Origin: Spirulina sp. CS-785/01
GTDB lineage: Bacteria; Cyanobacteriota; Cyanobacteriia; Cyanobacteriales; Spirulinaceae
DNA length: 58,870 bases
NCBI RefSeq assembly: GCF_028330525.1
Contig: NZ_JAQMSD010000089.1
Location: 1 to 58,870 of the forward strand
Reading direction: 5' to 3'
The translations under genes were made by a program, and so were the position numbers. Of this stretch, positions 1 to 58,870 are shown piece after piece; position 1 is the stretch's first letter; every line of letters begins with the position of its first letter. A model generated the notes under the pieces. That model made no database searches. It was not told the DNA's origin and saw only the letters and a list, made by a program, of their open reading frames with translations.

Positions 1-330
1 ATCATTGTAGGGTGGGCAATGCCAGCCCTGTCAAGGTGAGAAATTGTAGAACGAGACACCGTTGTTTCAGACACTTGTGAGAGACATTTTCTCCCCCTCT
101 CCCAAGGTTGGGAGAGGGGGTTGGGGGGTGAGGGCGACTCCAAACCGCCATATCTCGTTACCCACCTTGACAGGGCTGGGTGGGCATTGCCCACCTACCC
201 CTGTCAAGCTAACTAACCCAATATTTCTCTGTAGGTTGGGTGTAATGAAATGAAACCCAACATTTTCCACCTAACATTTTCTACCTAGGGTGTTGGGTTA
301 CGCTACACTTCACCCAACCTACAGAAACAC
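1..330. repeat. Intergenic inverted-repeat cluster at window start
   Basis: There is no credible gene in the first 359 bases. Bases about 8-38 reappear inverted at about 160-207 (GGTGGGCAATGCC and CCTGTCAAGGTG motifs), flanking a 13-bp-arm hairpin (CCCCCTCTCCCAA at 93-105, TTGGGAGAGGGGG at 108-120). A second inverted pair, CTGTAGGTTGGGTG at 229-242 and its complement at 311-324, lies next to the dnaG stop codon. This looks like nested miniature repeat insertions or terminator-like structures. Open frames crossing it are low-complexity and not believable as proteins. Confidence 0.6.
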
Positions 331-359
331 CTGAACGCTGAATGCTTCCATAAAGATAA

Positions 360-2246
360 TTAATAATCAATGATATCAACTAAGGTAAATTGCCGTTCTT
401 GATCCAATAATTGGATTTTTTGGGCGGCATTTTGGAACTCTTGAAAATAATATTTTCGTTTCTCGCTTTCTGTTGCTGAATCGAGAACTTTCCATTTTTC
501 TAAGCAGTAACTTAAATGTTTCTCGTAGGTAACTCTTTCGATTGCTGCGATCGCAGCTTTAATAGACTGTACAGGCCGCGCAATATCTTCCTCTTTCTTC
601 TCAGTTAAATAAAACAGGTGTCGCACCTTCTCAGCATGATCAGAATTCGGCCAATCAATCTCCTGTAACCCGGCAATTAAATCCCGTTTTCCTGCCTGTT
701 CCAATTGTAACACTTGTTGCCACAAAAAGCGATGATGGGGCAAAACAAACAGTAAATCTCGCTCCTCCAATGCCTCAATAATATGCTCTCGATATTCAGG
801 ACAATGGAGATAAATTAATAACAATAATTCTTCCGCATTTTGTAATAAATTACGGTCTTTACGTTGTTTTAAATGGGTTGCCTTGCGCTTCGGTTTTTTA
901 AGCTGAACAAATAAATCTTTACTATAAACAGGCGTTAATTTGCCATCCCCTTGGCTTAAAATCTCCGCACATTTCTTTACATAAAAGTCCCGTCGTTGCG
1001 GATTCTCAATATGATTCAATAACTTAATCATCTCTTGAGAAACACGCTGAAAACTATCTGCTTTCCTTAAATCCTGATCCTTAACTAACTGTTGTAATTG
1101 CCAATCAATCCACAGGGGAGCATCCTGTAAATGTTGATAATAAATCGCCACCGCATCGGGACTAGACAGTAAAAACTCATCCGCATCTTTCCCCCCCGGC
1201 AAATTCAAAATTCGTAACTGGACTTGTCCCGAATAAACTAAAGATTCCACCTCCCCAATCGCTCGCTGTGTAGCTTTAATCCCTGCATTATCCGCATCAA
1301 AATTAAAAATAACTTGTTTGGATTCTGTATAACGAGACAGTTGCTTTAATTGCTCTTGACTAAACGCTGTTCCCAGTGCAGCCACCGCATTAGAAATCCC
1401 TGCTGCATGAAGCGCGATCGCATCAAAATATCCCTCCACCACCACCGCACAATCCTGTCTGCTAATCTCCGTTTTAGCACGATCTAACCCAAACAGCGTC
1501 TTCCCCTTACTAAACACCTCCGTTTCCGGAGAATTTAAATATTTTGGCTCATCATCCCCCAACGTGCGACTCCCAAACCCAATCACCCGGCCTTGAGTGT
1601 CACAAATGGGAATCATCAAACGATCCCGAAAATAATCATAAACCCCCTCTCCCTTCTTCCGTTGACGCACTAACCCCGCTTTCTCCACCATTAACACCGA
1701 ATACCGCTTCGTCTCCACCAAATAACGGTACAACGTCTCCCACCCCCCAGGAGCATATCCCAACCCAAACTGCTGTATCGTCTCCTCACTCAACCGACGA
1801 GTTTCCCGCACATACCGTAATGCCTTTTCCCCCTCCGGTTGACGGAGCATATGTTGATAAAAACTCGCCGCCACCGCTAAAATCTCGTATAACTGCTCCC
1901 GCAGCGACAATTGACGCTGAAACTCCTGATGCTCCTCTGGAGTAGAAGTTTTAACAGGAATTTGATACTTATGCGCTAACTCTAGTATCACCTCCCCAAA
2001 CGACTGCTTCCCAATCTCCATCAAGAAACTAATTCCGCTTCCCCCCGCACCACACCCAAAGCAGTAGTACATCTGCTTACTCGGACTTACCGTAAAACTG
2101 GGGGTTTTCTCATCATGAAACGGACATAACCCCACCAAGTCCTTTCCCCGTTTCCGCAACACCACATGATCCGACACAATATCAGTAATATCGAGTCGGT
2201 CTTTAACTTCTGCAATGGTATCTTGGTGTATGCGAGGAACGTCCAT
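360..2246 (-). CDS. dnaG: DNA primase DnaG
   Basis: DnaG makes RNA primers for Okazaki fragments and works with the replicative helicase DnaB. The 628-residue product has the family order. An N-terminal CHC2 zinc finger (CPFH near residue 41, then CFGCG near 62) is followed by the catalytic core and a Toprim domain around residues 255-340 with VVVEGYFDAI and FDADNAG acidic motifs. A helical C-terminal region of the DnaB-binding type ends the protein. Length is normal for bacterial primases. The start is an ATG followed by MDVPRIH, typical of cyanobacterial DnaG. It is transcribed alone on the minus strand. Confidence 0.97.
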   Translation of the reverse strand: MDVPRIHQDTIAEVKDRLDITDIVSDHVVLRKRGKDLVGLCPFHDEKTPSFTVSPSKQMYYCFGCGAGGSGISFLMEIGKQSFGEVILELAHKYQIPVKTSTPEEHQEFQRQLSLREQLYEILAVAASFYQHMLRQPEGEKALRYVRETRRLSEETIQQFGLGYAPGGWETLYRYLVETKRYSVLMVEKAGLVRQRKKGEGVYDYFRDRLMIPICDTQGRVIGFGSRTLGDDEPKYLNSPETEVFSKGKTLFGLDRAKTEISRQDCAVVVEGYFDAIALHAAGISNAVAALGTAFSQEQLKQLSRYTESKQVIFNFDADNAGIKATQRAIGEVESLVYSGQVQLRILNLPGGKDADEFLLSSPDAVAIYYQHLQDAPLWIDWQLQQLVKDQDLRKADSFQRVSQEMIKLLNHIENPQRRDFYVKKCAEILSQGDGKLTPVYSKDLFVQLKKPKRKATHLKQRKDRNLLQNAEELLLLIYLHCPEYREHIIEALEERDLLFVLPHHRFLWQQVLQLEQAGKRDLIAGLQEIDWPNSDHAEKVRHLFYLTEKKEEDIARPVQSIKAAIAAIERVTYEKHLSYCLEKWKVLDSATESEKRKYYFQEFQNAAQKIQLLDQERQFTLVDIIDY

Positions 2247-2310
2247 TTACGGCTTACTGATAACTAATGACTAATAATATAATATGACATCCGGTTAATC
2301 ATTATAAGTT

Positions 2311-2345
2311 CGTAGTACGCCCTTTAGGGCTTACAATAAATTGAA
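2311..2345 (+). repeat. Palindromic repeat, CCCTTTAGGG variant of the 37-kb and 56-kb family
   Basis: GTAGTACGCCCTTTAGGG followed by CTTACAATAAATTGAATT resembles the GTAGTAAGCTCTTTAGAGCTTAC copies near 36.93, 37.02 and 56.21 kb. Here the central palindrome carries compensating changes (CCCTTTAGGG instead of CTCTTTAGAG), which suggests that the fold is conserved. An ACATCCGGTTA motif upstream is also shared with the 37-kb copy. Confidence 0.55.
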
Positions 2346-2388
2346 TTAATACAAATCAAGCGGATTTCATATAACTAATGACTGATTA

Positions 2389-3330
2389 CTAATGACTGAT
2401 TACTGCATTGTGATAGTCTAAATATTTCAACTGTTGATAAAGCATTTCAATCCTCGGTAACTCCACCCCCAACCCATGAGCAAACCGTAACGGGTTGCCC
2501 ACAATACCTTCCACTTCTAACGGTCGTTTCCCATTATAATCTAACTTCATACTGGTAAAATAGGGAGTCATTTTATCCGTATGGTCTAACATCGTTTGAA
2601 TCAACGAATCATCCAGCAAACGGCCACTACTTTTCGCCCCTAAAACCACTTCCTCCATCAATGCTTCCACTAATTGCCGACTCCATGGATTAGCCATAAT
2701 TTCATTAGTTTTTGCATCTAACACCACTGATAGCCCATTATAGGGGATATTCCAGACCAACTTTTCCCAACGAGTAAGTAATAAATCCGCACCCAATTCT
2801 ATTTCTATCTGCGCGGTTTTAAAATCCTCTCCAACTTGCTTTAATGTCTCTGTAACACCCGTAGCAGCGTACTGATAGGCGTATTCTGCAAACTTTATTT
2901 TCTGATAATCTAAATGGCGAATCTGTCCTGCACCTACCTTATTTGCACAAATAAACGCCAATCCACCTAAGATTTTATGCTTAGGAAAACTCTGAGCCAA
3001 TTCCGCTTCAAACCCTAAGCCATTTTGCAATAAAATAATCACGCTATTCTCATGAAGCAAAGGCGGTAATAGTTCAGATAATTGATAATTTTGTGTCGTT
3101 TTAAGCGTGACTAACACCACATCACAAGGCGGCATTTGAGAGGTGGCATTATATGCCTTAACTTGGGGTAAAGTAAAATCTCCATACACCGACTCAATGG
3201 TTAATCCCTGCTGTTTAACTTGTTCATAATCACTTCTGAGTAAAAAATGAACCGGAAACCCTGCACGCTGTAAACACGCACCGTAATAACCGCCGACTGC
3301 ACCTGTGCCGATAATCGCGTAACTTCCCAT
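2389..3330 (-). CDS. Putative 2-dehydropantoate 2-reductase (ApbA/PanE family)
   Basis: This is a ketopantoate-reductase-family protein (NADPH-dependent, pantothenate and CoA pathway) of 313 residues. The N-terminal Rossmann nucleotide loop is visible as GTGAVGGYYG at residues 8-17. An ApbA-type helical C-terminal domain follows (about 175-305), with the motif KLVWNIPYNGL near residue 190. Length matches the family. Its ATG overlaps the stop codon of the 58-aa gene upstream (TAATG), so the two are probably translationally coupled. PanE paralogues are often misassigned, so the substrate is inferred from the family only. Confidence 0.85.
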   Translation of the reverse strand: MGSYAIIGTGAVGGYYGACLQRAGFPVHFLLRSDYEQVKQQGLTIESVYGDFTLPQVKAYNATSQMPPCDVVLVTLKTTQNYQLSELLPPLLHENSVIILLQNGLGFEAELAQSFPKHKILGGLAFICANKVGAGQIRHLDYQKIKFAEYAYQYAATGVTETLKQVGEDFKTAQIEIELGADLLLTRWEKLVWNIPYNGLSVVLDAKTNEIMANPWSRQLVEALMEEVVLGAKSSGRLLDDSLIQTMLDHTDKMTPYFTSMKLDYNGKRPLEVEGIVGNPLRFAHGLGVELPRIEMLYQQLKYLDYHNAVISH

Positions 3331-3506
3331 TATTTCTTAATCACAAACTGGACAATAGTTGTAGAATGAACGGGAAGCATTTGCACCACAGGTGCGGGTT
3401 TCATTTCTCCCCGAAAATCCAAAACTTGTACTAAAACTAAATAAAAAACAGCCAACAATATAGAAATTGCTCCTGTGATGATAGCTAAAATCTTTCCTCT
3501 AGTCAT
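3330..3506 (-). CDS. Small single-pass membrane protein, 58 aa
   Basis: The ATG at 3506 opens a 58-codon frame. A Lys/Arg N-terminus (MTRGK) leads into one hydrophobic helix (about residues 6-26, ILAIITGAISILLAVFYLVL), followed by a short soluble tail with the segment LDFRGEMKPAP. The stop codon TAA overlaps the ATG of the PanE-like gene by one base (TAATG), which strongly supports translation and co-transcription. I recall similar small membrane proteins in cyanobacteria but do not know a function. Confidence 0.7.
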   Translation of the reverse strand: MTRGKILAIITGAISILLAVFYLVLVQVLDFRGEMKPAPVVQMLPVHSTTIVQFVIKK

Positions 3507-3517
3507 CGTATCTCACT

Positions 3518-3564
3518 AAAAAGGGAAGTCAGATCACCATTATAAGAGATCGACTTCCCTTTTG
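3518..3564 (-). terminator. Hairpin terminator after smtA
   Basis: AAAAGGGAAGTC (ending at 3530) pairs with GACTTCCCTTTT (starting at 3552). An inner GATC/GATC pairing extends the stem. Read on the minus strand, it lies just past the metallothionein stop codon at 3594 and ends in a short T-rich run, as expected of a Rho-independent terminator. It separates smtA from the 58-aa/PanE unit. Confidence 0.65.
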
Positions 3565-3593
3565 TTCAAATTGGGGGTTGATCATGAATTTCT

Positions 3594-3764
3594 CTAACTG
3601 TGACAGTCACACCCCGTATGACCACACCCTGAACCATCAGGGTGGCCATTAGCACAAGTCTCACTACAGTAGTATTTGCCGTTTTTCTGAATCGCGGTTT
3701 CGGGTTTAACAATGCAAACGCAGGACTCACAAGCACATTTCATTTGATCAACTGCAACAGTCAT
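3594..3764 (-). CDS. smtA: SmtA-type metallothionein
   Basis: This is a 56-residue cysteine-rich zinc/cadmium-binding protein of the cyanobacterial SmtA/BmtA class. Cysteine motifs are KCACESCVC near residues 9-17, YYCSETC at 31-37 and GCGHTGCDCHS at the C-terminus. The His and Cys pattern matches the four-metal cluster fold of Synechococcus SmtA, including the C-terminal CGHTGC. In that system the metallothionein buffers cytosolic zinc and is derepressed by SmtB when metal is in excess. The gene is divergent from the smtB homologue at 3937, with two palindromic operators between them. The start is an ATG preceded by GGAGACTCTT. Confidence 0.95.
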   Translation of the reverse strand: MTVAVDQMKCACESCVCIVKPETAIQKNGKYYCSETCANGHPDGSGCGHTGCDCHS

Positions 3765-3798
3765 AAGAGTCTCCTTTGATTAACTGACTTCAATAAGC

Positions 3799-3814
3799 CT
3801 GAACATCTGTTCAG
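3799..3814. promoter_or_regulatory. SmtB-type operator 1
   Basis: CTGAACATCTGTTCAG is a perfect 7-2-7 inverted repeat. It matches the TGAACA-N2-TGTTCA core of the 12-2-12 operators bound by SmtB/ArsR-family zinc sensors. It lies 35 bases upstream of the smtA ATG, where a bound repressor would block smtA transcription. Binding is inferred from the motif and from the adjacent smtB gene. Confidence 0.75.
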
Positions 3815-3839
3815 CTATCTACTAGAGTAACGCATTTAA

Positions 3840-3855
3840 CTGAATTTGTGTTCAG
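3840..3855. promoter_or_regulatory. SmtB-type operator 2 (imperfect)
   Basis: CTGAATTTGTGTTCAG is a second, imperfect copy of the operator 1 palindrome (outer arms CTGAA and TTCAG match), centred 41 bases away. Two operators between divergent smtA and smtB would let one repressor control both directions, as in the Synechococcus smt locus. Confidence 0.6.
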
Positions 3856-3936
3856 ATATTGTAAAAATTTTGTTAAGTGTCCCCTAAAATAGAGAAAAGC
3901 CCTGGTTAACAGGGATAGTGAGTTTAAAATTGATTT

Positions 3937-4320
3937 ATGTCCACTCCGATCTCATCTTCCAATACTCCTCCAGGTGAAGTGACGCATCCTCTGCAACTGG
4001 CAAAATACACCCAAGACATTGAACAACTCCTCCCCCTAGACAAAGCGCAACGAATGGGGGAATTTTTCAGCTTCTTGGGTGATCCCAACCGCTTGCGAAT
4101 TTTATCCCTACTGGCCCAAAAAGAACTTTGTGTGTCTGACTTAGCCGAGAGTTTAGGGATGAGTGAGTCTGCGGTTTCCCACCAACTGCGGAATCTGCGA
4201 GTTATGCGTCTAGTGGGCTACCAAAAACGAGGCCGTAAAGTGTTCTATCATTTAGCCGACCATCATATCCTAGAGTTATATCAGGCCGTTGCTGACCACT
4301 TAGACGAAAAATGTAGTTAA
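3937..4320 (+). CDS. smtB: ArsR/SmtB-family metal-sensing repressor
   Basis: This is a 127-residue winged-helix repressor. The recognition region has ELCVSDLAESLGMSESAVSHQL (residues 63-84) followed by the wing. The alpha-5 zinc-site residues of SmtB are present as D108 and H110 on one protomer and H121 and E124 on the other (DHHILELYQ, then DHLDE). The alpha-3 site is weakened, since ELCVSDL keeps only one Cys. This favours zinc sensing through alpha-5, as in Synechococcus SmtB. It is divergent from smtA with shared operators, which supports autoregulation and control of the metallothionein. The short N-terminal extension is normal for cyanobacterial members. Confidence 0.93.
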   Translation: MSTPISSSNTPPGEVTHPLQLAKYTQDIEQLLPLDKAQRMGEFFSFLGDPNRLRILSLLAQKELCVSDLAESLGMSESAVSHQLRNLRVMRLVGYQKRGRKVFYHLADHHILELYQAVADHLDEKCS

Positions 4321-4327
4321 GATAAGC

Positions 4328-4353
4328 AAAAAAAAATCTCCCAACCTGGGAGA
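4328..4353 (-). terminator. Rho-independent terminator of petJ
   Basis: On the minus strand a 7-bp stem TCTCCCA / TGGGAGA with a 3-base loop is followed directly by a run of eight or more T residues. It sits 45 bases past the petJ stop codon. The smtB gene converges on it from the other side and may also use the hairpin. Confidence 0.8.
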
Positions 4354-4397
4354 AAATGAGGTTCAAACTGGACAAAAATAGGTTTTTATGTTAGGGT

Positions 4398-4736
4398 TCA
4401 CCAGCCTTTTTCAGCTTGTGCTAAAACATAAGTGGCCACATCTTCGATATCCTGCTCATCGAGTTTCCCTAAGAAGGCAGGCATGGCACTTTTTCCGTTT
4501 TTCACTTGGGTGGTGATGGCCTCTAGGGAATCCATATTATATTTTTCTAAGTCTGCTTTACTCAGGGTTTTAGTGGGGATCACCACATTTTTGCCTCCCA
4601 TGTGGCATTGAGCGCAGTTGGCCGCAAAAATCTGTTTCCCTCGGCTAATATCCCCTTCAGCTTTCGCGGGAGAACTGAATAACAGTGTTGTCACCGTTAG
4701 AATACACACAAATACCAGTGCGAGTCGCTTTAACAT
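4398..4736 (-). CDS. petJ: Cytochrome c6 (cytochrome c553)
   Basis: This lumenal c-type cytochrome carries electrons from cytochrome b6f to photosystem I or to the terminal oxidase, as an alternative to plastocyanin. The ATG at 4736 is chosen because AGGAG sits just upstream; an upstream TTG would place that ribosome site inside the gene. The 112-residue precursor has a Sec signal peptide (MLKRLALVF to SPAKA), then the mature start EGDISRG. The haem motif is NCAQCH and the axial Met lies in SAMPAF. The C-terminal [13 protein letters not shown] is typical. In other cyanobacteria petJ is copper-regulated; a copper ATPase gene lies 15 kb away. Confidence 0.95.
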
Positions 4737-4881
4737 ATCTCCTCTCAAATTAAGAATTTAACCAGCAAGCAATATTTAAATCTTCAAGGACAGGCAGAGA
4801 GAATGTCAAACGACAGGTTGTAAAATGTTGGATTGGGGAGGGAAACCGGGCAAAATACAGGATGAGGATACAGGGTACGTT

Positions 4882-5874
4882 ATGACGGAAGCGACAGCAA
4901 CACAAACCACTTCAACCCCCGTACAACCGATTCCCATTGTACAAACTTGGGAGTTAGGGAAGGTGTATCGCAGTGGGTTTTGGTTAAATCAGAAGGTGGA
5001 GTCTCTCCAGTCGGTGACGTTGACGGTCCATCAGGGGGAGACATTTGGGTTGTTGGGGCCCAATGGGGCCGGGAAAACCACTTTACTCAAGATTTTACTG
5101 GGGATTGTACGGCGGAGTCGTGGCCGAGCTACGTTACTCGGAAAACCTCTGGGAGATCAAAGTGTGAAACACAATATTGGCTATCTCCCTGAAAATCCCT
5201 ATTTTTACGATTATCTCACGGCTTGGGAGTTTCTAGGGTTTACGGCCAGTTTGTTCGGTATTTCTAAAGGGGAACAACAAAAACGTATCCCGCAACTGTT
5301 GGACTGGGTAGAATTAGCTCAAGAAACGGCGACTCAACAACCTCTCCGCAAGTATTCTAAAGGAATGCTGCAACGGGTGGGGATTGCTCAAGCCTTGATT
5401 AATAATCCGGCGGTGGTGTTTCTGGATGAACCCATGTCTGGCCTTGATCCCACGGGCCGTTATCGCATTCGGGAAATTATTCAAACTTTGAAGCGGGAAG
5501 GGAAGACGATTTTTTTCAATTCTCATATTTTGGCGGATGTGGAGGAAATTTGCGATCGCATCGCCATTTTAGCCAAAGGCCAACTCCTCTGTCAGGGAAC
5601 AATCGCAGAATTAGTGGGAACAGCAGATCATTACCAAGCAACAGGAATAGGAGGCAGTCCAGAAATGCTACAACGGTGGTTACATCCCCTCGAATTTTCC
5701 CCCCAAGGATGGCACGGCCAACTTACCGCCAAACCCCAAGACTTCCTAGACGCATTACAATCAATGGATGCTAAACTAACAAGTCTCACCCAAGCGAGAC
5801 TCTCTTTAGAAGACTTCTTCCTCCAACAACTCCGCACAACCGAACAACCGTCAGACTCCGATGACCACCAATGA
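4882..5874 (+). CDS. ABC transporter ATP-binding protein
   Basis: This is the nucleotide-binding subunit of an ABC exporter of the CcmA/NatA-like class. Visible motifs are Walker A GPNGAGKTT, Q-loop region YLPENPYFYD, signature YSKGMLQR, Walker B VVFLDEPMSGLDP and switch His in FFNSH. A C-terminal extension of roughly 100 residues follows the ATPase fold, as in DrrA/NatA proteins. No permease gene is adjacent, so the partner must be encoded elsewhere. An in-frame ATG at 4825 gives 19 more residues; I prefer 4882 (MTEATATQ) because AGGG lies 6 bases upstream. The 3' end overlaps rimM by 14 bases. Confidence 0.88.
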   Translation: MTEATATQTTSTPVQPIPIVQTWELGKVYRSGFWLNQKVESLQSVTLTVHQGETFGLLGPNGAGKTTLLKILLGIVRRSRGRATLLGKPLGDQSVKHNIGYLPENPYFYDYLTAWEFLGFTASLFGISKGEQQKRIPQLLDWVELAQETATQQPLRKYSKGMLQRVGIAQALINNPAVVFLDEPMSGLDPTGRYRIREIIQTLKREGKTIFFNSHILADVEEICDRIAILAKGQLLCQGTIAELVGTADHYQATGIGGSPEMLQRWLHPLEFSPQGWHGQLTAKPQDFLDALQSMDAKLTSLTQARLSLEDFFLQQLRTTEQPSDSDDHQ

Positions 5875-6484
5875 TCTACAACCCACAACCCAAGACAAAC
5901 TCGTAATTGGTAAAATTGTCTCCGCACAAGGATTAAAAGGAGAATTGCGAGTCTATCCCGACAGCGACTTTCCCGAACGGTTTACCACTCCCGGCCCACG
6001 GTGGTTACAACTCCCCAACACCTCCCAATTGCAAGAAGTGGAATTGATCAAAGGTCGTTGGATACCGGGGAAGAAACTCTACGTTATTCAACTGGCCGGC
6101 ATTACAGACCGTGATCAAGCCGACACGCTACGCAATGCTAAATTATTGGTGAATCGTCATGAACGCCCCTCTTTAGCCGATAATGAATACCACAGTAGCG
6201 ATCTTTTAAACCTAGAGGTGTTCAACCAACACACCGGGGAGTCCGTTGGCCATGTCACCGAGATTTTTAGTGCAGGGAATGACCTCCTCGAAGTCCAACT
6301 TCACCCCACCCCTCCGGAAACTCCCTCTATTGACCTGAAGAATCAGAAAAAGACCCGAAAGCGTGCTAAAAAAAATACAGTGTTGATTCCTTTTGTGGCT
6401 GCGATCGTTCCTGTCGTCGATCTGTCCCAAGGCCGCATCGAAATTGATCCTCCTCCCGGTCTATTCGACGTGAATCAATCCTAA
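5861..6484 (+). CDS. rimM: Ribosome maturation factor RimM
   Basis: RimM binds S19 in the 30S head and helps 16S rRNA processing. The 207-residue product starts with the RimM N-domain (LVIGKIVSAQGLKGELRVYP, residues about 13-32) and ends with the PRC-barrel domain (VGHVTEIFSAGNDLLEVQL and LIPFVAAIVPVVDL). A basic insertion of about 20 residues (KNQKKTRKRAKKN) sits within the C-domain; similar charged inserts occur in cyanobacterial RimM. Its ATG overlaps the end of the ABC ATPase frame by 14 bases, so the two are likely co-transcribed. Confidence 0.93.
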   Translation: MTTNDLQPTTQDKLVIGKIVSAQGLKGELRVYPDSDFPERFTTPGPRWLQLPNTSQLQEVELIKGRWIPGKKLYVIQLAGITDRDQADTLRNAKLLVNRHERPSLADNEYHSSDLLNLEVFNQHTGESVGHVTEIFSAGNDLLEVQLHPTPPETPSIDLKNQKKTRKRAKKNTVLIPFVAAIVPVVDLSQGRIEIDPPPGLFDVNQS

Positions 6485-6541
6485 ATCCAGTGGTATGATG
6501 AAGGCGGCAGGAGGTTAGACCTTGTTGTGCATCTCGTCCAA

Positions 6542-6592
6542 CTCTTTCCACAAACAAGCTCTTTCCACAAACAAGCTCTTTCCACAAATAAG
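6542..6592 (+). repeat. 17-bp tandem repeat, three units
   Basis: CTCTTTCCACAAACAAG is repeated at 6542, 6559 and 6576 (the last with one change) and runs directly into the AAGGAG ribosome site of the next gene. Its position in the presumed 5' leader makes copy-number changes a possible influence on expression; this is inference. Confidence 0.85.
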
Positions 6593-6602
6593 GAGAATTA
6601 GT

Positions 6603-6833
6603 ATGGAAACGCTCGGCTATACTGAAATGGCAGTCACTTACGAGGAAGTGGTGGGACCGTTAGAACTTCGTCCCCTCTCGATTCGTCAACTCAATTTAAG
6701 TAAACTTAATTTAAAACGTATCACAACAGCAGCCGCGATTATTGGCTTTATCTTTTTTGGGGGATTTACGGCGGTTGTTGCGTCTTCCCTCTCCCGTGAT
6801 GTCACTCCCAGCCAACCCGAAGCCAATTTCTAA
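6603..6833 (+). CDS. Small single-pass membrane protein of unknown function
   Basis: This is a 76-residue protein with a soluble N-terminus of about 39 residues and one hydrophobic helix (AAAIIGFIFFGGFTAVVASSL, about 43-63). A short polar tail ends in PSQPEANF. The ATG at 6603 is chosen because an AAGGAG site precedes it by 8 bases; longer frames would read through the 17-bp tandem repeat. I recognise no family. It lies 118 bases downstream of rimM on the same strand with its own leader, so it may be transcribed separately. Confidence 0.65.
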   Translation: METLGYTEMAVTYEEVVGPLELRPLSIRQLNLSKLNLKRITTAAAIIGFIFFGGFTAVVASSLSRDVTPSQPEANF

Positions 6834-6981
6834 GTGACAATAATGCAAACAGCGTTAAGATGGTAGGGTGCGTTAACCCTGTGTGGCGCACCAAGTGTGA
6901 TAACTCACGCTTGATTATGGGTGCATTGTGCGCGTATTGATTGCGATACGCCAACCAATTAAACAAAAACGACAAACCCGA

Positions 6982-7016
6982 CAAAACCCCGTTTTCCCAA
7001 GGAAAGTGGGGTTTTG
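6982..7016. terminator. Hairpin terminator between 6.83 and 7.12 kb
   Basis: CAAAACCCC (6982-6990) pairs with GGGGTTTTG (7008-7016). The interior TTTTCC...GGAAAG can extend the stem. T-rich and A-rich flanks make it usable from either strand. It probably ends the transcript of the small membrane protein. Confidence 0.6.
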
Positions 7017-7118
7017 CAATCTGCGAGTCATTCTTCAACCCCCTTCTCCTTGACAGATGAAGAGAATTGATAGTTAGTTGTTAATTGACAACCAACGACA
7101 AAGACTATTATAATAAAA

Positions 7119-7394
7119 ATGTCAGACGAACACCCGAATAAAGAAATTCGTGCGGCCATAAAGTATGCTGTTGAGCGAGGATGGAGAGTAAAAAAAGCCA
7201 ATTCTCGTTCTCATCCATGGGGAAGAATTTATTGTCCTAATCCCAGTTCGGATTGCAGATGCGGTGATTTTTGCATAACCAGTATTTGGAGTACCCCAAA
7301 AAATCCCTCCAATCATGCTAAACAAATTCGACGAGTTGTAGATAACTGTATTTATCCTAATTCAGAAAATACGCAAGATTTAGGAGACAATTAA
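7119..7394 (+). CDS. HicA-like small protein, possible toxin of a two-gene module
   Basis: This is a 91-residue protein. The N-terminus (EIRAAIKYAVERGWRV) followed by a charged strand, a Cys-containing strand (IYCPNPSSDCRCGDF) and SIWSTPKNPSNHAKQIRRVVDNC resembles the dsRBD-like fold of HicA-type mRNA interferases, including the TP-x-P then A-x-x-IRR pattern. The catalytic-like His is at SRSHPWG. It ends one base before the ATG of an HTH protein, the layout of a toxin-antitoxin or regulator pair. The family match is by pattern only. The local AT content is higher than in the housekeeping neighbours. Confidence 0.5.
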   Translation: MSDEHPNKEIRAAIKYAVERGWRVKKANSRSHPWGRIYCPNPSSDCRCGDFCITSIWSTPKNPSNHAKQIRRVVDNCIYPNSENTQDLGDN

Positions 7395-7395
7395 C

Positions 7396-7920
7396 ATGAA
7401 AGAGTATGATTTTGCTTTAATTTTTAAATTAAACTCGCCTCATCTCAATCCTGAAGAATATTGTGATCAATTATATGAAGCAGGGTGTGATGATGCTTTA
7501 ATTGGAGTGGGTAAAACGGGATATATTGCTCTAGATTTTATTCGGGAAGCAGATTCAGGACTCGATGCAATTCAAAGTGCTATTAACAATGTAAAATCTG
7601 TCTTACCTGATGCTGAATTAGTTCATATTTCCCCTGATTTAGTGGGAGTTAAAGAGTTAGCTAATATTTTTCAATGCTCTCGTCAAAATATTCAAAAACT
7701 TGTTAAAAAAACTACCTTTCCAAATCCAGCTTATCAGGGATATCAAGTCATTTGGCATTTAGCGGACGTTTTAAATTGGTATGCTGATCAAGATTATCCA
7801 GTCAATCGTGAATTATTAGAAGTCGCTCAATTAACAATTTCTATTAATTCAAAAATTGCTTGTAAGAATTATCAGTCGCAAGTGTCAGAAGATACAGTAA
7901 ATCGTTTAGTAGTTGCTTAA
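7396..7920 (+). CDS. HTH DNA-binding protein paired with the HicA-like gene
   Basis: This is a 174-residue protein. The first 80 residues look like an alpha/beta sensor-type domain (YDFALIFKL, then AGCDDALIGVGKTGYIALDFIREADS). Residues about 92-115 read as a helix-turn-helix (LVGVKELANIFQCSRQNIQKLVKK) followed by a wing-like VIWHLADVLNWY, as in excisionase/MerR-like helices. I know this arrangement from a widespread family annotated only as DNA-binding protein, often next to a short HicA-like gene. It starts one base after the upstream stop codon, so translation is probably coupled. Antitoxin or autorepressor function is inference. Confidence 0.65.
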   Translation: MKEYDFALIFKLNSPHLNPEEYCDQLYEAGCDDALIGVGKTGYIALDFIREADSGLDAIQSAINNVKSVLPDAELVHISPDLVGVKELANIFQCSRQNIQKLVKKTTFPNPAYQGYQVIWHLADVLNWYADQDYPVNRELLEVAQLTISINSKIACKNYQSQVSEDTVNRLVVA

Positions 7921-7940
7921 ATCTTCGTCAAGACAAAAAG

Positions 7941-8552
7941 TTAAATATTAAATGCAAATAATTGATTGGTATTCAAATGAAGCTCAGGAAAGAGGGGAGA
8001 TTGAATTTGCTCTCCACCCCGAAGGATTGTTTTTTGGTACGCTCCATCGATTAATTGACATAGCGTAATAGTGGGTTGTTTGGGAGAACCAATATAATAT
8101 TTTCCACCAATTCCCAAATAGTCAATAATCCAATATTCAGGAATGGCTAAGGTTTCATAGTCTTCATATTTGCGAGCATAATCATTTTGCCAGTTGGTAC
8201 TGACGACTTCGACTACTAATTTTACAGTTTCTCCTCTCGTGATAATAGGTTCTCTCGTCCAAAGGGGTTCTTGACGGAGTTGTTCTTCATCTAAGACGAT
8301 AACATCGGGTCTAAATGCACTGACTGTTCCTAGGGGACGAATTAAACAGCGATGGGGAATAAAATAAGGGACATTTAAACGATCAATTTGGACATTGAGT
8401 TTCCGACTAATAAAAGCACCCACTTGTTCATGGACTCCGGTAGGTTCTATGTCGATTAATTCTCCATCAATTAATTCGTATTGCTCATTATCTCCATAGT
8501 GAGAGATAAAGTCTTCAAACGTAATGCTTGTTGTTGGAGTTGTAGAAGTCAT
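7941..8552 (-). CDS. Uma2-family (DUF820) putative nuclease
   Basis: This is a 203-residue member of the Uma2/DUF820 family, a PD-(D/E)XK-fold group greatly expanded in cyanobacteria and of unclear role. Motifs are YELIDGELIDIEPTG near residue 28, RPDVIVLDEEQL near 80, VKLVVEVVSTNWQNDYARKYEDYETLAIPEYWIID (about 110-145) and the following strand. The acidic and Lys residues of the core (D in RPDV, E-V-V, then K) are intact, so it may be active. It converges with the HTH gene at 7920, 20 bases away. Confidence 0.9.
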   Translation of the reverse strand: MTSTTPTTSITFEDFISHYGDNEQYELIDGELIDIEPTGVHEQVGAFISRKLNVQIDRLNVPYFIPHRCLIRPLGTVSAFRPDVIVLDEEQLRQEPLWTREPIITRGETVKLVVEVVSTNWQNDYARKYEDYETLAIPEYWIIDYLGIGGKYYIGSPKQPTITLCQLIDGAYQKTILRGGEQIQSPLFPELHLNTNQLFAFNI

Positions 8553-8602
8553 GATTTTATCTCATTCATCACGTTTCAATTAGTAAGTCATTTCCAATAC
8601 AC

Positions 8603-8658
8603 CTTGGGTTAAAACCCAAGACTAATAGCTTAAACCCGTTAAAAACGGGTTGATCGAC
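8603..8658 (+). repeat. Double-hairpin dispersed repeat, copy 1
   Basis: The first palindrome CTTGGGTTAAAACCCAAG is followed by a 12-base spacer (ACTAATAGCTTA), a second palindrome AACCCGTTAAAAACGGGTT and GATCGAC. It is one of four copies in the window (others near 31.97, 38.81 and 48.74 kb). The rest of 8553-8859 is non-coding with no other recognisable element. Confidence 0.85.
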
Positions 8659-8859
8659 TCGAAACAAGTCTCTCAAGATCAAGTCCTCCTTCTGAGCGTT
8701 AGTTTTAGGCTGATGGCTGACGGCTGATAGCTGAATGCTTACCTCAATTAAAATAAAAAAGGAAAATTTATTGAAATAGTCTTGGTATTAAATGGTGGAT
8801 TTATTGGTTGATTAACGCGATTTTAGAGAGAAAAGAGTTATTGAGTAAAAAAACGCCTC

Positions 8860-9852
8860 TTAACCCAATCCTAATTCTCGCTTCAATAAATTAATTGATT
8901 TATCCCCAATATAATTTTCACTACAAATTAACTGCGGGTGACGAATTAAATCATCTCTAGCTTCAAGAATCGCCTCTTTGACTGTATCATAACTCGCCCG
9001 ATCGCAGATAATCGTTTGTGCGCTTCGTACCAAGGCATTTAACTTAAACGTATCCTTTAATTGTGCCGCAACCACTAATAACTCATCCCCTCGTAAACTA
9101 TGCACTAAAATCTCAGCAATGCCTAGGATACCGGGGCTTAAACTCACTAACCCTAAACAATTATTTTTAGGGATTTTCTGAATAATCTCAATTTCTTGGG
9201 CATAATCATTAATATCTACCGGAATCACCCGCACCGACTTAGGAGCGGCAATTTCTTCCGCAATGCCGATAAAATAACGACTGGTGACAACTGTTCCCGA
9301 ATGAGTTTGTTCTAAAACTTGGGATAATTCCTCCAACGGGACTAACTGCACCGGAATTTTTAACGCTCCTTCTAACTCCTGTACCATCAATTCCCCGGCC
9401 CCCAAATCTCGTGCCGGGACAGTCACTAAAACCCGCGCACTACAGCGCAACCGCCAATCAATTTCTGATAAAAATAACTCCCGCGCTTCCGAGAGAGTAC
9501 ACCCTTGGCCCAATAACTCATCTAGGCTTTTCTGTACTAACTTATAGGCTTCGGGATATTGGTCTAAAATGGGCGAACTTAACCGCGTTCCCCCCTCATG
9601 GCCTTGGGCTTTCACATAAATGCCTGAACCGGCCTGAGACTCTACTAACCCCGTATCCTCTAACTGTCGATAGACCTTACTCACAGTATTGCGATGTAAC
9701 CCAGTAAACTGGGCCAACTGTCGGGTACTGGGTAAACGGTGGCCAGGAGGATATTGCCGGGATGCGATCGCAAATTGAATTTGGTCGAATAACTGCTTCG
9801 AGGCAGGAATATCGCTATCGGTTTGAATATGAAACGTTACCTTATTAGCCAT
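8860..9852 (-). CDS. plmA: GntR-family regulator PlmA
   Basis: This is a 330-residue cyanobacterial regulator. An N-terminal GntR winged helix (SKQLFDQIQFAIASRQYPPGHRLPSTRQLAQFTGLHRNTVSKVYRQLE, about residues 18-66) is followed by a long C-terminal effector/dimer domain particular to PlmA. Known biology: PlmA was found as a plasmid-maintenance factor in Anabaena and forms complexes with PipX and PII, linking it to carbon/nitrogen signalling. Length and N-terminal sequence fit the PlmA group. It is divergent from the dienelactone hydrolase gene, 118 bases apart. A further nitrogen link in the window is the candidate NtcA site at gdhA. Confidence 0.88.
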   Translation of the reverse strand: MANKVTFHIQTDSDIPASKQLFDQIQFAIASRQYPPGHRLPSTRQLAQFTGLHRNTVSKVYRQLEDTGLVESQAGSGIYVKAQGHEGGTRLSSPILDQYPEAYKLVQKSLDELLGQGCTLSEARELFLSEIDWRLRCSARVLVTVPARDLGAGELMVQELEGALKIPVQLVPLEELSQVLEQTHSGTVVTSRYFIGIAEEIAAPKSVRVIPVDINDYAQEIEIIQKIPKNNCLGLVSLSPGILGIAEILVHSLRGDELLVVAAQLKDTFKLNALVRSAQTIICDRASYDTVKEAILEARDDLIRHPQLICSENYIGDKSINLLKRELGLG

Positions 9853-9970
9853 AGGAGAAATAAATCAATTCCAGCAATGGATAAAGCGAGGAATCTACCG
9901 GGAGTCACTCAAAATCTTGTTAAGTCTAGTGTAGGCTGATCAGTGGAAGATTTGGGAAACATTACAAACT

Positions 9971-10711
9971 ATGACAACTTTAGCCCTCGACACTCAAACC
10001 GTCCAAGTCCGCAACGGTGATCTACAAATTGAAGCCTATCTGGCCCAACCCCGAAGCAACGACACCCACCCTGCCGTTATTGTTATTCAAGAAATCTTCG
10101 GCGTAAACGACCATATCAAAGAAGTTACCGAACGCATCGCCCAACAAGGTTATACTGCGATCGCACCCGCCATTTATCAACGCACCGCCCCCGGCTTCCA
10201 AGTCGGCTACGACGAGGAAGGCTTTAAACTGGGCAGAGAACACAAAAACCAAACCACCGCCGACCAACTCCTCAGCGACATCCAAAGCACCATTAACTAC
10301 CTCAAAACCCTCCCTAACGTCAAAAAAGACGGCTTTGGGACCATCGGTTTTTGCTTCGGCGGCCACGTCGTCTATTTAGCCGCCACCCTCCCCGAAATCA
10401 AAGCCACCGCCTCCTTTTACGGCGCAGGAATTGCCACCTTAACCCCAGGAGGTGGCGAACCCACCCTCACCCGGACCAAAGACATCAACGGCACAATTTA
10501 CTGTTTCTTCGGCAAAGAAGACTCCCTCATCCCCCTCGAACAAACCGATCAAATTGAAGCCGAACTGCAAAAACAGAACATTTCCCACCAAATTTTCCGG
10601 TATGATGGCGCAGGCCATGGCTTTTTCTGTGACCATCGAGAAGCCTATCGACAAGACGCGGCTCAAGATGCGTGGGAGAAAGTGTTACAGTTATTTAGCT
10701 CGCACCTCTAA
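9971..10711 (+). CDS. Dienelactone hydrolase family protein
   Basis: This is a 246-residue alpha/beta hydrolase of the carboxymethylenebutenolidase type. The Cys nucleophile elbow is GFCFGGH, the acid lies in GKEDSLIP, and the His is in GAGHGFFCD near the C-terminus, giving the Cys-Asp-His triad of this family. EIFGVNDHIKEVTERIA is the usual N-terminal motif. The physiological substrate in cyanobacteria is unknown; many members are generic carboxyl-ester hydrolases. A GC-rich codon bias (many NNC codons) distinguishes its 3' half from its neighbours. Confidence 0.9.
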   Translation: MTTLALDTQTVQVRNGDLQIEAYLAQPRSNDTHPAVIVIQEIFGVNDHIKEVTERIAQQGYTAIAPAIYQRTAPGFQVGYDEEGFKLGREHKNQTTADQLLSDIQSTINYLKTLPNVKKDGFGTIGFCFGGHVVYLAATLPEIKATASFYGAGIATLTPGGGEPTLTRTKDINGTIYCFFGKEDSLIPLEQTDQIEAELQKQNISHQIFRYDGAGHGFFCDHREAYRQDAAQDAWEKVLQLFSSHL

Positions 10712-10713
10712 TT

Positions 10714-10749
10714 CCCCTTAAAAAAAGTTACCCTAAAAGGGGGGGTTTT
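10714..10749 (+). terminator. Possible terminator after the dienelactone hydrolase gene
   Basis: CCCCTT (10714-10719) can pair with AAGGGG (10737-10742), and GGGGTTTTC follows. The loop is long (17 bases) and the T run short, so this is a weak candidate between the hydrolase gene and rpsA. Confidence 0.35.
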
Positions 10750-10838
10750 CGGTGTTTCGGGGGGTGCGTTGTCAACGTGAACCGTCCATCACACAAGACC
10801 CACATCGAAAACCCCAAACGTATTGATCATCAAGCATT

Positions 10839-11822
10839 ATGACCTCAGAATCCTCCCATTCTTCTAACTCCAACATCTCTTTCTCCATGGATGATTTTAT
10901 GAACGCCCTTGAACAGGGAGAGTACGACGACCAACTCCGTCGGGGGCAAGTTGTTCGCGGGAAAGTCTATGAACACACTGCTAATGGGGCGTTAATTGAT
11001 CTCAGTGGACAAACTAAGGCTTCTGGGTTTGTTCCCATTGATGAAGCAGCCTTGAGTAAGAGAGGAACATTAGACGAAGTTTTACCCCTGAACGAAGAAT
11101 GCGAGTTTTTGGTTCTGAGGAAAGTGGATAGCGAAGGGCAAATTTTACTCTCTCGTCGCCAACTGGCGATTAAAAAAGCCTGGGATGAAATGGCCGAAAT
11201 GAAGTCGGACGGCCAAGTGGTGGAAATGCGCGTCACGGGAGTGAACCGCGGGGGAGTCATTGGCCAAGTGAAAGGGTTACGGGCCTTTATTCCGCGATCG
11301 CATCTTACCCAGAAAGAAAACCTCGACAGTCTCGTCGGTCAACTCTTACTGGTGACTTGTTTAGAAGTAGACCCAGACCGTCGTAAACTGGTATTATCCC
11401 AACGAGAAGCCGCGCGATCGCAAGCCATCCAAGACATCGAACCCGGAACCCTAGTCGAAGGCCGCGTCGTCAGCTTACAACCCTACGGCGCATTCGTGGA
11501 CATCGGCGGAGTCACCGGACTCCTCCACGTCAAACAGATCAGCGAACTCCCCGTCCAAGCCCCCAACACCGTCGTCCAAATCGGCCAACCCATCAAAGTC
11601 GTCATCGCCGACGTAGATGAATATAAAAACCGTCTCTCCTTCGCCACCAAACCCCTAGAAAGCTATCCCGGCGAAATCCTCGAAAAATTCGAGGTCGTCA
11701 TGGCCAACGCCGAAGAACGCCTAGAAGCCGCCCAACAAAAAGCCGCCGAACAAGAAAAAGCCGAAACCCAACCCCCTCAACCAGAGGAAACCCAAGCAGA
11801 GACTAAAACCGAGGAAGAATAA
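10839..11822 (+). CDS. rpsA: 30S ribosomal protein S1
   Basis: This is a 327-residue S1 protein with three S1 OB-fold domains (about residues 33-103, 121-185 and 200-270; for example GQVVRGKVYEHTANGALIDL and GTLVEGRVVSLQPYGAFVDI). Cyanobacterial and plastid S1 proteins are of this short type, unlike the six-domain protein of E. coli. The C-terminal about 45 residues are Glu/Gln/Ala-rich and probably disordered. It helps mRNA docking at the 30S subunit, which may matter here because many genes lack a clear Shine-Dalgarno site. Confidence 0.94.
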   Translation: MTSESSHSSNSNISFSMDDFMNALEQGEYDDQLRRGQVVRGKVYEHTANGALIDLSGQTKASGFVPIDEAALSKRGTLDEVLPLNEECEFLVLRKVDSEGQILLSRRQLAIKKAWDEMAEMKSDGQVVEMRVTGVNRGGVIGQVKGLRAFIPRSHLTQKENLDSLVGQLLLVTCLEVDPDRRKLVLSQREAARSQAIQDIEPGTLVEGRVVSLQPYGAFVDIGGVTGLLHVKQISELPVQAPNTVVQIGQPIKVVIADVDEYKNRLSFATKPLESYPGEILEKFEVVMANAEERLEAAQQKAAEQEKAETQPPQPEETQAETKTEEE

Positions 11823-11885
11823 GTTTGTTCTTTTTTGTTTGTTGTTTGTTCTTTGTTCTTTGTCGGTAACAAGTTAACGTAGATC

Positions 11886-11950
11886 AGAAACCGGGTTTCT
11901 ATCCAAACTGATAATAACTTTCTACCATGTGAAACAGAAACCCGGTTTCT
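11886..11950. repeat. 65-bp palindromic-arm element, copy A
   Basis: AGAAACCGGGTTTCT (11886-11900) and its complement AGAAACCCGGTTTCT (11936-11950) are separated by exactly 35 bases. Each arm is itself nearly palindromic. Copies with identical geometry occur at 25365 and 26638. Confidence 0.9.
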
Positions 11951-11980
11951 TCGCCCCAATTCCCAATTCCCAATTCCCAA

Positions 11981-12535
11981 TTATCCAAAACGACAATCCC
12001 GCAACCACAAACGAATAGCCTGGCCAATCACCCCCTGACCACTTTCCTCCGGAGGAGAAGGAACACCTCGATCTTCCCCATTCCCATAGCGAGTATAAAG
12101 CGTCACCAATCGCCAACCCCCTTCAGACTTCACCAAAAATAACCAATGGTAATGCTGCCGAGAAATCGCCTCAGTTGCCGTTAAACGCTGCTCTAACGTC
12201 GTAAAAAAGACCTGTTGGGGTGAATTATCCTCCGTCGGTGTTGTCTCGCCTCTAACCCCCCTATCAATGGGTTCAAAATTCGCCTTACCCGCCATCATCA
12301 CATAAGTATAAGCATCCTCCTCCAGTCGCCGAGACCGCAACGCCACCCGATTCGCATAACCCGGCAAATCCACCAACAACGCCTCAACCAACGGCTGAAA
12401 CTCCCTCGGACACCCCCTCGAAGACTGCGCCCAAGCCACATCCCCCCCAAACCCCAACATCACCGCCAAAATCCAGAAAATTATCTGTAATTTGGGTAAT
12501 AGGTAATGGGTAATTGGTAATTTAAAATTGAGCAT
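11981..12535 (-). CDS. Secreted protein of unknown function, 184 aa
   Basis: No family was recognised. With the ATG at 12535, the product begins with a hydrophobic signal-like segment (LQIIFWILAVMLGFGGDVAWA, about residues 16-36), suggesting export. The mature region has CPREFQPLVEALLVDLPGYANRV and a C-terminal half with FFTTLEQRLTA and GWRLVTLYTRYGN. A longer in-frame start at 12667 would encode a GEIGEIGE tract from the nonamer repeat and overlap pyrF by 71 bases, so it is rejected. Even with the shorter start, residues 2-14 (LNFKLPITHYLLP) are encoded by a GGTAATG-type heptamer repeat. Confidence 0.65.
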   Translation of the reverse strand: MLNFKLPITHYLLPKLQIIFWILAVMLGFGGDVAWAQSSRGCPREFQPLVEALLVDLPGYANRVALRSRRLEEDAYTYVMMAGKANFEPIDRGVRGETTPTEDNSPQQVFFTTLEQRLTATEAISRQHYHWLFLVKSEGGWRLVTLYTRYGNGEDRGVPSPPEESGQGVIGQAIRLWLRDCRFG

Positions 12536-12540
12536 TGCTT

Positions 12541-12588
12541 CCCCTATCTCCCCTATCTCCCCTATCTCCCCTATCTCCCCCATCTCCC
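12541..12588. repeat. Nonamer short tandem repeat (CCCCTATCT)
   Basis: Five head-to-tail copies of CCCCTATCT (the last CCCCCATCT) lie between pyrF and the secreted-protein gene. This is the 9-bp class of cyanobacterial short tandemly repeated repetitive sequences; a related tract occurs at 18.90 kb. Confidence 0.85.
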
Positions 12589-12596
12589 AAAACTTC

Positions 12597-13298
12597 CTAC
12601 TGAACCTCCGCCACCACTCGTTCCCACGCCTCAACCGGATTTTCCGCTTGCGTAATAGGCCGGCCAATCACCAAATAATTCGCCCCTGCCTCCAATGCCT
12701 CCCTCGGAGTCATCACCCGACGTTGATCTTTCGCCTGGGCCCAACTAGGACGCACCCCTGGACAAACTAACAGAAAATCCTCCCCACAAACCCGCCGTAA
12801 CTCACTGGCCTCTTGGGGGGAACAAACCGCCCCAGGGACTCCCGCATCTTTCGCTAATACCGCCATCTGTAACACATATTCCGGCAACTCCAACGGCACA
12901 CGCAACTCAAAAGCCAATTGTCGGTTACTAATACTCGTCAATAACGTCACCGCCAATAATTGCAGTTGAGAAGACGGGCCAACCGCCTCCACCGCCGCTT
13001 TTAACGCCCCTTGGCCAGCACTCGCATGAACCGTTAAAAAGTCCACCTCATACAGTTTAGCCGCCCCCGTTGCCCCGGCCATAGTGTTGGGAATATCGTG
13101 TAACTTCAGATCAAGAAAAATCCGTTTTTCCCGTTCTTGGAGAATTTTGAGAATTTCCCCCCCAGAACTAATAAACAGTTCTAAGCCCACTTTCCAGAAA
13201 TTCACTTGGGGCAGTTGGTCTAACAAGGCCAACGCTTGTAATGGGGTGGGGACATCGAGGGGGACAATAATGGAGTCAGTTGGGGAAGGGTAAGTCAT
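12597..13298 (-). CDS. pyrF: Orotidine 5'-phosphate decarboxylase
   Basis: This enzyme catalyses the last step of UMP synthesis, decarboxylation of OMP. The 233-residue TIM barrel shows [10 protein letters not shown] at the N-terminus, the catalytic Asp/Lys array as [10 protein letters not shown] near residue 62, and the phosphate-binding end [13 protein letters not shown] chose the ATG at 13298 (MTYPSPTDS). The longer frame to 13406 would start in translated heptamer repeat ([12 protein letters not shown]), which is not a natural N-terminus. Length agrees with short-form bacterial PyrF. Confidence 0.93.
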
Positions 13299-13333
13299 AA
13301 TTCGGCTGTATTGCAATAGGTTAGGTTGAATTT

Positions 13334-13370
13334 GGTAATGGGTAATGGGTAATGGGTAATGGGTAATGGG
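13334..13370. repeat. Heptamer short tandem repeat (GGTAATG)
   Basis: Five copies of GGTAATG lie upstream of pyrF, followed at 13395-13425 by four copies of a CCAACTC heptamer. A CCTTTGTGTCTTTGTGGTTC segment at about 13434-13453 is repeated near 18.19 kb. All are typical cyanobacterial intergenic repeats. Confidence 0.85.
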
Positions 13371-13482
13371 TTCTCCTCCATCTCCCCTATCTTCCCCAAC
13401 TCCCAACTCCCAACTCCCAACTCCCCTTTGTGTCCTTTGTGTCTTTGTGGTTCAATTCCCCAACTCTCAACTCTCAACCCCC

Positions 13483-14706
13483 CTAAGCCACCAAACGGAC
13501 AAATTTCTTCTTGCCCACTTGTAACACCTTATCAAGCAATTCCTCCGCCCCCTGAAACTCTAAATTCTCATCGGTCATTTTCTCCCCTTCTAACCGAACC
13601 GCCCCGCCTTTCACCTGACGACGGCCTTCACCACTACTCTTACACAGGCCACTCACATTGAGGAGATAAAATAACTTCACCGGAAACTCAATGTCCGCCA
13701 AAGAATATTCCGGGACGGCCTCAGTCTTAATTTGTTGCCCCTGGACTAAGGCTTGAGCGGCTTTTTGGGCTTCTTTCGCGGCCTCCTCCCCATGATAGTG
13801 AGAAGCCACGGTTCGGGCGAGTAATTTCTGTTGTTCTCTGGGGTTTTCTGGGAGTTGGTCAAGGGGTAAGTTGGTTAACAGTTCACAATACTGATGTAAG
13901 AGTGCGTCGGGGGTTTTCTCTAACTTGGAATACATGGTTAGTGCGTCCTCGGTTAACCCCACATAATTATTCAAGGACTTGGACATTTTATGCACTCCAT
14001 CAAACCCTAAAAGTAAGGGTAAGAGTAAGCAAAATTGGCGTTTTTTGCCGAAATAACGCTGTAAGTCTCGTCCCACCAGTAAATTAAATTTTTGGTCTGT
14101 TCCTCCTAACTCCACATCGGCCTCCACGGCCACCGAGTCATACCCCTGCATGAGGGGGTAGAGAAACTCATGGAGATAAATGGGATTTTCTTTTTCAAAG
14201 CGTTCTGAAAACCCCTCTTTGGCCAACATTTGCCCAACTGTCATGGTGGAAAGCAGATGCAAAATTTCCTTTAAATCTAAATGGTTTAACCATTCGGAGT
14301 TGTAGCGAATTTCTAAGCGGCCTGGGGTGTCAAAGTCTAACACCGGACGGAGTTGATCTAAGTAGGTTTTGGCATTCTCTTTCACCTGTTCTGGGGTTAA
14401 TTGACGACGGACTTCAGATTTTCCGGTGGGGTCGCCAATTTGGGCGGTAAAATCTCCAATAATTAAAACGGCAGTGTGTCCGGCATCTTGAAACGCCCGC
14501 AATTTCCGAAAGGGAATACTGTGGCCAAGATGGAGATCAGTCCCTGTGGGATCAATGCCTAACTTGACTCTCAGGGGGCGATCCAATTGCGTGAGGAATT
14601 GGCTAAAATTTTCTTCAGGTTCGTTAGAATCGAGATCATTGGGGAAAATTTCGCTGATTCCCCGAAACAACCCCGCTAGATTTTCGGTCAATTGAGCATT
14701 AGACAT
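13483..14706 (-). CDS. tyrS: Tyrosyl-tRNA synthetase
   Basis: This class I synthetase charges tRNA-Tyr. The 407-residue protein has the HIGH signature as HLGHS (residues 59-63), the second signature KMSKS ([11 protein letters not shown], near 238) and a C-terminal S4 RNA-binding domain (about 345-405, [20 protein letters not shown]). The tyrosine pocket motif [22 protein letters not shown] is intact. This is the TyrRZ-like longer form found in many cyanobacteria. Start ATG at 14706. Confidence 0.95.
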
Positions 14707-14846
14707 TTTGCGATCGCGCCTATGAATCCTCTAAATTAAAAATTTCACGTTAAAATCGTCAGATAACCGTGACGGCAATGGCATCTGCGCTAAGTATTAT
14801 ATATTGTTTCCGTAAGGAACGACTTTTGCGCTGCCCCCCTGCCCTC

Positions 14847-14903
14847 AATCATGTAAAGTATTGAGAATCATGTAAAGTATTGAGAATCATGTAAAGTATG
14901 GAG
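14847..14903. repeat. 19-bp tandem repeat, three units
   Basis: AATCATGTAAAGTATTGAG is present at 14847, 14866 and 14885 (the last with one change) in the divergent tyrS/penicillin-binding-protein intergenic region, about 80 bases before the GTG start of the latter. Confidence 0.9.
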
Positions 14904-14981
14904 AGTGATTCTGGAGTCCGGCCAAAACTGCCAGCTTTCCTTTGAGGGATGTATTTTTTTGAGTGAGGAAGTGTAATAACC

Positions 14982-16913
14982 GTGGCGACTACAAGCACCG
15001 TTCGACAAAAAAAAGGTGAGCCAGAACAGGCTCAACGCCCCCTGCTTCAGTTTATGCTAGGAACGGCAAAATATGCAGGTGGCACGATCCTCGGCGTGAC
15101 CATGTTAACCAGTTCCGTGGTGGCCGGGGGGTTAGTTGGACTGGCAATTAGTTTCCGTAACCTCCCGGATGTGCGGGTTTTACGGAACTATGTCCCCACT
15201 GAAACCAGCTACATCTACGATATTGAAGGAAAACTCCTCGACAGTTTGCACGGGGAACACAATCGAGAGGTGATCAAACTCGATGAAATTTCGCCGGAGT
15301 TAAAACGGGCGGTGTTAGCCATTGAAGATAGTCATTTTTACCTACACGAAGGCATTAACCCCAATAGTGTTGGTCGGGCTTTAATGGTCAACATCCAATC
15401 CGGAAATGTGGTTGAAGGGGGGTCAACCATTACCATGCAGTTGGTGAAAAACCTCTTTTTATCTAGGGAACGAACAGTGAGTCGGAAACTGGCTGAAGCG
15501 GTTCTGGCCATTCGCGTTGAGCAAATTTTCACCAAAGACCAGATTCTAGAAATGTACCTCAATACCATCTATTGGGGGCATAACAGTTACGGGGTAGAAA
15601 CCGCCGCCCAAAGTTATTTTAATAAGTCCGCCAGTGAATTAAGCCTAGCAGAAGCCACCATGATGGCCGGGTTAATTCAAGCCCCCGAAGATTACAGTCC
15701 CTTCATTAACTATAAAGAAACCAAACGGCGACAGTCCCTCGTTCTGCAACGGATGGAAGAAGTGGGCTGGATCACCGCCCAGGAAGCCGAAGAAGCCAAA
15801 ACTACCCCCCTTCTCTTGGGACAACCCACCGCTTGGAAAAGTAGTGAACTGCCCTATATTACCGAAGCAGTAGTGGGTGAATTACAACGACGGTTTGGGG
15901 AAGATGCCCTGCTGAAAGGAGGAATGCGGGTGCAAACCACCGTGGACTATGACTTCCAGAAGATGGCCGAAGAAAACGTGGCGGACGCGCATCAAAAATT
16001 GCGATCGCGCGGCCTCTACGCCGACCAAGTAGCCCTCGTCGCCGTGGACCCCCGTACCCACTTCGTTAAAGCCCTCGTCGGCGGCGTAAACTACAAAGAA
16101 AGCCAATTTAACCGCGCCATCCAATCCCTCCGACAACCCGGTTCAGCCTTTAAACCCTTCGTCTATTACACCGCCTTCGCCAGTGGAGAATACACCCCCG
16201 GCAGCACCGTAGAAGACACCCCCGTTCGCTATCGAGACGGGTCCGCCTACTACGAGCCCCAAAACTACGGCGGCAGCTTCGCCGGGCCCATGAGTATCCG
16301 GGCCGCCCTCATTCAATCCCGCAACGTCCCCGCCGTCAAACTCGGACAGTCCGTCGGCCTCGACAACGTTATCGAAGTCTGTCGCACCCTCGGCATCAAA
16401 AGCCCCCTAGACCCCGTAATCTCCCTCCCCCTAGGGGCCATCGGCATCACCCCCCTAGAACTCGCCGGGGCCTATGCCACCTTTGCCAGCAACGGTTGGC
16501 ATTCCGACCCCACCATCATCGTCCGGGCCACCGACAGTAGCGGCAACGTCATCCTCGACAACACCCCCAAACCCCGACAAGTCCTAGACCCCTGGGCCAC
16601 CGCCTCCCTAACCGCCGTCCTCAAAGGAGTCATCAACGAAGGGACCGCCACCAAAGCCCAAATTGGCCGCCCCGCAGCCGGAAAAACCGGAACAACCACC
16701 TCCGAACGGGACGTTTGGTTTGTCGGCTACGTCCCCCAACTCTCCGTCGCCGTCTGGATAGGCAACGACAACTATCGCCCCTTGGGGGCAGGAGTTACCG
16801 GAGGAGGTTACGCCGCCCCCATCTGGCGAGACTTCATGGGCGAAGCCCTCAAAGACGAACCCGTCCAATACTTCCCTGCCGCCTCCAAATTCCCCAGACC
16901 GTCTAAACCCTAA
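14982..16913 (+). CDS. Class A penicillin-binding protein (PBP1A type)
   Basis: This is a bifunctional peptidoglycan synthase of 643 residues. After a short cytoplasmic tail and one membrane helix (about residues 33-58), the GT51 transglycosylase domain has EDSHFYLHEGIN and the GGSTITMQLVKNLFLSRERTVSRKLAE motif. The transpeptidase domain has SxxK in GSAFKP, SxN in SRNVPAVKL and KTGTT near residue 565. There is no C-terminal PASTA or extra domain. The start is GTG with GAGGAAG upstream. The 3' half uses strikingly C-rich third positions, as does the hydrolase gene at 10 kb. Confidence 0.93.
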   Translation: MATTSTVRQKKGEPEQAQRPLLQFMLGTAKYAGGTILGVTMLTSSVVAGGLVGLAISFRNLPDVRVLRNYVPTETSYIYDIEGKLLDSLHGEHNREVIKLDEISPELKRAVLAIEDSHFYLHEGINPNSVGRALMVNIQSGNVVEGGSTITMQLVKNLFLSRERTVSRKLAEAVLAIRVEQIFTKDQILEMYLNTIYWGHNSYGVETAAQSYFNKSASELSLAEATMMAGLIQAPEDYSPFINYKETKRRQSLVLQRMEEVGWITAQEAEEAKTTPLLLGQPTAWKSSELPYITEAVVGELQRRFGEDALLKGGMRVQTTVDYDFQKMAEENVADAHQKLRSRGLYADQVALVAVDPRTHFVKALVGGVNYKESQFNRAIQSLRQPGSAFKPFVYYTAFASGEYTPGSTVEDTPVRYRDGSAYYEPQNYGGSFAGPMSIRAALIQSRNVPAVKLGQSVGLDNVIEVCRTLGIKSPLDPVISLPLGAIGITPLELAGAYATFASNGWHSDPTIIVRATDSSGNVILDNTPKPRQVLDPWATASLTAVLKGVINEGTATKAQIGRPAAGKTGTTTSERDVWFVGYVPQLSVAVWIGNDNYRPLGAGVTGGGYAAPIWRDFMGEALKDEPVQYFPAASKFPRPSKP

Positions 16914-16951
16914 CCCCATCCCCCCTGTGTACTAAACTCCCACAACCCAAA

Positions 16952-16974
16952 TCCCACCCTCAAAACAGGTGGGA
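16952..16974. terminator. Hairpin between convergent genes
   Basis: TCCCACC (16952-16958) pairs with GGTGGGA (16968-16974) across a 9-base loop. It lies between the convergent penicillin-binding-protein and DUF1825 genes and could serve both, though neither side has a good T run. Confidence 0.4.
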
Positions 16975-17003
16975 CAAGAAAAACCCATCAAACTCAGCCT
17001 TCC

Positions 17004-17321
17004 TTACTCAGGAAGCTCAGACTTCATCCGTTCTAGAGTCATGTGCATTTGGTCAAACATCTGTTGCGGCGTAATCCCAAATTGATTTAACTGGGTTTTT
17101 AACTGTTGAACCGTCATCTGAGCCATAAAATCATCCGATAACTCAAAACGCTTCATAAAAATGCGATAACGCTCCATCAACGCTTCCATGCGTTCGATAT
17201 AGAGTTTTTTCCCTTCTCGGTCAAATTTTCCGTATTCGCCCCCAAGCTGCATCAAGGACTGATAATCCTCAAAGAGTTGCTTTGCCTCTTGCTGGACGAC
17301 TTCCGAATCAAAAAAAGCCAT
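17004..17321 (-). CDS. DUF1825 family protein
   Basis: This is a 105-residue, all-helical soluble protein of the cyanobacteria-specific DUF1825 family. It begins MAFFDSEVVQQEAKQLFEDYQSL and continues with KKLYIERMEALMERYRIFMKRFELSDDFMAQ. Function is unknown, and length is standard for the family. It is expressed as a single gene on the minus strand. Confidence 0.88.
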   Translation of the reverse strand: MAFFDSEVVQQEAKQLFEDYQSLMQLGGEYGKFDREGKKLYIERMEALMERYRIFMKRFELSDDFMAQMTVQQLKTQLNQFGITPQQMFDQMHMTLERMKSELPE

Positions 17322-17542
17322 GATTCCTCAGCGATAAATGAAAAGTCTTGTCAATCAATTATATTAAAAACTGTCCAATGAGTAGAACAGCTTATTATCA
17401 TTGTAAAGTAGGCAAAAGCAAGGGGACAATTCGGTTTCCCGTATCTGGGGGTAGCGGTCAAACCCCTCCCATCTCCTCCCCCCCCGAACGTCCCATCATT
17501 CCCAAACAGTGTAGGTTGGCAAAACAAGGATAGACCCCCCAA

Positions 17543-17938
17543 GTGTTTGAGCAATTGTGGCAACAACCGAAAAATCAAAAAATCGCTATTCTCTTAGCCG
17601 TCGTAGGAGTCATCACCCCCATCGCTGGCTTACAAAAATTTTATTTAAGACAACCCCGTTGGGGCATACTGTATTTGCTCCTCTTTGCAACCCCCATCCC
17701 CCATATTGCCAGCGTTATTGATGTCTTTTGGTATTTCTTCCTTGATCAAGAAAAATTCCAACGTCGCTTCAACCCCGAACTCGCCGAAGCAGACCCCCCT
17801 CCCACCCCCACTACCAACCCAGAAAACATCGACCTCGTAGCCCAAGGCTTACGACAACTCGAACAACTCCGTCAAGAGGGCTTATTAACCGAATACGAAT
17901 TTGAACAGAAGCGTCGTCAGTTGTTGAATCAGATTTAG
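17543..17938 (+). CDS. TM2-domain protein with C-terminal SHOCT motif
   Basis: This is a 131-residue membrane protein. Residues about 14-75 hold two hydrophobic segments around a TM2-like loop (GLQKFYLRQPRWGILYLLLF, then IDVFWYFF). After a Pro/Thr linker, the C-terminus is a SHOCT-type short helix pair (LEQLRQEGLLTEYEFEQKRRQLLNQ), often found at the ends of membrane or oligomerising proteins. The start is a GTG. No specific function is known. Confidence 0.8.
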   Translation: MFEQLWQQPKNQKIAILLAVVGVITPIAGLQKFYLRQPRWGILYLLLFATPIPHIASVIDVFWYFFLDQEKFQRRFNPELAEADPPPTPTTNPENIDLVAQGLRQLEQLRQEGLLTEYEFEQKRRQLLNQI

Positions 17939-18272
17939 GTTGTTGGTTCTTTGTTATAGATTTTTTTACCTTCAATACTTGACAAAATACAAAAACTATG
18001 CAGTAAACTTCAGACTCTTTCAGCCAGACAACAAAACTTAAATTTTTGTATCCTATCCCTTGACAAAACGCAAAATCTGTACAACGAACCTCCCCCCCTC
18101 TCAAAAACAAGCAAAAATCCCAACAACTCCTCAAAATTCTCCTTAACCCTCAACCTCCTCCCTCTCACAGTCAACCCCCTTCGTGTCCTTTGTGTCTTTG
18201 TGGTTCAAACAACACCCCTAGAACTCCAGGTTATAATTGCCAAGACCTCTGTGGTTCGACCCCTAACCCATC
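17939..18272. other. Intergenic region with imperfect 80-bp direct repeat
   Basis: There is no gene here. TTGACAAAATACAAAAACTA near 17979 recurs 80 bases later as TTGACAAAACGCAAAATCTG, with similar following sequence. The first bases are a GTTGTTGGTTCTTTGTT low-complexity tract. CCTTTGTGTCTTTGTGGTTC near 18188 repeats one at 13.43 kb. Confidence 0.5.
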
Positions 18273-18827
18273 GTGCAAAACTGGTTCACAACAGCCAAAA
18301 AACTTTCCCAAACCCTCAACCCCAAAAGGGCAAAAATTCGAGGGAAAATGCAGCGTGACCCGTATTATCGCTTGCAATCTTGGGACGAAATCGAGATTGC
18401 TGCCGAATTAGGACTGAAAATCGACGTAAATCGGGCAACCGTCGATGATTGGTTGCGTTTACCCGGTCTTTCCATTCACCAAGCCAGAACCTTAGTAGAA
18501 CTAAGCGGCACAGGTGTACAATTCCTCTGCCTCGAAGACTTGGCCGCAGCCGGAAATATTCCCCTCAGCCACCTGCAACGCTTAGACCCCTTACTTCAAT
18601 TTATCTACTACGACCCCGATAGTGTACTCTTTCCCCAAAAAATTAACCTCAATACCGCTACTGTCCAACAATTAGCGAAAATTCCCCAAATTACAGACCA
18701 ATTTGCCCAAAGCATTGTCAAACAACGACAACAACAGGGAAAATATCGCAATCTCGCTGAGTTCCAACAACGCTTTACCCTCGACAGTGACTTCCTCCGG
18801 CAACTGATGCACTATCTACACTGTTGA
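18273..18827 (+). CDS. ComEA-like helix-hairpin-helix protein
   Basis: This is a 184-residue protein with two HhH DNA-binding regions: IDVNRATVDDWLRLPGLSIHQARTLVEL (about 50-77) and INLNTATVQQLAKIPQITDQFAQSIVKQRQQQG (about 123-155), the latter close to ComEA/PsbU-type repeats. There is no clear signal peptide, unlike classical ComEA. The GTG start keeps a basic N-terminal 25 residues; an ATG at 18348 with AGGG just upstream is an alternative. A role in DNA binding or competence is inferred only from the fold. Confidence 0.75.
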   Translation: MQNWFTTAKKLSQTLNPKRAKIRGKMQRDPYYRLQSWDEIEIAAELGLKIDVNRATVDDWLRLPGLSIHQARTLVELSGTGVQFLCLEDLAAAGNIPLSHLQRLDPLLQFIYYDPDSVLFPQKINLNTATVQQLAKIPQITDQFAQSIVKQRQQQGKYRNLAEFQQRFTLDSDFLRQLMHYLHC

Positions 18828-18900
18828 TTTTTGTAGTCAGACACTACGTTTCGGTATCGGTGAGCATTAAGATAGATAGCGAGGGGATTGTGGAGGGGGG

Positions 18901-18966
18901 AGATGGGGGAGATGGGGGAGATGGGGGAGATGGGGAAGATGGGGGAGATGGGGAAGATGGGGGAGA
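18901..18966. repeat. Nonamer short tandem repeat (GATGGGGGA)
   Basis: About seven copies of GATGGGGGA or GATGGGGAA lie between the HhH gene and ctaA. This is the complement of the CCCCTATCT-type tract at 12.54 kb with C/T variation. It is followed by AACAACAAATAACC-type low-complexity sequence up to the ctaA start codon. Confidence 0.85.
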
Positions 18967-19070
18967 TAGAGAAAACTAACAATATTTTATTCCCTATTCC
19001 CTGTTCCCTGTTCCCCTTTTCACAAACAACAAATAACCAACAACAAAGAACAAATAACCAATAACCAAAA

Positions 19071-21461
19071 ATGCAAGTTGTAGCGAAACCCCAAGACACC
19101 CAAACCCTAACCCCTCATTTAACCACCACAACCCTTGATGTGGGGGGGATGAAATGTGCAGGATGTGTGAATGCTGTAGAACGACAACTCAAGCGGAATG
19201 CGGGGGTGGACAGCGCACAAGTGAACTTGATAACCCAAGTGGCCGTTGTTCAATACGACGATAACACCGTTCAACCAGACGAACTGGCAGACCTTCTCAC
19301 CTCACGGGGGTTTCCCTCCCAAGTGCGGCCTCCCCAGAGTCAAACGAAAGAGGCCGATAATTTAGCTCAACGTCGGCAAAAGGAAGAACGGGAACAATTG
19401 TGGCGACTGCTCACTGCGGCTATTCTGTTATTGGTTTCGGGTCTGGGCCATATTGAACATTGGGGCGGCCCAGAAATTCCGGTTTTAAGTAATATTTGGG
19501 TTCACTGGGGACTTGCGACTCTCGCGTTACTGATCCCTGGACGGGAAATTTTAGTGGATGGGGCTATTGGCATTAGATATGGCAACCCTAATATGAATAC
19601 TTTAGTTGGATTGGGGACGTTAAGTGCTTATTTAGCGAGTTGTGTGGCTTTACTTTTTCCTCAGTTGGGGTGGGAGTGCTTTTTTGATGAACCTGTGATG
19701 CTGTTTGGGTTTATTTTCCTAGGACGGACGTTAGAAGGCCGGGCAAGAGGCCGTGCGTCTGCGGCTTTGGAAAAGTTATTGGCGTTACGGCCTCAAGTTG
19801 CGCGGTTGGTGGGAGACACAGAGAGTGAGGAGGAAACGGGGATTGAAATTCCGGTGGAGTTGGTGCGGGTTGGGGAGAGAGTGCGGGTTTTGCCGGGGGA
19901 AAAAATTCCGGTTGATGGAGAAATTATTGCTGGGACGACAACTGTAAATGAGTCTATGGTGACGGGGGAAGCAACTCCAGTACGAAAAGAGGGGGGGGAG
20001 TCGGTGGTTGCTGGAACAATGAACCAGTCCGGTGCAGTGACGGTTCAAGTGACCCATACGGGACAGGATACTGCTCTCGCCCAAATTATCCAAGCGGTGG
20101 AAGAAGCCCAAACTCGCAAAGCTCCGATTCAACAATTTGCGGATAAGGTGGCGGGATATTTTGCTTATGGGGTGATGGGGATAGCTTTATTGACGTTTGG
20201 TTTTTGGTATGTGCTGGGGACGAATATCTGGCCGGAGACGGTGGTGCAACAAGGGACCCATTCTCCCCTTTTACTGAGTTTAAAACTTGCGATCGCAGTT
20301 TTAGTCATCGCCTGTCCCTGTGCGTTAGGACTGGCCACCCCCACCGCCATTTTAGTGGGAACAAGCATCGGCGCAGAACGAGGTATTTTAATTAAAGGGG
20401 GAGATGTCCTCGAACGCATTGGCCACCTGAAAACCGTGGTCTTCGATAAAACCGGAACATTAACCCAAGGCCGGCCCCAAGTCACCGACTGTTTTACCAC
20501 CCACCCCCAATGCAGCGAAGAATATTTAATTCAATGGGCTGCTACCGTGGAAAGTGGGGCCAACCATCCCCTGGCCACCGCACTGCTAGAAAAAGCCCAA
20601 CAGTTAGAACTTCCCCTCCTGAAAGCCCAAGAGTTTCAAACCGAAGCCGGGTTAGGGGTATCTGCCCATGTGGACTGGGAGGGCGATTTTCAGCCCATAC
20701 AGGTGGGAAACGAGGACTGGATGACCCAACAGGGCGTAACGCTCCCCAACGCCTTAAATGAGCAAATAACCCCCTATTTAAACCAAGGCAAAACCGTGAT
20801 TTATGTGGCGGTTAACGGCGCGTTACAGGGCGTAATTGCCCTCCAAGACCCCCTACGTCCAGAAGCTCGTCAAACGGTCGCTAAATTGCAAAATTGGGGC
20901 TATACCGTCCTATTATTGACGGGAGACCGAGAGGACGCGGCCCAAGCCATTGCGGCCCAACTGAAGATCAGCCACATTAAAGCCAAAATTCGCCCCACGG
21001 AAAAAGCCCAAATTATCCAACAATTACAAGCCAACACCCCCCACCCCATCGCTATGGTAGGAGACGGCATCAACGACGCACCTGCCTTGGCTCAAGCGGA
21101 TGTAGGCATTGCCCTCCGCAGTGGCACAGAAATTGCCCTAGAAGCGGCAGGAATTATCCTCATGACTCCCCAAGGTCAAGGCCAATATCCCCTCGACAAC
21201 CTCACCCAGGCCATTCAACTCGGCCTCGCCACCCTGCGTAAAATTCGTCAAAATCTCTTTTGGGCTTTGGGCTATAATGCTTTTGCTATCCCTATTGCTG
21301 CCGGACTGTTATTGCCGACTTGGGGCATTGTCCTCAACCCGGCCACCGCAGGAGGACTGATGGCCTTGAGTTCTGTCCTTGTGGTCACGAATTCCTTATT
21401 ATTGAGACAGAGGGAGGAAGTCACTTTCTCTCATGGATTCTCAAGGAATATGACAAAATAG
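19071..21461 (+). CDS. ctaA: Copper-transporting P1B-type ATPase, CtaA type
   Basis: This is a 796-residue heavy-metal P-type ATPase. An N-terminal HMA domain has the metal site GMKCAGC (C29, C32). The membrane CPC motif is at 415-417, the phosphorylated Asp is D459 in DKTGTLT, the HP motif lies in GANHPLA, and the hinge is GDGINDAPAL. In cyanobacteria CtaA imports copper across the plasma membrane and PacS sends it into thylakoids. The GMKCAGCVNAVERQL and VNLITQVAVVQY sequence resembles CtaA more than PacS. There is no Shine-Dalgarno site; the start is preceded by an ATAACCAATAACC repeat tract. Copper supply links it functionally to petJ. Confidence 0.88.
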   Translation: MQVVAKPQDTQTLTPHLTTTTLDVGGMKCAGCVNAVERQLKRNAGVDSAQVNLITQVAVVQYDDNTVQPDELADLLTSRGFPSQVRPPQSQTKEADNLAQRRQKEEREQLWRLLTAAILLLVSGLGHIEHWGGPEIPVLSNIWVHWGLATLALLIPGREILVDGAIGIRYGNPNMNTLVGLGTLSAYLASCVALLFPQLGWECFFDEPVMLFGFIFLGRTLEGRARGRASAALEKLLALRPQVARLVGDTESEEETGIEIPVELVRVGERVRVLPGEKIPVDGEIIAGTTTVNESMVTGEATPVRKEGGESVVAGTMNQSGAVTVQVTHTGQDTALAQIIQAVEEAQTRKAPIQQFADKVAGYFAYGVMGIALLTFGFWYVLGTNIWPETVVQQGTHSPLLLSLKLAIAVLVIACPCALGLATPTAILVGTSIGAERGILIKGGDVLERIGHLKTVVFDKTGTLTQGRPQVTDCFTTHPQCSEEYLIQWAATVESGANHPLATALLEKAQQLELPLLKAQEFQTEAGLGVSAHVDWEGDFQPIQVGNEDWMTQQGVTLPNALNEQITPYLNQGKTVIYVAVNGALQGVIALQDPLRPEARQTVAKLQNWGYTVLLLTGDREDAAQAIAAQLKISHIKAKIRPTEKAQIIQQLQANTPHPIAMVGDGINDAPALAQADVGIALRSGTEIALEAAGIILMTPQGQGQYPLDNLTQAIQLGLATLRKIRQNLFWALGYNAFAIPIAAGLLLPTWGIVLNPATAGGLMALSSVLVVTNSLLLRQREEVTFSHGFSRNMTK

Positions 21462-21585
21462 GAATGAAGGAAGTGACTGAGTTGACTCCCCAACTCCGCC
21501 AAGTTTTCATCTACCTAATGGGCTACCCCTTCGCCTTCAATGGTGGAGTCTGTCCCTGGACCGACTGTTCACCATTGTCCAGAAT

Positions 21586-22062
21586 ATGAGCAACGAGCAA
21601 CATCATCAATCGCTAATGGCTGCCAAAAAGCAACAAGAGCATTTACTGATTATAGAAGACGAGCAGGGAAGACGCTCCATTCCGCTTGGAGACGCAACTT
21701 ACTCCCTAGGGAGAGATCAGAGTTGTGATATTCCCCTTTCCTCCCAATTTGTCTCTCGTCGTCACGCTATTCTGAACCGACGCATCCGCGACGATGGTAC
21801 GTCCTATTATCAGATTGTGGATGGAGACGAAAAAGGCAACAAGAGTGTGAATGGCCTGTTAATTAATGGCCGCAAAATGCCGAATCATAACTTAAAGCAT
21901 GGAGATGAGGTGGTGTTTGGGCCGCAAGTGTTTGCCATTTATCAAATGCGTCAAAAGGAAGTTTCGGCCTCGGGTTCTTCGGATGATCCCTTTGACATCA
22001 CGTTAATTGACCCAGCAATGATGCTTGGTGAAAATGAGGAGACGGGCCCCGATGAGTCTTAA
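21586..22062 (+). CDS. FHA-domain protein
   Basis: This is a 158-residue protein dominated by one forkhead-associated domain (about residues 38-110). The phosphothreonine-binding pattern YSLGRDQSCDIPLSSQFVSRRHAIL, NKSVNGLLINGRK and HGDEVVFGPQ is intact, with GR, SRRH and NG. It presumably reads Ser/Thr phosphorylation, but no kinase gene is nearby. The acidic C-terminal tail is short. The start is the ATG at 21586, followed by SNEQHHQS. Confidence 0.9.
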   Translation: MSNEQHHQSLMAAKKQQEHLLIIEDEQGRRSIPLGDATYSLGRDQSCDIPLSSQFVSRRHAILNRRIRDDGTSYYQIVDGDEKGNKSVNGLLINGRKMPNHNLKHGDEVVFGPQVFAIYQMRQKEVSASGSSDDPFDITLIDPAMMLGENEETGPDES

Positions 22063-22189
22063 TGGGAAGAAGTTAAGAGAGAAACGGGGAATTAATGCAG
22101 GAGGGGAAGGGTTGACTGAGAGGCATTTGAGTTGAGTTCTGGCCTTGGAGTCAATCGTCTCCTGAACTCCGTTTCCTTAATTCCCCGGT

Positions 22190-22522
22190 TTAATGGACTT
22201 GTAATTCGGCTTTTTCTGCGATCGCTTGTTTTACCGTGTCAAACATTCGCCGACAGTGATTATTGACTTTGAGAGGGAGTTCCTCGTTTTTAATCACGCA
22301 ATTCATGCGAACCTCTTGTTGATTGGTGTGAGACTTGTCCACTAAGGCTTCTACCGTAACGAGTTGGGTGAAAGACACCCGACCGGGAATTTCTCGCCCC
22401 ATCATATAGTCATCGGTATCGTAAACAATTTCAAAATTGCACGATCGCAGCACTTCACTGATCAGCATCAGGAAGTTTTCTTGGGAAGCTGGAAATTGGA
22501 AAGAACAGACATAGCGAGCCAT
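22190..22522 (-). CDS. Conserved protein of unknown function
   Basis: This is a 110-residue soluble protein beginning MARYVCSFQFPASQENFLMLISEVL. It is predicted alpha/beta with YDTDDYMMGREIPGRVSF and a C-terminal helix HCRRMFDTVKQAI. I believe it is conserved in cyanobacteria but know no function. The ATG at 22522 is preferred over an upstream TTG three codons earlier. It converges with the FHA gene; an inverted repeat (AAACGGGGAATTAA near 22082 and TTAATTCCCCGGTTT near 22177) lies between them and may end both transcripts. Confidence 0.7.
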   Translation of the reverse strand: MARYVCSFQFPASQENFLMLISEVLRSCNFEIVYDTDDYMMGREIPGRVSFTQLVTVEALVDKSHTNQQEVRMNCVIKNEELPLKVNNHCRRMFDTVKQAIAEKAELQVH

Positions 22523-22754
22523 ATCAAACAACCTGACCCTAGAACATCACATCTTTGTCCGACTCTCCCATGATATCGAATCCTTGGGAAGAGCCGTCCT
22601 GAATCATGAAAAAATGACTCATAGACCCCATGACTCTGTTGACTCATTCAAGGGATGACACCGTTGATCCGGATTAACCCCCCTAGAGTCAAGCCTGGAG
22701 AGTCAAGCCTGGAGACTCAATCATGACCTGACCGTTAGCACAAGGATAACAAGA

Positions 22755-23381
22755 ATGACTGGAAAATTCATTGTTTTTGAAGGGGGAGAAGGGGCCGGAA
22801 AAACCACACAAATTCAGTACACCGAACAATGGCTGAAACAGCAGTGCGGTGAGGATTTTCCCGTACTTGTCACCCGTGAACCCGGTGGGACGGACTTAGG
22901 ACAACATCTCCGTCATCTCCTGTTAGAACAGGGGTCTCCCCAAAGTCGCACTGAACTTCTATTATATGCGGCGGATCGGGCCCAGCACGTGGAAGAAATT
23001 CTCAAACCTGCTTTAAGCCAAGGGACGGTGATTTTGTGCGATCGCTATACCGACTCCACCATTGCCTATCAGGGCTATGGCCGCGGCTTAGACCTAGATT
23101 TAATCCAAACCCTCAATTTCATAGCCACAGGAGGCTTAGAGAGCCATCTGACGCTCTGGTTAGATGTCCCGGTCCCAGTGGGATTAGATCGGGCCCAGCA
23201 ACGGGGAAAGCGCGATCGCATCGAACAAACCCACCTAAACTTCCATCATCGCGTCCATCAAGGCTTCCTCACCCTCAGTCAACAACACCCCCACCGCATC
23301 ACCCGCATTAATGCCAATCCCCCCCCCCAACTCGTCCATCAGCAAATTAAGGAAAAATTAAGATTTGTTGTTGGTTGTTAG
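22755..23381 (+). CDS. tmk: Thymidylate kinase
   Basis: This enzyme phosphorylates dTMP to dTDP. The 208-residue P-loop kinase has Walker A EGGEGAGKTTQ (residues 9-19), the DR(Y/H) motif CDRYTDSTIAYQGYGR near 96, the TREPGGT substrate motif near 43 and the lid region AQQRGKRDRIEQ. Downstream by 25 bases is holB, a frequent tmk-holB operon. The last residues (RFVVGC) are encoded by the TTGTTGGTTG low-complexity tract, so the natural C-terminus has been altered or extended by the repeat. Confidence 0.94.
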   Translation: MTGKFIVFEGGEGAGKTTQIQYTEQWLKQQCGEDFPVLVTREPGGTDLGQHLRHLLLEQGSPQSRTELLLYAADRAQHVEEILKPALSQGTVILCDRYTDSTIAYQGYGRGLDLDLIQTLNFIATGGLESHLTLWLDVPVPVGLDRAQQRGKRDRIEQTHLNFHHRVHQGFLTLSQQHPHRITRINANPPPQLVHQQIKEKLRFVVGC

Positions 23382-23406
23382 TTGTTGGTTATTTGTGAAA
23401 AAAACA

Positions 23407-24381
23407 ATGTCCCCCTTTGAAACCCTCATTGGTCATCAAACCAGCATCGAACTCCTGAAACAAGCCGTCGCCAAAGACCGGATTGCCCCTGCTTACCTGT
23501 TTGTGGGGTCTCCGGGGATTGGACGACGACTGGCCGCCCTAGGATTTAGTGAACTCCTCTTACGGCATAATATCCCCCCCGACAAACATCCCCTCATCCA
23601 TCAAAAACTCACCGCCCAAAACCACCCCGACTTCCTCTGGGTGCAACCCACCTATCAACACCAAAATCAACTTCTCACCGCCCAAGAAGCCGCAGAATCA
23701 GGATTAAAACGGAAAGCCCCCCCGAAAATTCGCATTGAACAAATTCGGGACATTGGCCAATTTTTATCACGGCCTCCCCTCGAAGCAACCCGCGCTGTTG
23801 TTGTCATCGAAGATGCCCACACCATGGCCGAAGGGGCAGCCAATGCCCTGCTGAAAACCTTAGAAGAACCTGGCAGAGCAACTATTATCTTAATTTCCCC
23901 CAGTGCAGATGCTTTATTACCCACCCTCGTCTCTCGTTGTCAACGTATCCCTTTCTATCGACTTGCAGAGGCAGAATTGCAACAAGTATTAGATAATTTG
24001 GGCAGAGAGGAGATCAAGCAGGATGAAACCTTATTGGCCATAGCCCAAGGGAGTCCAGGGGCGGCCATTTTAGCCCAAGAACACCTGCAAACTATTCCCC
24101 AAGACTTACTTAACCAACTGTTGACTCCCCCGAAAACGGCCTTAGCTGCCTTGCAACTGGCCAAAGAACTCGATAAAACCCTAGATACAGAAGTCCAACT
24201 CTGGCTTATTGATTATCTGCAATATCGCTATTGGCATAATCAACAAAGGGGACAACTTGAGGGGGGTTTTGTCCGTCAACTGGAACAAGCGAAGAAAAAT
24301 TTACTCGCTTATGCCCAACCTCGATTAGTCTGGGAATGTACTCTGTTAAGTCTGATACCGCGATCGCGCGATCGCGTCTAA
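23407..24381 (+). CDS. holB: DNA polymerase III delta' subunit
   Basis: This is a clamp-loader subunit of 324 residues. An AAA+ fold begins FETLIGHQTSIELLKQAV, has a degenerate P-loop (GSPGIGRRLAA), the HPD motif region (NHPDFLWVQP), IEDAHTMAEGAANALLKTLEEPGRATIILIS and the SRC motif VSRCQRIPF, all typical of delta'. No zinc-binding Cys cluster is seen. The ATG at 23407 (MSPFETL) is chosen because the longer frame begins inside a TTGTTGGTTATTTG repeat. It follows tmk in the same operon. The 3' end carries two abutting HIP1 octamers. Confidence 0.88.
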   Translation: MSPFETLIGHQTSIELLKQAVAKDRIAPAYLFVGSPGIGRRLAALGFSELLLRHNIPPDKHPLIHQKLTAQNHPDFLWVQPTYQHQNQLLTAQEAAESGLKRKAPPKIRIEQIRDIGQFLSRPPLEATRAVVVIEDAHTMAEGAANALLKTLEEPGRATIILISPSADALLPTLVSRCQRIPFYRLAEAELQQVLDNLGREEIKQDETLLAIAQGSPGAAILAQEHLQTIPQDLLNQLLTPPKTALAALQLAKELDKTLDTEVQLWLIDYLQYRYWHNQQRGQLEGGFVRQLEQAKKNLLAYAQPRLVWECTLLSLIPRSRDRV

Positions 24382-24429
24382 CCTATTCACACCTTTCATC
24401 GACTGATTTATTTTTAATTTCAAAATCTT

Positions 24430-25308
24430 ATGGCAAGGGGGAAACTATCACCGCACGCGACAAAACCAAATCCGTTAACTCCGATTTGGTTAGAACCACT
24501 CACCATCGAACGGTTAACCATTGAAATTCCCAACTTACCTTCCTCGTTGGAGGGGAAGAAAATCGTGCAACTCACTGATTTGCACTACGATGGCAAACGG
24601 TTATCCAATGAACTCCTCGAAGAAACCATCACCGCAAGTAACCGAGAAAACCCCGATTTAGTGGTTCTCACCGGTGATTATGTCACGGATGATCCCTCCC
24701 CAGTCCACCAACTGGCCACCTATCTCAAGGAATTAAACAGTCATCATGGCACTGTGGCCGTTTTAGGCAACCACGATAATTATTTTCTCGATTCACGGGA
24801 AATGATTACCAAAGCCTTACAACGGGTGGATATTGAGATATTGTGGAATACTATTACCTATCCCTTCGGACCCAAATTACCCATTGTGGGATTAGCGGAT
24901 TTATGGTCCGGCGAATTTTCCCCCCGTCCCCTCTTGGAACAACTTGATCCCGATCTCCCCCGCATTGTCTTATCCCACAATCCCGACACCGCGGCCTTGC
25001 TGAAACCCTGGCGAGTTGATTTACAATTATCAGGGCATACCCACGGGGGACAAGTGGTATTACCCAAGTTGGGGTCATTTCCGGTCCTGTTAGAACCGTT
25101 ACGCAAAAACACCCCCAAATTGTTACATCCCTATATTCCCCTCCTCCGAGATTGTGCCAGAGTGGTGAAACATTGGGAATGGGGTAAGGGATATCACCAC
25201 GTCGGGGAAAATCAATTATATGTGAATCGTGGGTTAGGAACTTATTTCCCAGGCCGCTTAAATTGTCCTCCTGAATTAACAGTCATTACATTAGTTCAAG
25301 ATAATTAA
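24430..25308 (+). CDS. Metallophosphoesterase, YkuE-like
   Basis: This is a 292-residue calcineurin-like phosphoesterase. The dinuclear metal ligands are all visible: DLH (TDLHYDG near residue 49), GDYV (LTGDYVTDD near 78), GNHD (AVLGNHDNYF near 115), SHNPD and GHTHGGQ near 199. There is no signal peptide or membrane helix. Substrate is unknown; relatives include YkuE/LpxH-like hydrolases. It follows holB by 48 bases on the same strand and could be read through from it. Confidence 0.88.
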   Translation: MARGKLSPHATKPNPLTPIWLEPLTIERLTIEIPNLPSSLEGKKIVQLTDLHYDGKRLSNELLEETITASNRENPDLVVLTGDYVTDDPSPVHQLATYLKELNSHHGTVAVLGNHDNYFLDSREMITKALQRVDIEILWNTITYPFGPKLPIVGLADLWSGEFSPRPLLEQLDPDLPRIVLSHNPDTAALLKPWRVDLQLSGHTHGGQVVLPKLGSFPVLLEPLRKNTPKLLHPYIPLLRDCARVVKHWEWGKGYHHVGENQLYVNRGLGTYFPGRLNCPPELTVITLVQDN

Positions 25309-25364
25309 TTGGGATAATGGGTATTGGGTAATTGGTCATGGGTCATTGGTGATGGATGCTGCGA

Positions 25365-25429
25365 AGAAACCGGGTTTCTATTCAAATTTATCATCTGTTT
25401 TTACAGATTTGAGGAGAAACCTGGTTTCT
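25365..25429. repeat. 65-bp palindromic-arm element, copy B
   Basis: Arms AGAAACCGGGTTTCT (25365-25379) and AGAAACCTGGTTTCT (25415-25429) are separated by 35 bases. One arm has a single C-to-T change relative to copies A and C. It is followed by AACAACAAAGAACC repeats that run into the hisC start. Confidence 0.88.
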
Positions 25430-25502
25430 GGCCGACTAACTTATCTGGTCAACCAACAACAAAGAACCAACAACAAAGAACCAACAACCAAGAAGAAAAG
25501 AA

Positions 25503-26612
25503 ATGAAATTTATTCGCTCTGACTTAGCACAACTAAAAGCCTATACCCCACATCCGGGAGGAGAATCTACTAGACAAGTAGATCAATTAGATACTAATGA
25601 AAGTCCCTATGATTTACCGCCAGAATTTAAAGAAAAATTGGCTTGGTTATATCAAAATCAAGTCAAAAATAACCGTTATCCAGACGGAGGACATCAGGTA
25701 TTAAAAAGCGCGATCGCAGAATATGTTACAGAAACAGCTAGTCTTAAAACTCCCCTAACTGCCCTCAAAATCTCCGTAGGCAATGGGTCAGATGAGTTAA
25801 TTCGTTCTCTATTAATTGCCACCTGTGTCGGGGGAGAAGGAGCAATTTTAGTGGCGAATCCCACTTTTTCCATGTATGGCATTATTGCCCAAACTTTGGG
25901 TGTTCCCGTCCTGTCAGTCGAACGAAATCCAGATGATTTTTCTATTAACTTAGACCAAGCCAAAACCGCCTTAGAAAACACCCAAAATCCCCCCATTCGT
26001 GCCGTCTTTGTCGTCCACCCCAATTCCCCCACATCCAACGCTTTAACCCCCGCAGAAATTGATTGGTTGCGCCGTCTCTCGGAGGATATTTTAGTTGTTA
26101 TTGATGAAGCCTATTTTGAATTTAGCCAAACCTCTTTAGTGGAGGAATTAGATGACCATTCCAATTGGGTCATTTTGCGGACATTTTCCAAAGCCTTTCG
26201 GTTGGCAGCCCTACGGGTAGGATATGCCATCGGCCATCCTTTGGTGATTACGGCCTTAGAAAAAGTCCGTCTCCCCTACAATTTACCCAGTTTTTCCCAA
26301 CTGGCCGCCCAATTGGCCTTAGAACAACGTCAGGTCCTCTTACCCTCCATTAAAACCATCCTACAAGAGCGAGACAAGCTCTATGAGAAACTTTCCCAAC
26401 TCTCTCCCCTAGAAGTGTGGCCCAGTGATGCCAATTTCTTCTATGTGCGGTTACGAGGGACTGATCTGGACTCTCCCAAATACAGTAAAATTCAACAAAC
26501 CCTAAAAGCCAACGGTACATTAATCCGTCATACCGGAGGAGGGTTTCGCATCACTGTAGGTACACCCGATGAAAACCAACGCACAATTGCCCGACTCAAG
26601 CAGGTTTTGTGA
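25503..26612 (+). CDS. hisC: Histidinol-phosphate aminotransferase
   Basis: This is a PLP-dependent class II aminotransferase of histidine biosynthesis (imidazole-acetol phosphate to histidinol phosphate), 369 residues. [13 protein letters not shown] at residue 29, the GNGSDELI cofactor region, HPNSPTSN near 179, [10 protein letters not shown] near 203 and the Schiff-base Lys in [15 protein letters not shown] near 230 are as expected. The end [14 protein letters not shown] holds the substrate carboxylate Arg. The ATG follows an AACCAAGAAGAAAAGAA tract with no clear Shine-Dalgarno site. Confidence 0.92.
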
Positions 26613-26637
26613 TTTTGTTGTTTGTTGTTTGTCGTGT

Positions 26638-26702
26638 AGAAACCGGGTTTCTATCTAAATTTATCTTGTTTGCCCACAATGTTGAGCAGAAACCCGGTTT
26701 CT
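26638..26702. repeat. 65-bp palindromic-arm element, copy C
   Basis: Arms AGAAACCGGGTTTCT (26638-26652) and AGAAACCCGGTTTCT (26688-26702) again have exactly 35 bases between them. It lies immediately downstream of hisC, so copies B and C bracket that gene. Confidence 0.9.
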
Positions 26703-26706
26703 TGAT

Positions 26707-26800
26707 CCCAATTCCCAATTCCCAATTCCCAATTCCTAATTCCCAATTCCTAATCCCCAATTCCTAATCCCCAATTCCTAATCCCCAATTCCTAATTACC
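26707..26800. repeat. Heptamer short tandem repeat (CCCAATT / CCTAATC)
   Basis: More than ten imperfect copies of CCCAATT or CCTAATC run from the end of 65-bp element copy C into the stop codon of the minus-strand gene at 26796. The TAA stop of that gene is part of the repeat. Confidence 0.88.
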
Positions 26801-27251
26801 ATTCCCCTTTCCTACGGACTTCTCGGACTGTCATGGGGAGTACACCAACGAGATGCGCGATCGCGCGATCGGGTAACAAATTCACCGTATCCGCATCAAA
26901 CCAATTTTCAAACTGATTGAGAATGGTTTGCACTCGTTGGAGGGGATCAACCTTCTCCGTCACCTGTTTAAATAACTTGAGCCATTGTCGGCGCATCAAA
27001 TAAGCCCGTTGTTGCTCGGCAGCATTTTGCGGCGGGACAATCGACCAATTCCCCACAGGTAAAATGGCCGTGACATCCGTATCAAACACACTACCCACCA
27101 CCGCACCCGGCCCCGCAAACTCCGCGTGATGGGTTTTATAGATAATCAAGCCGTTTTTGCGACGACTATTCACCACAAAAACCTCATTCCCTCGTAATTT
27201 GACGAGAATGTCTTGAGGATGAGCCGTCCCATTGAAAAGTTCCTCAGCCAT
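26796..27251 (-). CDS. Uncharacterised protein with Crp-like C-terminal helix-turn-helix
   Basis: This is a 151-residue soluble protein. The N-terminal half is beta-rich (DILVKLRGNEVFVVNSRRKNGLIIYKTHHAEFAGPGAVVGSVFDTDVTAILPVG). The C-terminal stretch LPDRAIAHLVGVLPMTVREVRR (about 127-148) resembles the recognition helices of the Crp/FNR family (IAHLVGVxPxTVxRxxR). No complete cAMP-binding domain is present. It could be a small regulator, but I do not recognise a characterised family. The final codons and the stop merge with the heptamer repeat downstream, and HIP1 sites fall within the gene. Confidence 0.65.
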   Translation of the reverse strand: MAEELFNGTAHPQDILVKLRGNEVFVVNSRRKNGLIIYKTHHAEFAGPGAVVGSVFDTDVTAILPVGNWSIVPPQNAAEQQRAYLMRRQWLKLFKQVTEKVDPLQRVQTILNQFENWFDADTVNLLPDRAIAHLVGVLPMTVREVRRKGEW

Positions 27252-27293
27252 GCTTGATCTGTTTGATTAACTATCAACTCTCAACTGCTTACT

Positions 27294-28007
27294 TTAACCT
27301 AGTCGCTTACGGAGTAACAGGCGGCGGGGTTGCTTAAAGAGGAAATTAGCACAAGTATTCTCAACCTTCTCCGTTTCGTAGCCTAAAGAGCGATACAGTT
27401 GTTTCGCCTTCTCATTATTTTCTAAAACGTGCAGATAAATTTCCTGAAAGCCCCATTCTTGGGCAACGGGTTCACAACTTAATAATAACTGTCGCCCAAT
27501 GCCTTGTCGTCGGTGAGTTGGACTCACCGCCAGATTAGAAATATAGGGCGATTGAACCGTCTCCATTTCCGGGAGAGTCGGCGATCGCAGGGCTAATTCC
27601 ACAATTCCCGCAATTTCCTCCCCAGTCGAAGACAGGGGAGAAACCGGAGGCGCGATCGCAGTTAAACAAACATGATGGGGCGAATTGGCCAAAAACCGAG
27701 TTCGCAAATCCTCGTAGATCCCCAACCGCAAAAACGGATAAGCCAACATCATCAACCCCACCGGAGGGTGAAAACTATTGGCCAAAAGCTCCGCTAAACT
27801 GTGCAAATCCCCAAAACAAGCCATGCGAATCCTCATCGCCTTCCGTGCCGAAGACGTGAGAGGATGCCCAGAAAACCCAGTGGCAGGAACAGCAGCAGAA
27901 GCAGATAAATTTACATTCCCAGAACCATAGCAGGAGTCCACAATCACTCCAACGCAATATCTAACAGTGCAAAAAGAAACGCCCCAGAATATCAAGAGCG
28001 CGTTCAT
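27294..28007 (-). CDS. GNAT-family N-acetyltransferase
   Basis: The GNAT fold starts near RIRMACFGDLHSLAELLANSFHPP. Acetyl-CoA loop motif A is SNLAVSPTHRRQGIGRQLL, and the C-terminal strand is EIYLHVLENNEKAKQLYRSLGYETEKV, as in RimI-like enzymes. The acceptor is unknown. The start is uncertain: ATG at 28007 gives 237 residues, but the first 50-60 are atypical (VRYCVGVIVDSCYGSG). A start nearer the fold, for example ATG at 27836, is possible. It lies 42 bases downstream of the cyaC-side intergenic region's minus-strand neighbour set and is followed by the HTH-tailed gene on the same strand. Confidence 0.8.
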   Translation of the reverse strand: MNALLIFWGVSFCTVRYCVGVIVDSCYGSGNVNLSASAAVPATGFSGHPLTSSARKAMRIRMACFGDLHSLAELLANSFHPPVGLMMLAYPFLRLGIYEDLRTRFLANSPHHVCLTAIAPPVSPLSSTGEEIAGIVELALRSPTLPEMETVQSPYISNLAVSPTHRRQGIGRQLLLSCEPVAQEWGFQEIYLHVLENNEKAKQLYRSLGYETEKVENTCANFLFKQPRRLLLRKRLG

Positions 28008-28348
28008 TAACGCCCATTGTAACGGCAAATCCGGACGAACTGCGACTCAGAATTCGATATTTTTGAATAATTTAATCCCTTTTTTACCGTCCGCCCCAAG
28101 CCTCACCCCCTAATACAGATGATCAGTTCATAGGTTAAAATAGGTTCAATTTGCTTTCTGTTAAGTTTTCGGATGCTTGGTGAGCAGGATAGTATTGTAA
28201 AAAGTACAAACCCACCCACTCAACCCAAAATTGGGGTGCATAACCGACGAGCATCATTGCCATGGGGAGAATATTTGCTAAAAAAGATGTGATGCAGTTT
28301 TCAGGTCTTGCCATGCCCTGGGATGCGCCAAAGCTAGGAGATCGGTGA
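28008..28348. other. Intergenic region upstream of cyaC, with possible 28-codon leader frame
   Basis: This divergent promoter region contains no recognisable repeat. An ATG at 28262 opens 28 codons (MGRIFAKKDVMQFSGLAMPW then DAPKLGDR) whose TGA directly abuts the cyaC ATG (TGAATG). The AGGAG for cyaC (28336-28340) lies within that frame. No strong ribosome site precedes the small frame, so translation is uncertain. Confidence 0.35.
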
Positions 28349-31300
28349 ATGGAGTCCCAAGTGAGTAAAAAGCCTAAAATTCTGGTAGTGGATGATGAAC
28401 CAGATAACCTAGCCCTGCTTTACCGCACCTTTCGCCGAGACTACAAAGTTCTCACCGCAGAAAGTGGCCCAGCAGCCTTGGACATCTTGGCGCAAGACCC
28501 CGATGTGGCTGTAATTATCTCTGACCAGAGAATGCCCATTATGACGGGGACTGAGTTTCTCAGTCTCACGGCGGTACAATATCCCGATATTATTCGCATC
28601 ATTCTCACCGGTTATACCGATGTAGAAGACCTCGTAGAAGCCATCAACAGTGGAAAAGTCTTTAAATATGTCACCAAACCCTGGGAAGCCGATGAACTGC
28701 GAGAAGTCGTCCGTCAAGCCCTCGATACCCATAATGTCTTAAAAATTCGCACCGAAGAACTCAGTCGTTCCCTCAAACGGGAATCCCTCCTCAACACCGT
28801 CACCAACACCATTCGTAATGCCCAATACGGACGCTTAGGCGACTCTCCCTTACAAGAAGTCCTACAAACCATTGTCAACACCGTCGGACACCTCCTCAAC
28901 GTCGATATTTGCCTCTTACGGACTTTTGATGGAGATGATCTCGAGACCGATTTATTCAGCTATCAGAAAAAAACCAAAACCCCCGACCCAGAAAACCCCC
29001 AACCCCCCCTAGACCAAGACACCCTACAATTTACCGTCTGGGAAACCGAAGACGTAGAAGTCATTGCCGACTCCTCCACCCATCCCCGTTTACAAGACGA
29101 CACCCCCCCCTGTGAACAGCGTCGGGCTGCCTTTGAAAAAGCAGGCATTCAACATAGCTTAGTTGTCCCCCTCATGTCCCAATTTGAACTCACAGCCGTT
29201 TTAGCCTTACATCGCTGTGACGAAGAACAAGCCTGGCAAGATGACGAAATTCAATTATCAGTGATGGTGGCGGATCAAGCGGCCTTAGCCATTTCCCAAG
29301 CCCGTTCCTATGAACAAGTGCAAGCCCTCGCCAAACGGGAAGCCCTTGTTAATACCATTACTAGCACCATTCGCTCCTCCCTCGATCCCCAAGAAATTTT
29401 TATGGCCATTACCAAGCAACTGGGGACCAGTTTAGATGTGGAGGGTTGTGCCTTATCCCTTTGGACCGAAGAAGACGAATATGTTCAATGTGTGGGCTTA
29501 TATGACCGTAACACCGCCTCTGTGGATGCCACCAGTGATCCCGTTCTGGACCCCCCCCCCAGCGAGTCGGCGGCCTCACCCACCCAACTCCCCCAGTCTG
29601 TTGTCCCCATTGCCGGAAACCCCGTGTTACAGGAATTACTACGGACCCAGAAACCCGTGGTGGTGAGTGATATGGTTTCCCAAACCACCGAAGATTTCCG
29701 GGGAATTGATTTACCTTTACGCAACCCGGCCCGGGCCCTATTAGTTGTTCCTTTACTCGTGGATGGCAAAATTATCGGCAGCATTAGCTTACGCCAAACC
29801 CAACGGCCCCGTCGCTGGTCGAATGCGGATATTGACCTAGCCGAAGCAGTGGCCTCCCAAGCCGCGATCGCCGTACAACAGTCCCGACTCTACCAAAAAA
29901 CCCGACAACAAGCCGAACGACTCATCGAACTGGACCGACAAAAAACAGAATTCTTCCAAAACATCTCCCACGAATTCCGCACCCCCCTCACCCTGATGTT
30001 AGGCCCCCTCGAAGCCTCCATTAACCGGAATCAGGGACTCCCCCCTGATCAAACCCAGATCGCCCTACGGAATGCCCGTCGTCTCTTGCGTCTGGTGAAC
30101 CAACTGCTGGACTTACAACGCCTTGATGCGGGACGAATGCAGCCTAGTTTCCGGCCTTGTAATTTAGTGGAATTTGTCGAACAAATTGCCGAAACCTTCC
30201 GCCCCTACTGTCAGCGTAAAGGGTTAAATTTGGTCACGCAATTAGAGAATTGCGAGTCGGTTTATCTGGATATCGAGAAATTTGACAAAGTTCTCTATAA
30301 TTTGTTGTCCAATGCCATGAAATTCACCGACACAGGGGGGACTATTTCCATCACCCTACAACCTGCCGGAGATCATGTCTGTTTACAAGTGAGTGATAGT
30401 GGCATTGGAATTTCTTCCTCCCAAATTCCCCATTTATTCGACCGTTTCCGCCAAGCAGAGGGGTCGGTGAATCGTTCCTATGAGGGGACAGGGTTAGGAT
30501 TGGCGTTAGTGAAGGAAATTGTGCAGTTACACGGCGGCCAAGTGTCGGTGAAGTCGGTGAAACGGGGGGAAGAAAATGGTGAGAGTTCCTCTGGGACTAC
30601 TTTTACTATCTGGTTACAAACGGGGACGGGTCATTTGCCAGGGGATCAGGTGTTAACTGTTCCCACTGAGATACAGTCCTCTCGGTCTGCGGTGGAATTA
30701 GCCGATTTAGAGGCAGAATTGCAGGAAGGGGAGGAAAGCCGGGCGATTGAAGAAATTGCCCCTCTCCCGGACGCAGAACCGCCGCCAGAGGACGTTTTAG
30801 AGGCTAGTACCAATAATCAATTAATTTTGGTGGTGGATGATAATGCTGATCTGCGGAGTTATGTGTCTTATATTCTTCGTACTTCCGGTTATCAGGTTTG
30901 TACTGCCCGTAATGGGGCTGAAGGTTATCGTTTGGCGGAAGAACGACATCCGAAATTAATTGTCAGTGATGTGATGATGCCGAAAGTGTCTGGACTGGAC
31001 TTAGTGCGACGGATACGCGGTAATGAGGAATTACGGGGTGTTCCGATTATTTTATTAACGGCGAAAGCAGACGACACCAGTCGGGTAGAAGGAACCGAAC
31101 AGGGGGCGGATGCTTATTTGTCTAAGCCGTTTAATGACCGGGAATTGTTGGCCAGTGTGCGGAATTTATTGGCCCTCAAGGAAAATGAGGAACGGGTGAA
31201 GGAGTTAAATACTTATCTCACCGAAGCGGTGTTACAGCGATTTTTACCACCGACTATTGTCCAACGGGCCGCGAAGGGGGAAATGCAGTTAACGTTAGAC

Positions 31301-31888
31301 CCTGAACCCCGTGTGATTACGATTTTGTTTAGTGATATTGTGGGTTTTACGCAATTGTCGAATACTCTCCAATCTCAGGGTATTGCTCAATTGTTGAATG
31401 AATATTTGGAACGGATGACTGAGGTGGTTTTTGCTAATGGGGGAACGGTGGATAAGTTTATGGGGGATGCGATTATTGCCTTTTTTGGTGCGCCAGAGGA
31501 ACTTTCGTTAGAAGAACAAGTGCAACGGGCCGTGAGGACTGCGAGGGGGATGTATCAGGTGTTAGATGAATTGAATGCTCGATGGCAGACCCAAGGGGTT
31601 ATTGATGGGGAAATTGCCCCTCCGGTTCAGTTTCGCTGCGGTATCCATCAGGGGAGTGCTGTGGTGGGGTTGTTTGGTAGTGAACATCGGTCGGATTATA
31701 CCGCGATCGGGCCGTCGGTGAATATTGCGGCCCGGTTACAAGAGGTGGCCAACGCCAATAGTATTTTAGTGTCTAAGACGGTGGCAGGGTATTTGAGTGG
31801 TGGGGAGATGGAGGCGTTTGGGGCGTTGAATTTAAAGGGAATTGAGGAACGGGTTGAGGCGTATTTGGTTCATAAAAATAATGGGTAA
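28349..31888 (+). CDS. cyaC: CyaC-type hybrid sensor kinase / adenylate cyclase
   Basis: This 1179-residue signalling protein has the order receiver (about 9-125, phospho-Asp D59), two GAF domains (about 160-318 and 335-512), HisKA (H541 in ISHEFRTP), HATPase (N-box NLLSNAMKF near 651, DSGIGI near 683, GTGLGL near 713), a second receiver (about 825-943, D874) and a class III cyclase (about 985-1175). Cyclase metal Asps are D996 and D1040; K1036 and T1118 fit ATP selection, and N1125/R1129 are present. This is the architecture of CyaC of Arthrospira and Anabaena, where phosphorelay stimulates cAMP synthesis. AGGAG lies 8 bases before the ATG. The last codons (NNG, stop) fall in a GGTAATG repeat. 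Confidence 0.92.
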   Translation: MESQVSKKPKILVVDDEPDNLALLYRTFRRDYKVLTAESGPAALDILAQDPDVAVIISDQRMPIMTGTEFLSLTAVQYPDIIRIILTGYTDVEDLVEAINSGKVFKYVTKPWEADELREVVRQALDTHNVLKIRTEELSRSLKRESLLNTVTNTIRNAQYGRLGDSPLQEVLQTIVNTVGHLLNVDICLLRTFDGDDLETDLFSYQKKTKTPDPENPQPPLDQDTLQFTVWETEDVEVIADSSTHPRLQDDTPPCEQRRAAFEKAGIQHSLVVPLMSQFELTAVLALHRCDEEQAWQDDEIQLSVMVADQAALAISQARSYEQVQALAKREALVNTITSTIRSSLDPQEIFMAITKQLGTSLDVEGCALSLWTEEDEYVQCVGLYDRNTASVDATSDPVLDPPPSESAASPTQLPQSVVPIAGNPVLQELLRTQKPVVVSDMVSQTTEDFRGIDLPLRNPARALLVVPLLVDGKIIGSISLRQTQRPRRWSNADIDLAEAVASQAAIAVQQSRLYQKTRQQAERLIELDRQKTEFFQNISHEFRTPLTLMLGPLEASINRNQGLPPDQTQIALRNARRLLRLVNQLLDLQRLDAGRMQPSFRPCNLVEFVEQIAETFRPYCQRKGLNLVTQLENCESVYLDIEKFDKVLYNLLSNAMKFTDTGGTISITLQPAGDHVCLQVSDSGIGISSSQIPHLFDRFRQAEGSVNRSYEGTGLGLALVKEIVQLHGGQVSVKSVKRGEENGESSSGTTFTIWLQTGTGHLPGDQVLTVPTEIQSSRSAVELADLEAELQEGEESRAIEEIAPLPDAEPPPEDVLEASTNNQLILVVDDNADLRSYVSYILRTSGYQVCTARNGAEGYRLAEERHPKLIVSDVMMPKVSGLDLVRRIRGNEELRGVPIILLTAKADDTSRVEGTEQGADAYLSKPFNDRELLASVRNLLALKENEERVKELNTYLTEAVLQRFLPPTIVQRAAKGEMQLTLDPEPRVITILFSDIVGFTQLSNTLQSQGIAQLLNEYLERMTEVVFANGGTVDKFMGDAIIAFFGAPEELSLEEQVQRAVRTARGMYQVLDELNARWQTQGVIDGEIAPPVQFRCGIHQGSAVVGLFGSEHRSDYTAIGPSVNIAARLQEVANANSILVSKTVAGYLSGGEMEAFGALNLKGIEERVEAYLVHKNNG

Positions 31889-31926
31889 TGGGTAATGGGT
31901 AATTGATAATGGGTAATGGCTAATTA
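31880..31926. repeat. Heptamer short tandem repeat (GGGTAAT) overlapping the cyaC stop
   Basis: Copies of GGGTAAT with variants start inside the cyaC reading frame and provide its TAA stop codon, then continue 38 bases downstream. Confidence 0.8.
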
Positions 31927-31967
31927 ATAGGACATTTTACAGGGTGACAACAGCTACCTTTATATAC

Positions 31968-32022
31968 CTTGGGTTAAAACCCAAGGCTAATAGCTGAAAC
32001 CCGTTTTAACGGGTTGATAGAC
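31968..32022 (+). repeat. Double-hairpin dispersed repeat, copy 2
   Basis: CTTGGGTTAAAACCCAAG, spacer GCTAATAGCTGA, then AACCCGTTTTAACGGGTT and GATAGAC. It sits between the convergent cyaC and mrpB genes, where the two hairpins could act as a bidirectional terminator. Confidence 0.88.
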
Positions 32023-32049
32023 CAATCAGAAATCTAAAAATTTAGTGGG

Positions 32050-32712
32050 CTACAATAAACCCCGATAGCGAATAAATAGCAAAATAACCGCCCAAGACCC
32101 CAAGGCCACCTTCAGTGCGACCAAAATATTTAAAATAGGAATCAACCCCCCACTCAGTAACGTTCCTACATTTCCTTGGGGTAACTCCCATCCGACTAAC
32201 GTAATTCCGGCCAAAATGATAAAAATTAACACAGAGACCTTTTCCCAAGTGGCCGCATTCCATTTTTTGTAAATGCTTTCCATCCACTCAGAATTAGAGG
32301 TAATGGCAATTAACCCAATGGCCGTCCCTCCTGCAACCCCCGCAGCAAACCCTCCCCCAGGACTTAGGTGGCCGCGGATGGCCAACTCAATACTCACTAA
32401 GGACGCAATAGTAGCACCTAACCGGGCCAGAACAATTGAGGGGCCATCGGTAAATTGATAAACAGTCTCGGTGGGTTGTTCATCGGACAAGAGAAACTTT
32501 ACCCCTAAAATGGCAATGGTAAACACAATTACCTCAAAAATCGTGTCGTAGAGTCGATTGCGAAAAATAATCCCTGATACTGCATTAGGAACTCCACTAT
32601 CTTCTACAATGGCCTCTACAATAGAAAATTCTTCCCATTCTGCTGCGGGGTTAGGCATAATTAACATTTTGAGAAACAAGGCAATTCCTGCGGCCAAATA
32701 AACCCATTTCAT
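32050..32712 (-). CDS. mrpB: Mrp antiporter subunit B (MnhB-like)
   Basis: This is a 220-residue membrane protein. The N-terminal part resembles the MbhE/MrpA-terminal helices (RLYDTIFEVIVFTIAILGVKFLL). The rest is an MnhB domain with GPSIVLARLGATIASLVSIELAIRGHLSPGGGFAAGVAGGTAIGL, the signature of this subunit. The Mrp complex exchanges Na+ for H+ and is related to complex I membrane subunits. It is the last gene of the operon, and its ATG overlaps the stop codon of the upstream gene (position 32712 shared). Confidence 0.88.
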   Translation of the reverse strand: MKWVYLAAGIALFLKMLIMPNPAAEWEEFSIVEAIVEDSGVPNAVSGIIFRNRLYDTIFEVIVFTIAILGVKFLLSDEQPTETVYQFTDGPSIVLARLGATIASLVSIELAIRGHLSPGGGFAAGVAGGTAIGLIAITSNSEWMESIYKKWNAATWEKVSVLIFIILAGITLVGWELPQGNVGTLLSGGLIPILNILVALKVALGSWAVILLFIRYRGLL

Positions 32713-33278
32713 TAATGTTTGTCCTCCTGATGGGATAAATTAATATAATTCAAAGTGGTGGTGGGTAAGGTGAGTTCATTTTGCATAATCTCAAATAAAT
32801 GATGAACTCGGATAGCGGTTTGATAAATGAATTGGTGTTCTGATTCAGAATCTTGGGGGCTAATTTTAGTACAAGTTGCGTGAATTTCTTTATTTTTTAA
32901 GGCATTGTCTAAGGCTTCGGAATTGGGATAAGAGACTAACTCTAAGCGCAGATGATGTTCATTAACGACTTGGCGTAAATTAGCGATTAATTCAGTGAAA
33001 TATTGTTCTTTTTCAGTGGCGACTTCTTCTAATATCCCTAACCGCATCACCAAGGAGGAACGCACCGCTACTACATACAGGGTAATGGCTAACATTGTAC
33101 CAACAAGTGCTTCTGTTAAAGCCACATCTGCTGCCCCCAAAACTGCGTAAACTAGGGAGGCTACTGCCCCTAAAATAGCCCGAATGACTAGGGCATGATA
33201 GGGGTTGACTTGAAAGACTAAAATTAAGGCTGCTAAGGGTAATAAAGCAATAATAACATAAGTATAGATATCAATCAT
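32712..33278 (-). CDS. DUF4040 membrane subunit of the Mrp cluster (MrpA C-terminal-like, MbhD-like)
   Basis: This is a 188-residue protein from the ATG at 33278 (MIDIYTYVIIALLPLAAL). The membrane part has the DUF4040 pattern AILGAVASLVYAVLGAADVALTEALVGTMLAITLYVVAVR, which in most Mrp systems is the C-terminal piece of MrpA and in Mbh hydrogenases is MbhD. A soluble C-terminal region of about 95 residues follows (FTELIANLRQVVNEHHLRLEL), unusual for the family. Its start overlaps the end of mrpG by 8 bases. A longer frame to 33320 would lie inside mrpG and is not used. Confidence 0.82.
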   Translation of the reverse strand: MIDIYTYVIIALLPLAALILVFQVNPYHALVIRAILGAVASLVYAVLGAADVALTEALVGTMLAITLYVVAVRSSLVMRLGILEEVATEKEQYFTELIANLRQVVNEHHLRLELVSYPNSEALDNALKNKEIHATCTKISPQDSESEHQFIYQTAIRVHHLFEIMQNELTLPTTTLNYINLSHQEDKH

Positions 33279-33555
33279 TTTGTGTTGTTTCTCCACTACT
33301 AGAACAGTAGGCCAAAACATAGCCTAATACCGTATTCCATATTGCTAGGGTAATGAGGGCTAATAGTAAGAGTGACCATTCACGAGGAATTTGGAGTAAA
33401 AGACCCATGACAATACTCATTGATCCTAATGTGTCGGCTACGGAAAGACTATGCAGTTTAAATAAAACAGAACGGTTGCCAACGAGGGGAAATGTTCCCC
33501 AAAACCAGAAGATAATGCCAATGATAATTAAGCTATAACTGAAAATGTTAGTCAT
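33271..33555 (-). CDS. mrpG: Mrp antiporter subunit G
   Basis: This is a 94-residue protein with three membrane helices. It has the MnhG pattern (GTFPLVGNRSVLFKLHSLSVADTLGSMSIVMGLLL), with the VxDTxG element of this family. It is 79 bases downstream of mrpF and overlaps the following DUF4040 gene. It is probably required for assembly of the Mrp membrane complex, as in other bacteria. Confidence 0.88.
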   Translation of the reverse strand: MTNIFSYSLIIIGIIFWFWGTFPLVGNRSVLFKLHSLSVADTLGSMSIVMGLLLQIPREWSLLLLALITLAIWNTVLGYVLAYCSSSGETTQND

Positions 33556-33634
33556 AATTAAGCTGTGTTTCTCAAAAAGAAATAGGGAATAGTTCTACAA
33601 AAGTTAAGGTTGGGTTGAAATCTTTACTTTTCAT

Positions 33635-33886
33635 TTAAATTTCATTCATTCGCCTAATTAAATGAGCTAATAACATTAATCCGGCATTGCCAACGCTTAA
33701 AATAATAACAGCAACGACACCAATTGGCCAGTCATCGCGTAATACAGAGACTACAAGCATCATAATTGAGGTTTTGGTGGCAATGCTGGCAAAGGCTAAC
33801 ATTTTCTGCCAAATATCATTATCTTGCCATGCTTCGTAAATGGGAATCAGCAAGGCTAAGATCATGGCAATTAAAATAAAGTCCAT
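33635..33886 (-). CDS. mrpF: Mrp antiporter subunit F
   Basis: This is an 83-residue protein with three membrane helices. LASIATKTSIMMLVVSVLRDDWPIGVVAVIILSVGNAG-like sequence matches MnhF proteins, where the loop after the second helix carries acidic residues. The ATG at 33886 has no strong ribosome site. It is separated from mrpE by 437 bases of sequence containing a decayed Uma2 gene, so the operon may be split or need its own promoter here. Confidence 0.82.
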   Translation of the reverse strand: MDFILIAMILALLIPIYEAWQDNDIWQKMLAFASIATKTSIMMLVVSVLRDDWPIGVVAVIILSVGNAGLMLLAHLIRRMNEI

Positions 33887-34045
33887 TAATGAGAAGTTGG
33901 GAGAATTAGGAATTATTGGGAAAATGTATCATAACCTTCTCTTAAACACAATGTAACTATATGCTGATTCATGTTTGGTCGGGGTTTGGAAACCACAGTC
34001 CTACTGATGTGCGGTAGGATTGAAGGCAGAGTGGGGGACTGGGAA

Positions 34046-34310
34046 ATGACCGATGCTGTCTTGAAGCGCAAGTTTACGGTGACGGTGACAGAATACCAGA
34101 AAATGGCAGAGGTGGGTATTTTATCTTAGCGTCCCAAGAAGACCTTCGCTTTCAGCGACGGGATGAATGGCGACAGTGGGGTTAACGGGTTGACAGGAAT
34201 AATATATCCTGTCAACTATTTCGACACTGACTTACATTTTTAAAATTCAACAAAATCCAGTACAATTGGGAGAGTTATCCCAACTGCAACCGGATATTAC
34301 TAATTACTGG
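34046..34310 (+). pseudogene. Decayed Uma2-family gene inside the Mrp operon
   Basis: An ATG at 34046 begins MTDAVLKRKFTVTVTEYQKM and continues AEVGILS before a stop; this is the usual N-terminus of Uma2 proteins. About 190 bases later, IQQNPVQLGELSQLQPDI appears in another frame, matching the mid-region QNPVxLxxxSxPQPD of the same family. The catalytic part is missing. Between the fragments is a perfect hairpin (GTTGACAGGA / TCCTGTCAAC, 34189-34216, 8-base loop). It lies antisense to, and splits, mrpE and mrpF. The rest of 33887-34323 shows no gene. Confidence 0.7.
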
Positions 34311-34323
34311 TAACAGTTACTAA

Positions 34324-34713
34324 TTACTGATTCCGAGTGACTCGGTGAACTTCATACCAGCCTTTTTCTTGGTATTTTACCACAATGGTTTTAGGGGTAA
34401 AAGTAATGACAAAAATATCGACAAAAATCAGGCTAGGAGTCCTTCTGGGTTTCACTTGTTCACAAACAATTGTCTCCTCATTATGAGGAAAAAGCATGAT
34501 TTCGATGGCCTCGATATAGGCTTGGGGAATGGCCACAATGATTTCCCATAAAACCCGTAACCAGTCCTTTAATGCACCTAAAGAAGTGCGATCGCGCGGT
34601 AATAACAACGCAATAGCAATCCCAATCATAATATTGGCTGGACTGAGGTCTGCCGTGAGTAAAAACCAGATAGCCAATCTTAGAATAATATTGAAAAGTG
34701 CGATCGCGTCCAT
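34324..34713 (-). CDS. mrpE: Mrp antiporter subunit E
   Basis: This is a 129-residue MnhE-type protein. Hydrophobic N-terminal segments (FNIILRLAIWFLLTADLSPANIMIGIAIALLL) are followed by the family's soluble region (IEIMLFPHNEETIV, then IFVITFTPKTIVVKYQEKGWYEVHRV, close to the conserved L-T-PGT region of MrpE). I chose ATG 34713 (MDAIALF); an ATG three codons upstream is also possible. It overlaps the end of mrpD by more than 30 bases, so expression is coupled. Confidence 0.85.
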   Translation of the reverse strand: MDAIALFNIILRLAIWFLLTADLSPANIMIGIAIALLLPRDRTSLGALKDWLRVLWEIIVAIPQAYIEAIEIMLFPHNEETIVCEQVKPRRTPSLIFVDIFVITFTPKTIVVKYQEKGWYEVHRVTRNQ

Positions 34714-36149
34714 ACTATCCAAAAGAGTAAAAGTAACGTTAAGCTCATCACCCCCATGAGATGATCGATTTTTTCAACCGTCCGAGGTAACTTAATATTC
34801 AGTTTCCTAAAAATGAACCAATAGGACAACCACCCCAAGGCTATAGTTATTAAAGGTTTGACAATATTTTTCAGGGTATAAGCCTGATAATACACCCCAT
34901 TGGCCGCGATCAGTCCCCCCAATAACAAGGCCATTGCCACCCAAAACCCCCATTGCACTTTTTTAGAGTGACTCTCTGTCGTGTCTTTGCTGTGAGGGAG
35001 AAAAATAAACTTCGCAAAGGAAATGGCTGTCCCCAAAGCCGCAATATTCATACCCACCACTTGCCAAGGTAAAAAGTTTTTACTGGTTAACACTTTAGCC
35101 CCAAACCCAGACAGGAGGGGAAACCCAGAGATCGAAAAACTGGCGACAATTAAGGCAACCCAAATCGAGGTCGGAATCGGTTTATAATGTAACTCCTTAA
35201 AACTGCGACTGGGTAAAATGCCCGCAATTAAAAACAAGGCCGACTTCACTAAACCATGGGTTAGGGCGTAAAATCCCCCCACTGCGGGGGCTGCTAAAAC
35301 AAACCCTAACTGGGAAATGGTATGAAACGCCAGCATCCGCTTAGTATCCTTTTCAAAAACGGCGTAGGCAACCCCTAAAACGGCTGTTCCCACTCCAAAA
35401 AAGCGCACGATGGGGTCTAACTCCTCCAACAGCAGCGCACAGCGCACAAGGGGAAATACCCCCGCTTTCACCACCACCCCCGATAACAGCGCAGACACCG
35501 GACTGTCGGACTCGGAGTGGGTGAGAGGTAACCATAACCCAGAGACAAATATCCCCCCTTTGGCCAAGAGTCCGAGAAAAATAAATGCGATCGCTTCCGG
35601 TGGAGACCCTTCCAACCCCGCAAAATTAAACGAATGATGGGCCTTATATACTAAAACTGCCCCCACCAGATAAAACAACATGGCCACATTACTAACAAAA
35701 AGATAGCGCAACCCCACCCAAATAGAGCGGTCGGTGCGAGGGTAAGTCATGAGGAGAAAAGAGGCAATGCTAATGACTTCTAACGCCACATACAAACTGA
35801 TAAAATCAGCACAAATAAACGTAGCATTTACACTTCCGTGTAAAAAGACCGCATTCATATAAAAAAATGCACTTTTTCCCGTTGGCCAACAGTAGAAAAT
35901 CACCGCAGCCGTCACAATAGCATTGGTAATAATAAAAAAGCCACTGAGTTGATCAACGGCTAAACTCACCCCAAAACTATCCAATAATTGGATTTCCACT
36001 GGGGAGGCAGTAAAAAACACTTGTAAGGCATACCCCGTCGAAAGTAGAGCAACCCCTAAAGCCAGAAAACGCGCTGTTTGAGGAATTAAGTAGATGATAA
36101 ACCCTAAAACAAAGGGAATGGCCATCCAAGCAACAGTAAGATTGGTCAT
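34680..36149 (-). CDS. mrpD: Mrp antiporter subunit D (NADH dehydrogenase ND4/NuoM-like)
   Basis: This is a 489-residue multi-spanning proton-antiporter-type protein (about 14 helices) of the ND2/ND4/ND5 family. Key functional residues appear as the E in ALEVISIASF, the K in GLLAKGGIFVSGLWLPLTHSESDSPVSALLSGVVVKAGVFPLVR, and a further K in THGLVKSALFLIAG. It is the only large antiporter-like subunit in the cluster: no full-length MrpA (ND5-like) gene is present. Start and stop codons overlap mrpC upstream (ATGA type) and mrpE downstream. Confidence 0.92.
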   Translation of the reverse strand: MTNLTVAWMAIPFVLGFIIYLIPQTARFLALGVALLSTGYALQVFFTASPVEIQLLDSFGVSLAVDQLSGFFIITNAIVTAAVIFYCWPTGKSAFFYMNAVFLHGSVNATFICADFISLYVALEVISIASFLLMTYPRTDRSIWVGLRYLFVSNVAMLFYLVGAVLVYKAHHSFNFAGLEGSPPEAIAFIFLGLLAKGGIFVSGLWLPLTHSESDSPVSALLSGVVVKAGVFPLVRCALLLEELDPIVRFFGVGTAVLGVAYAVFEKDTKRMLAFHTISQLGFVLAAPAVGGFYALTHGLVKSALFLIAGILPSRSFKELHYKPIPTSIWVALIVASFSISGFPLLSGFGAKVLTSKNFLPWQVVGMNIAALGTAISFAKFIFLPHSKDTTESHSKKVQWGFWVAMALLLGGLIAANGVYYQAYTLKNIVKPLITIALGWLSYWFIFRKLNIKLPRTVEKIDHLMGVMSLTLLLLFWIVWTRSHFSILF

Positions 36150-36481
36150 GGTGTATTGTTTTCTTCAATAACTTGGGTTTCTAAAGTAGGGTTATCTTTG
36201 GATAATTTCATTACCCCGACTAACATTAAGGCTTGAATGGAAAAACCAATTACAATAGCAGTTAAAATGACAGCTTGGGGGACAGGATCAGCATAACTGA
36301 CATCATTTTTTAGAGACAAAATAGGGGTAAAAACGCCATCTCTAGAGGAAACCAGTACATAATAGGCAATAACCCCTGTACTCATAATGTCCATGGAGAT
36401 AATTTTCATGACCAAATTCTTTTTAAAAATAGTTCCTAAAAAGCCACATAAAACAGTGGCAAAAATAGAGGCTTCTAACAT
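36146..36481 (-). CDS. mrpC: Mrp antiporter subunit C (NuoK-like)
   Basis: This is a 111-residue NuoK/MnhC homologue with three membrane helices: LEASIFATVLCGFLGTIF, KIISMDIMSTGVIAYYVLV and PVPQAVILTAIVIGFSIQALMLV. The last contains the DPxPQAxxLTAIVIGxA-type signature of MnhC. It is the first gene of the operon and overlaps mrpD by 4 bases. The upstream 600 bases hold no gene. Confidence 0.9.
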   Translation of the reverse strand: MLEASIFATVLCGFLGTIFKKNLVMKIISMDIMSTGVIAYYVLVSSRDGVFTPILSLKNDVSYADPVPQAVILTAIVIGFSIQALMLVGVMKLSKDNPTLETQVIEENNTP

Positions 36482-36599
36482 TTTTTATGGACTGTTCTTT
36501 ATTATTACTTATGGGTTGTGGGTTAACTGTTGGCTGACAAGCAGCATACCACGATGCCCACCCTACAGGTACATCTAATGTACATCTAATGGACTGCCT

Positions 36600-36920
36600 A
36601 GCTTTAACCTTCCCTACTCCCGATTGTCTATGATCACGGGGATTATCCCTGTTGGGTGTTACCTTCCCTTGAAAATCAGAGGTTTCCCCGTTGGTATTGG
36701 CGTAGGGGAGGGGGGTTGCGGTGTGCCTAGATGGATTCGCGCTACTTTGCTAGCCCATCCCCGGCGACATTGCCCTCGGCGAGCGTTTTTCCGCCCTGCC
36801 CGGACGGTACTTTCCATGCAATTAAAGCACATTTTTGACGGCGGCTCAAACCGCACGGGTCGCTTTTCATCCCTGCCCGTGAAAAGTCAGGGCTTTCAAG
36901 CTCCCGATTAATGCGGTAAG
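36600..36920. other. GC-rich unexplained segment upstream of the Mrp operon, possible mobile-element remnant
   Basis: Bases 36482-37078 hold no convincing gene. This part is more GC-rich than its flanks and open on both strands for up to 290 bases, but neither translation shows a known domain. GCCCTGACTTTTCACGGGC at the right side (minus strand, near 36880-36900) forms a hairpin reminiscent of IS200/IS605 ends. I cannot identify an element and list it as a possible relic. Confidence 0.3.
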
Positions 36921-36924
36921 TATT

Positions 36925-37077
36925 TATGACCATTAAGCTCTAAAGAGCTTACTACCAACGGATCAGTATGAATTGAATTGTTATTTGTTGATGGTTAAAC
37001 GATAACCGGATGTACTATGACCATTAAGCTCTAAAGAGCTTACTACCAACGGATAAGTATGAATTGAATTGTTAATT
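36925..37077 (-). repeat. 91-bp-period direct duplication carrying the AAGCTCTAAAGAGCTT palindrome
   Basis: About 60 bases starting TATGACCATTAAGCTC at 36925 are repeated almost perfectly at 37016. Each copy contains the palindrome TTAAGCTCTAAAGAGCTTA and a TATGAATTGAATTGTTA tail. The second copy abuts the stop codon of the DinG-like gene at 37079. Related copies lie at 2.31 and 56.2 kb in the opposite orientation. Confidence 0.88.
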
Positions 37078-37078
37078 G

Positions 37079-38614
37079 TTAGGGGCCTTCAAAGCTCATA
37101 AAATCAATATAGTTGATTCGCGCCATCGGTTCGAGGGCGGCCAGAATTTTACTCCCATAACTGCGATGATTGACTCGATTATCAAATACCGCCACTACCC
37201 CCTGCTGTTGTCGTAAGGGTAACACAGCCCGTTGTAACTCCCGTAACGCACTGGGCAACAAATAACGGTGAAACCAGTCCTGATGCTGCTGTTTATGATA
37301 TGTTACCCGACCCGCCACTAGGGGATTTTCCATAGAGGGGAGGGGTAAAGTGGCGATAATGAGTAACTGGGGAGTGGGGAGGAGGTCTTGATAGGTCTGC
37401 CAAAATTCCCAACCACAGACTAAAATACGATTCTCATCAATATTAGTGCTTTCCACCTGCACCACCGACCCAAATTCTGCTGCTAGGGTTGCGCCAACTT
37501 GCGATCGCAAGGGAACATCCTCCACTAACACTACCACTGGCCGTTTTAAGGGACTAATCCATTCGGGATGTTTGCGGTGTCGATACCGTTGGCCCACCAT
37601 TCCCCCCCGACATAACCGTAACACCTGCTGAAGTAACACAGGCTGAAACTCTCGCGTATTGGGTAACGGCAACCGATCCGGTAAGTATAATTGAATATGC
37701 TCCGTTTGACGATTGGGGGAAAACTGCACAAAAGTTAACTCCCCTAACCCCAACTGTTGCCGATAATTCGGTGCGTCGTCTTCCCAGTCCAAAAACCCCC
37801 CAATTAACACGACAGGTTGTGCGTCCCAAATGGGACTCAGGACTGGCGACACCTCAATGGGAGCAATATTCAGGGTAAATTCTTGATATTGATAAGCCAC
37901 CGCCGTCCAGAATAAATTGCCCCCCTGTTGCCACTGTTGCCAAAAGCCTTGCCAAGGGGGAGGGAGATGGGAGGCCGTGGTGAAAATCTCCTCTAGAATG
38001 GCTTGTTCGTCTTGGTCAATGAGATGACAATGATAGGGGTTAGGGGGATGTTGAAAAATGAGACGGGCTAACTGGGCTTGTTTTTGGGCCAGATCAGGAG
38101 CATGATTATTGTGGGCGAATAAGTCTTGCCAATCACTGTGTTGTAAACTCTGAGTGAGGGCAATGCGCGTCCATTCCTCCCAATGATCGGCGGGATCAAT
38201 AATGGTGGGGAGATGGGGGGGGAAACGGTTTTCTTGATAAATGCGATCGCGCAACCAACTCACCGGAGACGTTAACCACAACCCCTGAAACTCCTCCGGT
38301 AAACTGTCCCCCGACTGCACCGCACAATCAATCTCTAACCCCTCTAAAAGTTGCGGAATCGCTTCCTGGAGTAACCGTTGTTGGATTGAGGGAGGAGTCA
38401 CCAAAATCACCGCCTTCTCCCACAATAAAGCCGGGGTTAAATAACTGAGACAATAGGTTTCAGTCCCATTGGCCGTTTGCATCAAGGCAGACCGACCCAA
38501 ACGCAACGCCCGGGCCACCAACCGCGCCATCGTCAGATGATGATGCCAGTGGGGTTGCTCTTGGTTGCGTAAAAACGCCAACAGGGAAGAATGGACTTGT
38601 GCCTCGATAATCAC
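37079..38614 (-). CDS. DinG/Rad3-like helicase-family protein with degenerate ATPase motifs
   Basis: This 511-residue protein has the overall layout of DinG-type superfamily 2 helicases: an RxxAxxLxxGxxxLMQTANGTETYCLSYLTPALL start, a middle domain, LIIATLPLPSMENPLVAGR and the C-terminal motif DNRVNHRSYGSKILAAL. The Walker A position reads TANGTET (E52 where Lys is expected), and the DEAH box reads DPADH (140-144). ATP hydrolysis by the usual mechanism is therefore doubtful. It starts with GTG. It may be a structural or regulatory derivative found in cyanobacteria; that is inference. The 91-bp duplication begins at its stop codon. Confidence 0.75.
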   Translation of the reverse strand: MIIEAQVHSSLLAFLRNQEQPHWHHHLTMARLVARALRLGRSALMQTANGTETYCLSYLTPALLWEKAVILVTPPSIQQRLLQEAIPQLLEGLEIDCAVQSGDSLPEEFQGLWLTSPVSWLRDRIYQENRFPPHLPTIIDPADHWEEWTRIALTQSLQHSDWQDLFAHNNHAPDLAQKQAQLARLIFQHPPNPYHCHLIDQDEQAILEEIFTTASHLPPPWQGFWQQWQQGGNLFWTAVAYQYQEFTLNIAPIEVSPVLSPIWDAQPVVLIGGFLDWEDDAPNYRQQLGLGELTFVQFSPNRQTEHIQLYLPDRLPLPNTREFQPVLLQQVLRLCRGGMVGQRYRHRKHPEWISPLKRPVVVLVEDVPLRSQVGATLAAEFGSVVQVESTNIDENRILVCGWEFWQTYQDLLPTPQLLIIATLPLPSMENPLVAGRVTYHKQQHQDWFHRYLLPSALRELQRAVLPLRQQQGVVAVFDNRVNHRSYGSKILAALEPMARINYIDFMSFEGP

Positions 38615-38809
38615 GCTGATCAGAGAGAATACTTGTCTTTCTAACCTAGCACACCTGATTCTCGACCCAGAGTTATAGCAGCAAACAGTAAACAGTCATC
38701 AGTCATCAGTGAGATAAGTCTTGAATCGTGAGGTTTTCCAGCATTGGCTAGTCAAATGTATCCCCGTGCTGATAGCTGATAGCTGAATGCTTATTTAATT
38801 TTCGGATTG

Positions 38810-38865
38810 GTCTATCAACCCGTTAAACACGGGTTTCAGCCATTAGCCTTGGGTTTTAACCCAAG
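38810..38865 (-). repeat. Double-hairpin dispersed repeat, copy 3 (inverted)
   Basis: On the minus strand this reads CTTGGGTTAAAACCCAAG, GCTAATGGCTGA, AACCCGTGTTTAACGGGTT and GATAGAC. It is the only copy in reverse orientation. It lies between the DinG-like gene start and the end of the second Uma2 gene. Confidence 0.88.
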
Positions 38866-38872
38866 GCATATT

Positions 38873-39709
38873 CTATTCCTCCACCTCCACCCCCAACGCT
38901 CGCAACTGGGCCGCCAGACGGTTCGCCCGTTGTTCTGCGGTTTCCGCCCGTTGTTCTGCGGCTTCCGCCCGTTGTGCGGCGGCCTCGGCTTGCTGGGTTG
39001 CAGCCTCCGCTTGCTGTGTTGCGGCCTCCGCTTGCTGTGTTGCGGCCTCCGCTTGTTGTGCGGCGGCTTCTTCAGGCATTAACACCACATTCCCATCTGG
39101 ATGGTAAAATCGCAACCAAGGCGCAGTAACTCGCAGAATCTCGCCCTGTCCAACTCCCACCCAGAATCCTAAAACGTCGCACCACAACCAGCCTTGCTCA
39201 TTGGCAACTAAGGGTTGATACTGGAAATTCCCATCTAGCTGCCAACCTTGTAAGGAACTTTCATCAAAGGGATCATAGACAAAATAATTACGGGTTCTAA
39301 AAACTCGTTCATAGAGGTCTTTTTTCGCTCCAGTGTCCACCTGACGAGTGGAGGGAGACATTAATTCAATAATCACATCTGGATAGCGTCCATTTTCATC
39401 CCAAACCACCCAACCTTCTCGCGGATACGTGCCATCAATATCTAGGACGGCGAAAAAATCTGGGCCCCGAAAATCCCGGTTTCTTGCTTGCTGGCGACTG
39501 TAGTAAATAAACATATTACCGCCTGTAAAATAGTCGTCTCGGTCTTCCCAGGCTTGTTGTAATGACCGAATCAAGACGTTCATGGCAATACGGTGGCGAT
39601 TACTTTCCAAGGGTTCTCCATCGTCGAAAATCAGGTCTTCGGGAGGCATTTGGGGTTCCCAAGCGGCTTCTGTGCTAGGTTCGTATTGGGTGCTAGTTTC
39701 TATGGCCAT
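38873..39709 (-). CDS. Uma2-family protein with C-terminal coiled-coil repeat
   Basis: This is a 278-residue Uma2/DUF820 protein. The PD-(D/E)XK-like core covers about residues 20-190 (GPDFFAVLDIDGTYPREGWVVWDENGRYPDVIIELMSPSTRQVDTGAKKDLYERVFRTRNYFVYDP), with D, E and K of the active site intact. Residues about 212-270 are seven-residue repeats EAATQQA/EAAAQRA/EAAEQRA, a predicted coiled coil ending LAAQLRALGVEVEE, which is the standard tail of many cyanobacterial members. Its role is unknown. Confidence 0.9.
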   Translation of the reverse strand: MAIETSTQYEPSTEAAWEPQMPPEDLIFDDGEPLESNRHRIAMNVLIRSLQQAWEDRDDYFTGGNMFIYYSRQQARNRDFRGPDFFAVLDIDGTYPREGWVVWDENGRYPDVIIELMSPSTRQVDTGAKKDLYERVFRTRNYFVYDPFDESSLQGWQLDGNFQYQPLVANEQGWLWCDVLGFWVGVGQGEILRVTAPWLRFYHPDGNVVLMPEEAAAQQAEAATQQAEAATQQAEAATQQAEAAAQRAEAAEQRAETAEQRANRLAAQLRALGVEVEE

Positions 39710-39840
39710 AATTTCCCCCTTATGCAGTGGTTGTTCTCGACTTTAAGTGTAATTTGAGTTAATCCGTTACACCCAACCTAAATAGAACTATTGGGCCAGT
39801 TACCTTCTTAGGTTGATTCACCGAGTCTAACTGATTTTCA

Positions 39841-42800
39841 CTACACGGTTGGGGGATGGATGGGTAACGTAATGACAAAGGTTGTCCCTTCCTCTGGAGA
39901 TGAGGAACAGGTAATCTGGCCATTATGCTTCTCGGTGATAATTTGATAACTAATGGACAATCCTAACCCGGTTCCCTTGCCGACGGGTTTAGTGGTGAAA
40001 AAGGGATCAAATAAACGGTCTTGAATTTCTGGGGGGATACCTGTGCCGTTGTCTGCAATATTAATTTGTACTTGTTCATTGTCGGTGACACGGGTGGTGA
40101 TGCGAATTTGACTGGGATGGGCTTCGATTTCGGCAAAAGTGCGATCGCAGTCTCTTTCCTCTAAGGCATCAATGGCATTACTGAGAATATTCATAAACAC
40201 CTGATTCAATTGTCCCGCATAACATTCAATTTCTGGCACATCCCCATAGTCGGTTTGAATGTCAATGCCGGGGGAAGTTGATTTAGCTTTGGTGCGATTT
40301 TGTAAAATCATCAAGGTGCTATCTAACCCCTCATGGACACTGACGGGTTTTTTCTCTGCTTCATCCATGCGGGAGAAGTTGCGCAATGAGGCGACAATTT
40401 CTTTGATACGGTCCGCCCCCACTTGCATGGAGGTGAGTAATTTAGGCAAGTCTTCCACTAAAAACTCTAAATCAATATCCTCGATTTCCTGCACAATAGT
40501 CTCCGCAGGTTCGGGATAATGGTCTTGGTACAGTTCAATTAAACCCAATAAATCACTAATATAATCCTCGGCGTGATTGAGATTCCCGTAAATAAAGTTC
40601 ACCGGATTATTAATTTCGTGGGCCACTCCGGCCACTAATTGTCCTAAACTGGACATTTTTTCGGTTTGGACTAACTGGGCCTGGGCCTGTTGTAATTCTT
40701 GTATGGTGGTTTCTAAGTCTTCGGCCTGTTGGCGCAGTTGCGACTCGACTTGTTTAAGATCAGTAATATCTCGTGCGGTATAGGAGAAAAATTCAATTTC
40801 TCCGGTGGGAGATTTGTGGGTAATGGCCACCACAGACACGGGGATCATTGTGCCGTCTCGGTGTTGAAAATGCCCTTCTTTTTGTAAGATACCCTCCCGA
40901 ATGAGTTGGGGGAGTCCTTCTTTTTGAATATAGTCCAATTCTTCGGGGGTGAGGAGGTCAAAAATTTCGACGTTTTTAATGGGTTCATCAGCAGGAATAC
41001 CTAACATTTTTCGCCCTGCTTTGTTTAAATAGGTCATTTGTCCCGCACTATTGGCTGTTCCTACAAAGTCGGTGGTTGCGTCGAGAATGGCTAGGAGTCG
41101 CATCTGTTCCCGTTCGATGCGTTTGCGGTGGGTGATATCCACAATCATAGACCCAATGCCCATGGTTTGCCCGTTTTCATCGGGGAGGGGAAAGTAAGAA
41201 CAGAGCCAAGCGTGTTCTCCTTCGCTATCATGGACTAATCTCCCGGTTACTTCTTGATTGAGAATGGGTTTCCCGGTGTCGAGAATTTGCTGATAGATGG
41301 GGGTGAGGGTGTTGGCGAGGTGGGGTTCGATGTCGGCGATGGTTTTCCCGATATGGTCTTCTGGGGTATGGTTGCCCATGGCTGCTAGACTATGATTGAC
41401 TTGCACAAAGCGTTTGTCGGGGTTGACAATGGCTAACCCGACGGGGGCATGGGTGAAGAAGGCATCAAATTGGGCTTGGCGGAGGGAGAGTTCGGCTTCG
41501 AGGGATTTGCGATCGCTGATATCCTTTAAAGCACCGACAAAGTATTTGGGATTCCCCTGGGGATCGCGGATAATGGATTTAGTCAGACTAATCCAAACAA
41601 TAGACCCATCTTTGCGAAAACAACGTTTTTCGAGGTTAAAGTTCTGAATTTCTCCAGCGACTAATTTTTGCTGACAAATTAAGTCTTGGGGGAGGTCATC
41701 GGGGTGGGTTAAGTCTTGGAAGCTCAATTGCAACATTTCCGCTTCGGTGTAGCCGAAGATTTCGCAACAGCGTTGGTTGACGCGCACTAATTGACCCTGA
41801 CTATTGAGATAGTCGAGGCCAATTCCCGCGTGTTCAAAAATGGCTCGATATTCGGCTTCGCTTTCTTGTAACTGTCGGGTGCGTTCGGCGATGCGCTGTT
41901 CTAGGTCTTGGTTGGCCGCTTGTAGCTGCATTTCCACTTGTTTGCGGTCGGTGATATCTAAGGCAGTGCCAAAGAGGTGGGTAATGCGGCCTTGGGGTGA
42001 GCGAATGGGTTGGCCACGGGTGAGGACATAACGGATGGTCCCGTCGGGGCGAATGGCGCGGAGTTCGGTTTGATAGGATTGTCCGGTATGACGGGCTTTT
42101 TTGATGGCCTGTTGGACTTTCAGGAGGTCGTCGGGATGAATTAATCGTTCGTAGTCTTCTAGGGTGAGCGTTCCCTGATGGGGGTCGAGGCCGTGAATTT
42201 GAAAGATTTCTTCGGACCAGGTGATGCTATCGTTGAGAATATCCCATTCCCAACTACCGAGATGGGCGATTTTTTGGGCTTGGGTGAGTCGGGCTTCACT
42301 TTTGCGGAGGTTGGCTTCGATTTCCCGGCGATCGCTAATATCCCGACCTTCAACGACTAGATATTCTACCTCGCCTTGGTCATTGGGAACGGGGGTGACA
42401 GAAAAGTCAATGGCTCGGATTTCGTCGTCGGTGGGGATTAGGATTAATTCTTCGCGGACAAATTGCCCTTGGGCCGCTTGTTGAATGGCCTGTCGGACTT
42501 TTTGATCTACTTCGGGGGTAATGCCTCGCCAGGGGACTTCCCAGAAGGGTTGACCGATGATTTGTTCTCGTGTGAGTTGACTGCGCTCTAGGACGGTTTG
42601 GTTGGTGTCGAGGATCATGCCGTGGCGGTCGAGTAAGTTGGTAAACTCGAAGGTATGATCGAGAAAGGTGCGTAATTGTTGGATTTGTTGGTGTTGTTGC
42701 TGTTCTTGGTGTTTCTCTGCGGTGCGAATTTCACTGGACCAGAATACGCCTAGTATATCTCCCGTTTCATCTTGCCAGGGCTGCATTTGCCACGCGATCC

Positions 42801-43092
42801 AGTCCTGTTGTCCGTCGGCCCGCGTGACCCATTCTCCGTCACAGGTTTGCGGGTGGCCTTGGAGGGTTTTAGTTAAGGCGGTTTCCCAGTGGGGAGGGTG
42901 TTGGGGAAGAAGTTGGGCTAAGGGTTGCCCGTTGGGGGAGGGTTGGGAGAGGGGATACTGTTCACACCAACGATGACTGGCCACGAGACAGCACAGTTGG
43001 GGATCGAATACTGCGATCGCAGTCGGTAATTGTTCGATTAAGGAAAAACTCAGTGCGTTCAATTGATCCAATGAGGGAGGAGGAGTTTTCAT
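39841..43092 (-). CDS. Multi-PAS sensor histidine kinase
   Basis: This is a soluble 1083-residue hybrid-free kinase with about six PAS/PAC units (near residues 12-125, 140-255, 270-385, 410-530, 540-660 and 665-785), each closed by a DISDRK-like motif. A coiled coil then leads to HisKA (SSLGQLVAGVAHEINNPVNF) and a HATPase domain with NILSNAIDA, DNGTGIPP and GTGLGLSI. The HEINNP motif and the acidic dimer region IEDIDLEFLVEDL are typical of the cyanobacterial NblS-unrelated cytosolic kinases. There is no receiver domain or adjacent response regulator, so its partner is unknown. Confidence 0.92.
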   Translation of the reverse strand: MKTPPPSLDQLNALSFSLIEQLPTAIAVFDPQLCCLVASHRWCEQYPLSQPSPNGQPLAQLLPQHPPHWETALTKTLQGHPQTCDGEWVTRADGQQDWIAWQMQPWQDETGDILGVFWSSEIRTAEKHQEQQQHQQIQQLRTFLDHTFEFTNLLDRHGMILDTNQTVLERSQLTREQIIGQPFWEVPWRGITPEVDQKVRQAIQQAAQGQFVREELILIPTDDEIRAIDFSVTPVPNDQGEVEYLVVEGRDISDRREIEANLRKSEARLTQAQKIAHLGSWEWDILNDSITWSEEIFQIHGLDPHQGTLTLEDYERLIHPDDLLKVQQAIKKARHTGQSYQTELRAIRPDGTIRYVLTRGQPIRSPQGRITHLFGTALDITDRKQVEMQLQAANQDLEQRIAERTRQLQESEAEYRAIFEHAGIGLDYLNSQGQLVRVNQRCCEIFGYTEAEMLQLSFQDLTHPDDLPQDLICQQKLVAGEIQNFNLEKRCFRKDGSIVWISLTKSIIRDPQGNPKYFVGALKDISDRKSLEAELSLRQAQFDAFFTHAPVGLAIVNPDKRFVQVNHSLAAMGNHTPEDHIGKTIADIEPHLANTLTPIYQQILDTGKPILNQEVTGRLVHDSEGEHAWLCSYFPLPDENGQTMGIGSMIVDITHRKRIEREQMRLLAILDATTDFVGTANSAGQMTYLNKAGRKMLGIPADEPIKNVEIFDLLTPEELDYIQKEGLPQLIREGILQKEGHFQHRDGTMIPVSVVAITHKSPTGEIEFFSYTARDITDLKQVESQLRQQAEDLETTIQELQQAQAQLVQTEKMSSLGQLVAGVAHEINNPVNFIYGNLNHAEDYISDLLGLIELYQDHYPEPAETIVQEIEDIDLEFLVEDLPKLLTSMQVGADRIKEIVASLRNFSRMDEAEKKPVSVHEGLDSTLMILQNRTKAKSTSPGIDIQTDYGDVPEIECYAGQLNQVFMNILSNAIDALEERDCDRTFAEIEAHPSQIRITTRVTDNEQVQINIADNGTGIPPEIQDRLFDPFFTTKPVGKGTGLGLSISYQIITEKHNGQITCSSSPEEGTTFVITLPIHPPTV

Positions 43093-43505
43093 AAAGAAAC
43101 AGACAACTTTCTAATCAACGGTTATTATGTGATTCACCCTTGACTGAATTTACAAAAATTAATCACTTAGATAGAATAGCGAGAAGTGATTACCGTTCAA
43201 GAACCTTTGGATTAATGAGAGTGATTAATGAGAGTGATTAATGAGAGTATCGCTAGAGGATATGCCTGAAAACCAGTCCTGTTAGTCACACAAAGCCCTG
43301 TTTTGGCAATAAAACCAATTCATTCATGGCTGATGAAGTCCTAGAGCATGGTGGATGCTTTTCTCGCTTTACGACAATTTAGGGTTTTTTGTAGTTTAAC
43401 GCAAACCGATCCCTCTCCGGGATCGACCGAGGGAGGAGATAGTTTTCTGCAAAAAATAGGGGACAATAGAAGTAAGAGATCATAGCCGTTTTACCGTATC
43501 CCATC
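43093..43505. other. Intergenic region with 13-bp tandem repeat
   Basis: This region is divergent between the PAS kinase and the universal stress gene. GATTAATGAGAGT occurs three times in tandem at 43210-43248. A short hairpin GATCCCTCTCCGGGATC lies near 43410-43426. No gene is seen. Confidence 0.6.
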
Positions 43506-43952
43506 ATGAGTTTATTACAGTGCGATCGCTTACTGGTCCCCATCGACTTTTCCGAAGCCTCCTTCCAAGCCCAACAGGAAGCCCTCCAGTTGATGGAAGA
43601 GTCCTCTGAGTTGCACGTCCTCCACATTCTCCCCCCCCTCAACCCCGGAGAACCCGGTGTCAAATGGCACACTATTGATAAACAAAAACGCATTGAAAAT
43701 GTCAAAAAAAACTTCTGGCAACGCTTCGGCACACCAGAATATCAAACCATTAAGTTTCATGTGGAAATCGGCAATCCAGGAGCAAAAATTCTCGATTACA
43801 CCAAAAAAAATAATATTGACCTCATTGTCATCCCCTCCCATGGCCGCACCGGACTCCGACGCTTTTTATTAGGCTCAGTAGCAGAGCGTGTGGTGCGCTA
43901 TGCTCCTTGTCCTGTGTTGGTCTTACGGCGAAAGGATGTTAATAATAACTAA
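43506..43952 (+). CDS. Universal stress protein (UspA family)
   Basis: This is a 148-residue single USP domain. It begins CDRLLVPIDFSEAS with the early Asp that contacts adenine, and ends with the ATP-binding G-2X-G-9X-G(S) motif as SHGRTGLRRFLLGSVAERVVRYAPCPVLVLRR. This is the ATP-binding subclass. The function is a general stress adaptor; no specific ligand is known. The C-terminus VNNN leads into a repeat-rich region containing TTCTTCGTTCTTGG copies. Confidence 0.9.
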   Translation: MSLLQCDRLLVPIDFSEASFQAQQEALQLMEESSELHVLHILPPLNPGEPGVKWHTIDKQKRIENVKKNFWQRFGTPEYQTIKFHVEIGNPGAKILDYTKKNNIDLIVIPSHGRTGLRRFLLGSVAERVVRYAPCPVLVLRRKDVNNN

Positions 43953-44022
43953 TGGTTTTTTGTTCTTTAGTCTTCGTTCTTCGTTCTTGGTTCTTTGTTT
44001 TTCGTTCTTGGTTTAAAGCCTT

Positions 44023-44098
44023 AATCACCAATCACCAATTACCAATTACCAATTACCAATCCCCAGTCCCCAATCACCAATTACCAACTACCAATTAC
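44023..44098. repeat. Heptamer short tandem repeat (ACCAATT)
   Basis: About nine imperfect copies of ACCAATT or ACCAATC lie between the convergent USP and DUF4126 genes, directly beside the latter's stop codon. The preceding bases are a TTCGTTCTTGGTTCTTTG low-complexity tract. Confidence 0.85.
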
Positions 44099-44099
44099 T

Positions 44100-44669
44100 T
44101 TAATTCAGAACCGTGGAACGTTTGCCCTGTTTGTACCAGTGATACCATTCACTGGAACTGCGAACGGCTAACCAAAGGAGAAAAAGAGCAATCAACCCCC
44201 CGTGTTCTGGGGCATTTAGCGCAAAAAAGACCAAAAAGATACAGAGAGCATCCTCTACACAAATCAACCACATGGGAAGTCCTTGTAACCGGAAAAACCA
44301 GCCGACTTGGACTAACTTCAACACAAACGCCAACAAACCCCCAATTCCGGCAATTAACCATAAGGGTTGAAAGTCGATGGGGGTAAGCTGAATGGCCGTG
44401 ATAGCCATTAATGCCCCCACAAGAGGACTCAGCCACAATTGTAAGAGTTGATTCACTCGTTGTCCGAGAAGTTTTTTCGAGCCAAACAATTCAAACAAAG
44501 ACCAACTGGTGAGAATACCTAGTAACACTTGGGGATGAATGGTCGAAAGGAATGGTACGTTATTCCACAAATGATCACTCTGGAGTAACCCCAAAAGTAA
44601 TAACGGAACAGCAATACGCATTCCGGCGGCGGCTGAAGCTGACAGGGCGGCAAGCAGTGCGATGAACAT
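44100..44669 (-). CDS. DUF4126 family membrane protein
   Basis: This is a 189-residue hydrophobic protein with about five membrane helices. The N-terminus LLAALSASAAAGMRIAVPLLLLGLL and LWLSPLVGALMAITA are typical of DUF4126 proteins common in cyanobacteria. The final residues (RSTVLN) precede the heptamer repeat. Function is unknown. The start is an ATG (MFIALLAAL). Confidence 0.82.
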   Translation of the reverse strand: MFIALLAALSASAAAGMRIAVPLLLLGLLQSDHLWNNVPFLSTIHPQVLLGILTSWSLFELFGSKKLLGQRVNQLLQLWLSPLVGALMAITAIQLTPIDFQPLWLIAGIGGLLAFVLKLVQVGWFFRLQGLPMWLICVEDALCIFLVFFALNAPEHGGLIALFLLWLAVRSSSEWYHWYKQGKRSTVLN

Positions 44670-44840
44670 GAGAGCGTGAGTTTGGTGTGAGCAGATAAGA
44701 ACTTAACCCGGATGCACCCCTAGCATTCCGGAAGTTATCTTCCAACTAGGTTAAATGTTTCTTTCTTCTATTGTCCCCATTTTTAACCTAAAAGTTTCCT
44801 TTGGGATGTAATGTTTATTCATATTAATTTTGATTAAAAT

Positions 44841-44854
44841 GTAACCAATTATAC
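44841..44854 (+). promoter_or_regulatory. Candidate NtcA-binding site upstream of gdhA
   Basis: GTAACCAATTATAC matches GTA-N8-TAC exactly, 66 bases before the gdhA ATG. TAN3T-type -10 candidates follow (TAATGT at 44870, TAGCCT at 44881), but their spacing of 15 or 26 bases is not the ideal of about 22. NtcA control would suit a nitrogen-assimilation gene. This is inferred from the motif. Confidence 0.45.
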
Positions 44855-44919
44855 TGTTTAACAGTGTTTTAATGTTGTTATAGCCTAAGACTTCCCAACC
44901 CCCGTGAGGTGACTATACT

Positions 44920-46239
44920 ATGACCATTGAATCTCCCCTCGAAAAGTCCCCTGTTTCTCTGTTTACGGATGCCAGCAGTCGTTTAGAAATGGCACTCAAG
45001 TATGTTAACATCTCTGAGGATGCCTTAAAACGCCTGAAATACCCGAAGGCCAGTTTAAGCGTTTCTATCCCGGTGCGGATGGATAATGGGTCTTTGCAAG
45101 TATTCCAGGGATATCGGGTGCGCTACGATGATACCCGTGGCCCGGGCAAAGGAGGGGTGCGCTTTCATCCCAATGTGAGTTTGGATGAGGTACAGTCTCT
45201 GGCCTTTTGGATGACCTTTAAATGTGCGTTGTTAAATTTGCCCTTTGGGGGGGCGAAAGGGGGGATCACTTTGAACCCGAAAGCCTTGTCTCGACAGGAG
45301 TTAGAACGGTTGAGTCGGGGATATATTGATGCGATCGCAGATTTTATTGGCCCCGACATCGACATTTTAGCCCCTGATGTCTATACCAACTCCATGATCA
45401 TGGGTTGGATGATGGATCAATATTCCATTATTCAACGGCAAGTCAGCCCCGCCGTTGTCACCGGAAAGCCCCTCATGATGGGCGGTTCACAGGGACGAAA
45501 TACCGCCACGGCCACCGGGGCCTATTATGTCATTAACACCATTTTGCCCAAATTCGACCAACTCCCCGAACGGACCACAGTAGCCATACAAGGATTTGGA
45601 AAAGTAGGGGCAGTCCTAGCGGAGTTACTTTGTAAAGCTGGCTATAAAGTAGTTGCTGTCAGCGACTCCCAAGGGGGAATTTATGCCGAAACCGGGTTAG
45701 ATATCCCCAACATTCGCCGCTACAAACAACAAAGTCAAAGCATTCAAGAACTCTATTGCAATGATACCGTGTGCGATATTGTCGAACATGAAATTATCAG
45801 CAATGAAGACCTCTTAAAACTAGATGTTGATGTCTTAATTCCTGCTGCCTTAGAAAATCAAATCACGGCGGCCAATGCCGAACAAATTCAAGCCCAGTAT
45901 ATCTTTGAAGTTGCCAATGGTCCCACCACCTCGGCAGCAGACCCCATTTTAGAAGATAAAGGCATCTATGTTTTCCCCGATATTCTGGTGAATGCGGGAG
46001 GGGTGACAGTGAGTTATTTTGAGTGGGTACAAAACCGCAGTGGGTTGTACTGGACTTTAGAAGAAGTCCACCAACGGTTAAAAGAACGTATGGTGGAAGA
46101 AACAGAACAAACGTGGAATGTTGCCCAAGAGTTCAGTATTCCCATGCGGACTGCGGCCTATGTCCACGGGTTACACCGTCTTGGGGAAGCGTTAGATGCG
46201 AAGGGAACACGGGACTATTATCAAAATGGAAACCATTAA
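44920..46239 (+). CDS. gdhA: Glutamate dehydrogenase
   Basis: This is a 439-residue Glu/Leu/Phe/Val dehydrogenase that interconverts glutamate with 2-oxoglutarate and ammonium. The substrate-binding region reads GPGKGGVRFHPNVSLDEVQSLAFWMTFKCALLNLPFGGAKGG, with both catalytic-site lysines. GPDIDILAPDVYTN and the Rossmann loop IQGFGKVGAVLAELL (near residue 226) follow. The end VNAGGVTVSYFEWVQN is diagnostic of GDH rather than leucine dehydrogenase. Length is normal. The start ATG has GAGGTG upstream. A candidate NtcA site lies in the promoter region. Confidence 0.93.
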   Translation: MTIESPLEKSPVSLFTDASSRLEMALKYVNISEDALKRLKYPKASLSVSIPVRMDNGSLQVFQGYRVRYDDTRGPGKGGVRFHPNVSLDEVQSLAFWMTFKCALLNLPFGGAKGGITLNPKALSRQELERLSRGYIDAIADFIGPDIDILAPDVYTNSMIMGWMMDQYSIIQRQVSPAVVTGKPLMMGGSQGRNTATATGAYYVINTILPKFDQLPERTTVAIQGFGKVGAVLAELLCKAGYKVVAVSDSQGGIYAETGLDIPNIRRYKQQSQSIQELYCNDTVCDIVEHEIISNEDLLKLDVDVLIPAALENQITAANAEQIQAQYIFEVANGPTTSAADPILEDKGIYVFPDILVNAGGVTVSYFEWVQNRSGLYWTLEEVHQRLKERMVEETEQTWNVAQEFSIPMRTAAYVHGLHRLGEALDAKGTRDYYQNGNH

Positions 46240-46281
46240 GCAATTAACAATTAACAATTGAGAGAAAGTGTGAAGTTAATT

Positions 46282-46316
46282 GTAGGTGGGGTGTAACGGA
46301 GTGCCACCCCACCTAC
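46282..46316. terminator. 12-bp-stem hairpin between gdhA and mscS
   Basis: GTAGGTGGGGTG (46282-46293) pairs with CACCCCACCTAC (46305-46316) across an 11-base loop. It lies between the convergent gdhA and MscS genes and could terminate both. It also resembles the GGTGGGC repeats at the start of the window, so it may be a repeat rather than a dedicated terminator. Confidence 0.5.
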
Positions 46317-46377
46317 ATAACTATATAACAATATTGGGTTAATCCCCTTGACAGGAGGTGTTACAGTACATTATGTC

Positions 46378-47490
46378 CTACAACGTCATAGGAGACTCAA
46401 CATAAATTGTCGGGTCTTGAGTATAAAACTCGATCCCGTGGGCAGCTAATTCTTTAGAAATATTATCATTGGCAATTTCTAGTAAACGTTTCCGCAGTTG
46501 AATGGAATTTTCCATGGAGCCTAAAATAAAGAAGGTAACTCGCGCACGAGTTTGCTTCTTATTTTCTAAGGGATTTAGTGTAATTTTAGTGCTACCTGGA
46601 TCAATCCCATTAATAGCATTAGTGCTATCTTTGACCACTTGTTCCACTAAGGCTTCCTCTTGGGGTTCTAAAAGGCGTTGAAAGTCTAGATATAACAAGA
46701 CCATAACCTTTTTACCCCGTGTAATATTCTCAATTTCCACATCCCCCATTTTTGAGTTCGGAATAATCATGAGGGTGCTTTTTGCTGCTGTGCGGACTTT
46801 AGTGGAACGTAACCCGATGGACTCAATACGACCATAAATTCCGTTGGGAAGACGAATATAATCTCCTTTAATATACGGACGGTCTAAATAAATAACAATT
46901 GTACCAATAAGCTGAGAGATGGCACTTTGGGCAGCTAAACCAATGGCGGTTGCTAAAATACCTAAACTGGCGATAAATCCAACTAAGTTAATATCTTGAC
47001 TGTTGGCAAATGCTAAGGCTGCAAATAAGCCGATTAAAACATTGACCACAGCTTCAAAGGGTAAGATGATTTCATCGACTTCTAAGCCGATTTTCTGCAC
47101 TAAACTAATTCCATACCCTCGCACCAGTTGCCGGAATACCTGAGAGATTAGCCAAGCAACACTGATGGTAATGGCTAACGCCATGACGGGACGAAAAAAA
47201 TCATAAATTGGACTATAAGGTTCTAACCAATTTAAAGACCATCGCAATAAAATCAGGGTAGATGAAATCTTAATGGTGTCTTGGCTTGTCTGGGTTAAGG
47301 TATTATAAATAGCTTGACCTTGCTTCGGGAGGAGGCGATAAAAAACGAAGCGCAAAAGGCCAGGAGAAAGATTTCCAATTAAAATGGACAGTAATGCAAA
47401 TCCCAAAAAAATCAAATAGTTGGGAACTGCTGATTTAGCAACCTGTTGATCTAAGGTGGTAAAAAATTTCCAAAAATCAGAAAAATTCAT
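46378..47490 (-). CDS. MscS-family mechanosensitive channel protein (1)
   Basis: This is a 370-residue membrane protein with several N-terminal helices and the MscS pore-lining and beta domain: LVGFIASLGILATAIGLAAQSAISQLIGTIVIYLDRPYIKGDYIRLPNGIYGRIESIGLRSTKVRT. The Gly/Ala packing pattern of the MscS TM3 is only partly conserved. The protein probably opens on membrane tension and releases solutes on hypo-osmotic shock. It lies 4 bases after the homologous gene at 47495 and shares its architecture, which indicates a tandem duplication. Confidence 0.88.
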   Translation of the reverse strand: MNFSDFWKFFTTLDQQVAKSAVPNYLIFLGFALLSILIGNLSPGLLRFVFYRLLPKQGQAIYNTLTQTSQDTIKISSTLILLRWSLNWLEPYSPIYDFFRPVMALAITISVAWLISQVFRQLVRGYGISLVQKIGLEVDEIILPFEAVVNVLIGLFAALAFANSQDINLVGFIASLGILATAIGLAAQSAISQLIGTIVIYLDRPYIKGDYIRLPNGIYGRIESIGLRSTKVRTAAKSTLMIIPNSKMGDVEIENITRGKKVMVLLYLDFQRLLEPQEEALVEQVVKDSTNAINGIDPGSTKITLNPLENKKQTRARVTFFILGSMENSIQLRKRLLEIANDNISKELAAHGIEFYTQDPTIYVESPMTL

Positions 47491-47494
47491 GTCT

Positions 47495-48661
47495 TTAAAT
47501 CGTAATCGGAGAATCTACGTTAATGGTACGTTCTGCAATATCAAATTCAATGCCGTAATCTTTGAGTTGTTGCGAAATGTTTTGGGTGGCAACATCTAAA
47601 AGTTGACGACGTAAGTCCATGGCAACTTCTCCTGACCCCAGAATGAAGAAGTTAATTTGTACTTGAGTTTTTGCCTGTTGGCCATCTTGGGTTAGGTCTT
47701 TAAATACAACTCCGGTACTCCGCGTATCAATTCCAAAGATGTCTTGGGTACTATCTAGAATGATTTGACGCACAAAGGCTTTTTCTTCGTCGGGAACAAT
47801 TTGTTCAAAGGTGATGTACAAGAGGGAAATGACTTTTTTCGCTCCGGTATAGTTTTCGATTTTTTCTTGGGTTAAAGAGTTATTGGGGACAACGACTAAT
47901 GTTCCCTTCCCGGAGGTGCGAATTTTAGTAGAGCGTAAACCAATAGATTCAACGCGGCCAAATGTTCCATCGGTGAGGCCAATATAGTCATCAACGACAA
48001 AAGGACGATCTACATACAGAACGACTCCTCCTAATAATTGTTCTAAAACTTTTTGTGCTGCAAAAGCAACGGCTAATCCCCCAACTCCTAAACTGGCAAT
48101 TAAACCAATAATGTTGAGATAATGAGTTTGGGCAAAGATAATAATAATTGCAATAATTACCACCGCATTGGCGATCAGCTTGCCCACAATCAAGACTTCA
48201 CTATTGATCTTGCGCTTTTTTTGCAGTGCTTTATCAATGAGGTATCTATCAAATAAACGGTCAAAAATACGAGAAATTAACCAAGCTAAGGAAATAGAAG
48301 CGAATAAACCTAGGGCAATTTCTCCATAGTAAAGCCAAAAGTTCTTGTAGGGAAATATGAGTAAAAATAGGTCGGCAATGGTGAGCAAAATCGCCCCAAT
48401 TAGACGATTTTGTTCCGGGGCAATGATCCGGTTATAAGCATCGGCAACATCTGGAGTAAAGAGTCGCTTGGATTGAACAATAATTAGGCGAATTAAATAA
48501 ATAAATGCCATTAGGGCAATAATGCTTAATGTGACGACAACTGCATAGATTATTGTCTGAATATCAATGGCAATATCGGGAACATCATCAATTTCTGGAA
48601 TTCCTTCTAAATCAAAAAAATCAATATTGGTAAAGTTGTCAGTAGAAGTATTGTCGGCCAT
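47495..48661 (-). CDS. MscS-family mechanosensitive channel protein (2)
   Basis: This is a 388-residue homologue of the gene downstream, with the same order: an acidic N-terminus, about four helices, the TM3/beta region IIGLIASLGVGGLAVAFAAQKVLEQLLGGVVLYVDRPFVVDDYIGLTDGTFGRVESIGLRSTKIRT and a C-terminal alpha/beta domain. The TM3 GxGGLAVAFAAQ pattern is closer to canonical MscS than in the neighbour. The two genes are separated by 4 bases and presumably co-transcribed from upstream of 48661. Confidence 0.9.
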   Translation of the reverse strand: MADNTSTDNFTNIDFFDLEGIPEIDDVPDIAIDIQTIIYAVVVTLSIIALMAFIYLIRLIIVQSKRLFTPDVADAYNRIIAPEQNRLIGAILLTIADLFLLIFPYKNFWLYYGEIALGLFASISLAWLISRIFDRLFDRYLIDKALQKKRKINSEVLIVGKLIANAVVIIAIIIIFAQTHYLNIIGLIASLGVGGLAVAFAAQKVLEQLLGGVVLYVDRPFVVDDYIGLTDGTFGRVESIGLRSTKIRTSGKGTLVVVPNNSLTQEKIENYTGAKKVISLLYITFEQIVPDEEKAFVRQIILDSTQDIFGIDTRSTGVVFKDLTQDGQQAKTQVQINFFILGSGEVAMDLRRQLLDVATQNISQQLKDYGIEFDIAERTINVDSPITI

Positions 48662-49127
48662 AAGTTATCACTGATTTTGGTGTGCATTCCCATATAGTCT
48701 AAGGCTGTATAGTATGGTTTTTAGTCACCTTAATATGCCTTGGGTTAAAACCCAAGGCTCATAGCTGAAACCCGTTAAAACGGGTTGATAGACGTAAGCA
48801 TTTTAATCGGAGCAAATCATTTTTGTGTACAGTCTCTGACTTCTGAGAAGATACTCTCCTGAATTAGTACCTTTGTTTTGAACAAACTTATTATTCTTAT
48901 AAGTTTTAGTTGATTGTCATTCTACCCCAATTTTGTGCAAAACTGGATGAGAGGGGGGGATGACGCGATTGCTTCGCACAGCCGGAAGGCTATCGCGCTT
49001 TCCCAAAACCCCTCCTCTCCCATGACGGCCATACCCCGTCCACGATACACTACAGAAAGAACAAGCCCGATAATCTGAATTCGGCTATCTTGCTGATTCC
49101 TCAAATTGCTTTCTCCTTCCCTAGCCC
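48662..49127. other. Divergent intergenic region with REP-like sequences
   Basis: No gene is seen between the mscS pair and the GST gene. It holds double-hairpin copy 4 at 48739. Near 48963-48999, GCGATTGCTTCGCACAGCCGGAAGGCTATCGC is a common cyanobacterial palindrome (GCGAT...ATCGC outside, AGCC GGAA GGCT inside), with part of a HIP1-like core. Confidence 0.5.
48739..48793 (+). repeat. Double-hairpin dispersed repeat, copy 4
   Basis: CTTGGGTTAAAACCCAAG, spacer GCTCATAGCTGA, AACCCGTTAAAACGGGTT and GATAGAC. It lies upstream of the mscS pair, in the region divergent from the GST gene. Confidence 0.88.
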
Positions 49128-49784
49128 ATGTCTCAACTTACCCTTGTGATTGGCAACAAAAATTACTCATCTTGGTCACTTCGCTCTTGGTTAGCGATGA
49201 AACAGGCGAGACTAGACTTCCAAGAAGTGCGAATTCTACTGGATACCCACAAAACCCATCAGGAAATCCGGCAATATTCTCCTTCAGGCCGTGTCCCCGT
49301 CCTCTTACACGATAAAATGCGTATTTGGGAATCCTTGGCCATTTGCGAGTATGTCGCCGAAACCCTTGCCCCTCAGTTATGGCCCAGTGATCCCAACGCC
49401 AAAGCGGTAGCCCGTTCCGTCAGTGCAGAGATGCACGCCGGATTTGCGGATTTGCGGCGGAGTATGCCCATGGACTGCCGTAGTCGGTTTCCAGGCATGG
49501 GCATGAACCCCAGTGTTCAAGCCGATATTAACCGTATTATCGAAATCTGGCGACATTGCCGCCAAACCTTTGGCCAAGGCGGAGATTTTCTCTTTGGCGA
49601 CTTTTCCATTGCTGATGCCATGTTTGCCCCGGTGATTTCCCGTTTTGTCACCTACGATGTTCCCCTAGACCCCATTTCCGGCGCGTATGCCCGGGCGGTG
49701 TGGGAATTACCCGCAATGCAAGATTGGCTCTACGAGGCATCTCAGGAGGTTGAGGTGATTCCCTCTTTCTTTTATGCTACTTAG
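49128..49784 (+). CDS. Glutathione S-transferase family protein
   Basis: This is a 218-residue GST. The thioredoxin-fold N-domain opens LTLVIGNKNYSSWSLRSWLAMK, with Ser as the likely catalytic residue (SSWS), and has the cis-Pro motif GRVPVLL then IWESLAICEYVAE. The helical C-domain has the FGDFSIADAMFAPVISRF N-capping box. Substrate is unknown; sequence style resembles the zeta/theta-like group annotated YfcF. It is followed by thiM, with an STRR tract between them. Confidence 0.9.
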   Translation: MSQLTLVIGNKNYSSWSLRSWLAMKQARLDFQEVRILLDTHKTHQEIRQYSPSGRVPVLLHDKMRIWESLAICEYVAETLAPQLWPSDPNAKAVARSVSAEMHAGFADLRRSMPMDCRSRFPGMGMNPSVQADINRIIEIWRHCRQTFGQGGDFLFGDFSIADAMFAPVISRFVTYDVPLDPISGAYARAVWELPAMQDWLYEASQEVEVIPSFFYAT

Positions 49785-49866
49785 TTTTTTTGTTGGTTCT
49801 TTGTGCTTGGTTGTGGGTTGTGGGTTGTTGGTTCTTTGTTTCTCCTCCATCTCCCCTATCCCCTAT

Positions 49867-49900
49867 CCCCAATTACCCATTACCAATTACCCATTACCAA
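49867..49900. repeat. Heptamer tandem repeat directly before the thiM start
   Basis: ATTACCC/ATTACCA heptamers end exactly at the ATG of thiM at 49901, so the repeat occupies the position of the Shine-Dalgarno sequence. GGTTCTTTGTT-type low-complexity DNA lies just upstream. Confidence 0.8.
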
Positions 49901-50701
49901 ATGACTTTAGATACCAACTCCATCTGGCAAGACTTACAAGGGGTGCGACAAAGCGTTCCCTTGGTGCATAACATTACCAACTATGTCGTCATGAATAGTA
50001 CCGCCAACGCCTTGCTAGCCATTGGCGCATCCCCCATTATGGCTCATGCGGTGGCAGAAATGGAGGAGATGGTCAGTTTAGCCTCTGCCTTGGTAGTGAA
50101 TATTGGCACATTGAGCGATCGCTGGATAGAAGCCATGGAAAAAGCCATGCAGCAAGCCAATGCCATCCAAACTCCCATTGTACTTGATCCCGTCGGTGCA
50201 GGGGCTACCCGCTACCGCACCGAAACCCTACAACACCTCTTACAACAGGCCACCCCAACCGTCATTCGCGGTAATGCCTCAGAAATTGGCGCAGTGGCCG
50301 CGAGTAGTTGCAGCACCAAAGGGGTGGACAGTACCACCTCCTCTGATACCATGATCACAGTCGCTCAAGACCTCTCCACTACCCAAAATTGTACTGTAGT
50401 CGTGACCGGAGCAACCGATTATATTATCCAAGGCGACCAAGTATTACAATGCAAAAATGGTCATCCCCTCATGGCCAAAGTGACGGGAATGGGGTGTACT
50501 GCGACAGCACTAATTGGGGCATTTTTAGCCGTCAATAATCATCCTACCTTGGCGGCTGCCCACGCGATCGCAGTAATCGGCATTGCAGGAGAAATTGCAG
50601 CAGAAACCGCCAAAGGGCCGGGCAGTTTACAAGTTCATTTACTCGACGCGCTCTATAATTTGGATGGTGAACAAATTGCCCGTCGTTTCTGGGAAGATTA
50701 G
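49901..50701 (+). CDS. thiM: Hydroxyethylthiazole kinase
   Basis: This enzyme phosphorylates 4-methyl-5-(2-hydroxyethyl)thiazole in the thiamine salvage pathway. It is a 266-residue ribokinase-like fold. PLVHNITNYVVMNSTANALLAIGASPIMAHA, near the N-terminus, is the ThiM signature. PIVLDPVGAGAT, VIRGNASEIGA and the catalytic-loop GMGCTATALIGAFLA are intact. The start at 49901 (MTLDTNS) is chosen because the longer frame would translate a repeat tract. There is no TPP riboswitch upstream; only repeats are seen. Confidence 0.92.
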   Translation: MTLDTNSIWQDLQGVRQSVPLVHNITNYVVMNSTANALLAIGASPIMAHAVAEMEEMVSLASALVVNIGTLSDRWIEAMEKAMQQANAIQTPIVLDPVGAGATRYRTETLQHLLQQATPTVIRGNASEIGAVAASSCSTKGVDSTTSSDTMITVAQDLSTTQNCTVVVTGATDYIIQGDQVLQCKNGHPLMAKVTGMGCTATALIGAFLAVNNHPTLAAAHAIAVIGIAGEIAAETAKGPGSLQVHLLDALYNLDGEQIARRFWED

Positions 50702-50828
50702 GTGTTAAGATCGCTGAGACGGACGGGAGAATAGTCCACGGTTGGAGTCTTGGTTATATCTGCCTTCCCATCCCATACACAGATATTCCGCTCCCTCTAG
50801 CGACTCCGCCGGATCAAAGGAGAAAAGG

Positions 50829-50858
50829 TTGAAACGTTATCTCCCATTATGCTACGAT
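50829..50858 (+). promoter_or_regulatory. Candidate sigma-70 promoter of tRNA-Thr
   Basis: TTGAAA at 50829 and TACGAT at 50853 are separated by 18 bases, with the tRNA starting 14 bases after the -10 box. It is the best match to a vegetative promoter in this interval. Confidence 0.4.
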
Positions 50859-50872
50859 AGTTCGTGCGCTGT

Positions 50873-50945
50873 GCTGGTGTAGCTCAGTTGGTAGAGCATC
50901 TCACTTGTAATGAGACGGTCGCGGGTTCAAGTCCTGTCACCAGCT
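50873..50945 (+). tRNA. tRNA-Thr(UGU)
   Basis: The cloverleaf is complete. The acceptor stem is GCTGGTG/CACCAGC. The D arm has GCTC...GAGC with GTTGGTA in the loop. The anticodon stem is TCTCA/TGAGA with loop CTTGTAA, giving anticodon TGT (reads ACA and ACG). The variable region is CGGTC and the T arm GCGGG-TTCAAGT-CCTGT. The discriminator base is T and CCA is not encoded. Confidence 0.95.
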
Positions 50946-50986
50946 TCAAAATAAAACGCTTGTTGTACAAGACCTCCTCCTTGTCC

Positions 50987-51082
50987 GTCTCATTACCGTT
51001 CGCTCTCATTACCGTTCGCTCTCATTACCGTTCGCTCTCATTACCGTTCGCTCTCATTACCGTTCGCTCTCATTACCGTTCG
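50987..51082. repeat. 16-bp tandem repeat, six units
   Basis: CTCTCATTACCGTTCG is repeated six times without indels from 50987 (the first unit begins with GT) to 51082, about 40 bases downstream of the tRNA. The remaining bases to 51299 contain no gene. Confidence 0.95.
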
Positions 51083-51299
51083 ATACTCTGACTCAAAAAT
51101 CACTCAATTTCACTATAAACGAGTCACAGTCCCTTGCAATCATTCCTCTCACTTTCATCACCATTTTTCATCAACAACCCGATACACAATAACCCGTCCT
51201 TATCTCCCTTCTTTATACACTCCTCTCATCTCTAAAGGGAGATCACCTGTTTAGGAAAATAGATTGGCCAACACATATTGGCCAAGCCAATATGTAGCG

Positions 51300-51710
51300 T
51301 TAGGGAAAGAGAATTAAAAATCCTTCTTGCTGAAAATGTTGATCATGGGTTAATACTTCATAAATATTTAGATTTTTCATTCTTTCCATAGAAATACAAT
51401 CGGTTAAACTATACCCTTTATCTAAACGTTTTTGAAATAATAATAATCCGTTCGTAAATGACTTGTGTTCTTGAACCATAACCTGTATATGAGGATCAGC
51501 CATAATTTGTACAACAAAGTTATATACTGTTTGCTTTATTAAAGGAGGATAATTGGAGAAAAAATTAACGGTTTCTGTTAATACTTCTTCTGTAGTTACA
51601 ATCGTAACTGCTTTGAGGGATGAACTATAGCTTCTCACCTGTTTATGCCATTCATCGGTTTTATTAATTAACGCTATCCAATAAAAAGTATCAGCAAAAA
51701 TAGTTTTCAT
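51300..51710 (-). CDS. PIN-domain ribonuclease (VapC-like toxin)
   Basis: This is a 136-residue PIN domain. It begins with FADTFYWIALINKTDEWH, where Asp at residue 6 is the first metal ligand. The second acidic residue lies in VTTEEVLTETVNFF (near 40-47). The third is Asp in KGYSLTDCISMERM (near 103), and the last is in LTHDQHFQQEG (near 122). The conserved set of acidic residues suggests an active RNase. The start is ATG. The gene lies 11 bases after a small antitoxin-like gene in the same operon. Confidence 0.82.
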   Translation of the reverse strand: MKTIFADTFYWIALINKTDEWHKQVRSYSSSLKAVTIVTTEEVLTETVNFFSNYPPLIKQTVYNFVVQIMADPHIQVMVQEHKSFTNGLLLFQKRLDKGYSLTDCISMERMKNLNIYEVLTHDQHFQQEGFLILFP

Positions 51711-51721
51711 TCTGGGTTATG

Positions 51722-51967
51722 TTAATCGTTGTTTTGAGAATAAAGATAAGTATCATGCTGCACTGCTCCGTCTTTAGGTAATTGCTCCCAAACTTCCTCT
51801 GGAACAGCGTTTATTAAGTCATCCGCGACTTCCCAGATTGCTTTTGGAGTTTGCTTTGTTGGTTGCAAATTAGCTTTGTACTCTCGAATGTACTGTAAAA
51901 TTTGTTCTAAGTTCGCTTCGGGAATATGGTTTAATTCGTCTAAAATTAGTTGTTTGGTGTTTTTCAT
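51722..51967 (-). CDS. Putative antitoxin of the PIN-domain pair
   Basis: This is an 81-residue acidic protein. Its N-terminal helix ILDELNHIPEANLEQILQYIREYKA resembles the DUF2281/VapB-like antitoxins found upstream of PIN toxins in cyanobacteria. The C-terminal half (AIWEVADDLINAVPEEVWEQLPKDG) would wrap the toxin. It is encoded first and co-transcribed with the PIN gene at 51300. It starts 14 bases after the stop of the SKI2-like helicase, so the TA pair sits behind that gene on the same strand. Confidence 0.7.
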   Translation of the reverse strand: MKNTKQLILDELNHIPEANLEQILQYIREYKANLQPTKQTPKAIWEVADDLINAVPEEVWEQLPKDGAVQHDTYLYSQNND

Positions 51968-51981
51968 GGCTAATCTTTGCT

Positions 51982-54663
51982 TTACTCTACCATTTCTTTC
52001 ACGGGGAAACGTTCCATTAACTGTAAGGCACGACGGGCATTTTTAACTAAGGTGTCGGAGACATTGGGGACGTGGGGAATTTGGGAGAGTAAGTCAATGG
52101 TGCGACGTAACATTCGCACTAAGTCCCCTTCGTCAAAACTGGTATTTTCGCAGAGTTCTTCCCATTCTACCCCTAAAGCCCAGCGTTGAATAATGCCTAA
52201 TAAGTCGAGGTTTTCTTCTTCTAACCAAACGGGGATGGCGATTTTATAACGGTATTGTCGTTGAATGAGTTGTTTACGAATGGGTTGGAGTTGCGCGATC
52301 GCAATTAACGCCCCTTCCGGTGGTAAATAATTCGTCCAACTATCCGGACGCGGAGGATCAGAAATCAGCGCATAAGCTACCGCAGCTAAATCTTGGGGGT
52401 CTAAATTATCCAATTCTCCCGATAAAAAGGCCAACCCTAACCATAATTCATTATCCCCGCGAATGGCGGCGGCTCCTTGACCTAATGCCGTTGGGGTATA
52501 ATCCTCTAGGGCTGCAAATTCCCGCAGCATTTTCACCAAATTCATAAACTCTCGCCAATGGTGGGTTTGGTGTTCCTTGTAGTTTTCTTGGCGATCGCGC
52601 AACTCCTGACGCAAGGATAACCGATGTTTGTGTCGTTTGATCAGTTTCCCGGGTTTCCCAAATTCATTCAAGGGATGATTGTCCAGTTGTTCTTCAACCG
52701 CTTCTAAACGTTTCTGTTGTTCTAAAACTTCCGGTGCAGCAAACCCCTTCTCTGGAGTCTCTGGGAGGAGTTTAGCCAAATTTGCACTACTTTCATCCCC
52801 TTTCCGTTGTTGGCCCAACTGAATGGGTAAATCTTCGGGAGGAAAAATAGAATTAATGAGAGACTGGGGTAAGGTGGTTTGATCCAAGGCAATAACATCA
52901 CTACTCGACACCACATACCAGCGATTCTCGGCACTTAAACAGACATAATAGGGTAATTGACCACTCCCAGGAGCTTCCGCAAAGAGAACCGCAGGTAAGG
53001 GATGAGAGACGCGGACGTGCCTTCCTTTCAAATACAACACTTGGCCAATGGTCATCTCGACTAATGCTTGAGCAATATTTTGCCGTTGGGTGTGTTCTGC
53101 TTGCTGTTGTAGGCTTTTCAGCAGACGACGTTCTTCTTTGCGTCGTTCTTTGAGCTTTTCGTAATGGCTAAACTGTTTTTCGTTAATGTGAGCGAGTTCT
53201 ATATCCAGTTTAGCGAGTTCGGTGGTTAATTCCGCGATCGCCCGTTTCTCCGGTTCAAGTTTCAGAGTAGCCGTATATTGGGCAAAACTGCGCTCTAATA
53301 ACTCTTTTGCTTGCTGAATGGTATGGGTTTGCAACAGGTTCAACACCATGCCATAAGTCGGGGTAAAGCGACTCACCAAGGGGTCTGCGGGTTTTAACGC
53401 CAATTTTGCTGCATCTTTGGCCCCCTCAAAGCGAGTTTGCACAGTGACAACATATCCTTGTTCATCCATTCCCCGACGGCCTGCGCGGCCTGCCATTTGT
53501 AGAAATTCCGAGGCCGTGAGTAAACGGTGGCCGATATCGGTACGTTTAGAAATGGCTGAAATAACGGTGGTGCGGGCCGGCATATTAATCCCTGCGGCCA
53601 GGGTTTCTGTGGCAAATACCACTTTCACTAATCCCAGTTGGAATAATTCCTCGACCAACCCTTTCCACGCGGGTAAAATGCCCGCATGGTGGGCCGCAAT
53701 GCCTCTGGCTAAGGGTTCAACTTGTCCCGTTCGTCCAGCGTTGGGATTTGCTGCTAAAAACTCCTCAATGCGTCGTTCTAATTCTGCGGCCTCTGCGGGT
53801 GTCACCAGTTCAAAGTTGCCCATCTGCTCAACGGCGCGATCGCACCCCTTACGACTAAAAATAAAATAGATCGCAGGGAGCATTTTTTTCTCACTCAACT
53901 GCGTCACCACCTGACCAATTGAGGGACAATCTTCTCGACGCACCCGTTGCCGTCCTCCCCGTTTCCCTCGTCCTTTGGGTTTTAATTGGGGGTTCATGCG
54001 CTTTTTCTTCCCATCGAGGAGGGGGAATAAGCCTTTAATGGTGCTAAAGTGAAATTCGAGAGGGACTGGGCGAAAATTGGATTGAATGAGCCGAGTTTCC
54101 CCATGGACTTGACCAATCCAATCGGCTAATTCTGCTGCATTGGCCACTGTGGCCGACAGTGCCGCCAATTTTATTTTATGGGGACAATAAATAATTGACT
54201 CCTCCCAGACCGTCCCCCGTTGGCTATCGTTCATATAGTGGCATTCATCCAACACCACCGTCTCCACCCCTTCGAGAGACGTTCCCACTTGGCCAATAGG
54301 TGTGCCGTAGAGCATATTCCGGAAAATTTCCGTGGTCATCACCAAAATGGGAGCTTGGCGATTAATGGACGCATCTCCGGTTAAAATTCCGACCCGATCT
54401 GGGCCAAAGAGGTCTCGAAAGTCCCGAAATTTTTGATTAGAGAGAGCTTTCAGGGGAGTTGTATAGAAAACCCGTTTCCCGTCTTCTAAGGCATGATAAA
54501 TGGCATATTCTCCCACGAGGGTTTTCCCAGACCCGGTGGGGACACAGACGACGACTGACTTACCTGTATTTAAAGCTGCGATCGCGTCTTCTTGAAACCG
54601 ATCAAGGGAAAAGGGAAACAGTTCTGTTACATCTAGGGAGTTAGAGGATGACCGTTTATTCAC
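51982..54663 (-). CDS. Ski2-like DEAD/DEAH-box RNA helicase
   Basis: This is an 893-residue superfamily 2 helicase of the Ski2/Mtr4-like class common in cyanobacteria. Walker A is VPTGSGKTLVGE (near 40), the Walker B DEAD-type box is LDECHYMND (near 132), and motif III is LSATVANAAEL. RecA2 contains HHAGILPAWKGLVEELFQLGLVKVVFATETLAAGINMPART and QMAGRAGRRG. The C-terminal region has an arch-like segment rich in Arg/Gln helices and a DSHCT-type domain (ALGVEWEELCENTSFDEGDLVRMLRRTIDLL), as in eukaryotic exosome cofactors. The start is GTG (NKRSSSNSLD). A role in RNA turnover is inferred. Confidence 0.9.
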   Translation of the reverse strand: MNKRSSSNSLDVTELFPFSLDRFQEDAIAALNTGKSVVVCVPTGSGKTLVGEYAIYHALEDGKRVFYTTPLKALSNQKFRDFRDLFGPDRVGILTGDASINRQAPILVMTTEIFRNMLYGTPIGQVGTSLEGVETVVLDECHYMNDSQRGTVWEESIIYCPHKIKLAALSATVANAAELADWIGQVHGETRLIQSNFRPVPLEFHFSTIKGLFPLLDGKKKRMNPQLKPKGRGKRGGRQRVRREDCPSIGQVVTQLSEKKMLPAIYFIFSRKGCDRAVEQMGNFELVTPAEAAELERRIEEFLAANPNAGRTGQVEPLARGIAAHHAGILPAWKGLVEELFQLGLVKVVFATETLAAGINMPARTTVISAISKRTDIGHRLLTASEFLQMAGRAGRRGMDEQGYVVTVQTRFEGAKDAAKLALKPADPLVSRFTPTYGMVLNLLQTHTIQQAKELLERSFAQYTATLKLEPEKRAIAELTTELAKLDIELAHINEKQFSHYEKLKERRKEERRLLKSLQQQAEHTQRQNIAQALVEMTIGQVLYLKGRHVRVSHPLPAVLFAEAPGSGQLPYYVCLSAENRWYVVSSSDVIALDQTTLPQSLINSIFPPEDLPIQLGQQRKGDESSANLAKLLPETPEKGFAAPEVLEQQKRLEAVEEQLDNHPLNEFGKPGKLIKRHKHRLSLRQELRDRQENYKEHQTHHWREFMNLVKMLREFAALEDYTPTALGQGAAAIRGDNELWLGLAFLSGELDNLDPQDLAAVAYALISDPPRPDSWTNYLPPEGALIAIAQLQPIRKQLIQRQYRYKIAIPVWLEEENLDLLGIIQRWALGVEWEELCENTSFDEGDLVRMLRRTIDLLSQIPHVPNVSDTLVKNARRALQLMERFPVKEMVE

Positions 54664-54963
54664 TCAAATTTCACGCGCTAGGGGTGTTCACTTACTTTCC
54701 TATTGTAAGACGTTGTGTAGGGTTTAGGAGACAGGACATTGGACAACCAGGCGAGTCAGGGAGAACGATCTCCCCAACTCCTATACCGTAGATGGGGGAG
54801 TCGGGAGTCGGGAAATGGGAAGATGGGGGAGAGGGAGGTTTAAACTGTTCTTGTTTCAATACTCCTCTATCTCCTCTATCCCTTCTATCCCCCGACGCTC
54901 CTCAACATTTGACAAAAGACAGGTTATCTTAACCAGCAATGCCTCTCCACCCACCCAAAGTCC
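54664..54963. other. Intergenic region with low-complexity tracts
   Basis: No gene is seen. It contains a GATGGGGGAG/GTCGGGAGTC tract near 54795-54835 and a CTCCTCTATC repeat near 54862-54895, both STRR-like. It lies upstream of the helicase GTG and beyond the Rpn-family stop codon. Confidence 0.5.
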
Positions 54964-56058
54964 TTAACCCACATCATTGACTAACTCTTGGAAGTCTTCT
55001 AGGGAGTTAATAGTAATCGCTTCTCGATGCAAGCGAGTTAAGGTGGCCTCATCATTGATTTGATTAATCCCCTCTACTAACCCATCAGGAACGGTGTCAA
55101 AGCGCACTTGCAGCACGTCTAAGAGATTTTCCCGACTTTTTTGTAACTTTCCTTGTTCGAGTCCTTGTTCGAGTCCTTGTTCGAGTCCTTGTTCGAGTCC
55201 TTGTTCAAGTCCTTGTTCGAGTCCTTGTTCGAGTCCTTGTTCAAGTCCTTGTTCGAGTCCTTGTTCGAGTCCTCTTTGAATAGCAAACCGTTCAACACTA
55301 CTAATATAGGGCATCCGCCTTTCCTCCTCAAACTGGTGAATTTCTTGTGTAAAGTTTCGTTCCATTGGCTCAGGTAACGCAATGAGCCAATCAATCAACC
55401 GAAATAACTTAATGATATCTTGTCTTTCATAGCCCCGTTGATATAAACTTTTGGCAATTTGTACCTTTTCTCGATAACGACGTTGGAGATCATTACGAGT
55501 ATTTTGGTTTTCTCGATGGGCGGCAACAATGACCGCAAAAGGATTTTGACTTTCGTTTAGGGTTTCTTCGGTATAATCTAACAGTTTAACTGTGGGAAAC
55601 CGGAAGATAACTTGTCCCCCTAATCGTTCATAATTATATTCTGTGGGTCGCCAAGCTGGGTTATCATCGGCTAAAACCGCTAAACTCAAAGCGTGCTGAG
55701 AGTAGAGGTCATAAATCCGATAATTATAAATATACATCCGTCTCGGAAAGTCTATCTCAGCTTGACTCTGGACTTCAATGTGAATCAAAAGCCACGTTTC
55801 TTGGCCATTTTTTAACCAAACTTTGACTAATTTATCACTGCTGGTTTGTCCGGTTTCTGCATCTTGGGCAATTTTCTGAAATTCGGTGTCTAGAAACTCA
55901 TAGCCTCGATTCCAGTTAATGGCATCATGAACCGTGGGAAAGAAGAACTCTAGAAAGGGCTGAAAATAAAGCGTAATCGCTTCTTTCCAAGGAGAGTCGT
56001 AGTCAGAGCGAGGTGTGTCAGTACGAGATACTTCAGTCAATGTCTTATTCATACTCAA
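54964..56058 (-). CDS. Rpn-family recombination-promoting nuclease / putative transposase
   Basis: This is a 364-residue protein of the RpnA-like PD-(D/E)XK nuclease family, common as multicopy genes in cyanobacteria. The core (about residues 25-215) has DSPWKEAITLYFQPFLEFFFP, VKVWLKNGQETWLLIHIEVQSQ, where the E and Q of the nuclease motif are visible (IEVQSQ), then RMYIYNYRIYDLY. Residues about 263-302 are ten GLEQ tetrapeptides encoded by a 12-bp tandem repeat (55153-55272). The C-terminus is a helical DUF4351-like tail. Relatives in E. coli stimulate RecA-independent recombination. Confidence 0.85.
   Translation of the reverse strand: MSMNKTLTEVSRTDTPRSDYDSPWKEAITLYFQPFLEFFFPTVHDAINWNRGYEFLDTEFQKIAQDAETGQTSSDKLVKVWLKNGQETWLLIHIEVQSQAEIDFPRRMYIYNYRIYDLYSQHALSLAVLADDNPAWRPTEYNYERLGGQVIFRFPTVKLLDYTEETLNESQNPFAVIVAAHRENQNTRNDLQRRYREKVQIAKSLYQRGYERQDIIKLFRLIDWLIALPEPMERNFTQEIHQFEEERRMPYISSVERFAIQRGLEQGLEQGLEQGLEQGLEQGLEQGLEQGLEQGLEQGLEQGKLQKSRENLLDVLQVRFDTVPDGLVEGINQINDEATLTRLHREAITINSLEDFQELVNDVG
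55153..55272. repeat. 12-bp tandem repeat encoding GLEQ, ten units
   Basis: TTGTTCGAGTCC (with two TTGTTCAAGTCC variants) is repeated ten times without interruption inside the Rpn-family gene. The unit is a multiple of 3, so slippage changes the number of GLEQ tetrapeptides without a frameshift. Confidence 0.95.
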
Positions 56059-56202
56059 CTTTAATTATTATAAAATATATAGTGTTTTTATTTGAGTTAT
56101 GAAATAAGTTTTTTTGAACAGGGAACAGGGAACAGGGATTAGGGAGCAGAAATCAGAGTATTTTTGCTTACCTAAAGAAACCTATTTAAAAGTATTTTAG
56201 TA

Positions 56203-56234
56203 GGTTGGTAGTAAGCTCTTTAGAGCTTACAATA
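56203..56234 (+). repeat. TAAGCTCTTTAGAGCTTA palindrome copy
   Basis: GTTGGTAGTAAGCTCTTT followed by AGAGCTTACAATAAA is the same family as 2311 and 36925/37016. Preceding bases (56117-56150) carry GGGAACAGGGAACAGGG low-complexity repeats. Confidence 0.8.
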
Positions 56235-56329
56235 AAGTAATTTAATAATTTCTAAATCATTAAATTACATATTGCTTTTTACCTCAGAAATATGGTAAAA
56301 AACATTAATAATGATTGCTATTTTTTGAA

Positions 56330-57109
56330 ATGCTACCCAGAGAAGAATTATTAAAAGGGGTTGAAAATCGGGAAGAAGTCGCCCGTGTCATTGACCAAGC
56401 GGAACAAGCATTGCGGACTTGGGAAATTATCACGACAGATTTTTTGTCCCCTCCGATTTTTGTAGAAGTGGAGGAGAAATTTCGTAATTTAACCGAAGTA
56501 GAGTTGTTGGGGTGGGGGGGATATCCCCAAGCGGAACGGAAACGAATTGCGATCGCACGTTCCGAACTCCCTCTCGACTCCGCTATGGTAGAACTGGCCG
56601 CCTTAGATATTGCCGGAAATTTCCTATTTGACCCTGCCACCCATCGGGACTTTCTCGGAGCAATTTTAAGCACAGGGATTGTCCGAGAGAAAGTCGGCGA
56701 TATCATTGTATTAGGCGAACGAGGGGCCCAGGTCATCGTTGTCCCAGAGTTAGTGGACTTCTTGACCACGGCCTTAACCAGTGTGCGGTCTGTCCCCGTT
56801 AAAATTCAACCCATTGACTTGAGTGAACTCAAGATACGGCCTCCCAAAAAGAAAGAAATGACTACGGTAGAAGCGTCCATGCGTTTAGATGCCATTGCCT
56901 CTGCCGGGTTGGGGATGTCGCGCAGTAAAATGGCCGATGCCATCTCATCGGGGGATGTACGAGTCAACTGGAAAGAAATTAAACAACCCAGTCACACTGT
57001 CGAGTCGGGGGATTTAATTTCGGTCACTGGGAAAGGCCGAGTGGAAGTGGGAGAAGTGTCAATTACGAAAAAACAACGGTATCGAGTGCAATTGACACGG
57101 TATAAGTAG
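56330..57109 (+). CDS. Photosystem II S4-domain protein (YlmH-like)
   Basis: This is a 259-residue RNA-binding protein annotated in cyanobacteria and plants as photosystem II S4 domain protein. The N-domain has LLGWGGYPQAERKRIAIARSELPL. The S4 domain (about residues 180-245) reads MRLDAIASAGLGMSRSKMADAISSGDVRVNWKEIKQPSHTVESGDLISVTGKGRVEV. The homologous YlmH of Gram-positives acts in ribosome rescue or division. The ATG at 56330 (MLPREEL) is preferred to an in-frame TTG five codons upstream. It is monocistronic. Confidence 0.88.
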   Translation: MLPREELLKGVENREEVARVIDQAEQALRTWEIITTDFLSPPIFVEVEEKFRNLTEVELLGWGGYPQAERKRIAIARSELPLDSAMVELAALDIAGNFLFDPATHRDFLGAILSTGIVREKVGDIIVLGERGAQVIVVPELVDFLTTALTSVRSVPVKIQPIDLSELKIRPPKKKEMTTVEASMRLDAIASAGLGMSRSKMADAISSGDVRVNWKEIKQPSHTVESGDLISVTGKGRVEVGEVSITKKQRYRVQLTRYK

Positions 57110-57225
57110 TTGAGAGTTGAGAGTTGAGAGTTGATGTTTGAACCCCTCTAGGTACAGAGACCCCAGAGAAAGATGAGAGACGATTTTGACAAAAACCAAG
57201 AACCAAGCACAAATAACCAATAACC

Positions 57226-57999
57226 ATGAAAAAATCCCTCTTAACCACCAGCTTACTCTTGTTTACCCTTGTTTCTCCTCTCCCCGTCCAAGGGGAAAAT
57301 TTGCAACAAGTGCGACAACTGATGTCCACAGGTGAATGTCCTCGCTGTGACTTATCCAATGCAGGGTTAGTGATGGCCGACTTACGGGGGGCCGACTTGC
57401 GAGGGGCTGATCTTAGTTTTGCTAACCTCAGTCAGGCAAATTTAGCAGGGGCCGACTTGCGGGGGGCGAATTTAACGGCCACTTCCCTCCATAGTGCCAA
57501 TTTAATGGGGGCTAACCTCATCGGTGCAACCATTTCCGGTACAGATTTAAGGCAAGCGTATCTGGCCAATGCTTATACTTGGGGGACTCGCTTAGATTTA
57601 GCTTATTTAGACGGGGCCGTTGGTTTACCGGAATTAGAAACCGCCGAACGGTATTATGCTATGGCCGCAGTGGAGGCCAATCGTAATAATTATGTGGGTG
57701 CGATTGAATATTATAATCGGGCTTTGCAATTAAACCCGGACTATGCCCCGGCTTACTTTGGCCGGGGATTAATGTATTATCGTTTAACCGACGAGGCCGC
57801 AGCATTACAAGATGCAAAACGCGCGATCGCAATTTTTGAAGAAAATAACAATGAACAAGGCCAACAAGCCGTTGCCGCTTTTTTAAGTTATGTTGAGCAG
57901 CGCAATAACCCAGAAGGGGGCAGTGGTCTCGGCATTTCCCTACTCAACCTCTTAGGAGGGTTGAGTTCGGTGATGATGCGAGGACTGTCAATTTTTTAA
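57226..57999 (+). CDS. Exported pentapeptide-repeat and TPR protein
   Basis: This is a 257-residue protein. A Sec signal peptide (MKKSLLTTSLLLFTLVSPLPVQG) is followed by pentapeptide repeats of the A(D/N)LxG type (about 45-115, for example GADLRGADLSFANLSQANLAGADLRGANL). A TPR pair follows (YYAMAAVEANRNNYVGAIEYYNRALQLNPDYAPAYFGRGLMYYRL, about 142-187). The C-terminus has a Gly-rich hydrophobic tail (LGISLLNLLGGLSSVMM). The combination suggests a periplasmic or lumenal scaffold. The ATG is preceded by an AAATAACCAATAACC tract, with no Shine-Dalgarno site. Confidence 0.82.
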   Translation: MKKSLLTTSLLLFTLVSPLPVQGENLQQVRQLMSTGECPRCDLSNAGLVMADLRGADLRGADLSFANLSQANLAGADLRGANLTATSLHSANLMGANLIGATISGTDLRQAYLANAYTWGTRLDLAYLDGAVGLPELETAERYYAMAAVEANRNNYVGAIEYYNRALQLNPDYAPAYFGRGLMYYRLTDEAAALQDAKRAIAIFEENNNEQGQQAVAAFLSYVEQRNNPEGGSGLGISLLNLLGGLSSVMMRGLSIF

Positions 58000-58237
58000 C
58001 GTAATGTTCCCTATAAATCCTACGCCGATTAGCAGAATTTTGCGGATTTTTGGCTTCTCGTTAAGTAATTAACAGTAGAATCCTAGGCGATTCTGCAATA
58101 ATCAGAGTAATACCAGATTACGCTCAACTCTCCTACCCATTCAGTTCATAAATTTAGCCCATTGAGTTCAGTCTTTTTGCGGATGGCAGGGTAAATTGTT
58201 TATACTAGGAGTGTGAGTAGAGGGGAGAGTGGCCGTC

Positions 58238-58447
58238 ATGAACAAGGACAGAATGAAGAAACAGAGTAATAATATAGGCCAGCGATTACTCTCAGAAAGA
58301 TTACTACTAGCCATTGTGATGACCCTGTTGTTACATATTTTTTTACAAACCGATTATCGGTATAGTTATTCAGGAGACCAAAGCGAAATCTCCAGTCAGT
58401 CCCAAGATACGATTTGGGCCGAAAACATCGCTAAAGCCGCTCGTTGA
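58238..58447 (+). CDS. Small membrane-anchored protein of unknown function
   Basis: This is a 69-residue protein. A basic N-terminus (MNKDRMKKQSNNIGQRLLSER) precedes one hydrophobic helix (LLLAIVMTLLLHIFL, about 22-36). A soluble tail DYRYSYSGDQSEISSQ... ends in ENIAKAAR. The ATG at 58238 is preferred because GGGGAGAG lies about 8 bases upstream; the GTG at 58229 would leave no spacer. I recognise no family. It is followed after 13 bases by a 13-bp tandem repeat. Confidence 0.55.
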   Translation: MNKDRMKKQSNNIGQRLLSERLLLAIVMTLLLHIFLQTDYRYSYSGDQSEISSQSQDTIWAENIAKAAR

Positions 58448-58460
58448 AAGCTAGACATTG

Positions 58461-58525
58461 ATTGACATTGTTGATTGACATTGTTGATTGACATTGTTGA
58501 TTGACATTGTTGATTGACATTGTTC
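58461..58525. repeat. 13-bp tandem repeat, five units
   Basis: ATTGACATTGTTG is repeated five times from 58461 to 58525 (the last unit ends in C). It directly follows the small membrane protein gene. Each unit contains TTGACA, a -35-like hexamer, so a repeat-borne promoter array is possible, though no -10 partner is obvious. Confidence 0.92.
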
Positions 58526-58870
58526 GATTTTTGTTGACCTAGAAAGGGACGAGCGTGCAGACTCAGCCATAAATCCTGTAAAAAGGTAGGCTACCTTGAG
58601 AGGGTCATCACACCCAAGTGTAAACGCCAGCACTTGGCTCTGTGGTCTGTAATTAAACTGAATACCAACGATGAATGAAGGTAGTGTTACAGACATAAAA
58701 AGCCCTTTGAAGTTTGTCGAGGCCAACCTGACAGTTTAACTGAGTGGCTGAAGAAGCCCTGAAAATCATGTGCAATTACGCATTTCTCATAGACCAAAAT
58801 CAAACCCCTTTGAAACCTGTTCATCCGGCACAGGCCAGAAAACTCCAGGATGGGTATAAGTAGGGCTTTG
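58526..58870. other. Unassigned non-coding end of window with small hairpins
   Basis: No gene is supported. GGTAGGCTACC near 58587 and CCAAGTG...CACTTGG near 58613-58638 are small stem-loops. No known RNA family (tmRNA, RNase P RNA, 6S, riboswitch motifs) was recognised. It may be the leader of a gene beyond the window edge. Confidence 0.3.

Follow-up and report, generated by a model that had tools for sequence, protein, structure and literature searches.

Double-hairpin DNA repeats of a Spirulina genome: members of a cyanobacterial family probably spread by the single-strand transposase it adjoins

Four copies within the window

The window, i.e., the whole stretch of 58,870 nucleotides analysed here (Spirulina sp. 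CS-785/01, contig NZ_JAQMSD010000089.1), holds four copies of a double-hairpin element of about 61 bp each, situated where an earlier note on this DNA had placed them. Every copy consists, in this order, of a first palindrome, hpA (CCTTGGGTT..AACCCAAGG), an 11-nt linker, a second palindrome, hpB (AACCCGTT..AACGGGTT), and a short tail. Copy 1 (8597–8658, forward strand) has hpA at 8602–8621, the linker at 8622–8632, hpB at 8633–8651 and the tail GATCGAC at 8652–8658; in copy 2 (31962–32022, forward strand) the same parts are found at 31967–31986, 31987–31997, 31998–32015 and, with the sequence GATAGAC, 32016–32022. Copy 3 (38810–38871) is on the reverse strand, with hpA at 38847–38866, linker at 38836–38846, hpB at 38817–38835 and tail at 38810–38816, and copy 4 (48733–48793, forward strand) comprises hpA at 48738–48757, linker at 48758–48768, hpB at 48769–48786 and tail at 48787–48793.

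A covariance model, R1, was built from 33 copies of the same genome and found all four over their full length (76.0, 85.5, 76.3 and 85.0 bits for copies 1 to 4; E ≤ 5.4e-18), scores which are not independent, since R1 was built partly from the window copies. With hpA alone, eight matches were obtained in the window (four copies on both strands) against 0.04 expected, a number reached by 0 of 100 dinucleotide shuffles; shuffled sequence gave essentially no matches to the double hairpin. The spacer, previously given as 12 bases, is present and measures 11 nt if 20 and 18–19 nt are assigned to the two palindromes. The tail GATAGAC occurs in three of the four copies, the exception being copy 1, in which the outermost pair of hpA is also broken. 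The loops differ among the four copies, as had been described; covariation of the arms is not seen at this level, since the arms hardly vary.

Gene calls and Pfam agree with the earlier placement of all four copies between genes. Copy 1 is upstream of a Uma2 gene (7941–8552; Pfam), copy 2 lies between convergent genes, copy 3 abuts another Uma2 gene (38873–39709; Pfam) at a distance of 2 bases from its stop, and copy 4 lies between divergent genes. An association with Uma2, suggested by copies 1 and 3, was dropped because only 3 of 100 ORFs neighbouring copies in the whole genome are Uma2-like. Copy 1 is enclosed in a 168-bp module (8580–8745), which is 94% identical to a module on contig C93 (L043, 943–1107).

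Copies in the genome and in other cyanobacteria

A pattern of hpA plus linker, with up to three mismatches, matched 349 times in the 5.4 Mb of the genome, and the reversed pattern 0 times. This is an upper figure, in which some copies are counted on both strands, because hpA is palindromic and three mismatches are allowed. The hpB palindrome followed downstream in 78 of the 103 pattern matches that were read. A search of the genome with the covariance model, in which about the best 150 candidates were scored, yielded at least 152 copies. They occur singly or in same-strand tandem arrays, several of them at contig ends of the assembly (351 contigs), in which many contigs break off within such a repeat. 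The AACCCGTT type of hpB is carried by 80 of 82 copies, while AGTC types prevail in other genomes.

The earlier note had named two outcomes for copies throughout the genome that would speak against it, a lack of covariation and a lack of intergenic preference, and it withstood both. Overlap of more than 15 nt with an ORF of at least 100 amino acids was found for 4 of 80 copies, compared with 1209 of 1484 random placements; among 33 copies both-sided changes occurred in 5 of 15 pairs, with 98.6% of cells paired, and covariation is very strong between species (see below). Divergent gaps are avoided in this genome (2/52 vs 15/46, p 2.7e-4) and convergent gaps are weakly favoured (23/52 vs 11/46, p 0.055). 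The counts of the own genome (29 / 14 / 13 / 2) suggested that copies generally favour the 3' ends of genes, an idea that was rejected, other genomes being without such a bias.

Around many copies the flanking DNA is a mosaic of further repeated modules. Directly left of hpA a third palindrome with 12-bp arms (GTATTAAGGTAA-CA-TTACCTTAATAC) is present in some copies of the genome (L070, about 1045–1072) and degenerate in others. Heptad repeats, TAGCTGA...ATGCTTAC, adjoin copies at L030 (818–900, minus strand) and, in the window, at 8709–8740 and 38768–38790; in L030 they occupy the expected place of hpB, as if modules had been swapped.

Short DNA repeats of two hairpins form a large family in cyanobacteria, of which the four copies are members. 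The model derived from the own genome matched 34 of 59 genomes over its full length, the own genome included, with about the best 92 candidates scored per genome. When the arms of the window copies were searched for as an exact pattern, no match was obtained in a collection of genome contigs from which the own and near genomes may be absent. When three consecutive stem positions per arm were left free, at least 109 stretches were matched among 84,980 species, and every one listed was cyanobacterial; Hormoscilla, Symploca, Microcoleus, Microseira, Nostoc, Anabaena, Fischerella, Trichodesmium, Okeania, Planktothricoides and others are among the genera of the matches listed.

With this degenerate pattern, 116 distinct matches could be chosen regardless of the free positions, and the NNN/NNN arms were exactly complementary in 104 of them (chance, 1/64). 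The next pair was complementary in 113 of 116, and hpB paired at 7/8 or better in 106 of 116, a value attained by random hpB arms in 7 of 5800 trials. Among 78 aligned cross-species copies (alignment A4), two-sided changes were found in 281 of 1404 stem cells and one-sided changes in 2; these copies had been prefiltered for pairing (at least 7/8 per arm), so that their paired percentage is biased and the 116 matches represent the unselected test. The linker G-C-T-N-A-N-A-G-C..A-A (GGCTMATAGC-NN-AA) is nearly invariant in the 78 copies, and the unit length is fixed. Thus, with an unpaired linker that hardly changes and stems that covary, the element is constant in its linker and geometry and varies in the sequence of its stems. 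Intergenic placement is likewise strong across species (ORF overlap in 10/136 vs 2067/2760 random placements).

In the other cyanobacteria the full unit is often an inverted, tail-to-tail dimer of about 120–130 bp, resembling a REPIN: among 136 groups of copies, 39 had the orientation "+-", with hpB inside, and 1 the orientation "-+". In one genus the repeated unit measured about 119 bp (query positions 527–645 in most secondary matches). The genome of the window holds nearly all monomers, with an inverted pair in 1 of 69 groups.

Comparison of congeners showed that the presence of the unit is polymorphic, in the form of replacements rather than clean insertions. At site L284 of genome G260 a dimer lies between convergent genes, and the unit is absent from eight congeners aligned across the site. 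Seven of those compared (G171, G084, G221, G285, G162, G299, G338) have instead 15–23 nt with a GC-rich, terminator-like palindrome; G246 holds another palindrome, and in G292 the match is confined to hpB and the sequence to its right. A second site, this one in G221, was compared with G292, G171, G084 and G260, all of which lack the unit and contain other sequence of 59–203 nt. Neither a target duplication nor a fixed target was seen at the compared sites, where the repeat replaces another hairpin and clean empty sites are lacking.

The earlier note had attributed the complementary arms to selection on an RNA or DNA fold. Selection on a one-strand RNA would tolerate G-U pairs but not A-C. G-T and A-C mismatches numbered 10 and 11 in the 116 unselected copies, 16 and 24 in 154 linker-anchored copies, and 2 and 0 in the own genome. 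Since G-T is no commoner than A-C, it is as DNA, or on both strands, that the fold matters, or else palindrome correction repairs it. The fold itself is supported by cross-species covariation and intergenic placement; it is maintained as DNA or on both strands, and the one-strand RNA version is disfavoured.

G-U pairs would likewise be lost if both strands were under selection, which leaves room for a structured RNA, i.e., a bidirectional terminator or a stabiliser of mRNA 3' ends, spread by other means and with its stems selected in transcripts of both strands. The replacement of a terminator-like palindrome between convergent genes at L284 would fit such a role, as would the avoidance of divergent gaps and the weak convergent excess in the own genome. 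However, the gaps occupied in other genomes are unbiased (convergent 16/95 vs 62/361 in the background; divergent 16/95 vs 66/361), no clear U tract is found 3' of the hairpins in the copies listed, and Rfam models at gathering scores matched only a tRNA in the window and none of the copies. The clustering around one transposase subclass, described below, would also be left unexplained, and we regard a structured RNA as rather unlikely.

Template switching during replication can correct imperfect palindromes and would keep the arms complementary with no selection on the fold, the copies otherwise drifting. Such correction would yield Watson-Crick changes only, with G-T equal to A-C. The observed equality is as predicted, and perfect palindromes would be favoured even if they had no function. 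What this process does not predict is an unpaired linker nearly invariant across a phylum, the fixed spacing, the tail-to-tail dimers or the link to TnpA subclass 1.2. As a complete explanation it appears most improbable; palindrome correction may contribute to the covariation.

The adjoining Y1 transposase gene

The reading of the repeats as mobile DNA units, which we prefer, draws on their genomic neighbourhood. A search for Y1_Tnp was carried out in 16 element-rich genomes, and 30 loci out of about 130 matches listed were scanned. Double hairpins were present at 6 of the 30; the gene at L239 was surrounded by as many as ten. Five of the six proteins contain HUH and an end of the type Y---(N/R)(Q/H)K-x-HH, which is the signature of TnpA subclass 1.2, given as Y---Q--HH (PMC6006769); the assignment to the subclass is by this signature motif, not by a phylogenetic tree. 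H53 and H55 (HUH), Y113, H120 and H121 are invariant in all five, and Q is replaced in L230. The subclass-1.2 protein reaches 103 bits with Y1_Tnp, matches IS608 TnpA (2a6m) at E 2e-12 and is classified by NCBIfam with IS200/IS605 (89 bits, cut-off 55), not with RAYT (26 bits, cut-off 80). The same Y motif occurs in a second branch of Y1 proteins ending in HH, YIRNQA[VI]HH (L231 and L243), near whose genes double hairpins were absent.

A profile of the five proteins gave matches in 134 of 290 genomes of the class at E ≤ 1e-5, mostly weak cross-matches to IS200; 29 genomes reached at least 160 bits, a cut which was our own and was set at a gap in the score table. Below it are G234 (148 bits, without a repeat match) and 12 more genomes, whose matches are partial or weaker (97–141 bits) and which are outside the 29. 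Most of the 29 genomes have a single copy of the gene, 26 of them having one match of at least 160 bits.

Double hairpins (E ≤ 1e-4, within about 1.5 kb) were detected at 26 of the 30 best subclass-1.2 loci, compared with 1 of 23 other Y1 loci (Fisher p 7e-10). The controls were the 30 scanned loci minus seven with an NQ/RHK-x-x-HH type motif (L229, L230, L231, L239, L240, L241, L243), and one of the tested loci (L248, identical with L239) had also helped to define the profile. Subclass-1.2 loci without a repeat were L269, L275, L276 and L277, and L267 was weak; the single control with a repeat, L227, is IS200-like. A strict structural scan gave double hairpins at 14/30 vs 1/23 loci, and 0 in 74,735 shuffled bases. 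By genome, with about the best 18 candidates scored in each, the repeat was present in 27 of the 29 with subclass 1.2 at 160 bits or more (the others being G213 and G167) and in 81 of the remaining 261 (p 5e-11, a value inflated by kinship). Of the 108 genomes in this class sample that bear the repeat, 81 have no strong subclass-1.2 gene; the repeats thus often exist without it.

In the family to which the window's organism belongs, subclass 1.2 was found in 2 of 13 genomes (G007 and G010), with the gene located between double hairpins. The G007 gene has several inverted dimers around it, whose hpB arms equal the window's AACCCGTT/AACGGGTT, which links the variant found in the window with subclass 1.2. 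In the 351-contig assembly of the window's genome no subclass-1.2 gene was found, the best match being an IS200 TnpA with 47 bits. The gene has either been lost, as seems to be so in G002 (two contigs, with many repeat copies and no subclass-1.2 gene), or lies in an assembly gap. The window's genome keeps a mostly monomeric branch, possibly orphaned of its transposase, and its near-identical copies and tandem arrays would then reflect past amplification or recombination. Of the suggestion of a recently active miniature element, the mobile element is borne out by presence and absence between congeners and by clustering at the Y1 gene; recent activity in the own genome is not, no cognate transposase having been found there.

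One typical RAYT is indeed present in the genome (L033, on contig C325 of G000; NCBIfam REP_Tyr_transpos, 185 bits), and a GTAG palindrome (GTAGTAAGCCC...GGGCTTACTAC) occurs near several copies, so the window's copies could be conceived of as REPs of this classical GTAG enzyme and not of subclass 1.2. Against this are the lack of any hpA/hpB match within the 3.4-kb locus around the RAYT gene, the rarity of GTAG or GTGG at the hairpin foot (3 of 78 copies) and the position of window-type hpB arms beside subclass 1.2 in the same family. Such an origin is very unlikely, and the C325 RAYT was rejected as partner, with no double hairpin beside its gene. The flank of this gene holds a different GTAG palindrome.

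Proposed explanation and comparison with known systems

The family is probably spread by the single-strand DNA transposase which it adjoins. More specifically, we consider it likely that these are REP/REPIN-like DNA repeats which TnpA subclass 1.2, acting in trans, moves as folded single-stranded DNA. On the model of IS608 TnpA, one of the sequence relatives in the PDB, and of TnpA_REP (PMC8266576), the folded unit would be bound through its two hairpins by this Y1-type HUH nuclease, the linker would serve as recognition or guide sequence, and the catalytic tyrosine would cut the unit, which could then be rejoined elsewhere; new insertions would survive chiefly between genes. The window's copies would stem from the same system, despite a gene apparently lost or unassembled.

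The 2018 survey of TnpA_Y1, in its passages on subclass 1.2, places it mainly in Cyanobacteria and Bacteroidetes, with the entry "no" for REP and without IS properties (PMC6006769), and what the subclass acts on was therefore open. The double hairpin is a testable candidate substrate, and the many natural stem variants could be used for studying how HUH nucleases read folded DNA. A large class of cyanobacterial intergenic hairpins would also be explained. More tentatively, and with some doubt on our part, subclass 1.2 and the double hairpin could perhaps constitute an independent, phylum-wide REPtron lineage, which arose from IS200-type transposases separately from the RAYTs and reads two-hairpin single-stranded DNA via the GCTMATAGC linker instead of GTAG; its units might also replace terminator hairpins at gene ends, the host recycling mobile hairpins as 3'-end signals. 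If true, REP-type systems would have arisen a second time, under a different rule of recognition. In the open PubMed Central literature, subscription papers being outside this scope, no prior description of the double-hairpin family was found.

The repeats share with REP, BIME and REPIN sequences and their RAYT (TnpA_REP) the short intergenic palindromes, whose copies number from tens to hundreds and, in other cyanobacteria, frequently form inverted dimers, and in the broad sense of high-copy intergenic palindromes they are REP-like. As in the REPtron of REP/RAYT systems, repeats cluster around a low-copy Y1 HUH gene and their sequence is family-specific; the arrangement of a Y1 gene flanked by repeats is that of most subclass-1.2 loci and was not found in the window's genome. 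In contrast to GTAG REPs, the GTAG or GTGG 5' of the hairpin foot, by which classical REPs are recognised, is missing in 75 of 78 copies. Unlike in REPs and REPINs, each half consists of two hairpins and a conserved linker, and the dimer has the second hairpin inside; unlike in RAYT systems, the associated Y1 protein is of subclass 1.2 (Y...NQK.HH). Because of the failed GTAG test and the different branch of nuclease, the family is set apart from classical REP/REPIN-RAYT systems. With the ends of IS200/IS605 elements and their non-autonomous derivatives it has in common that the Y1 transposase is of the IS200 branch and that subterminal hairpins come in a pair, but here the hairpins form arrays outside the gene rather than occurring once per end, the gene is mostly single-copy, and the units are inverted dimers. 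Also comparable are the TnpA_Y1 of class 3 and subclass 2.6, for which the survey describes many-copy secondary structures without GTAG near the Y1 gene, in Bacteroidetes, Planctomycetes, Acidobacteria and Proteobacteria, with the motif CnGA in class 3 (PMC6006769); in the family described here, however, the partner is subclass 1.2, and the hosts are cyanobacteria.
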